This document shows positions 1-29,790 of a DNA stretch of 29,790 nucleotides, piece by piece. The stretch lies in IMG/VR virus record IMGVR_UViG_3300038441_000199, positions 1 to 29,790 of that record. One strand, written 5' to 3'. Both the position numbers and the translations under genes were made by a program. The notes under the pieces were generated by a model, which was given only the letters and a program-made list of their open reading frames with translations, ran no database searches and had not been told where the DNA came from. This DNA is from a virus. Position 1 is the first letter of the stretch. Each line of letters starts with the position of its first letter.

Positions 1-2
1 AC

Positions 3-290
3 GCTCTTCGGAAGGAGACGGAGCGGCTAATCAAGGGCTACCAACTGGAGGGCGGGGTTGTATGCCTGCACCTGCGCCGGCTCCAGTCCGCCCTCGACGC
101 CCAATCCGCCGAGCTGAAGCGCCTGGAGGGGAAGGCGGCGAGGTATGAGTGGCTGCGGGATGCCGATGACCTTACCCCGATTTCCTCGTGCGGCACGAAG
201 AGGCGAGGTGACTTCATCTGGATTTACAGCGGGGCGGAACTCGACGCTGCAATCGACGCCGCAATGAAGGAGAGCAAAGATGAAGGCTGA
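3..290 (+). CDS. Phage hypothetical protein, 5' end missing
   Basis: An open frame enters from the left edge and ends at a TGA at 288-290, giving 95 visible residues with no start codon in the window. The N-terminal part is a charged helix likely to form a coiled coil. The middle contains YEWLRD (about residue 48 of the visible part) and the end has ELDAAIDAAM. This pairing is familiar from small proteins in accessory operons of proteobacterial phages, but no function is established. The stop overlaps the start of the next gene at 280 by 11 bases, which suggests translational coupling. It is certainly coding in style; its role is unknown. Confidence 0.7.
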   Translation, partial: ALRKETERLIKGYQLEGGVVCLHLRRLQSALDAQSAELKRLEGKAARYEWLRDADDLTPISSCGTKRRGDFIWIYSGAELDAAIDAAMKESKDEG

Positions 291-603
291 ACTTTTGAAG
301 ATGGCTGCGGAGATGCGGGAGCGGAGAGAGCCTGCGTTTGGCGATGTGCTGTACGCTTGGTCCGACCGCCTCGAAGCCCTTGCCGCCACTACCAGAGGGA
401 CGGAGGTGCGCAAGGCCGTGCTGACTGCGCCGGAGCGCATCTGGCTCCAGATCAGCGAGGACGAGGACCATTACAACGAGTCGTTCCCGCATCACGTCGG
501 GGAGGAGATTACGTGGTGCCAAGACAGCGTGCTGGCGTGCGAGGTGGAGTATGTGCGCGCTGACCTTGCCTGCCGCTCCAAGATGCTGGGAGGTGGCGCG
601 TGA
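280..603 (+). CDS. Phage hypothetical protein (107 aa)
   Basis: The ATG at 280 lies inside the end of the preceding gene, with a GGAGAG Shine-Dalgarno-like stretch just upstream. The N-terminal half is helical and charged. The C-terminal half reads APERIWLQI, then EEITWCQD, then VEYVRADL, a pattern recurrent in small phage proteins of unknown function. The stop codon overlaps the next start as GTGA. I see no catalytic motif and assign no function. Confidence 0.75.
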   Translation: MKAELLKMAAEMRERREPAFGDVLYAWSDRLEALAATTRGTEVRKAVLTAPERIWLQISEDEDHYNESFPHHVGEEITWCQDSVLACEVEYVRADLACRSKMLGGGA

Positions 604-782
604 GCGAGAAAATGTTTTACGTCGTGATGCTGTCGGCCTGCGGCTATGTGTTAGGCCTGTTCGCCTATAGCACTTGGGCGGACATTGAGTGCAAAACACG
701 CGGCTACGATACGTCGTACGTCAGTCTGGTCTTTACGTCGGTGTGCGAAACCTATCCGTGGAACAAGGGGAGCCCCCGATGA
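600..782 (+). CDS. Small predicted membrane protein (60 aa)
   Basis: It starts at GTG 600, overlapping the previous TGA (GTGA), and ends at 782, overlapping the next ATG. Residues about 5-27 (FYVVMLSACGYVLGLFAYST and a little more) form one hydrophobic segment that could span the membrane. The rest is polar, with two cysteines. Its place in a tightly coupled operon argues that it is real despite its size. Function is unknown. A holin role is not supported: there is only one membrane segment and no endolysin nearby. Confidence 0.6.
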   Translation: MSEKMFYVVMLSACGYVLGLFAYSTWADIECKTRGYDTSYVSLVFTSVCETYPWNKGSPR

Positions 783-1063
783 GCAAGGAAAAGGCCCTGG
801 CGCTGGCGTCAAAGGTCGGCGTCAAGCCGCTACCTATGGAAGGTCACTGCTGGATTGGTGATCTGTGCTTCAACCCCGACGAACTCGCGCAGTTCTACGC
901 CGAGGCCCGAGCGGAGGCGCTGAAGGATGCGATTGCTGAATGCGAGAAGGTGCAGTCCGCGATCAAGCACGATCACTCGATTGCCGATACGTGGCGCCGT
1001 GGCTACAAGCACGGGAAGCTACAGTGCATCGAGGTCATCGAAAAGTTGAAGGAGCCGCAATGA
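779..1063 (+). CDS. Phage hypothetical protein (94 aa)
   Basis: I chose ATG 779 because it overlaps the previous stop as ATGA and follows an AAGGGGAG stretch. A longer in-frame start at 689 would lie deep inside the upstream gene. The protein begins MSKEKALALASKVG, has a CWIGDLCFNPDELAQFYAEA segment, and then a long charged helix. This resembles short phage proteins in which an N-terminal segment precedes an ELxxFYxxA helix. No enzymatic motif is seen. It ends in ATGA with the next gene. Confidence 0.65.
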   Translation: MSKEKALALASKVGVKPLPMEGHCWIGDLCFNPDELAQFYAEARAEALKDAIAECEKVQSAIKHDHSIADTWRRGYKHGKLQCIEVIEKLKEPQ

Positions 1064-1395
1064 ACGACCAGCAGTGGGAGGCCAAGGTGCGGGCTGAGTT
1101 TGAGGCTATGGCCCGTTCGCGCTGGCCCGATATGTCATTCGCGCGCACCGGCTGGGGTGATGGCTACGACGTGCCCCACGTCTACAACATGTGGACCGGC
1201 TACGTCGCCCGCGCAGAGCAGGACAAGGTGGCCACGGAGGATGCGCAGGCCGAGATTGACCGGCTGATGCTGGAATTCTGCCCAGCCGAGATGACCGGCG
1301 AGCAGATCGCGCGCTGGGAAGCGGCCCAGGTTCCTGCCAGCACAGAGGACACTGCCGCAATCGATGCCGCCCTCGCAGGAGTAGCCAAGAAATGA
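1060..1395 (+). CDS. Phage hypothetical protein (111 aa)
   Basis: ATG 1060 overlaps the preceding stop as ATGA, with a GGAG-rich stretch upstream (AAGGAGCCGCA). The sequence is mostly helical and acidic. It has an aromatic core around residues 22-47 (RWPDMSFARTGWGDGYDVP, then YNMWTGYVAR), reminiscent of short phage proteins in which a W-x-G-[YF] segment precedes a helix. Function is unknown. The tail is alanine-rich and overlaps the next start. Confidence 0.65.
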   Translation: MNDQQWEAKVRAEFEAMARSRWPDMSFARTGWGDGYDVPHVYNMWTGYVARAEQDKVATEDAQAEIDRLMLEFCPAEMTGEQIARWEAAQVPASTEDTAAIDAALAGVAKK

Positions 1396-1658
1396 ACAAG
1401 AGACAAGCCTTTCGTGTCGCGCTTGCCGTCAACGCCAACTACATACTCCAAGGCGCGGAGACGGCCTGCATTACCGAGCGCATCAGCGAGGACGATGGCC
1501 GCAGGTTCAGCGAAGCCCAAGAACAAATGGCCCTTGGAATGCTTCGCAGAGCGGGGCTGCCCGAAGACGCGCGCTACTGGCAGGCTGATGAAATTCTGGA
1601 CGCCATCATAGGCCCTGCCGCCCTCGCATCACGCAATGGGGGTGGGGACCGTGGATAA
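1392..1658 (+). CDS. Phage hypothetical protein (88 aa)
   Basis: ATG 1392 overlaps the preceding TGA as ATGA, with GCAGGAG about 8 bases upstream. The protein is predicted helical with a basic N-terminus. It contains RISEDDGRRFSEAQEQMALGMLRRAGLP in the middle, which I do not recognise as a named domain. The stop lies within the start region of the next gene. It is likely real from operon structure; function is unknown. Confidence 0.6.
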   Translation: MNKRQAFRVALAVNANYILQGAETACITERISEDDGRRFSEAQEQMALGMLRRAGLPEDARYWQADEILDAIIGPAALASRNGGGDRG

Positions 1659-1821
1659 GGCACTTTCGAGCGCCCCGCGCTGGAGCGACTGCCAGCACGA
1701 ATGGAAGGAAGTCGAGTCGCAGTGGAACAACGAGCGCTACACGTCGGTGACGTGCAAGAAGTGCCACTGTCCCGGCGAGCGGGACGAACGGACCGGAGAA
1801 GTGTTTTGGCCCGCAACGTGA
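1651..1821 (+). CDS. Small zinc-ribbon-like phage protein
   Basis: The product has a CxxHxW pair near the N-terminus and a CKKCHCPGE motif near the C-terminus, followed by GEVFWPAT. The spacing of the Cys/His pairs suggests one bound zinc, and the CPGE...VFWPAT ending recurs in small phage proteins. The start is uncertain. GTG 1651 has the G-rich sequence GGGGTGGGGA just upstream and overlaps the previous stop by 8 bases. ATG 1636 and GTG 1642 are in frame, but their upstream context is poorer. It may bind nucleic acid, but that is inference only. Confidence 0.65.
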   Translation: MDKALSSAPRWSDCQHEWKEVESQWNNERYTSVTCKKCHCPGERDERTGEVFWPAT

Positions 1822-1836
1822 ACGGAGGTGAGAGCC

Positions 1837-2070
1837 ATGGGTAAGGCAGAGGTGCTGAAGGTGGGCGACAAGGTGATTGCGCTGACCAGCGTCTATGACG
1901 ACGGCCAGGACCATCACCCTCCCGGCTACTACTGCTACGAGGGCGATGAGTTGATCGTGAAAGAGATTCGACACGGCCTAGTCATTGTCGCACACGAAGG
2001 CAGAGAGGGCGGATTTTGGCTTGAGGCGCACGAGTTCCGCGCCCTAAACCCTAAGCAGCAGGAGAAGTGA
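1837..2070 (+). CDS. Small beta-rich (SH3-like) phage protein
   Basis: I chose ATG 1837 because a near-perfect GGAGGTGA lies 5 bases upstream; GTG 1828 is in frame but would sit inside that ribosome-binding site. The 77 residues read as short beta strands, with VGDKVIALTS, GDELIVKEI, GLVIVAHEG and GGFWLEAHEFRAL, as in small SH3-like barrels. No catalytic residues are recognisable. This is the only gene in the plus-strand operon separated from its upstream neighbour by a gap (15 bases) carrying its own strong ribosome-binding site. Confidence 0.65.
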   Translation: MGKAEVLKVGDKVIALTSVYDDGQDHHPPGYYCYEGDELIVKEIRHGLVIVAHEGREGGFWLEAHEFRALNPKQQEK

Positions 2071-2279
2071 AGGTGAAACTGAAGCAGCGAGAAGCGAATC
2101 AAAAGGCCATCGCCTGCGCGGCCGGGATCATTGAATCAGAAGACTTCACTAGCCTGTTCGGTGAGGACTACGGATTCAGCGAGAAAGAAGCCGAGCAAGC
2201 CCACAACGATGCGGTGATGCGTAAGGCACAGCAGATGGTTGTGCGCCGTATCTCCGCCATGCTCAAGGACCAGCCATGA
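2067..2279 (+). CDS. Phage hypothetical protein (70 aa)
   Basis: The start is GTG 2067, overlapping the previous TGA as GTGA and preceded by GCAGGAGAA. A second GTG at 2073 is possible. The product is an all-helical, charged protein with no recognised motif. Its end (KDQP) overlaps an ATG at 2276 that opens only a 15-codon frame. Function is unknown. Confidence 0.6.
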   Translation: MKVKLKQREANQKAIACAAGIIESEDFTSLFGEDYGFSEKEAEQAHNDAVMRKAQQMVVRRISAMLKDQP

Positions 2280-2315
2280 CCAACGCCGATACCGCAGACA
2301 CCGTGGAGCTGCGCT

Positions 2316-2495
2316 ATGCGTAGACCGCCATCTGGTTCTATGTGCTGGTGGAAAGCCATCGGCGCGCTTGAGTGGCGCTTTGGCTACTGCACCTATGTGA
2401 GCGGCCCCAACATGATCCGCATGGGGTTCTGGAACGGCGACAGCACCAACGGCCCTGTAGTTTCAATCGGAGATATTGAATGGAAGCCTTACTGA
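2316..2495 (+). CDS. Small phage protein (59 aa), easily missed
   Basis: An open frame from ATG 2316 to TGA 2493-2495 encodes 59 residues rich in Trp, Gly and Met (CWWKAIGALEWRFGYC near the start, IGDIEWKPY at the end). GGAG lies about 7 bases upstream of the ATG, and the frame fills an otherwise unexplained 200-base gap between two coupled genes. Its stop overlaps the next start by 16 bases. The composition suggests a compact beta domain. I do not recognise the family. Confidence 0.55.
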   Translation: MRRPPSGSMCWWKAIGALEWRFGYCTYVSGPNMIRMGFWNGDSTNGPVVSIGDIEWKPY

Positions 2496-3184
2496 AGAAG
2501 ATCGAGGGATACTGCTTTTCCTGCGAAGCAGGACCGCTGGAGGGATGCAGGGATTGGCAGGAATTAAAGAAGCTCGTGGCTCTCGCCCAAGAATCGCCCG
2601 CCCTGAGCGCCTTCGACAAGGCCGTTGATGATGAGCTTCCTTGCGTCAGCGTCGTGCCCTACAACAGCCACGAAATCTGCAAGTGGTTCGCAGGCAATGT
2701 CCGTCAGCGGCTGGCAGCACATGTACCGTCCGGGGCGGCGGAGGCTCTGGAGGGACGTTTCTTCGTGGATCACGGCGTGCTGCATGATCGCAAGACCGGA
2801 ATGCACTGGCGGGAGCGCGATGGCTACCCCGCAACCGAGGACTGCGACAGCCTGAACGCCATCGAGCAAGCCGCGCCCGGGGGTGTCTCTGAACGCTACC
2901 TGCGCCGCTGCTACATGGATGACACCGAGTTCGCGCAGACGCTGACCACCCCACCCGCCGCTGGGGTATCGCATGGCGAGGCGGTGGAGACGGCATGGCT
3001 TGTTGAGCGGCATGACCTGGGGCCGATCCACTACCTGTGTCACAACAGCCTGGGCTTTGACTGGACGCCCGACCACCTGAAGGCTTGCCGCTTCGCCCGG
3101 CGAAGCGATGCCGAGCAGATGGCAGAAGGTGGCGAGCTTCTGGACCTGCGCATCTGCGAACACCAGTGGGGGCCGTCATGCTAG
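2480..3184 (+). CDS. Phage hypothetical protein with C-terminal WLVER...HxWG domain (234 aa)
   Basis: It starts at ATG 2480 inside the preceding gene, with GGAGATATTGA upstream. The first half contains helical segments and FFVDHGVLHDRKTGMHWRERD. The last 60 or so residues run AWLVER, HDLGPIHYLC, FDWTPDHLKACRFARRSDAEQM, ending EHQWG. This segment recurs in many phage accessory proteins, appended to different N-termini, and is of unknown function. The modular make-up suggests the C-terminus is a shared recognition or dimerisation unit, but this is inference. Confidence 0.7.
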   Translation: MEALLKKIEGYCFSCEAGPLEGCRDWQELKKLVALAQESPALSAFDKAVDDELPCVSVVPYNSHEICKWFAGNVRQRLAAHVPSGAAEALEGRFFVDHGVLHDRKTGMHWRERDGYPATEDCDSLNAIEQAAPGGVSERYLRRCYMDDTEFAQTLTTPPAAGVSHGEAVETAWLVERHDLGPIHYLCHNSLGFDWTPDHLKACRFARRSDAEQMAEGGELLDLRICEHQWGPSC

Positions 3185-3477
3185 TGATCTGCGACCACTC
3201 CGAGATAGAGAAGAAAAACCGCATGGCGATGGCGGCCGTATTCGCACAGGGTGATGAAATCGCTAGGCTCAAGAAGGAACTGGCCGAGTCTGCGCCGTAC
3301 TGGCTCTGCTACTCCATCGCCAACTACATCAAACGCGAGCCCTGCCAGCGCAAGGGCGACACCGAGTGCAAGCACACCGGGGATTGCCTGACCGAGTGGT
3401 GCGCGCCGTGCGCCGCCAAGGCATGGATGAAGGAACGTCGCCGCCTAGCGCGACAGAAGCCCGAGGAACCGAAATGA
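3178..3477 (+). CDS. Cysteine-rich phage protein (99 aa)
   Basis: The start is ATG 3178, overlapping the preceding TAG by 7 bases; GTG 3184 is in frame as an alternative. G-rich GTGGGGG lies upstream. A helical N-terminal half (IARLKKELAES) is followed by a cluster of cysteines and a histidine: CQRKG, ECKHTGDC, then EWCAPCAAKAW. This is best read as a zinc-binding knuckle. The WCAPC resembles a thioredoxin-type CxxC only superficially, because the flanking fold is absent. The stop overlaps the next ATG. Confidence 0.6.
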   Translation: MLVICDHSEIEKKNRMAMAAVFAQGDEIARLKKELAESAPYWLCYSIANYIKREPCQRKGDTECKHTGDCLTEWCAPCAAKAWMKERRRLARQKPEEPK

Positions 3478-3983
3478 GCAACGTGACGCGAGAGCAGGCC
3501 CTTGAGGCGCTGCGCCTCATCAACCCGATCCGCACGGCAGACACGTTCCTTTCGCGCCGCCCAGCGGCACAAGCGGTAGAAACCCTTCTCGCCTTCATCG
3601 AGGCCGCGCCGGAGAAGGGAGGGGAGAGCGAGACAATCGCTGTCAAGGCCGAGACGTTGCAACGCTGGTGGTCGCGGTTCATGGGCTACACCGACGATGC
3701 GCGGGATTGGAACTACAGCCACATCGTAGAGGCTGCCGACGAGATGCGGCTAATGCTGGAGGGCAAAGGATTGCCGGCCCGATACGTCGCCCACCCCGCT
3801 GCCGCCAAGGAGCCGGGGGTGATAGTGGACGAAACTCTAAACAGGTTCGAGCGCTGCGTATCAACTCTGGTTTCTCCCGAGTACGCCGACGGGTACCGCG
3901 AAGCCTGCGAGCATATCCGCGCCGCCCTGACCGCAGCCCTCGCGCAGCAGCAGCAGCAGCAGGGGACGAGGAAGGAGGGCTAG
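3474..3983 (+). CDS. Phage hypothetical protein with C-terminal polyglutamine (169 aa)
   Basis: ATG 3474 overlaps the previous TGA as ATGA. It is favoured over an upstream in-frame ATG at 3366 that lies inside the neighbouring gene. The protein is helical, with a segment QRWWSRFMGYTDDARDWNYSH and, near the end, YADGYREACEHIRAAL, both in a style known from phage accessory genes. The C-terminus carries six glutamines encoded by a perfect (CAG)6 run at 3945-3962. Its TAG stop at 3981-3983 overlaps the stop of the converging minus-strand gene. Function is unknown. Confidence 0.65.
   Translation: MSNVTREQALEALRLINPIRTADTFLSRRPAAQAVETLLAFIEAAPEKGGESETIAVKAETLQRWWSRFMGYTDDARDWNYSHIVEAADEMRLMLEGKGLPARYVAHPAAAKEPGVIVDETLNRFERCVSTLVSPEYADGYREACEHIRAALTAALAQQQQQQGTRKEG
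3945..3962 (+). repeat. (CAG)6 trinucleotide repeat
   Basis: Six perfect CAG units encode a Gln6 tract near the C-terminus of the last plus-strand gene. A tract of this kind can change length by polymerase slippage without shifting the frame. Confidence 0.9.
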
Positions 3984-4645
3984 GGCGGGGCCACCGCGAC
4001 AGTGAAGGCAACGCGGGTAGCCCCTGTGTCTGGCGCGGTGAAGGCCCCCGGAGTCTCTGACGATGCCGTCAGGTTTCTCCGAGCCGTGCCAACGCCGCTG
4101 CCAGTGCCTCCTCCTGTGCTGGCCGCTGAGATGAAGTTCGTGTAGTTCGTCGGAGCTGCCGTGGGGACCGAACCGCCGCCCTGCCCCATCAGTGCTACCA
4201 GCCACAAGTAATCGTCGCTGACGCCCGGATTATGAACTGGCGGCGTGTCGTTTGTTCCGGCGTTCTCTGCCATGGTCGCGGTCAGGGAGCTAAAATTGCT
4301 GATGCGATAGGCGACAGCGGCGCTTTGCTCTGCGGCTGATGTGTCCATGGTCAGGGCATCAGTGCCGTCAGCGACCTTCCAGACCAGCGCGCCACCGCCG
4401 CTAGTGCCAGGGTCTTGATCGTAGATGGCCCAGCCTGTTCCGCTGGAAATCGAGGCGGTTACTACGCCATCGAACCCGAAGAACACCACTAGCCCATCGC
4501 CTACCTGCACCCCTGACGGCAAGGTGATGGGGTGGCTGGTTACGTCTGAGTTCTGCGTGCTGTTGGCGGTCGTTTCGACCACGGGATACGAGGCAGCCGC
4601 AGCGCCCTTGAACGTCGCAAAGCAGATAGCTTGAGAAGCGCCCAT
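3980..4645 (-). CDS. Fibre-like or tail-associated structural protein (221 aa)
   Basis: It starts at ATG 4645 directly after the TAA of the fibre gene and is the last gene of the late operon. The sequence is rich in Gly, Ser, Thr and Ala with alternating beta strands (SHPITLPSGVQVGDGLVVFF, GATRVAFTVAVAPP), and has no charged helices or membrane segments. That composition fits a beta-sandwich receptor-binding or fibre-tip domain. Position after the main fibre supports a role in host attachment or as a fibre accessory. I do not recognise an exact family. Its stop shares CTAG with the facing gene. Confidence 0.6.
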   Translation of the reverse strand: MGASQAICFATFKGAAAASYPVVETTANSTQNSDVTSHPITLPSGVQVGDGLVVFFGFDGVVTASISSGTGWAIYDQDPGTSGGGALVWKVADGTDALTMDTSAAEQSAAVAYRISNFSSLTATMAENAGTNDTPPVHNPGVSDDYLWLVALMGQGGGSVPTAAPTNYTNFISAASTGGGTGSGVGTARRNLTASSETPGAFTAPDTGATRVAFTVAVAPP

Positions 4646-6712
4646 TTAAGTAAGCCCCGATCCCGAGATGATCCAGACCGTACTCGTAACCTTGATCGCG
4701 GTCGCCACCCCGTTCTCTGCCAGCGTGCGCGTGCCGGTCGTGGTAGTGCCGCCGAGGTACATGGTGTCCGAAGTAATGGCGATAGCGACTGTGTTGGTGT
4801 CCCGATTGACGAAGGTCAGGGTAGTTCCAAGCGGATAGGCAACGCTGGCATTCGCCGGGATCGTATAGGTGTCGCCTGCGCCATCACCCGAAGCATGGAA
4901 GATGTGCTTGCCGGAGTCGGCCAGGACAGCCGTATAGTTGCCGGTCTGAGCATTCTGCGGAATCTCCAGATAGCCGACATTAATACCGCTGTTCTGGGTG
5001 ATCTGCCCGACTACCGTCATGGCTCCGACTGACGTGACCGTAACCGTATCCGTCAGGGTGCCGCCCACCATGAGACGCAGTTTGTAGGTGCAGTCCTCGC
5101 TGGCATTGGTTGCGTCGGACCATGTGAACTCTTGGCTAGCAGCTACTCGATTTGTACCGCTGGCGTTCTCAAGCTCATATTCAACGCCTGTACCAAAGCC
5201 CGACGCAGCCGTGCCGCTGGTGATATGGCTGTGCCGGCTGCTGTAGGTTACGGCGTTCGTGACCGCATCGCTTACCTCAACATGGAACTGCCGATCCGGC
5301 GAAGTCGTGCCGAGGCCCAGCCAGCCGCCATTAGTGCCGCCCGAGGCTGCGCCTTTCAGGACCATTGCCTGCGTCAGCGTGCCATTCACACGGACGGTGT
5401 AGTTGAAGTCCGCAACGCTGTTGGTATGGTCAGTGAACTGCGCCGCCATCGTCGCCGCGATGTTGCCGGAGTTTCCGGTGTAACTGATCGTGGAGAAGTT
5501 GTTGGCGGTGTTGCTGCTATTGCGAATGTCGATGCGCGCCGTGCTGCCTACGCCACCCGCCGTGGTAGAAGTGGACGAACTCACAAGCGCCGTCATGCCG
5601 GTGCGCTGGACGCCGAACACAGGGCTGCTATCAACACGCAGATTCAGCAAGCGCGAAGTCGTAGCTGATGCAGTATTCGTGATGTTCACGTCAATGGCGG
5701 TCGGAGCGCCGGAGGTATTCCAAGTGCCCGCGATAGACGAGGCAATCGTAGTACCCGAGCCCGTAACGCTGTAGCCGGAAATCGTCAAGGCCGAGGTATC
5801 GGCAGCAGGGGATAGCGTCAGGCCACCCAAGGTCGGCGTGTCAGTCGTCCCGAATCCAATGTCATCAGCGAAATCCGCTGCGCTTCTAGCAGTGACAGTA
5901 TTGTCCGCATTGATGCGCGGGAACGTCACGGCGCTAGGGTTTGTCAGCGTGGCAAAGCTGGTGCCTACAGTGGTAAAAGAAAAAGGCAGATTGCCATTCA
6001 GGATGCTCCAGTTGCCTGCGGTCTGCCCCGGAGTATCCACAAGGGCGCGGACGGTATCGCCAATCTGGACCGCCGATCCGCCAAGGGTTCCGGCCACGCT
6101 GATGAGCCAAATATCGCCTTTCAGAATCGCGCCAGCCGTGCCCGAGCCGCCCGTAGACGGGAACACGTTGCCGCTGGCGTCAAACGTACCACGATCATCC
6201 CAAAGATTGACGACTAGAGACTCGGCATAGGTCTTGGCCGCGTACTCGGTAATCAGGGCTGTAGGCGAATGGCTGGCATCGGTTGCATCGTTGCTGATCG
6301 TGTAGCCCGAAACGCCGGCAGACGCGACGGCCTCAACGTCGGTCCCGTTATCCCGCAGGAGCGCGGAAGCTCCAGCCGAAACCGTGACACCAGTTTGCCC
6401 AGACCGCTTGACCGTCAAAGACTCTGCCGTACCGTTCATGAAGTAGAACGATCCACGGCGTGGCTTATTCGGCCAGATGATATTTCGGCCCGTCGTCAGT
6501 ACCGTCCCAACGTCAGTTATGCGAATCGTCGCATACTGCCATTGAGCTGGAATGCCGGAGGTCAGGATGGAATAGTCCGCATCCGTAACAAGGGCAATAT
6601 TAACCTGCCCCGCAATAGCCGCGTCCTCGACTTCCGTCGCAGTGTTAAGCGGGATATGCGGCTGGGCCTGATTCTGGACCAGTTCAGTCAGTTCAAGAAA
6701 GTCAGTCGTCAT
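4646..6712 (-). CDS. Putative tail fibre protein (688 aa)
   Basis: This is probably the host-range fibre at the tail tip. ATG 6712 overlaps the preceding TGA as ATGA. The protein is almost devoid of charged helices and full of Ser, Thr, Gly, Asn and Ala, typical of trimeric beta-fibres. A shared phage segment, WDDRGTFDASGNVFPSTGG followed by GDIWLISVAG and VQIGDTVRALVD, sits around residues 165-235. The C-terminal 90 residues (SGKHIFHASGDG, TYTIPAN, LGTTLTFVNRDTN) match a terminal domain seen in many phage structural proteins. I see no intramolecular chaperone motif such as a peptidase S74 signature. Its place directly after the tip protein supports the call. Confidence 0.75.
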   Translation of the reverse strand: MTTDFLELTELVQNQAQPHIPLNTATEVEDAAIAGQVNIALVTDADYSILTSGIPAQWQYATIRITDVGTVLTTGRNIIWPNKPRRGSFYFMNGTAESLTVKRSGQTGVTVSAGASALLRDNGTDVEAVASAGVSGYTISNDATDASHSPTALITEYAAKTYAESLVVNLWDDRGTFDASGNVFPSTGGSGTAGAILKGDIWLISVAGTLGGSAVQIGDTVRALVDTPGQTAGNWSILNGNLPFSFTTVGTSFATLTNPSAVTFPRINADNTVTARSAADFADDIGFGTTDTPTLGGLTLSPAADTSALTISGYSVTGSGTTIASSIAGTWNTSGAPTAIDVNITNTASATTSRLLNLRVDSSPVFGVQRTGMTALVSSSTSTTAGGVGSTARIDIRNSSNTANNFSTISYTGNSGNIAATMAAQFTDHTNSVADFNYTVRVNGTLTQAMVLKGAASGGTNGGWLGLGTTSPDRQFHVEVSDAVTNAVTYSSRHSHITSGTAASGFGTGVEYELENASGTNRVAASQEFTWSDATNASEDCTYKLRLMVGGTLTDTVTVTSVGAMTVVGQITQNSGINVGYLEIPQNAQTGNYTAVLADSGKHIFHASGDGAGDTYTIPANASVAYPLGTTLTFVNRDTNTVAIAITSDTMYLGGTTTTGTRTLAENGVATAIKVTSTVWIISGSGLT

Positions 6713-9700
6713 ATCGTCACCTCAGTGACATAGCCCCGCCCGACAGAGGCAGAGATTTGGTAGATTTCAATTTCCGCATCGGTGGTTTGCAGATTTATTC
6801 CTGCGCTCGCCTGCATCTGAGCCGTGAGCGAGAAGGCCGGAGTCGTGACATAGGACGATTCTTCGCCGTACACAACCTCATACTTCTCGGTTTCCTCGTT
6901 CAACGGCACATCAGTCCCAGAAGGAAGCTCTTGGTTGTAGCGGGAGCGCCGTTGCCACGTCAAGCCGACGCTGCCGTCGCCATCACTGTCGATATAGGCA
7001 GCAACGCCACTAGCAGAATCTTCCCGCCATTGTGAGCCACTTTCCAATACAGCCATCGCACCGTTTGAATAGGTCGATGTAGAGGTTCCAAGGTATTCCC
7101 AGGTCACCCCCGAATCCGTAGAAATATGCGACTCGTTAACCGTGTTCAATTTGAACGACGTGTATATGGTGGTCCCCGCGCAGGCTACAGAACAAGTATC
7201 AAGCGCTGCCTCTGTTGCCGGCCCCGAATCAACTAGGCTAAACGTGCTGCCGTCCGTGCTGCGGCAGGTAAAGAAGATGACGTTGTTGCACCCATTGATA
7301 AAAAGGGCCTCTGAGGAAGCATCGAAGCCGTAGAGTTTCAAGGTTCCGCCGACAGGCAGCGTCACATCGGACCACGTAGCGAGGTCTGTTGACCTGACCA
7401 GTTTGTTTGTGCCGGTAGCCTCGCCATCGCCTGCGCGCTGCACGCCTACCATCATGTAGTAGTAGGCGCCGAACTTCTTGATGTGAACGCGAGACTGAGC
7501 ATCAATGACATAGCCTCGGGAACTCATCCCCGTCAGACCTGAGACGTACGGAATCTGCGTCCATGAAGTCCCGTCCGTGGTGGTATAAAAATTCCCCTCG
7601 GCATCCAAAAGATGGATCGTATCGTCCAGCGTGAAAACGCCTACTGGCCGCGCCGTAATGCCGGTCTCATAAATGAAGGTTGACGCAAATCCCTCGGTCC
7701 AGAAATCCACGTCCCATGGGGCCGTTTCGTCATCCTCGGTCGTGCTGGTACTTTTGCCGATGAAAACATGAAAGCCATTGGCATAGGTCCACTTCTCATA
7801 GGTGGTGTCTGGCGGGTATCCAGAGGTTTTCCGGTTGCGAAGGTTCCAGTCCTTGCCGTCCTCGGAATCATAAAATTCATTGTATGGATTGCCTGATTCC
7901 GTGATGTAAGAAAACCACTTCTGACGGAACCCCTGCATGAACACCACTTGTGCTGTAAAGCCGGAGAAACTCAGGCCCGACCGGACATTACCGTTTGTGT
8001 TGTCAACAGAAACATTCACCACTGAATACGGTTTGAGCGCCACGCCCTCGGGGGTGAACTCTACCGCGCTGGTCGCTTGAACCTGCGTCCCCAAGGTCAC
8101 GGCCTTGACCAGTCGTTCCTGATTAACAGCCGACAGTTCCAGCGGCAGGCGAGCAAGGCCAGCGCCGATGAACACGAATCGGTCCCCGACTTCATGCAGG
8201 CCCGTAGCCCACTCGGTCCCACGCCGGCCACGCAGGAACCGTGACAGGGTATAGCGCCGCTTGCCGCTGAAAGTCCCGACGAAAGTAGCGTTGACATATT
8301 GCAGGACTTCCCAACGGTCCGCCGCTCCGACGAAGGCCGCGTTAGCGCCGCTCAATACGGCGTCGTCAGTGCGCGTTTCCAGCTCGCCGGTATCCATGTC
8401 CACGGTCAGGGTTGAAGCGTCGTCCCAGACCAGCGTAGGGCCATCCGCGAGGGCATCCGTGGTCAGTCCCATGGTTGCCGCCGAGTTGATGACAAGCTCG
8501 CGCTCGTAATTGGCCCCGCCGTCCAAGGATCGGTAGAGCGCCGCGCCTCTCCAGCCGGAGAAAACGCCACGGACCGCGACATAGATGCCAGCGTCATTGG
8601 CTGAAGAATCCAAGGCAGGGCCATCTATCAGGACCATTTCCGTAGGGCCTTCCAAAGCAACCGAATCAGTGGAAGGCAGAGACGCAGCTCCCACGACATG
8701 GCTGACATAGGAGCCGTCATCATCGCGGACCATCTCGACCGTTAGCGGGCCGGACGGCATCGGCATATCCACCGCCACGATGCGCGCTCGCTCGGTCTGG
8801 CCCTCTACCGGGATTTCGATGCAGTCCCCAGGCTCAAGAGCGAGCCAGCGGGGCGACATGGACCCCTTGTAGGACTCGCGCCCCCACCACCGATCCTGCA
8901 TCAGCACATCGGCAATGGTCGCGGCCTTGTCATCGGTCATGGCGATGGCAAGCTCTACGTCTTCCTTGTTCTCGGCATCCGTGGTCAGGCGCTCAACCTG
9001 CTGCATACCGGGTTCGTAGTTCTTGGCCTCTGCCTCGTAGTGGACCCGGAGAAGCCGGGGCATCTCTACGTCCTGCTGGCGCTCCATGGTGATAAGGACC
9101 GGCTTTTCATCGCCACCAGGGTTATAGGCCCCAAGGTCATCCTCGCCCAGAGAGGCCACGATAGCCCCGCCACGCGCCGGGAATCGGATCAGGCACTCGG
9201 ACTCCACCACGTCAAAGAACGTGTAAGCCTGCAACGGCTGGATGGCTTGCCGGGCAGTGGTGATGACGGCGATTCGAAAGCCGGGGACTTCCTCGGTCAG
9301 GTCCGAAACGTCGATCCGGTCAGCCGCAAGGCCGGTCCGCTCGCAGAGCGCCTGAACGATACTCCCGACAGTCGGCGGCACAGGATCAAACGCTTCCTTG
9401 TCGTAGGCGCGCGTATAGGTCGTCGTCGGCACGACAGGGTATCCAGCGCCGAAGGTCAGCCCGCCAGGGATGACTGCGCCGTCACTGACTGCGGCCGCAT
9501 AGGCCGCGTCCCAGAAGGCTTGGGTATCGTCTGCGCTACCGCTGACGATGACCGGACCTAGGGGATAGGAGTTGACGTTAACCCCAGATGTTCCGTAATT
9601 GGCGAGCGCCTTGTAACTGCCCACGGCGACGGAATAGCCCAAGTCCCTTTCCAAGGTTGAGCCAATGACGCAATAGTCCGGGTTGTCCGGGAGGGCCGGG

Positions 9701-11007
9701 TAAGCATCTTCACAGCGAAGTTCACACGGATTGTCCGGCTGGCGGACCTTTCGGCGGACGCTGATTCGCACATCTTCCAAGCGCCAAATGTCGCAGCCAT
9801 CGAAATCCCCGAATCCATTGTAGGGCTTGACCCAGAAGCCCGGATAAGTCGGTTCTTCGCCGTCCGTCAGGATGACATGGATACCCGACTGATTCAGGTC
9901 GGCCGTAATGTGCCCGGACCACCAGAAATAGTCGCCTATCTCTATGCCTTCAGAGGCTAGCGCAGTGCTTAGGCCGGCAGAAAAATCTGCCGAGTCCAGC
10001 ACGCCAAGGAACAAGTCCACAACATCAATCGGCTCGGAACTGTAGTGCAGGAATGGCGCGATATGCTCACCGATGGTAATCGCATTGTAGGGCGAAATAT
10101 CCCATTGGCTTGTAGCGAATATGTCCGTGTCCCAGCCGATCAATTGCTCAATGATCGTTCTGTCATGGTCAATGGATGCTTCCGATAGCGCATCCTCAAG
10201 CGTGCCCCAGGTTCCGGCCGGGCTGCCATATACCGGGACATAAAGATACTCATGGTCGTTTTCACAGGCCCGAGGATCATCTGGGCTGGTAGACCACGGA
10301 TAGAAAGCCGCAGGCTGCAAATCAGTGATGGTGACACTTTCATCATTCGTGACCGCAGAGACTTCAAAGCGCCAGTTCGCCGGACGCCCGTTCGTGTCGG
10401 TGACTTCCTCGTCCGTGAACACGATATAAGCAAGGCCACGGTAGGCCGGGACATTGCCGACGCCCTCAACCGCCTCCATGGTAGGGTCGGCTACTTGGGC
10501 CTCCGATCCGGTATAGAACGTGAACCCTTCTGCGAAGCCCTGCGAGGCTGCTACGCGCTCGTCATAGGCGGCATCCGTTTCGCCGTCCTGCTGCGGGCGG
10601 GCGTCATAGACAAGCTTCTCATTCCGCCACGCGCGAATGATTTGCGAAACCTCGCCCTCGCAGAGGCCAATGGCATAGCTGCGGGTATAGGTATAGTTCG
10701 TGACTTCTTGAGTCGGTCCGCCCTTGCCGCCTACTTCCTCGGTCGTGGCAATCTCGACCAGCGGGCCGGTCCAGATGATGTTCCCTGCCGTGACCGTGGT
10801 TCCGAAGATCAGCGGGATTGGAGCGCCTACGGTAGACGTTGTTATCTTGTCATCCGTGATTCGCGGGCCTTGGACGCCCGGCAAGTCGGCCGGGAACAGC
10901 GCCTGACCAATCATGCTACCAATGGCGAACCCGATAAACGGATTGCCAAGATATGCGCCCGCGACGGCGCCAACCACCATAAGCGCCGCTTGTCCTACGT
11001 TAGCCAT
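6709..11007 (-). CDS. Tail tip / hub protein (J- and GTA gp15-like) with Asp-box repeats (1432 aa)
   Basis: This is the large central tip protein that contacts the receptor and seals the tail tube. ATG 11007 overlaps the end of the NlpC/P60 gene by 8 bases. The N-terminus has a Gly/Ala-rich hydrophobic stretch (residues about 8-40), then a hub-like region containing IPLIFGT and YTYTRSYAIGLCEGEV. Residues about 680-960 contain LEPGDCIEIP and RFLRGRRGTEW, seen in the GTA-type hub family (Phage-tail_3 and relatives). The C-terminal third carries S/T-x-D-x-G-x-x-W Asp boxes near residues 1048-1054, 1142-1149, 1205-1212, 1249-1256 and 1296-1303, with a further one near 828-834. This pattern is characteristic of sialidase-like beta-propellers, so the host-recognition part may be a propeller that binds or cleaves surface glycan. 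Confidence 0.85.
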   Translation of the reverse strand: MANVGQAALMVVGAVAGAYLGNPFIGFAIGSMIGQALFPADLPGVQGPRITDDKITTSTVGAPIPLIFGTTVTAGNIIWTGPLVEIATTEEVGGKGGPTQEVTNYTYTRSYAIGLCEGEVSQIIRAWRNEKLVYDARPQQDGETDAAYDERVAASQGFAEGFTFYTGSEAQVADPTMEAVEGVGNVPAYRGLAYIVFTDEEVTDTNGRPANWRFEVSAVTNDESVTITDLQPAAFYPWSTSPDDPRACENDHEYLYVPVYGSPAGTWGTLEDALSEASIDHDRTIIEQLIGWDTDIFATSQWDISPYNAITIGEHIAPFLHYSSEPIDVVDLFLGVLDSADFSAGLSTALASEGIEIGDYFWWSGHITADLNQSGIHVILTDGEEPTYPGFWVKPYNGFGDFDGCDIWRLEDVRISVRRKVRQPDNPCELRCEDAYPALPDNPDYCVIGSTLERDLGYSVAVGSYKALANYGTSGVNVNSYPLGPVIVSGSADDTQAFWDAAYAAAVSDGAVIPGGLTFGAGYPVVPTTTYTRAYDKEAFDPVPPTVGSIVQALCERTGLAADRIDVSDLTEEVPGFRIAVITTARQAIQPLQAYTFFDVVESECLIRFPARGGAIVASLGEDDLGAYNPGGDEKPVLITMERQQDVEMPRLLRVHYEAEAKNYEPGMQQVERLTTDAENKEDVELAIAMTDDKAATIADVLMQDRWWGRESYKGSMSPRWLALEPGDCIEIPVEGQTERARIVAVDMPMPSGPLTVEMVRDDDGSYVSHVVGAASLPSTDSVALEGPTEMVLIDGPALDSSANDAGIYVAVRGVFSGWRGAALYRSLDGGANYERELVINSAATMGLTTDALADGPTLVWDDASTLTVDMDTGELETRTDDAVLSGANAAFVGAADRWEVLQYVNATFVGTFSGKRRYTLSRFLRGRRGTEWATGLHEVGDRFVFIGAGLARLPLELSAVNQERLVKAVTLGTQVQATSAVEFTPEGVALKPYSVVNVSVDNTNGNVRSGLSFSGFTAQVVFMQGFRQKWFSYITESGNPYNEFYDSEDGKDWNLRNRKTSGYPPDTTYEKWTYANGFHVFIGKSTSTTEDDETAPWDVDFWTEGFASTFIYETGITARPVGVFTLDDTIHLLDAEGNFYTTTDGTSWTQIPYVSGLTGMSSRGYVIDAQSRVHIKKFGAYYYMMVGVQRAGDGEATGTNKLVRSTDLATWSDVTLPVGGTLKLYGFDASSEALFINGCNNVIFFTCRSTDGSTFSLVDSGPATEAALDTCSVACAGTTIYTSFKLNTVNESHISTDSGVTWEYLGTSTSTYSNGAMAVLESGSQWREDSASGVAAYIDSDGDGSVGLTWQRRSRYNQELPSGTDVPLNEETEKYEVVYGEESSYVTTPAFSLTAQMQASAGINLQTTDAEIEIYQISASVGRGYVTEVTI

Positions 11008-11392
11008 GGTTCACATACCGGAAAGCATGGACGGTCCGCTTGGCCCACTTGCGGTCATAGCCATGCTCGACCACCTTACCGAAGGTTTCCGCCGAATGGA
11101 TGATGGTGCCTCCGGTGTAGATCGCCACGTGTTGAGGTTCCTTGAACCAGCGCATGAGAAGGATACAGCCTTCCTCCATCGTACACGGCTCGCAATGCTT
11201 GCTGATCTCGCGGAGTAGCACGCCGTTGTTAGGCTGACGGCCATAGTCCCGATAGTCGAAGTCGGGCGCCCAGATGCCAAGTTCCCGAGCGACCCCGATG
11301 ACGAGGCCGATGCAGTCCACGCCCGCGCCCTTGACGCGGCCTTGATGGTGAAACGGCGTCCCTAGCCAAGTGCGGGCAGTCTCGACAATCAT
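11000..11392 (-). CDS. NlpC/P60 family tail-tip peptidase (130 aa)
   Basis: This is a cysteine peptidase of the phage NlpC/P60 type, expected at the tail tip, where it cuts peptidoglycan peptides during DNA entry. The catalytic cysteine is C27 in GVDCIGLV, the histidine H88 in QHVAIYTG, and H99 in IIHSAE is the third polar residue. The N-terminal TARTWLGTPFHHQG is characteristic. The 130-aa length equals that of the GTA/phage subfamily, which has only the catalytic domain. It lies between the DUF2163 and hub genes, the canonical order. ATG 11392 overlaps the preceding TGA as ATGA. Confidence 0.92.
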   Translation of the reverse strand: MIVETARTWLGTPFHHQGRVKGAGVDCIGLVIGVARELGIWAPDFDYRDYGRQPNNGVLLREISKHCEPCTMEEGCILLMRWFKEPQHVAIYTGGTIIHSAETFGKVVEHGYDRKWAKRTVHAFRYVNHG

Positions 11393-12306
11393 GCCGGGGG
11401 CCTCAGGATTTCGGAGTTGCCGGGGATCATCGGTTCGGCGCGCATGTTCGGCAGGTTATCGAACTTGTCCTTGCAGTCGCCCTGCCATACCCCCTCAATC
11501 TTGGCATGGTGATGGTTGCAGCCGGGCTCTACCTCGAAGGTATCCGAGGGGGACACAGTGTAAGGGAAGGGCTCGAAAAGGGTGAAGGTCCAAAAGAGGT
11601 TGCTATCCAGATGGTCTAGCTTTACCTCTTGCTCGAAGCCCGCATTATCCCCAGTCAGGAACCGGAGAATCCCTCCCCTGAAATATCCTGGCTCGGGGTC
11701 GTTGCTCGTCCCCATCGGCAGCGTGGCAGTAAAAACACGACGTGTAGCAACGGAATTCACCGTCCCCGAAAAGGTTAGCGGCACAAGGTCAACCGTGCAT
11801 TGGTCATCCCCGAGCTTGGCCCGGCAGGTCGTGCCGTAAGCCTGGATGATGGTCTGTTGCAGATATTGCTTGAGCCCTCGGCCTTCTCCGGTAGCGAGAT
11901 CGCGGGCAAAAGTCCGAATGTTGCCGACTAGGCCATGCTTGATGACGATGCCGCTATTGGTCGGGTCGGACCAGTTCACGAGAAACACGGTGAAGGCAAC
12001 ATTGTCGAAGATGCCCGCGCGGATCGCCGCAGCCGTGATGCCGTTCTCGGTCAGGATCGCATCGAGGTCCAGATTGTCCACGGCCTGATCGGAGGTTTGC
12101 TTGACCGTCGTCGCTTGAATGTTCAGGGCTGCCGAATAGGTTCCTGAAAGAACCACGCCGTTGACCGTGCGGCTGACCACAATGTCTCGGTCGTGCGAGG
12201 TCTGGCGCAGGACGTTCCCGAGTTTGTCTGTGACCATCCAGCAAACCGCCCACGTCGTGACGTTCTGCTGAACTGCCGCGAGGTCTTGGAGCGTGAGGGA
12301 CTTCAC
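11389..12306 (-). CDS. DUF2163 / BR0599-type tail hub protein (305 aa)
   Basis: This is a tail-tip hub component equivalent in position to lambda gpL and GTA gp13. The N-terminal DUF2163 part starts LTLQDLAAVQQNVTTWAVC and contains HDRDIVV and ILTENGI. The C-terminal BR0599-like part has four cysteines, C161 and C170 in CRAKLGDDQC, C263 in GCNHHH and C278 in QGDCKDKFDN. The same layout binds an iron-sulfur cluster in the lambda and GTA homologues. The motif EPGCNH and the KFDNLPNMRAEP ending are family hallmarks. ATG 12306 overlaps the preceding TGA. Confidence 0.9.
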   Translation of the reverse strand: MKSLTLQDLAAVQQNVTTWAVCWMVTDKLGNVLRQTSHDRDIVVSRTVNGVVLSGTYSAALNIQATTVKQTSDQAVDNLDLDAILTENGITAAAIRAGIFDNVAFTVFLVNWSDPTNSGIVIKHGLVGNIRTFARDLATGEGRGLKQYLQQTIIQAYGTTCRAKLGDDQCTVDLVPLTFSGTVNSVATRRVFTATLPMGTSNDPEPGYFRGGILRFLTGDNAGFEQEVKLDHLDSNLFWTFTLFEPFPYTVSPSDTFEVEPGCNHHHAKIEGVWQGDCKDKFDNLPNMRAEPMIPGNSEILRPPA

Positions 12307-12920
12307 GGATTGCGGAGTTCCATGAGTGTGAAGGACACGCTCTGCACTTCCTTGTCGATGATCTCCACCGGGAATTCGGACTCAAAGCGGACGGGAACGT
12401 CAAACGTACCGCCCCAGGTCAGCGGCCCAGGCTGCGAACCCGTCAGCGTTACTATCCCGGTTGCATAGTCCACAGTGTAGTCCGTGGTAACGGTTAGCGG
12501 CGTGCCGCCAGATGCGATCATCACCGGAGAAATCGGCTTGAAAATGTCGCGGTCCTGAGTGCGCGCCCCACGAATATACCGCTTGGTCAATTGGTACGTA
12601 AGCCCTGTAATCAGGACTAGCGGCTGGTCCGTAGCCGCAGGCGTGGCATTGATCGCGCAAGACTTGTAGTCAGCCCAGTCCTTGAATCGGAAGCCGCATT
12701 CCTGGCCGCCCACTGCGTGCCAGAACTCAGTGAGGTCATAAATCTCGGCCTCCATGCGCGGACCGACAGTAACGGTATAGCGGTTCAGCGGGCGCGACCA
12801 TAGACGATTGCGAACCTCACGCCCCGACTGTAGCCGCACGATCTGCGTGTTGTAGTCCGGCTGCGATACGAACCCGAAGGAAGGGCAGGCGGGAAAATCT
12901 GGGGTTTCGAGGAATGCCAT
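12303..12920 (-). CDS. DUF2460 tail protein (distal-tail / GTA gp12-like, 205 aa)
   Basis: DUF2460 proteins form the distal tail ring that joins the tail tube to the hub. The sequence has the family start FLETPDFPACPSFGFVSQPDYNT (in parts), then SGREVRNRLWSRPLNRYTV, and the insertion-domain motif GGQECGFRFKDWADYKS. The mid region GTPLTVTTDYTVDYATGIVTL and the final FPVEIIDKEVQSVSF are also typical. Length is normal. ATG 12920 overlaps the TGA of the tape measure gene by one base, and its own stop overlaps the next start as ATGA. Confidence 0.92.
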   Translation of the reverse strand: MAFLETPDFPACPSFGFVSQPDYNTQIVRLQSGREVRNRLWSRPLNRYTVTVGPRMEAEIYDLTEFWHAVGGQECGFRFKDWADYKSCAINATPAATDQPLVLITGLTYQLTKRYIRGARTQDRDIFKPISPVMIASGGTPLTVTTDYTVDYATGIVTLTGSQPGPLTWGGTFDVPVRFESEFPVEIIDKEVQSVSFTLMELRNP

Positions 12921-14833
12921 CAGTTGTTCCTCTTGGACGCCATGTTAAGCCCGCGCTGTGCCTGCGCCGCAACGTTCTGCTGAGTGCTGCGGCTTACCGA
13001 TCCGGTCGGAGCTTGGATGGTGAAGTTCTGGACGACGGTCATGCCGTTGCCCTGCCACATGTCCTTAGGAACGAAGGTTCCGGCAGTATCGGGGATGAAC
13101 AACTCAGGCTGTGCCCCTTTGCCGATAGCGTAAGCCTGCCCCGGAACACCGCGCCCGCCTGAGTCTCGACTAGGCCCACTTCCTGCCGGGCCTCCAATCG
13201 GTGCGCCAAAGCTCGGTAGGCTCGGTCCAGCGAAACTGCTAAAGGCAGACATGCCGAGGTTGATGAGGCCATTAACCAAAGCTTCCGATGCCCTCTGAGC
13301 GGCAATGCGCTGCATCGTTTCACCGAAGCTCTTGAGCATACCCTTAAGGCCCTGCTCAAATGGGTTGAACAGGAAGTCCGCGAAGGCCGATTCAAGTGAG
13401 CGCGCAGCATCGGTGCCAAAGTCTACAAGGTTTTCCCACCCAGTCCCCACCTTCGTTTTGAATTTGTCGAAACTCCCCCCCATGCGCTCAAGGGATGCCG
13501 CGTAATCGTTCGCTGCCGCCTCCATGGCGCGGCTGTAGGTCGTCGGGTCCAATTTAGCGAGTTCAAGAGACGGATCATCAAGCTCGGCCTTACGCTTGTT
13601 GAACTGCTCAAGCGGGCTCATGAACTGGCCACGGATTTCCTGACGCTTGCGGGCCGGCTCTTGGGCAAATTCTTCGGCCTTCATCAATTCATCGTTGTAG
13701 CGGTCCAACTCTCGGTTGAACTCACGTAGTGCGTCCTTCTGCTCCTTGAGGGCTTTGGTGGACTTCTCGGTTGCCGCGCTGTAGTTGATCGTTGCGCGGG
13801 TAGCGGTTTCGGTGCTGGCCGCAGACTCTCTCAGTGCCTTGTCGGCGCCTGCGAACATTTCCGAGATGAAGCGGCCTGTATCGGCAAAGTCAGCACGAAT
13901 GTCCTGCCCTGCCATCTTTAGAATGCTGCTGGCCTCTGCCCAATCTCCGCTAGCGGCAGATACCGCAGCAGCAGCCGTAGCTCCTAGAGATTTCTGTGCA
14001 AAATTGAACGTTGCGCCAACAACTGCGCCTGCGCTAATCAACCCCTTGAGCGTAATCTCAAGAGTTCTAAATGCCGAATCCAATGCCCCAGACTGCTTTA
14101 CGGATTCGCCGAACCGCTTGGCGATCAATTCCATTGTCGGAGCGAGGCGCGCAGAGAATTGCTGAGTAACGCTTGAAACTTCCCCCTTCATGCGCTGGAT
14201 AGTCTTGTTGTACTCATCAGCAGCCGCGATCTGCTCATCAGTCAGCGTGACGTTACGCTCGGTCTGCTCGCCAAGGTCTTTCAGGAATGGGATCAGTTCC
14301 GCACCGGACTTGCCCAACAGGGTCACGGCTACGGCAGTCTTAGAAGCGCCGTCCTCAAAGTTGTTGAGGGCCTTGGCGACCGCATCCAACTGAGCGACAG
14401 GCGCAAGGTTACGGAAGGCTTCCAGTTCGATGCCGATAGCCGCAAGCGCCTTGCCTACGCCCTTGGATTCCTCGCTGGTCTTGGATAGGCCCGCCGTCAA
14501 CTTCACAGAGGCCGCAGCAACCGACTCCATCGCCGTCTCGGACAAGTCTGCCGCAGGCTTAAGCGAACTGATCTGGCTCGCCGTATCGCCTACTTGGTCG
14601 GCCAAGTCCTGATAGGAGGCGATGGTCTTGAGGTTGCTATTGACGATGGCGGCCAGAGTGCCAGCGCCAACAACAAGGGCCGCGCCAATGGCAGCGCCAG
14701 CCTTTTGGGCCGACTCCTTGATTTCCTTCATCCGCTTTTCGGAAGCGCGGGCCGCTTTATCTAGCCCTTGCTCGAAGCCGCCTATACGGGCGACCAAATC
14801 GAGCGACAAAACTCCAAGGCTCCTGCTTGCCAT
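12920..14833 (-). CDS. Tail tape measure protein (637 aa)
   Basis: The tape measure sets tail length and is released with the DNA. It is long and helical: a coiled-coil N-terminus (FEQGLDKAARASEKRMKEIKES), a hydrophobic stretch at residues about 45-66 (AGAAIGAALVVGAGTLAAIV), a central heptad-rich region with KALKEQKDALREFNRELDRY near residues 360-380, and a C-terminal ADFLFNPFEQGLKGMLKSFG. The last 60 residues with SVSRSTQQNVAAQAQRGLNM match lambda-like tape measures. At about 1.5 angstrom per residue the predicted tail is near 95 nm. ATG 14833 follows the endonuclease stop by one base; its ribosome-binding site is weak (GGGTGA), so coupling to the upstream frame is likely. Confidence 0.92.
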   Translation of the reverse strand: MASRSLGVLSLDLVARIGGFEQGLDKAARASEKRMKEIKESAQKAGAAIGAALVVGAGTLAAIVNSNLKTIASYQDLADQVGDTASQISSLKPAADLSETAMESVAAASVKLTAGLSKTSEESKGVGKALAAIGIELEAFRNLAPVAQLDAVAKALNNFEDGASKTAVAVTLLGKSGAELIPFLKDLGEQTERNVTLTDEQIAAADEYNKTIQRMKGEVSSVTQQFSARLAPTMELIAKRFGESVKQSGALDSAFRTLEITLKGLISAGAVVGATFNFAQKSLGATAAAAVSAASGDWAEASSILKMAGQDIRADFADTGRFISEMFAGADKALRESAASTETATRATINYSAATEKSTKALKEQKDALREFNRELDRYNDELMKAEEFAQEPARKRQEIRGQFMSPLEQFNKRKAELDDPSLELAKLDPTTYSRAMEAAANDYAASLERMGGSFDKFKTKVGTGWENLVDFGTDAARSLESAFADFLFNPFEQGLKGMLKSFGETMQRIAAQRASEALVNGLINLGMSAFSSFAGPSLPSFGAPIGGPAGSGPSRDSGGRGVPGQAYAIGKGAQPELFIPDTAGTFVPKDMWQGNGMTVVQNFTIQAPTGSVSRSTQQNVAAQAQRGLNMASKRNN

Positions 14834-14834
14834 T

Positions 14835-15518
14835 TCATTTCACCCAAGAATACCCATGACCATCAACAACGGTATTTACCCATGATGGCTTTACAGCGAG
14901 TGCTTTGGCTATCTCAGACTTCCTTAGGCCATCATTCCATAGTCTGCGAATTTCTAACACTTGTTCCACAGACAAAAGGCCCCTCCCGGTGCTTCGCCCG
15001 GATAACGTTTCTGAAATTTTAGCCTTCTGTTCTGCTGACTTGGGTCTTCCCTTATGGGCCGCGCCTATTTTTGCAAGGCGTTCAGGAGACCGTGGCCCCC
15101 CGCCTTTGCCCTTTCGGCTCGCGCTAATTAGCGCTTTAGATTCTTCGCTATGCCGATGCCCAGTGAAATTCCTAGTCCTTTTTGCAGCCTCAGAAAGCTT
15201 CGCCTTTGACTCATCCGACATGCGGAATCCCAACTGGGAGCCAGCAATAGGCGCGGAGTTGAACTCAGGCTTGATAACATCAATAGCCCTCTGCTCATAC
15301 ATCAACAAATTGTCCCGGGAACAGAACAGCAGCACCTTGAACTCTAGTGAATCAATCCCGTATTTAGCCGCTGTGCGCATCATGAACTTACTATGATGCT
15401 TACCAGTCTCCAGCGTGCGCCTATGTTCCTTCCACCGTTTCTTAATGTTCACGGCAGAGCCGACATAGCTCCGGCCGGTAGCAGGATGGCTGATTTCATA
15501 GATGCCGCAATTCATCAT
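14835..15518 (-). CDS. GIY-YIG homing endonuclease with NUMOD3 repeats and C-terminal HTH (227 aa)
   Basis: This is a free-standing homing endonuclease. The catalytic domain has GIY at residues 5-7, YVG at 18-20 (variant of YIG), arginine R28 in KKRWKEH, and the metal-binding glutamate E75 in YEQRAID. Three or four NUMOD3 DNA-binding units follow (MSDESKAKLSEA, HSEESKALISAS, RSPERLAKIG, KSAEQKAKIS). A C-terminal helix-turn-helix LSVEQVLEIRRLW...KSEIAKAL is also present. The gene is inserted between the G/GT chaperone and tape measure genes, with stop/start overlap (ATGA at 15518-15515). Part of it has visibly lower GC than its neighbours (about 47 % in a 60-base hand count). It probably drives its own spread rather than virion function. 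Confidence 0.9.
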   Translation of the reverse strand: MMNCGIYEISHPATGRSYVGSAVNIKKRWKEHRRTLETGKHHSKFMMRTAAKYGIDSLEFKVLLFCSRDNLLMYEQRAIDVIKPEFNSAPIAGSQLGFRMSDESKAKLSEAAKRTRNFTGHRHSEESKALISASRKGKGGGPRSPERLAKIGAAHKGRPKSAEQKAKISETLSGRSTGRGLLSVEQVLEIRRLWNDGLRKSEIAKALAVKPSWVNTVVDGHGYSWVK

Positions 15519-16122
15519 CTACCCCCTAGCTTCTTGAAAACGTCCATGATGCCGCTGCTCTCTTTGCGAAGATGCGGGGTGAAGCGGTCCATTTCCTGCT
15601 TGCCGCCTAGAGCGCGATGAACCATGTAGGCCAGCAAGCCAAAGCCACTCTCAAGGCGCAGTCCGAGGTTGAACCCGCCGCGCAGGTCGCGGTAGTTCTG
15701 CCACTGCATTGCCTCTTGATAGCTCATTCGAAGCTTCGCCTCCGCGATGGTCCTGCCTCCCACCCCGGCGAGTACCAGCTCATGCCAGAACTCGTCAGGT
15801 GGGGTCAGGCTTTTGGGGTTTGCACCTTGGAGATGGCGACCATCAGTTCCGTAGCGAGCCCAGGATGAAGCTGGTATGCATCCTTGTAGGTCATCGGCTC
15901 GTCGCCTTCGCCCAATACGATGCACGCGGCAATCATGGCTGCGGTCTTGCTTCGCTCCTTGTCCATGGGATCGATATAGATGCGCTCCACGTCCCCAAAC
16001 GGAAGTTGGCGCACATGCACATCGAACTCCAGGGTTTCGCCGCCATGCTCCCATTTCACCGGAACCTTGACGAGTTCTGAGGAAACGAAGCCGCCCTTGC
16101 CCTTCAGTTCGGAAAGTTTCAT
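15515..16122 (-). CDS. Tail assembly chaperone GT fusion made by -1 frameshift
   Basis: The long product is read from ATG 16122 through codon 104 of the G-type protein. It then shifts -1 at CCCAAAA (15817-15811) into a frame that begins SLTPPDEFWHELVLAG and ends at TGA 15517-15515, giving about 202 residues in all. The downstream part contains AKLRMSYQEAMQWQNYRDL, resembling the lambda T domain, where conserved M and W residues sit in an EYxxWxxY-like helix. In lambda-type phages G and GT coat the tape measure and recruit tail tube subunits. No in-frame start is needed for the downstream part. The two products are inferred from sequence; the shift has not been shown here. Confidence 0.8.
15805..16122 (-). 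CDS. Tail assembly chaperone, G-type short form (105 aa)
   Basis: This is the unshifted product, a cytoplasmic chaperone that binds the tape measure during tail assembly and is absent from mature virions in lambda. It begins MKLSELKGKGGFVSSELVKVPV, has a beta-rich core (LEFDVHVRQLPFGDVERIY) and a helical end (ERSKTAAMIAACIVLGEGDEPMTYKDA, in parts), as in phage tail assembly chaperone families. The stop lies four bases after the slippery site. ATG 16122 overlaps the major tail protein stop as ATGA. Confidence 0.85.
   Translation of the reverse strand: MKLSELKGKGGFVSSELVKVPVKWEHGGETLEFDVHVRQLPFGDVERIYIDPMDKERSKTAAMIAACIVLGEGDEPMTYKDAYQLHPGLATELMVAISKVQTPKA
15811..15817 (-). promoter_or_regulatory. 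Programmed -1 frameshift heptamer CCCAAAA
   Basis: On the minus strand the zero frame reads ACC CCA AAA GCC TGA. The heptamer C-CCA-AAA has the X-XXY-YYZ form, and slipping back one base gives CCC AAA AGC CTG, which opens a 98-residue downstream frame. The zero-frame stop sits two codons later. The position, at the end of the G-type gene and before the T-like frame, is where lambda-like phages place this signal. Confidence 0.8.
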
Positions 16123-16586
16123 GCCTTCGGAACCAGTACCGGATCACCGGAAATCTGAATGCCGATGGTCGAAGCAACCACCGAATTTTGAGCGAAGGTG
16201 AACGGATAGGAGGAGATGAAGCCCTCGAACAGAATCCACGAACGGGTATTCGGCGCCACGAACTCACCAGCGGAGTTGATCGTCGGATTGGCCGTGCCAT
16301 CGCTCCAGCCCACCGCCCACTTCAGGGAAGTGCCGGCGACCTTCAACTGGTGCAGCCGCACATGGCTGTCGGCCTGCGGGTCCACGTTGATACCGAAAGT
16401 CGCGGCGCCGGGGGTGGCGAGGCCGGAGACATAGGTGCGGGCCGAATCGGAAAGACAGGTCGTCTCGATCTGGTCCAGAGTGGAGTCGATGCCGTCGATG
16501 CTAGTGACGCATTCGACTTCAATCAGGCTGTTGTCAGCCGGGTCAACGGCAAACAGGTCAGTCCCTTGGGTTTTTACTGCGGTCAT
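16119..16586 (-). CDS. Major tail (tube) protein (155 aa)
   Basis: This is the subunit that stacks into the tail tube. The sequence starts MTAVKTQGTDLFAVDPADNS and includes ECVTSIDGIDSTLDQIETTCLSD, as in lambda gpV-like tail tube proteins. A beta-rich core continues with KWAVGWSDGTANP and SWILFEGFISSYPF. AAGAGGT lies about 8 bases upstream of ATG 16586, and a 27-base gap separates it from the preceding gene. A strong independent ribosome-binding site fits a protein needed in many copies. Position before the G/GT pair is canonical. Confidence 0.88.
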   Translation of the reverse strand: MTAVKTQGTDLFAVDPADNSLIEVECVTSIDGIDSTLDQIETTCLSDSARTYVSGLATPGAATFGINVDPQADSHVRLHQLKVAGTSLKWAVGWSDGTANPTINSAGEFVAPNTRSWILFEGFISSYPFTFAQNSVVASTIGIQISGDPVLVPKA

Positions 16587-16613
16587 GGCGTGTACCTCTT
16601 TACGGTGGGTGAA

Positions 16614-16979
16614 TCAACGTGACGTGTGGAAGTCCACGTCCAGACTGTAACGGAAATTCTTGGTTATTGGGTCGCGGGGGCCTTCCCTGAGTGAGGTGAC
16701 ATAGGCGTCCCCCTCCAAGGCTACGCGAATCGCTGAAGCTGCATTCCTGACGCTGCTGAGGGTGTCGCCGTATACGTCGATCTGGGCCGTGTAGGCGTCC
16801 ATGTCTGACCGGCTGCCGAGGTAATTCTCAGGGATGCCGATAGGCGTCTGGAACACCGCATACGGCTTGGCAACCGTATCTGGGGCCTCCCCATGGGGAT
16901 AGACCCGCAGCGGGGTAGCGCCTAGCAAGGCTTTGACCGGGGCGGATGCGAACAGCAGGGAGAAGACCGGAGGAAACAT
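16614..16979 (-). CDS. DUF3168-type tail completion protein (121 aa)
   Basis: The protein begins with FSLLFASAPVKALLGATPLRVYPHGEAPD. It continues with PYAVFQTPIGIPENYLGSRSDMD and YTAQIDVYGDTLSSVRNAASAIRVAL, all typical of DUF3168 proteins. These form the ring that ends the tail at the head-proximal side, equivalent to lambda gpU or SPP1 gp17. ATG 16979 overlaps the previous TAA (TAATG). Location between gp10-like and major tail genes agrees. Confidence 0.85.
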   Translation of the reverse strand: MFPPVFSLLFASAPVKALLGATPLRVYPHGEAPDTVAKPYAVFQTPIGIPENYLGSRSDMDAYTAQIDVYGDTLSSVRNAASAIRVALEGDAYVTSLREGPRDPITKNFRYSLDVDFHTSR

Positions 16980-17473
16980 TAGATCACCTGCCCTTTCTTG
17001 GATGCCCGCTTGATGGCTCGATCAATGGCCTTTTCGTATTCTTTAACGAACACGTCCGTAGCGGCTTGGACGTTCTCCGAAAGGGCGCGGCGGAAAAAGG
17101 GCTGCGCCGGGGTTTTCTCGGTGCCAAATTCCAGGTGGCGAAAATGCCGGGTGTCGCCGCCCGGCAGCCCGCTTAACTGCTCGCTGGTCTTGTTACCGCC
17201 CGCCCCGCCCATCACGCCGACCCGGAACCCCAAGTCCCCGGTCCGCTTGTTCAGTTTGGAGTTCCAGCGTTCCACGATGTTAGCCGCAATGTCCGCCCGG
17301 GTTTGGGGGTCGTCAATCTGCTGGGCATTGGCCTTGGCCGCGTCCCGAACCAGTTGGGCCGCCTTGCGGAGCGCAGACCGCCCGCCCTTCTTCTTGGTTT
17401 CGTATTTCAGGTTCTCCAACTTCCCCAGAAGGGAGTCCAGCCCCTGAATCTGGAATGTGACTTTATCTACCAT
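16979..17473 (-). CDS. HK97 gp10-like head-tail joining protein (164 aa)
   Basis: I chose ATG 17473 because GGAGG lies four bases upstream; longer in-frame starts (17491, 17503) would sit within the preceding gene. It reads VTFQIQGLDSLLGKLENL at the N-terminus, RKAAQLVRDAAKANAQ, then HFRHLEFGTEKTPAQPFFRRAL. The last is the hallmark HxxFxE-G-T-x-x-x-P-A-Q-P-F-x-R-P-like motif of the HK97 gp10 family. These proteins complete the head-tail junction or tail terminator. The start overlaps the end of the GT8-like gene, so the glycan cassette is translationally linked to morphogenesis genes. Confidence 0.87.
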   Translation of the reverse strand: MVDKVTFQIQGLDSLLGKLENLKYETKKKGGRSALRKAAQLVRDAAKANAQQIDDPQTRADIAANIVERWNSKLNKRTGDLGFRVGVMGGAGGNKTSEQLSGLPGGDTRHFRHLEFGTEKTPAQPFFRRALSENVQAATDVFVKEYEKAIDRAIKRASKKGQVI

Positions 17474-18143
17474 ATAGCCTCCATTCCTCATCGAATGACC
17501 CACCTTGCCAGCCGTCTAGCCACGGACCGCCTAGGGTCATGTGGGCAATGGCTACATTATCCGGCCTCGGAGCCACATCTACCAGCCAGTTGAACCTGGG
17601 CGGCAGTTCGCCAATCTCCGAATCGGCCAGCCAATAGAAGGCATGAAGGTCGCGGCCCGGCCTTTGGTTCACATCCTGAAGGCTAAGGCGCCGGTTAGCG
17701 GGATGGTCGCAGTTCCACAGGACCACACTGGACCAGTTCTTACGGGGGTAACTGGTCTGCGGCTGCCCGTCCATCTTGACCCCGCCGCCCTTCTGGTCAT
17801 GCTTGACCACCATCACGGCGAACTTGGGATCAGCAAGGGCGAACAGTTCTTCGACGGGCCGCATGAAGATCACGTCACAGTCGGTGAACAAAGCCCATCC
17901 GGCCTGTGCCAGATGCGGGACTAGGAACCGGCTGGCGTGGAAGTCGGTTGAGGCAGGGGCATTGCTGGCAAGGTCATATACCCCACCTCGCCTATCCTCA
18001 ATTCGCCGCAGGAGGCCGCAGGAGGCCAGCCGCTCCGCATCCAGTGGGGTAACTAGGGCCGTCGGCGAAACTCTGGCCAGAGACGCCGCAGCGGCCCTGT
18101 ACGCGGCATCCTCGCGGGCGTCATAGCCAAGGTAGACCCTCAT
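17463..18143 (-). CDS. GT8-like (GT-A fold) glycosyltransferase with DxD motif (226 aa)
   Basis: This probably transfers a sugar from a nucleotide-sugar donor. The N-terminus MRVYLGYDAREDAAYRAAAAS is a beta strand then helix. The key motif is FTDCDVIFMRPVEELF with D88-C89-D90, the metal-binding DxD of GT-A enzymes. It is preceded by FHASRFLVPHLAQAG, and followed by KNWSSVVLWNC (the usual acceptor-side NSS/NSG-like segment), DLHAFYWLADSEIGELP and a C-terminal IAHMTLGGPWL resembling the H-x-x-G-x-K/P-W motif. ATG 18143 overlaps the methyltransferase stop as ATGA. It is the last gene of the six-gene cassette; donor and acceptor are unknown. Confidence 0.78.
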   Translation of the reverse strand: MRVYLGYDAREDAAYRAAAASLARVSPTALVTPLDAERLASCGLLRRIEDRRGGVYDLASNAPASTDFHASRFLVPHLAQAGWALFTDCDVIFMRPVEELFALADPKFAVMVVKHDQKGGGVKMDGQPQTSYPRKNWSSVVLWNCDHPANRRLSLQDVNQRPGRDLHAFYWLADSEIGELPPRFNWLVDVAPRPDNVAIAHMTLGGPWLDGWQGGSFDEEWRLYGR

Positions 18144-18658
18144 GGCAAGCATACCCCGAATAGCGTTGTCTCGGTCTGCTGGCGCAACTGGACAGAGGCG
18201 AAGTATTGGCCCAGCTTGCCCTGCCACTTCTCGGCTGGCCACTGGATCAGGTGGGCATTCCGGCCATCAGGAAGGCTCTTCCCAGCCGGGCCGGTATGGA
18301 TCGTGACGGCCAGCAGTAGGCGGGTCTTGGCTAGCAGGCTTTTCAAAACATCATCCAGGCACTTCGGCTCGATATGCTCCAGCACATCGATACAGCAAAC
18401 CATGTCGAATGTGCCATGCGGCAGGACCGAATAGCGCCAGACCGCTGGGTCATATTGGGCAAACTTGCGCGCCTTAACCAATGGGCCTAGGGCTTGCTTC
18501 AAAGCCCCTTTGCCAGCCCCATAATCCAAGATGCTGCGCGGGTCATGCTCGATGATTAGCTCGGCCACCAGCGGCGCGAACTTCTTGGACGCCGCGCCGT
18601 AGCGGGCATTCCGGTGAAGTTCCTTCTGCTGGCGCAGGTAGCGGGGCGTAATCAGCAT
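18140..18658 (-). CDS. Class I SAM-dependent methyltransferase (172 aa)
   Basis: The SAM-binding motif I is ILDYGAGKGALKQAL (residues 43-57), with the acidic end of strand 2 at YD (69-70) and a strand 4 motif DMVCCIDVLEHIEP (85-98), a pattern shared with small O- or N-methyltransferases of the UbiE/Methyltransf_11 type. The sequence is short and has no target-recognition domain of DNA methyltransferases, no DPPY and no PC motif. DNA methylation is therefore unlikely. Between glycosyltransferase-like genes it most plausibly methylates a sugar hydroxyl. ATG 18658 overlaps the preceding stop by 7 bases. Confidence 0.8.
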   Translation of the reverse strand: MLITPRYLRQQKELHRNARYGAASKKFAPLVAELIIEHDPRSILDYGAGKGALKQALGPLVKARKFAQYDPAVWRYSVLPHGTFDMVCCIDVLEHIEPKCLDDVLKSLLAKTRLLLAVTIHTGPAGKSLPDGRNAHLIQWPAEKWQGKLGQYFASVQLRQQTETTLFGVCLP

Positions 18659-19329
18659 CCCAGTAGCCTCGCGTATTCGGCCATCTGAGCCTTGCGGGCG
18701 CCCTTGAAGTCCCAGATAGGTGCGCGCATGCGGATCGATTGGCGGCCTAGTTTGGCGCTCTCGAACCGGCCGGCAAGCGGCAGCATGCGGACGTTCACGC
18801 CATGGACAATGCGGGTGGAATCCTCGTTAGGCACTACCCCCATGACTTGGACCAAGGCGTCTATGTCGGCTCCCCAAGCCAGCGAATCCTGCGATAGCCC
18901 TTGCGCCGTCTCTACAAACCGGGACCATAGGGCATTGAGGTGGGCGGATGGGGTAAAGCCGATCACGCTGTTCACAATGGGCTTCGGCTTCAGCCGGGTC
19001 AGAATTGTCAGGTCCGGGCCGTTCATGAAATCAATTCGGTCGGCAATCAAGGTATCGGGGCTGACCATGATGGCAGGCTTTTCGGAAGCGGCAACGGCGG
19101 CGGCCTGCGCCTTGAGTAGCCACATCATCAGGCCCTCTTTGGCATCGCCTACCCTCAGCCATGGGGATTCCATGATGGTGGACTCGTCGGTGACGACTTG
19201 CACCGTATACCCATGCTTCGCAGCACTGCGCCTCAGCAACTCAATGGCATTACGCCAGTCGAACCCGCGCTGGTTCTGCTTCGGCTTATCCGGCAGGTTG
19301 CAATCCGCATAAAAGGTGATGAGGTTCAA
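18652..19329 (-). CDS. GT-A-like protein with SPD in place of DxD (225 aa)
   Basis: The start is inferred as TTG 19329, overlapping the preceding TGA as TTGA with AGGAAGG six bases upstream. An ATG at 19404 would run through the previous gene. The N-terminal LNLITFYADCNLPDKP is followed by VQVVTDES, GDAKEGLMMWLLKAQAAAV and PAIMVSPDTLIADRIDF. SPD at residues 90-92 sits where GT-A enzymes carry DxD. Later VNSVIGFTPSAHLNALW and LAWGADIDALVQVM mirror the NsGv and wgaDQ segments of GT8-like enzymes, and the end has APIWDFKGARKAQM. A divergent or metal-independent glycosyltransferase, or a non-catalytic partner, is possible. Confidence 0.6.
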   Translation of the reverse strand: MNLITFYADCNLPDKPKQNQRGFDWRNAIELLRRSAAKHGYTVQVVTDESTIMESPWLRVGDAKEGLMMWLLKAQAAAVAASEKPAIMVSPDTLIADRIDFMNGPDLTILTRLKPKPIVNSVIGFTPSAHLNALWSRFVETAQGLSQDSLAWGADIDALVQVMGVVPNEDSTRIVHGVNVRMLPLAGRFESAKLGRQSIRMRAPIWDFKGARKAQMAEYARLLGC

Positions 19330-20138
19330 ACTAGCCCTTCCTCTTTCAAATGCGCCATGAAGTCCCCTGATGCCATCTCGGATAGCGTCCATTGCCAGTG
19401 GCAAATGTCAGCGAGCGCGGAAATTCTGGCCTCGGGACTGAGCGGAGCCACAGTTTCAAGATCCGTTAGGTCATGGGGATAATACACCCTACCGGGGCCG
19501 GCTTCCGCAAAGACAGGGATGCCTTCCACAATGCAGTCGGCCCCGATATTCCCGGTCAGGCAGACCACGGCCCAGGCGTCCCGTATAGCCCCCCACGTTG
19601 AGCCATGCCCAGACCTAGGCAGCCCATGGATAGGTTCGTTCTTGGGCTTCTCGCGGACAAGAATAGGGCGCTCCGTCAGGGCGCGGATGCGCTCGAAGGT
19701 TTCCCGTTCCCACTGACCATAGGCGAGCCCCTGCCGCGTCGCCTGCTTTGGCCCCATGCCGCAGAGTAGGACGTAATCACCTCGATTGATGACCGGCGCC
19801 TGATCGATGCCAAGCCGATGCCATCGCTTGGGGCTGTGCGGTCGCAGGGTCAGATGCTTGTCGGGCTGCTGTGCGTCCACCGATACCCGGATATAGCCCT
19901 TCACGTATTCCGAGAAGTATCCTTTATCCCCGACCAGCCTACGGGCATTCGGATACAGGTCGAAAACCGGCTTTGCCGGTCCTAGGCCATAGAGCCAAAC
20001 GATGTCCGCCATCTCCTGCCGTGCGCCCTCAACGGTCCTGAGTTCGCAGGGGATCGCATGGCGCTTGCAGCCCTCTAGGAAGGCTTCCGCCATCCTGCGA
20101 ATCCGCATCGGGCCGTGGTAGTAGGCTAAAGCACGCAC
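19326..20138 (-). CDS. GT-B-like glycosyltransferase, paralogue 2 (270 aa)
   Basis: GTG 20138 is preceded by GGGGAGG at a 7-base distance and overlaps the previous gene by 13 bases. The N-terminal half is an alpha/beta domain (MADIVWLYGLGPAKPVFD). The C-terminal half has ILVREKPKN and VVCLTGNIGADCIVEGIPVF (residues 191-210). The latter resembles the sugar-nucleotide-binding segment in capsule and lipopolysaccharide GT-B enzymes, with the form vvTxxSgxxxdAixxGIPV. The C-terminus WQWTLSEMASGDF is shared with the upstream neighbour. I infer a glycosyltransferase or related sugar-binding protein; the donor is unknown. Confidence 0.6.
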   Translation of the reverse strand: MRALAYYHGPMRIRRMAEAFLEGCKRHAIPCELRTVEGARQEMADIVWLYGLGPAKPVFDLYPNARRLVGDKGYFSEYVKGYIRVSVDAQQPDKHLTLRPHSPKRWHRLGIDQAPVINRGDYVLLCGMGPKQATRQGLAYGQWERETFERIRALTERPILVREKPKNEPIHGLPRSGHGSTWGAIRDAWAVVCLTGNIGADCIVEGIPVFAEAGPGRVYYPHDLTDLETVAPLSPEARISALADICHWQWTLSEMASGDFMAHLKEEGLV

Positions 20139-20812
20139 CGGAATGCCTCCCCGCTGGCTATTTCGGCATGGGTGAACTGAGCCCAGGCCAGCCGCTGGAA
20201 CATAGCCAGCCGGCCGGAATCAGTGTTGTCTTGCTCCGCGCACCAGTCTGGCATATGGGAATCGACAGGGATGCCCCAAGCCAGCGCCTTGACAGCCGCC
20301 CCGCTGCCCCAGGTCACAACCCTACCTGCCTGAGCCAAGTCTTCCTCTAGCGGCTTGCAGGGGCCTTTGCCGGGATGCTTTCGGATACGGGTGCAGCCCG
20401 GGGGCGTCCAGCCGCTAGGCATGGCGATGGCTCTAGGGCCAATGCCACGCTGCGGCAGGCCGATGACTTCAGGGCCATTGCGCCATGGCTCTAAAGTCAC
20501 ACCGAGAGAATCCCACCGATCTGGGCCACCGGGGCGGATGGATGAGGCGCGGTTGTGGAGCGTTGGCCAGAGTGAATACCACCGCTTACCGGCGAACTCA
20601 TTACCCCAAGTCGCATTTTCCGCAATCAGGACCTTTGCCCCTCGGGCTTCAGCCTCTTGAGCGTGGTAAACGTCCCCGCCATATCGGTTCCAGATGACCA
20701 GCACGTCGGCGTTTCGGGGCTCGCTGGCTTTATATCCCAAAGCCTCCAGGCCATCCTTGAACAGCCGGGCCTTGGGCGAATGGAAGTGCCTCAGGATTAT
20801 GCTATACCTCAT
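20126..20812 (-). CDS. GT-B-like glycosyltransferase, paralogue 1 (228 aa)
   Basis: ATG 20812 overlaps the upstream stop by 11 bases. The N-terminal alpha/beta half contains NADVLVIWNRYGGDVYHAQEAEARGAKVLIAENATWGN in parts. The C-terminal half has RVVTWGSGAAVKALAWGIPVD (residues 164-184 region), a classic GT-B loop, helix and strand for phosphate and sugar recognition. It shares with the next gene the order RWxxLG, a GLPQRGIGPR or LLCGMGPK strand-loop, the xGIPV motif and the terminal AEIASGEAF/SEMASGDF. The two are therefore divergent tandem copies. It is shorter than ordinary GT-B enzymes, which are 350 aa or more, so it may be only partly catalytic. Confidence 0.6.
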   Translation of the reverse strand: MRYSIILRHFHSPKARLFKDGLEALGYKASEPRNADVLVIWNRYGGDVYHAQEAEARGAKVLIAENATWGNEFAGKRWYSLWPTLHNRASSIRPGGPDRWDSLGVTLEPWRNGPEVIGLPQRGIGPRAIAMPSGWTPPGCTRIRKHPGKGPCKPLEEDLAQAGRVVTWGSGAAVKALAWGIPVDSHMPDWCAEQDNTDSGRLAMFQRLAWAQFTHAEIASGEAFRCVL

Positions 20813-21293
20813 CGCGGAGGTTCCCCTTCCTGAAACATTCGAGCGTCGAAACCGGGGAGCAATTGATAATAGGCAACTTGGCCATCTTGGCGAACTGCTT
20901 TTTCATCGTTTCGAATTGGACGCGGCTGGTGTTCCGTAGCGTGCCCTTCGTGTGCTTTCCGAAGAAATGGGTTCCATGCAAATCGGCGCCTAGCAGGATG
21001 ATCTTGTCAGGCTTGATCTTCGCCGCAACAGCTAGCCCAAGGCATCCACTGTTCCCGGGTCTGGGCTCCACAATCTCCGCGCCTTCGATCTTCTCGTAGT
21101 GGCAATGGAACTTCGGGCCTGCGTAATCCGGGTTGTGTGCCCTCCACCAGCCCTTGTCATACGACACTAGGGCATCAGCCCATGGGGCCATGTAGATGGC
21201 ATCCGAGACTGCGACGACGTACCCCTTACCTCGGCAGTAGTCCACATCTGCCTGAGTCAGTGACGGGCCGGTGCAGAGCACGAAGGCAATCAT
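20802..21293 (-). CDS. GPSL-motif protein, GT42 sialyltransferase / MptE-like fold (163 aa)
   Basis: The protein opens FVLCTGPSLT (C7-T8-G9-P10-S11-L12), matching the GNGPSL nucleotide-binding loop at the N-terminus of GT42 CMP-sialic-acid transferases and of MptE/DUF115-type proteins. Residues 81-93 NSGCLGLAVAAKI and 99-107 ILLGADLHG mirror the SGxxxxxxAixLGyxxIyLxGiDf block, and INCSPVSTLECF follows near the end, as in this superfold. Length is short for GT42. It is the first cassette gene, linked to the head-tail adaptor stop by ATGA. The family also includes non-sialyl enzymes, so a glycosyltransferase or pyrophosphokinase role is likely but unproven. Confidence 0.62.
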   Translation of the reverse strand: MIAFVLCTGPSLTQADVDYCRGKGYVVAVSDAIYMAPWADALVSYDKGWWRAHNPDYAGPKFHCHYEKIEGAEIVEPRPGNSGCLGLAVAAKIKPDKIILLGADLHGTHFFGKHTKGTLRNTSRVQFETMKKQFAKMAKLPIINCSPVSTLECFRKGNLRDEV

Positions 21294-21631
21294 TCGCCGG
21301 AATCGTTAGGCCCGCTTGCGCAAGCGAAGGTCAGATATTCAAGGTTGCTATCCTTGTCCGCCAGGATGCCCAGGATTTGATAGACCTTGCTGGCATGGAG
21401 CGCCCGCCACGTAGGCAACACATCGGAGCGGTAACGGATCGTCAGCCGAGTATCGACTTGGGACTGAACCGCCTGCGCCGCGATAAACTCGCGCGCAGAT
21501 AGCGGGGCTACCTCAGCCCATACAGTCCCCTGTCCCGTCCACGTAAGCGCTTGCTCACCTGTGGTGGTGTTCTGGACGTAGCTCGGGGATTGCAGCGTCA
21601 CCCGATGGCGAAGAAGTCCGGCGCGGATCAT
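21290..21631 (-). CDS. Head-tail adaptor / stopper (phage H-T join type, 113 aa)
   Basis: I chose ATG 21631 because it overlaps the upstream TGA as ATGA; a longer in-frame start at 21652 lies within that gene. The sequence MIRAGLLRHRVTLQSPS, GEQALTWTGQGTVWAEVAPLSAREFIAAQ, TRLTIRYRSDVLPTWRAL and YQILGILADKDSNLEYLTFAC is textbook for SPP1 gp16 / HK97-type head-tail joining proteins. These close the portal channel after packaging. Confidence 0.9.
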   Translation of the reverse strand: MIRAGLLRHRVTLQSPSYVQNTTTGEQALTWTGQGTVWAEVAPLSAREFIAAQAVQSQVDTRLTIRYRSDVLPTWRALHASKVYQILGILADKDSNLEYLTFACASGPNDSGE

Positions 21632-21972
21632 CTTAGGGTTGGATCGCGCCAAAAAGTGAGCAAAGATATAACTCCCATTGGCAGGTAGTTGTGGGTGAAA
21701 GCCTTGTCAGGGTCGCCGTCTCGATCCTTGAAGAGATACCCGAGTAGCAGCAGTGTCGCAGCCTGAATCTCAAACGGAATGCCGACCGGCACGCCATTGG
21801 AATCAAGAATCGGCTCACCTGACGAATCGGTGAACTCGTCCGCGCCGTTGCGAATGTAGTTGAGGACCGCCCCCGAGGCGGCATGAATCTTGAGCGTCAG
21901 GTCGTTGTCATCGTCCGAATTGTCGATTCGGAGGTGGTCTTTAGCAGCCGCCAATGTCACTAACATGACCAT
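21628..21972 (-). CDS. gp6-like head-tail connector (114 aa)
   Basis: ATG 21972 has GAGG 8 bases upstream; ATG 21966 is also possible. The protein starts MVMLVTLAAAKDHLRIDNSDDDNDLTLKIHAASGAVLNYI in parts. That is the highly conserved N-terminus of gp6/gp15-type DNA-packaging connector proteins, and QAATLLLLGYLFKDRDGD follows. This helical ring binds below the portal. It overlaps the adaptor gene as ATGA and follows the PKDG-motif gene with a 2-base gap. Confidence 0.9.
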   Translation of the reverse strand: MVMLVTLAAAKDHLRIDNSDDDNDLTLKIHAASGAVLNYIRNGADEFTDSSGEPILDSNGVPVGIPFEIQAATLLLLGYLFKDRDGDPDKAFTHNYLPMGVISLLTFWRDPTLR

Positions 21973-21974
21973 GG

Positions 21975-22778
21975 TTAGAGCCTCGCGCTCGACTTGGCAT
22001 CGCGGCCACGGCGAACCGCGAGCCTCCAATCGGGGTTGCCGATCTCTGGCTTTGTCGTGGTGTCCTTCTGGGCGATCCAGTAGGAGCCGCCATGGGTAAC
22101 GCCGTCGCCCTGCTCGACTGCCATGCCTTCCTTGTAGAAGCCAGCATCAATCACACAGGGGATAACGATTTGAGCCTCGTGCGAGGCTTCGCCCTTGACG
22201 AACTTAAGCGTAACGGTGCGCTTGCCGTCATGCTCTACAGTCATGTCGTCCCAGCCCACGCCGTTGATACCGTCCTTGCCATCCTTAGGGATGGGGATGG
22301 CATCGACTGCCTTCTGGAAGAGGGCTTGAGCGCGGCGCTCAAAGTCCAGCGCCCAATCGGAACTCTTGGCCTCGAAGCGGTCCGCAAGGCGCGCGATTAG
22401 TAGATCAGCCACGGCCTCAGCAGTTGGAGAGATGCCATCCTTAGGAGTAGGAATCTTGGCGAGGGCTTCCGCCAGCATCTTGGATACAGCCTCTTCGGTT
22501 GGACCGTCCTTGCCGTTCTGGGGCTTGGGCCACTCATCCAATATGGCTTTCACAGCGTCAAGGATGAGCGGGCGAACTTCGTCAATCGACACGCTCTTGC
22601 CGTCCTGCGGCTTCGGGAATCTCTGGATTCGCTCATCAAGGGCGCGCTCAATCGCAGCGCCGTCCCAGATAACGGGATCAGGCTTGGCCTCAAGCGCTTT
22701 GATTCGATCAACAATCGGGGCCAAAGCCTTCCCGATGTAGTCCTGAACACCGGCCATCAGTTTCTGTAGATCAGCCAT
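21975..22778 (-). CDS. Phage structural protein with PKDG repeats and C-terminal carbohydrate-binding-like module (267 aa)
   Basis: ATG 22778 (MADLQKLMAGVQDYIGKAL) overlaps the portal stop by 8 bases. The N-terminal half is a helical coiled-coil region punctuated by four short PKPQDGKS, PKPQNGKDG, PTPKDGI and PIPKDGKDG collagen-like motifs spaced about 35-50 residues apart. The C-terminus reads GFYKEGMAVEQGDGVTHGGSYWIAQKDTTTKP and DWRLAVRRGRD, a compact module like the chitin/carbohydrate-binding type found at the ends of phage structural proteins. A role as a head or neck fibre is inferred from fold style and placement next to portal and connector. Confidence 0.65.
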   Translation of the reverse strand: MADLQKLMAGVQDYIGKALAPIVDRIKALEAKPDPVIWDGAAIERALDERIQRFPKPQDGKSVSIDEVRPLILDAVKAILDEWPKPQNGKDGPTEEAVSKMLAEALAKIPTPKDGISPTAEAVADLLIARLADRFEAKSSDWALDFERRAQALFQKAVDAIPIPKDGKDGINGVGWDDMTVEHDGKRTVTLKFVKGEASHEAQIVIPCVIDAGFYKEGMAVEQGDGVTHGGSYWIAQKDTTTKPEIGNPDWRLAVRRGRDAKSSARL

Positions 22779-24141
22779 GCGCGTAGGACTCCGGGGCCTT
22801 GGTGAACAGGAAGGCAAGCGCCTTCTCTTCGTCTATCTCTTCCTCTTCCGGCTCTTCCTCTTCCGGCTCTTCCTCTATCGGCTCTTCAGCCACAGGAGCG
22901 GGCGCGAAGGTCAGGCCATTGCGGTCACGCTCGGCGAGTGCGGCAAGCGAGGTATCCTGCTGTTGCATCCAGATGGAATCGCCACCATCCACTTGGCCAA
23001 GGTTGATCTTCTTGCGGGCTTCGTTGATGGTCCGAAGCGAGCCAGAAATGGAAGCATTCAGAACGTCGATCTGAGTCTTGCTGTCCATTCGCAGGAGTCC
23101 GTCTAGGTCAAGCTCAACCCCAAGAGATTCCCCGAGGTTCAAGCCCTCATCCATGCAAACCTCGTATTCCTCGATCAGCGATTGCAGGCACGTATTGTAG
23201 TAATCCTGCTGCAAGGCTTCGATGTTGTTGAAGCTCGGCATGGTGCCTACGCCGATCTTGTAGGGCGGGATATGGAAGGTCGAACAGATAACCTCTGCCG
23301 TCCACTTCAATTGCTCGATAAGCTGCGAGTCAGTGGCATTGATCCGCATCGGTGAATACTTGAGGTCGTCTCCGACCACGGCGACCTTACCGGCATTCGA
23401 GCCAGTGAAGTTGGTTTCCCAATACGCCTTGAGGCGCGCTGCAGTTTCTTCGGAAATCGCACCGGGCGCGGTAAGGATGCCTCCGGGCTGCGAGCTGTTG
23501 GAGAAAAACTCCGATGAGTTCTGCTCAATGGTCAGGCCGAGATTCGCCACGCATCCGGCCGCGAATAGGGGCGACACGCCTACCAGCGGGTGGAAAAGGC
23601 AGTTCATCCGGTCATGGATGATTTCCGAGGCCGGTACAGTAAGGCCCTGATTGTCTATGCCGCTCAGATTGTCGGACTGGAGTTGGTAATACACATCGCC
23701 AGATTCGGAAACCATGACCTGCACGCGGCAGGCGTCCAGCAGGTATAGGCCGATCACCACGCCACGGTTATCCCGAACCTTAAGCGCATAGGCGTTGCCC
23801 CGAGTCAGTTTCGAGGTCATCCACCACTGTTTGAACTGGATATGGTTTTGGTAGCGGTTAGGCTTGCGCAGGACTGGCGAATAGGCCGGGTTCGTCGTCT
23901 CCGACCAGATGCCGTCAGAGTCAACGGCAACTAGCTTGTTTCGAAGCTTGCCGAAGTCGTTGGCGATCAGGGTAATGCAGGCGTAGACGGCGTGATGCGC
24001 GAGGACGGTATCAACAGTCCATTCTTGGTTCTGCTGCCACGCACCGCTATACGGCTCTCGGATGATCGGATACCAGCCGCGATTCCCGACAGGCGAGAGC
24101 ATGGCCTTTCGAACATTGATCTCCCACCCAAAGAGTTTCAT
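22771..24141 (-). CDS. Portal protein, HK97 family (456 aa)
   Basis: This forms the dodecameric channel for DNA. Characteristic stretches are AVYACITLIANDFGKL, LLRKPNRYQNHIQFKQWWMTSKLTRGNAYALKVRDNRG in parts, and GVSPLFAAGCVANLGLTIEQNSSEFFSNSSQPGGILT. ICSTFHIPPYKIG is followed by FNNIEALQQDYYNTCLQSLIEEYE. Length is normal. The C-terminal 40 residues are an acidic tail of repeated PEEEE units (about residues 421-441), beyond the conserved domain. ATG 24141 directly follows the previous TAA-type stop region. Unusually for an HK97-type operon it lies after the capsid gene. Confidence 0.93.
   Translation of the reverse strand: MKLFGWEINVRKAMLSPVGNRGWYPIIREPYSGAWQQNQEWTVDTVLAHHAVYACITLIANDFGKLRNKLVAVDSDGIWSETTNPAYSPVLRKPNRYQNHIQFKQWWMTSKLTRGNAYALKVRDNRGVVIGLYLLDACRVQVMVSESGDVYYQLQSDNLSGIDNQGLTVPASEIIHDRMNCLFHPLVGVSPLFAAGCVANLGLTIEQNSSEFFSNSSQPGGILTAPGAISEETAARLKAYWETNFTGSNAGKVAVVGDDLKYSPMRINATDSQLIEQLKWTAEVICSTFHIPPYKIGVGTMPSFNNIEALQQDYYNTCLQSLIEEYEVCMDEGLNLGESLGVELDLDGLLRMDSKTQIDVLNASISGSLRTINEARKKINLGQVDGGDSIWMQQQDTSLAALAERDRNGLTFAPAPVAEEPIEEEPEEEEPEEEEIDEEKALAFLFTKAPESYAHG
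22837..22881 (-). repeat. 15-bp tandem repeat coding for PEEEE units
   Basis: Three 15-base units occur in tandem, at 22837-22851, 22852-22866 (identical) and 22867-22881 (two changes), with a partial fourth. On the coding strand the unit is CCGGAAGAGGAAGAG. The period is a multiple of three, so copy number could vary without breaking the portal reading frame. Confidence 0.85.
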
Positions 24142-24474
24142 TTAGGCGCTCGCTCGGCCCGGCTTCTTACGCCAAGTGCCGTCAGAGTTCTTCAGCTTCG
24201 TGCTGGTGTGCGTCTCCGCATCCCATGCGGTGCCAGCGGAGTCCAGTTCGGGGCCAGCGGCCTCCGTGGATTCTGCCGCTTCGGTGACTTCAGCGGTTTC
24301 CTCTGGCACATCCTGCTGCTTCGTCTGCAAGTCCTCCGCAACCAGCGCGCGGGTCTTGTAGACCTGCTGGAGCTTGTGCTTGCCGATATAGACCTTTGCC
24401 AGAACATCCTTGAGTTCAAACTCGTCGCCGGGCTTGTACTTGCCGAAGGGCTTGCCGATTGGGGTAACTTTCAT
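24142..24474 (-). CDS. Phage structural-region protein with WDxxxH...DGxWRKKxG motif (110 aa)
   Basis: ATG 24474 overlaps the small upstream gene as ATGA. The N-terminal 45 residues (KVTPIGKPFGKYKPGDEFELKD) look like a small beta domain. The middle is an Ala/Glu/Thr-rich linker. The end has TAWDAETHTSTKLKNSDGTWRKKPGRA, a C-terminal motif seen in many small phage proteins encoded near capsid and portal genes. Function is unknown; a head-associated role is suggested by location only. Confidence 0.6.
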   Translation of the reverse strand: MKVTPIGKPFGKYKPGDEFELKDVLAKVYIGKHKLQQVYKTRALVAEDLQTKQQDVPEETAEVTEAAESTEAAGPELDSAGTAWDAETHTSTKLKNSDGTWRKKPGRASA

Positions 24475-24593
24475 TTTGCGCCTTCCATCTTTTCGAGTCG
24501 GGCCTTGGCCCTCTGGCAAAGCTTGCTGTCAGGCTTCCTGCACAGCAGCTTAACCAATGCCCTTTGCCGACCGATACAGCCTTTACAAGCCAT
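24471..24593 (-). CDS. Very small phage protein (40 aa)
   Basis: ATG 24593 has GGGAGG upstream at 4 bases, and the 40-codon frame ends in ATGA overlap with the next gene. The peptide begins MACKGCIGRQRALVK and contains CRKPDSKLCQ: four cysteines in a CxxC...C...C pattern on a strongly basic background. A zinc-stabilised mini-domain is possible. It lies immediately after the capsid terminator, so it would be translated only from read-through or antiterminated RNA. Confidence 0.5.
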   Translation of the reverse strand: MACKGCIGRQRALVKLLCRKPDSKLCQRAKARLEKMEGAK

Positions 24594-24602
24594 GATGCCT
24601 CC

Positions 24603-24632
24603 CAAAGAAAGCCGGGGGATTTCTCCCCCGGC
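24603..24632 (-). terminator. Intrinsic terminator after the capsid gene
   Basis: Nine bases after the capsid stop, the minus strand has GCCGGGGGA, a GAAA tetraloop and TCCCCCGGC (stem arms 24624-24632 and 24611-24619), followed by TTTCTTT (about 24610-24604). A nine-pair GC-rich stem with a GNRA loop and U-rich tail is a textbook rho-independent terminator on the operon strand. Confidence 0.88.
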
Positions 24633-24640
24633 CTCTAACC

Positions 24641-26074
24641 TCAGCAGGTGGTCGGCATACCATCAATCCACTGGATGGCGCCGCTGCGACGGGGACCCCA
24701 CCAGATGAATCTTTCTGCGCGAAAGGCCACGGAGTTGGTTTGCCACATGCTAACCAAGTTGACGCTCGACGCGGCAACCGTAGCGATGGACGAACCAGCC
24801 GGGGTATCGGACATTTCGATGCTCGCCACGTCCGAGGCGTCCAGCGTCACCGAGCCATCGTCAGCGAGGTAGATTTCCGACTCATCCACGAGGATGAACG
24901 GAGCGCCACCGGAGCCGCCGTTATTGGCGAGGTACTGCGAGACGCGCAGCGGTACGCCGTCCAGCGTGCCGCCCGTCATGGTCACGCCCGGGAATGCAGC
25001 GGTGCCGAGCGCTTCACGAGACAGGGCCAACTGGCGAGCGACTGCCGGGGTCGTATAGTACGCCGGGCGCGCGCCGATGTTGGTCGAATCCCACGCAGCC
25101 CACAGCAGGGCGATGGCGCAGCGGACCGAAGCCGGGTCGGCGTAGTCGATGGCCCCCACGGCAACCGGGGATACGCCGTTCAGCAGGCCAGCCGGGTTTA
25201 CGTTGGCGACAGCGGCCACGTCCGGGTCGAACAGGTCGCCGTCGATCTTGGCGATCACGGCATCCGCGAGAGAGTCACGGACCAGCGCAGCCGCCGAAGG
25301 ATCGGAGAAGCGGGCCAGTTCCTGAGTGATGACCGCGATAGCGGCGACCTTGGTGAACGGAACAGTGGTGGCGTTGTAGTCGAACTTCGTCACCGGCTTG
25401 GCCTTGCCCTGTCCGACCCAGTTGGCGGTGCCGCCGCTGGTCTGACCGCCGATGCGGACATTGAATGGGACGGGGCGGAACTGAGCCTGACCGATCAGGG
25501 TGCGCGGGCGCAGGTAGCTGATGAAGTCGCCGCCGAAGGTGTTGGCGTAGACCAGCGGAGCGGCCCAGGTCGCGTTGAGGCTGTCGCCAGCGGCAACGGT
25601 CGCCTTGAGTTGCATCAGTTCTTGCAGGTTGCAACCTTCGGCCTGTGCCTTGAGCGTCTTGACGATGCTCTCGGTGTTCGGGAAGTGCTTTTCCGCAAGC
25701 TGGAAGGCCATCTGGTGGTTGCCCTTGGCCTTGGTGAGGCACATGGCGTAGCGGGCGAAGGCGATACCCGGCTCCAGCTTCTCAGCGGTCTTGACGGTGG
25801 CGAAGCCGCCACGGCTGGCGCTGGCGTCGTCGGAGTTGCCGCCGCCTGCGGGAGTGGCGCGGCCCTTCTGGATCGATTCCAGGGCCTTCAGGCGCACGAT
25901 GTCCTGATCGATGGCCTTGATTTCGTCGGTGATGGTGTCGGCCTCTTCAGCCTCGGCCTCGTCGGTGGTACGGCCATCGTCCATCGACTTGGACATGATT
26001 TCCTCGAAACGGCCCTGCTTCGCGGCGCGGGTGTTTTCGAGGTCAGCGATCTGCTCGCTAACGGTCTTTTTCAT
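24641..26074 (-). CDS. Major capsid protein, HK97 fold with delta domain (477 aa)
   Basis: The N-terminal 70 or so residues are a charged coiled coil (VSEQIADLENTRAAKQGRFEEI), the delta scaffold domain that a prohead protease normally removes. The mature part begins around residues 85-105, after a Gly/Ser-rich linker. Capsid features include FGGDFISYLRPRTLIGQ, GGTANWVGQGKAKPVTKFDY (the usual E-loop region), LARFSDPSAAALVRDSLADAV and LVDESEIYLADDGSV. ATG 26074 overlaps the protease stop as ATGA. The strong terminator just downstream suggests the capsid message is a major transcript end. Confidence 0.94.
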   Translation of the reverse strand: MKKTVSEQIADLENTRAAKQGRFEEIMSKSMDDGRTTDEAEAEEADTITDEIKAIDQDIVRLKALESIQKGRATPAGGGNSDDASASRGGFATVKTAEKLEPGIAFARYAMCLTKAKGNHQMAFQLAEKHFPNTESIVKTLKAQAEGCNLQELMQLKATVAAGDSLNATWAAPLVYANTFGGDFISYLRPRTLIGQAQFRPVPFNVRIGGQTSGGTANWVGQGKAKPVTKFDYNATTVPFTKVAAIAVITQELARFSDPSAAALVRDSLADAVIAKIDGDLFDPDVAAVANVNPAGLLNGVSPVAVGAIDYADPASVRCAIALLWAAWDSTNIGARPAYYTTPAVARQLALSREALGTAAFPGVTMTGGTLDGVPLRVSQYLANNGGSGGAPFILVDESEIYLADDGSVTLDASDVASIEMSDTPAGSSIATVAASSVNLVSMWQTNSVAFRAERFIWWGPRRSGAIQWIDGMPTTC

Positions 26075-26679
26075 GACTGCTTCCTTTTGGTAACGGTGAT
26101 TTGGTTTGCAACGCGGCGCGGCTTGAGTTGCACAGGGCCGCGTTTTTGCCCCGCTGGTGCGGCGGCAGAGGACGCGCCTGAGCCAGCAGAGGCGGCAGCG
26201 TCCATGGATTTGACAGCGGTGATGACGGCTTCGGATTGGGCCGGCACCGAAACCAAACTCAATTCAAACCATTGCCACTTTTTGAAGTGAAGCCCGCCGT
26301 TTTTGAGGATTTCCACGCCGCCTTTGATCCCTCTGAAGCCGATAGACACGGCGTTTATCAGATGATACTGGAGCGAATGGATAGCCTCGTTCGTTCGATC
26401 TTGGATGATTCCGGGTTCTTTGACCTTGGGAATCGTCGCTTTGAAGGGGATGCCGGTTTTCGTGGGCTTTGCGAACACCATGTTTCCAACCGGCATATTG
26501 CTGACGTGATAGAGCAGCAGCGGCATGGGGGTTTTGAACTCCGCGCCCATCGGCTCCACAATATCGTCTACGCGATCAGGGGTCGGAGTGGTAGCAATGC
26601 CTTCGATGTAGACGAAATCGTCATCGGCGGTGAATTCACGCCGTTCCAGAACTGACCACGCCTTACGGGTATCTTCCAC
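26071..26679 (-). CDS. Prohead maturation protease (HK97 gp4 / U35 family, 202 aa)
   Basis: It cuts the capsid delta domain inside the prohead. Likely catalytic residues are H58 in LLYHVSN, S112 in VSIGF and E139 in FELSLVSVPAQSEA, matching the family order. The start is GTG 26679 with AGGAG six bases upstream; that ribosome-binding site overlaps the endonuclease stop (TAG 26691-26689). The C-terminal 55 residues are a low-complexity Ala/Ser/Gly linker and basic tail, probably removed in the prohead. Its position before capsid is canonical. Confidence 0.9.
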   Translation of the reverse strand: MEDTRKAWSVLERREFTADDDFVYIEGIATTPTPDRVDDIVEPMGAEFKTPMPLLLYHVSNMPVGNMVFAKPTKTGIPFKATIPKVKEPGIIQDRTNEAIHSLQYHLINAVSIGFRGIKGGVEILKNGGLHFKKWQWFELSLVSVPAQSEAVITAVKSMDAAASAGSGASSAAAPAGQKRGPVQLKPRRVANQITVTKRKQS

Positions 26680-26688
26680 TTGACTCTC

Positions 26689-27579
26689 CTAGCATGCGCT
26701 CTTCCGCAAAGAATTTGCCTTTCTAGTTTCCTGCCTTTTGCGGATACTTTCCTGAGACAATTTCTTTCCTTTGTTGCCATCGGAAATTTTCTTCCGAGTT
26801 TCTTCTGAAATAAAACGCCCCTTCATCCTCGCAGACATTTGAGCCTTCCATTCCTCAGAGTGCTTTCGCCCTCTTAACTTCTCTCTAAACTCTTCCGACC
26901 TTTTCTTGCCTTTATTCGCCGCTACCGACCTTTCGATAGCCAAGGCGGAAGGCTTCCGTCCCTTGTTTGCAACTGACAACTTAGCCCGTGTCTCTTCAGT
27001 TACAACATGGCCCATCATACTCCTGCGCCGATTCTCAATCTCTTCTGGAGATTGCTTTCTCCCCAGATGGTATATCCTTGCCGCTTCCGCCATCTTCGCC
27101 TTCATCTCGGGCGAGATTACTCTACTTTTTTGAGCCTGAGAAAACCTCAGCCTTTGTTCTGGGGTTCTCTTCTGACCAATACGCTTTGCTATCGTCTCTG
27201 GGGAGGCTTTCACGCCCTTCATTCGGGCAGAATGCTTGTCCTTGGTCGCCTGAGAATGCTTTACCCCTAAGCAATTTCCTGCCATTGGGGAAACGTTATA
27301 CTCGGGCTTCTTCTCGTCCATCCATCTCTGTTCGTTGGCTACAAGTTCAGCCGCCTCACAAACTTGGATTACCTCAAAAATAAACGCCTCCGCGCCATAC
27401 TTTATCCATGACCTCTGCAAGTATGCGCTATGGTGGACGCCTCTCCTAAGGTCGCCTAAATGCTTTGCCCATCTAACACGAAAGGACTTAGCACTTCCTA
27501 TATAAGTCTTGCCATTCAACAAGTTTCGGATTTGGTAAATGCCACTACCCGAAACCTCCGGTACAATTGCCTCAGCCAT
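26689..27579 (-). CDS. GIY-YIG homing endonuclease with many NUMOD3 repeats (296 aa)
   Basis: GIY is at residues 13-15, YIG at 26-28, R36 in VRWAKH and E83 in NEQRWMDE, a complete GIY-YIG catalytic set. Beyond residue 105 about seven NUMOD3-like DNA-binding units follow, with SPETIAK, SPEMKAKMAEA, TEETRAKLSVANKGRK, SEEFREKLRGRKHS, SEEWKAQMSARMKGR and SEETRKKISDGNKGKK. This is an unusually long array. An AAAGGAG site sits at 6 bases. Base composition is far more AT-rich than the flanks (about 43 % GC in a 60-base hand count), so it is likely a recent arrival. It lies between terL and the protease gene without disrupting either. Confidence 0.92.
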   Translation of the reverse strand: MAEAIVPEVSGSGIYQIRNLLNGKTYIGSAKSFRVRWAKHLGDLRRGVHHSAYLQRSWIKYGAEAFIFEVIQVCEAAELVANEQRWMDEKKPEYNVSPMAGNCLGVKHSQATKDKHSARMKGVKASPETIAKRIGQKRTPEQRLRFSQAQKSRVISPEMKAKMAEAARIYHLGRKQSPEEIENRRRSMMGHVVTEETRAKLSVANKGRKPSALAIERSVAANKGKKRSEEFREKLRGRKHSEEWKAQMSARMKGRFISEETRKKISDGNKGKKLSQESIRKRQETRKANSLRKSAC

Positions 27580-27605
27580 TTCGACTCCTTTCAGTCGTTA
27601 GGTTG

Positions 27606-27639
27606 GAAGCCGATCAGTGTTAGAGCATTGATCGGCTTC
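27606..27639. terminator. Strong inverted repeat after terL
   Basis: Arms GAAGCCGATCA (27606-27616) and TGATCGGCTTC (27629-27639) form 11 pairs, extendable to about 14 including one G-T wobble, around a loop near TTAGAG. On the plus strand it is followed by GTTATTTT, a U-rich tail. On the minus strand, the operon direction, it follows the terL stop but has no U-run. It could be a terminator for plus-strand transcription or a stabilising hairpin at the 3' end of the terminase message. Confidence 0.6.
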
Positions 27640-27645
27640 GTTATT

Positions 27646-29307
27646 TTAACCGAAAACCAGCATCTGGAACTTACCCTTGGCGGCCTTAGGGTTCAGGGCC
27701 ATCAGGGATGCAGCATTGAAAAGGGCGATCAGCGGGTCGATTTTGCCGGTTCCGCTGGCCTGCTTGGTGATTAGAATACCATTTGCGCGCGGCTCTACCT
27801 TGGCGTTGCCTACGCACCAATTCATGAGCATCTGGGCCGCATGGATCAGGGAGCCATCAGCCAGCTTGCGCTCTACGGTCTTGATGGCGCCGCCAAGCTT
27901 CCAGCCCTGAGAAATGCCCACAATCTTGCCCTCAGGAACGCCGGCATCGATCAGGGCATCCAAAATGCCGCCGATTCCAGCAGGGTCCAGACCTGCCTTG
28001 TCTAGCAGCCCGGCCTTCTCGATCCTGCCCACGATGCCCGCAACCTCTAGCATGTCCTCACCCAAGGTCTTGACGATGGTAATCTCACCGGCCGCCTGCA
28101 TGTCCCGGAGCTTCGGAGCCTCGGATTTGCGCCTTTCGAGGACCGACTCATGAGCCCAAGCTCGGGACCATGATAGCCACTTTTTGGTTTTATGGTGTCG
28201 CCCGATCAGGGATAAGCCCAAAAGGTCGTCCAGGCCGCCGCCGTCGATGCCTGCGGCGATGACTTCGGAGTCAGCGATAAGGCTATCCAGTGTCACGGTC
28301 TGGGCTTGGGCTTCCCAGAAGTCGGCACCGGCCCAGCGGTTTGAGAGTAGGGCTAGCCCGACTTCAACGTTGAGGTGCTTGGCGAGGAATCCCCGCATCG
28401 ACTCTTCGCCCGCTTCCTCGGCCTTCGTGAATTCACGGTTGATGAACTCTTCGTCCACCGAAAGGCCCAGGTTCGGGTTTGTGATGTAGAAGTTGTCCGT
28501 CTGGCGGTGCTGGCCGCTCTCCACCATTTCCGGGGGGAATTCATACAGCACCGGGAGGAACTTCTTGTCCTGAATGCGGCCATCCCGGACCCCTCGGGCG
28601 TACATCAGCTTTTGGCGAAAAACGCCTGCCGGGGCTTCGTTGCTTTGCGTTGAGAGGTAGATGACAAACCCCTCCGGGCGCGAGGCTAGGCCGCCGCAGG
28701 CTTCCCGTAGCATGTCCTCGGCATTGGCCCGTTTGCCGAATAGCCATAGCTCATCGACTAGGACGCCAATGGATTTCTTGCCGCCTACGGTTTCCGAGTC
28801 AGCCGCGACTACCTTGAGAGTCGCCCCGGTAATCCGATGGGTGATGGTGCGGATATGCTCCTGAACGTGCAGGAGGGAGGCTAGTTCCTCATCCGCCCGG
28901 ATCATGTCACGGGCCGGGATGAAGGAGTTCCCCGCGATTTCCACGGTGGGGGCAAGGATCGTGTATTCACCAGACTGCCGCCAGTTCCGCAAAAGGGCCG
29001 TCAGCATGATCGCGGCGGCTAGGGTACTCTTCCCGTTCTTCTTGGAAATCAACAACATATACTCTTGAATCAGGCGGCGGCCAGATTCAGGGTCATATGA
29101 GGCGAAAACAGACTCTGCAAACTCGCCAGCCCATGCCCGGTTCACTTCCCCAATCTCAGGAGATCCCGCCACGTCCACCATTCGCAGGGCATTGAATATC
29201 GCCATGGATGCCTTCCCCTCTTCGGGGAAAAGCGGGACGACAGGCATAAGGCTCTGCCGCGCAACGATGCGCTTGCTCCAATCAGGGCATGCGGTCGTCC
29301 AGTCCAT
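27646..29307 (-). CDS. terL: Terminase large subunit (553 aa)
   Basis: This is the ATPase and nuclease motor of DNA packaging, of the Terminase_1 type. The Walker A variant is ISKKNGKST (residues 87-95), Walker B is VLVDELW (182-188, with D185 and E186), and the coupling motif is YLSTQS (217-222). The nuclease domain begins at AAGIDGGGLDDLLGLSLIG (D355 and D360/D361 candidates), and AGLDPAG (D441) is a third acid. Length is normal. ATG 29307 shares one base with the TGA of the small subunit. Confidence 0.95.
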   Translation of the reverse strand: MDWTTACPDWSKRIVARQSLMPVVPLFPEEGKASMAIFNALRMVDVAGSPEIGEVNRAWAGEFAESVFASYDPESGRRLIQEYMLLISKKNGKSTLAAAIMLTALLRNWRQSGEYTILAPTVEIAGNSFIPARDMIRADEELASLLHVQEHIRTITHRITGATLKVVAADSETVGGKKSIGVLVDELWLFGKRANAEDMLREACGGLASRPEGFVIYLSTQSNEAPAGVFRQKLMYARGVRDGRIQDKKFLPVLYEFPPEMVESGQHRQTDNFYITNPNLGLSVDEEFINREFTKAEEAGEESMRGFLAKHLNVEVGLALLSNRWAGADFWEAQAQTVTLDSLIADSEVIAAGIDGGGLDDLLGLSLIGRHHKTKKWLSWSRAWAHESVLERRKSEAPKLRDMQAAGEITIVKTLGEDMLEVAGIVGRIEKAGLLDKAGLDPAGIGGILDALIDAGVPEGKIVGISQGWKLGGAIKTVERKLADGSLIHAAQMLMNWCVGNAKVEPRANGILITKQASGTGKIDPLIALFNAASLMALNPKAAKGKFQMLVFG

Positions 29308-29756
29308 CAGCGGGTGTTATCCCTCACAAGCCGAGGGGATACGGATGCGCCGAACTTGCCCCCCTTGGCGATCTTCTCCGCTGCCTCCTGCTTCGATTCC
29401 TTCTTGGTCGCCTCCCCAGGCTTGGCGACCGTGTAACGGGCAAGTTCCTTTGCAGCGTCCAACCGCAGCTTGGGGTCAGCCGTCATGTCGTTCATGACGT
29501 TCTTGAAGAACTCAACCGGGTCATCAGCCTGTTTCGGTATGCAGGGGGGTGCGTTGTCCATGGATTGCGCTCCAGTGTGGCCCTTATGCTCGATGGTTGC
29601 CCGCATGATGAAGTCCTGAATGTCGTCGTCCTTCATGTAGCGCGAAGCCTGACATGCGGCGGTTTTGGCCGGGCACCCTGCGTCGATGGCCGCAGCCTTC
29701 CCTTTGAGGCCGCGCATCAGGGCTTGGGCGAAACGCATCTTCTGGGGGGTCAGCAT
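29307..29756 (-). CDS. terS: Terminase small subunit (Terminase_2 type, 149 aa)
   Basis: It recognises the packaging site and stimulates the large subunit. The N-terminus LTPQKMRFAQALMRGLKGKAAAIDAGCP followed by KTAACQASRYMKDDDIQDFI is the helix-turn-helix of Terminase_2 proteins. A helical oligomerisation region follows (DPVEFFKNVMNDMTADPKLRLDAAKELARYT in parts), and the C-terminus has EAAEKIAKGGKFGA, which usually binds the portal or large subunit. It is the first late gene seen. The ribosome-binding site is weak (AAGAGA at 10 or so bases). Confidence 0.9.
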   Translation of the reverse strand: MLTPQKMRFAQALMRGLKGKAAAIDAGCPAKTAACQASRYMKDDDIQDFIMRATIEHKGHTGAQSMDNAPPCIPKQADDPVEFFKNVMNDMTADPKLRLDAAKELARYTVAKPGEATKKESKQEAAEKIAKGGKFGASVSPRLVRDNTR

Positions 29757-29790
29757 GGGTTAACGGTCTCTTAAACGAACGGTATTTTCT

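Follow-up and report, generated by a model that had tools for sequence, protein, structure and literature searches.

Why would a phage insert a set of glycosyltransferase-like genes between the genes that connect its head to its tail, and what would their products decorate? The question is raised by the window analyzed here (the whole stretch of 29,790 nucleotides from IMG/VR virus record IMGVR_UViG_3300038441_000199), which carries a six-gene cassette at 17463-21293, all on the minus strand and flanked by genes encoding an Hc1 head closure protein and an HK97-gp10-like protein (Table 1). An earlier note, made from the sequence alone, had described such a cassette between head-tail adaptor and gp10-like genes with an overlap at every junction, and both points were confirmed. 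The flanking genes matched PF05521 and PF04883, and the overlaps from Hc1 through gp10 are 4, 11, 13, 4, 7, 4, and 11 bp, after the starts of g4, g6, and gp10 were moved downstream of the longest-ORF starts on the basis of conserved start points and purine-rich stretches upstream. The motifs named in that note are likewise present (GPSL in g1, SPD in g4, and DCD in g6). Five of the six proteins are glycosyltransferase-like and the sixth is a methyltransferase.

Table 1. Genes of the cassette and its two flanks, with positions in the window.
Feature	Position	Strand	Evidence
Hc1 head closure protein, upstream flank	21290..21652	-	PF05521 E 2.7e-26; coupled to g1 by ATGA
g1, putative CMP-ulosonate transferase, minimal Maf/GT42-like (GPSL), 163 aa	20802..21293	-	phrog_4603 E 1.9e-21; AlphaFold
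g2, predicted Kdo-transferase-fold GT-B enzyme, HP class (R144-X-H146-P147, E65), 228 aa	20126..20812	-	AlphaFold; motif conservation
g3, paralogue of g2, second class, 270 aa	19326..20138	-	hhalign vs g2; combined g2/g3 profile
g4, GT-A-like, SPD replacing DxD, 225 aa	18652..19329	-	hhalign; start corrected to TTG 19329
g5, class I SAM methyltransferase, 172 aa	18140..18658	-	PF13489; phrog_24759
g6, GT8-like GT-A enzyme, invariant DxD, 226 aa	17463..18143	-	phrog_28018; start corrected to ATG 18143
HK97-gp10-like tail completion protein, downstream flank	16979..17473	-	PF04883 E 5.5e-7; phrog_5 E 8.9e-24; start corrected to ATG 17473

The glycosyltransferase reading of the earlier note holds and can now be worded more sharply, with g1 as Maf/GT42-like, g2 as Kdo-transferase-fold, g4 as GT-A-like, and g6 as GT8-like. 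AlphaFold models, which that note had proposed as a check, cover g1 and g2, while g3, g4, and g6 were placed by sequence. The model of g1 (pLDDT 94.7) found its top realigned match in 5mu5, a structure of the flagellin nonulosonate transferase Maf (Z 13.6, 151/163 residues, 3.0 A), aligning to residues 273-510 of the 632-residue Maf chain, followed by the GT42 enzyme CstII (Z 10.4, 156 residues, 3.6 A). Residues G9, S11, D46, W50, G102, and H109 are near-invariant among 75 sequences. PF01973 scored 11.6 bits on g1, below its cut-off of 34.6, and the sequence profile of g1 reached CstII in the PDB at an E-value of about 0.1, a match that disappeared with fewer rows. Compared with the flagellin glycosyltransferases of the Maf family (PF01973), g1 is alike in predicted fold, while it consists of the core domain only (163 aa against about 630), lacks the full multi-domain architecture, and involves no flagellin. 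We regard g1 as a putative CMP-ulosonate transferase of minimal Maf/GT42-like type.

The fold of g1 is common to Maf, HPPK, and thiamin pyrophosphokinases (TPK), which raises the alternative that g1 is no glycosyltransferase but a pyrophosphokinase-like protein of MptE/HPPK/TPK type, encoded in a mixed metabolic cluster. Foldseek alone ranked pyrophosphokinases first, with the lowest E-values for thiamin pyrophosphokinase; in the realignment HPPK (Z 10.0) was about equal to CstII and TPK reached about 9.4, and PF01973 itself is named after MptE. However, the HPPK match extends over 127 residues, against 151 for the higher-scoring Maf, and g1 is tightly linked to four other glycosyltransferase-like proteins, one of which (g2) keeps a CMP-sugar motif. 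This alternative appears very improbable.

The model of g2 (pLDDT 93.1) is predicted to adopt the GT-B fold of Kdo transferases. The best 25 rows from Foldseek, and the best 15 realigned entries, were exclusively Kdo transferases, including KpsC of GT107 (Z 11.9, 203 residues, 3.5 A), WbbB of GT99 (Z 11.2), and KrkA of GT140 (Z 8.2), and the best match outside Kdo transferases had a Z of 7.2. The R144-X-H146-P147 stretch of g2 aligns with KVHP of KpsC; (K/R)XHP is the motif by which sialyl- and Kdo transferases alike bind CMP (PMC12887879). R144 is kept in all 76 relatives with H-P (the HP class), as are E65 and S170. E65 lies in an ExG stretch which aligns weakly, by HMMER, to EDG of KpsC; in KpsC-N the general base is Glu66. 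The protein g2 resembles the three enzymes in predicted fold, in the (K/R)XHP motif, and possibly in an acidic residue at the general-base stretch, but it is shorter and its equivalent of the QXXXD nucleophile reads QRGIG, with G125 in 76/76 sequences. Without this nucleophile, g2 falls outside the retaining Kdo transferase families and is not a member of GT99, GT107, or GT140.

The earlier note had also recognized two divergent GT-B-like paralogues, and hhalign agreed (g2/g3 probability 99.8, E 1.4e-27). The class of g3 has R/K-X-K in place of R-X-H-P, a further departure from KpsC, WbbB, and KrkA, and D at the acidic site. Against PDB sequences, the g2-only profile gave no Kdo-transferase match, and the combined g2/g3 profile reached KpsC at E 0.0025.

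The protein g4 was related to the GT-A family of the cassette by hhalign (probability 93.6, E 2e-7). The search of viral contigs and phages returned no relatives of g4; two turned up in later loci, SPD is kept in 3/3 sequences (the window and these only two relatives), and the three-sequence profile matched nothing meaningful in the PDB. The assignment of g5 as a SAM methyltransferase, already made in the earlier note, was borne out by PF13489 (36.8 bits, above the cut-off of 27) and phrog_24759 (E 7.6e-17). For g6, which matched phrog_28018 (E 1.8e-48), the DxD motif (D121, D123; DCD in the window) is invariant in 49/49 sequences, as are R105, H234, and G238; PF01501 (GT8) scored 12.2 bits, below its cut-off of 24.3, and the g6 profile gave weak matches to WbbM (E 0.016) and the GT8 enzyme GlyE (E 0.11). 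Glycosylation of DNA bases, considered less likely before, was rejected, as no supporting gene was seen.

A search for the block in other phages showed that it recurs. Relatives of g2 are encoded on 259 viral contigs (one scan), and dozens of contigs found by protein similarity carry the block; a narrow-pattern scan of genome contigs returned two MAG loci only. The block is under purifying selection (dN/dS 0.08-0.10), and this, together with the recurrence, indicates that the block is not a product of chance. Base composition shows no sign of a recent foreign acquisition (GC of 0.60 in the cassette versus 0.57-0.58 in the flanks). Among 88 distinct loci, nearly all of those with visible flanks have the cassette next to connector genes, and it occurs in several phage types. 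About 50 of 65 cassette loci contain a methyltransferase gene, and some cassettes include genes for a 2OG-Fe(II) oxygenase, a GT9 heptosyltransferase-like protein, or a KdoO-like (Kdo-hydroxylase-like) protein (PF11004, 28.2 bits, cut-off 25). The slot had been described as usually empty. This is so in the cassette-less relatives SOVA965, JLK-2012, and FSL SP-016, and nearly so in RHph_X2_26, but PAJU2 and D3 have a smaller insert there, with a methyltransferase.

The reading that we favor, and hold to be somewhat better than even, is a cytosolic system that draws on CMP-sugars of the host to furnish a virion protein with a short, methylated glycan containing an ulosonate, perhaps Kdo. The enzymes would be produced alongside the connector proteins and would act in the cytosol on a phage structural protein. 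First, g1 would move a CMP-activated ulosonic acid of the host onto Ser/Thr of the virion protein; CMP-Kdo would be the likeliest donor because nearly all Gram-negative hosts make it. The tandem g2 and g3 and the GT-A-type g6 and g4 would extend the chain, and the product would be methylated by g5. In E. coli, a Maf has been shown to attach Kdo to Ser/Thr of flagellin (PMC11339370), and the proposed analogy with Maf is that a structural protein which self-assembles is glycosylated in the cytosol. We infer the donor, the acceptor, the enzyme activities, their order of action, and the location of the product on the virion; the glycan would presumably be short and defined. Virion decoration is the best explanation of the position of the cassette, its late co-translation, its cytosolic enzymes, and the lack of envelope-conversion genes. 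Our reading also draws support from the models of g1 and g2, the CMP-binding motif of g2, the KdoO-like and GT9-like genes of some cassettes, the empty slot of cassette-less relatives, and the low dN/dS. Objections to it are the missing QXXXD of g2, the fold that g1 has in common with HPPK/TPK, the suitability of the same chemistry for LPS core modification, and the Caulobacter jumbo phages, whose cassettes follow the tail genes, away from the connector locus.

The third of these objections leads to the main rival, a modification of LPS core or capsule in the host envelope late in infection, which might, for example, stop released progeny from adhering to debris or shut out superinfecting phages. 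The Kdo-transferase fold belongs to the chemistry of LPS core and capsule enzymes, as do the GT8-like, GT9-like, and KdoO-like genes. However, the position of the cassette is locked next to connector genes in many phages and it is coupled here to Hc1 and gp10. Its six proteins contain no transmembrane-like stretch (maximum 19-residue hydropathy 1.42), and Pfam and PHROG profiles gave no match in the cassette to gtr-type serotype-conversion families, whose membrane flippase and membrane glycosyltransferases have no counterpart in it. We consider envelope modification a real but clearly less probable explanation.

Which protein would carry the glycan? The collagen-like "portal C" protein (21975-22817) was rejected as a cassette-specific acceptor, since it is also present in the cassette-less JLK-2012 and FSL SP-016. 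Comparison of cassette-bearing phages with the very few cassette-less sequences, for capsid or tail inserts that go with the cassette, revealed only short inserts, in MCP and Ad1, and yielded no acceptor, a point against virion decoration. This result suits another alternative, in which the glycan goes, late in infection, to a small molecule or to a host or non-structural protein, and host Maf-type enzymes do act on flagellin; the recurrence of the cassette inside virion gene operons of several phage types argues against it, and we judge it unlikely.

Virion decoration by phage enzymes has precedents. Virion glycosylation was reported in the cluster F1 mycobacteriophages Che8 and Rita (Freeman et al. 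2023, cited in PMC11256854). Phage-encoded glycosyltransferases are common to both cases, while the glycan on virion proteins was shown there and is inferred here; the mycobacteriophage glycosyltransferases are encoded close to the 3' genome end (PMC11256854, described for Maravista) instead of in the connector operon, and the set found here combines Maf-like and Kdo-transferase-fold proteins with a methyltransferase. Related cassettes occur in Caulobacter phages CcrSC and CcrColossus, which have homologues of g1, g2, g3, g6, and g5; their cassette differs in lying between tail and lysis genes, in an extra GT9-like gene, and in being mostly annotated as hypothetical. Pseudomonas phages PAJU2 (in the same slot) and D3 also have a g1 homologue. 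The words "glycosyl" and "sialyl" are both absent from the phiCbK genome paper (PMC3556154), and the open literature searched yielded no account of the cassette.

Virion glycosylation by phage enzymes has been documented in few phages. If our reading is true, a conserved multi-enzyme cassette at the connector locus of many phages would make it widespread in phages of Gram-negative bacteria and tie it to CMP-ulosonate chemistry, for which no phage report was found in the literature searched. A bolder form, which we put forward tentatively and think rather doubtful, is that hundreds of phages of Gram-negative bacteria attach to their virions, by O-linkage, a variably methylated oligosaccharide that is based on Kdo and resembles the LPS inner core. 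Host CMP-Kdo would be the source, a Maf-like enzyme of minimal size would act as primer, and the Kdo-transferase-fold enzymes, lacking the QXXXD nucleophile, would form a new family. Culturable relatives among Caulobacter and Pseudomonas phages offer directly testable cases. Several "hypothetical" phage gene families become candidate enzymes, and the compact, soluble enzymes of the cassette could serve protein glycosylation.

The window, a 29,790-base virus record, encodes siphovirus head and tail functions on its minus strand, in the order terminase, protease, capsid, portal, Ad1, Hc1, the six cassette genes g1-g6, HK97-gp10, tail terminator, major tail protein, tape measure, and tail tip. 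With the corrected starts (see table), each cassette junction overlaps by 4-13 bp, and the block from Hc1 to gp10 is thus coupled throughout. The GC content of the cassette is similar to that of its flanks. Two homing-endonuclease-like genes were also found, one between terminase and protease and the other directly upstream of the tape measure. Between capsid and portal there is also a small ORF; its product has a C-terminal WD...H.S.K...DGTWRKKPGR tail and matched only weakly to PHROG families of unknown function. Upstream of Ad1 lies a collagen-like protein, whose C-terminal stretch resembles a carbohydrate-binding module by eye, and whose relatives are also present in cassette-less phages.

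Coordinates of the cassette genes and other features
Feature	Record	Position	Remark
g1	window	20802-21293	minus strand
g2	window	20126-20812	minus strand
g3	window	19326-20138	minus strand
g4	window	18652-19329	minus strand; corrected start TTG 19329
g5	window	18140-18658	minus strand
g6	window	17463-18143	minus strand; corrected start ATG 18143
HK97-gp10	window		minus strand; corrected start ATG 17473
Homing-endonuclease-like	window	26689-27579	phrog_314, E 1.3e-44
Homing-endonuclease-like	window	14835-15518	phrog_314, E 1e-26
Small ORF	window	24142-24519
Collagen-like protein	window	21975-22817
g1 relative	AP009624.1 (PAJU2)	7819-8325
g1 relative	LR881104.1 (Klebsiella phage Eowyn)	2327-2845
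X1	L008	5411-6247	280 residues

Scanning with the g2 family led to 259 viral contigs with a g2 relative, the best 80 of which were retained; after duplicate removal, 88 loci with g2/g3 were obtained. Where both sides are visible, the cassette lies between Hc1 and gp10 (29 loci), Hc1 and tail terminator (six), protease and Ad1 (six), or portal and Ad1 (two); the remaining loci are cut by a contig end or, in two Caulobacter jumbo phages, the cassette follows the tail genes. No structural gene tested interrupts the stretch from g2 to g6. This position is informative, because the loci were gathered by protein similarity rather than by position. In cassette-less relatives, Ad1, Hc1, and gp10 are adjacent or nearly so. 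Podovirus-like contigs reached through g6 carry virion structural genes close behind it (in L024, phrog_2941, E 6.5e-37, and phrog_3287, E 9.4e-76). The main rival explanation is that the cassette modifies the host envelope, which its chemistry would also suit; its locked position, its coupling from Hc1 to gp10, and its lack of recognised membrane components make this less likely.

The g1 product matches phrog_4603, annotated as sialyltransferase. According to structural realignment, its AlphaFold model (pLDDT 94.7) is closest to the Maf flagellin glycosyltransferase core (Z 13.6, 151/163 residues), followed by CstII (Z 10.4) and HPPK (Z 10.0). Foldseek alone ranked thiamin pyrophosphokinases first, indicating that kinases share this fold; the predicted assignment of g1 rests on realignment, family match, and gene context. 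Two g1 relatives, in PAJU2 and Eowyn, are annotated in their records as 'structural protein'.

No match to g2 was found in Pfam or PHROG. For its model (pLDDT 93.1), Kdo transferases fill the first 25 Foldseek rows and all of the first 15 realigned entries, with KpsC at Z 11.9, WbbB at 11.2, and KrkA at 8.2, and the next unrelated entry at 7.2. In HMMER, the g2/g3 profile aligned with KpsC at three stretches: HP, Ser...ALxxGxPV downstream of it and, weakly, the acidic ExG/DxG. The g2 and g3 products are paralogous (hhalign probability 99.8, E 1.4e-27). The 143 g2/g3 sequences fall into two classes: in the HP class, chosen on the presence of H-P, E65, N66, H86, R99, R144, S170, G180, and E217 are found in 76/76; in the other class (n=67), nearly every sequence shows R or K-X-K, and 65/67 carry D at the acidic position. 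The Asp of QXXXD is the nucleophile of retaining Kdo transferases (PMC10148158, PMC12887879). Since QXXXD was not found in g2, where the corresponding stretch by sequence is QRGIG, g2 appears to be a CMP-sugar enzyme that shares the Kdo-transferase fold and probably uses another mechanism. In L088, L089, and L086, re-found g2 matches cross one in-frame TGA, which may lie inside the gene or in an extended match.

As for the other genes, g4 is related to the GT-A-like family of other cassettes (probability 93.6, E 2e-7), its SPD aligning near that family's DAD and its DFKG at HLKG. The g5 product is a class I methyltransferase (Methyltransf_23), and g6, in which the DxD and H..G positions are invariant, weakly resembles WbbM and GT8. 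Median dN/dS was 0.080 for g1, 0.096 for g2/g3, and 0.082 for g6, within the connector-gene range; together with the conserved residues, these values show that the enzymes are maintained by selection.

In the 65 loci that contain g2/g3 as well as g6, the most frequent order was g1, g2, X1, g3, methyltransferase, g6 (19/65). In most cassettes g2 and g3 are separated by X1, which has no Pfam or PHROG match and is absent from the window. A Pfam-supported methyltransferase occurs in about 50 of the 65, from varied families (Methyltransf_11, Methyltransf_24, FkbM, and Methyltransf_23), and a 2OG-Fe(II) oxygenase in five distinct loci. L019/L028 encode a KdoO-like gene (PF11004, 28.2 bits against a cut-off of 25), whose sole NCBIfam match is KdoO (E 1.2e-7, far under the equivalog cut-off, with a short best aligned stretch). 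GT9 heptosyltransferase-like genes exceed the Pfam cut-off in L019, L024, L026, CcrSC, and CcrColossus. These additions independently point to LPS-core-type ulosonate and heptose chemistry.

Virion glycosylation is already known in phages, such as mycobacteriophages Che8 and Rita (PMC11256854); a limited search of the open literature, covering few subscription papers, found no paper on Kdo-transferase-like or Maf-like phage enzymes. In E. coli, the Clostridium botulinum Maf transferred either Neu5Ac or Kdo onto Ser/Thr residues of flagellin (PMC11339370), which sets the precedent for protein O-linked Kdo. Comparison with cassette-less phages gave no clear acceptor candidate. The best explanation is that the cassette may be a cytosolic line that decorates a virion protein with a short, methylated glycan containing ulosonate; such a line would account for the position, timing, enzyme types, and reliance on host donors.
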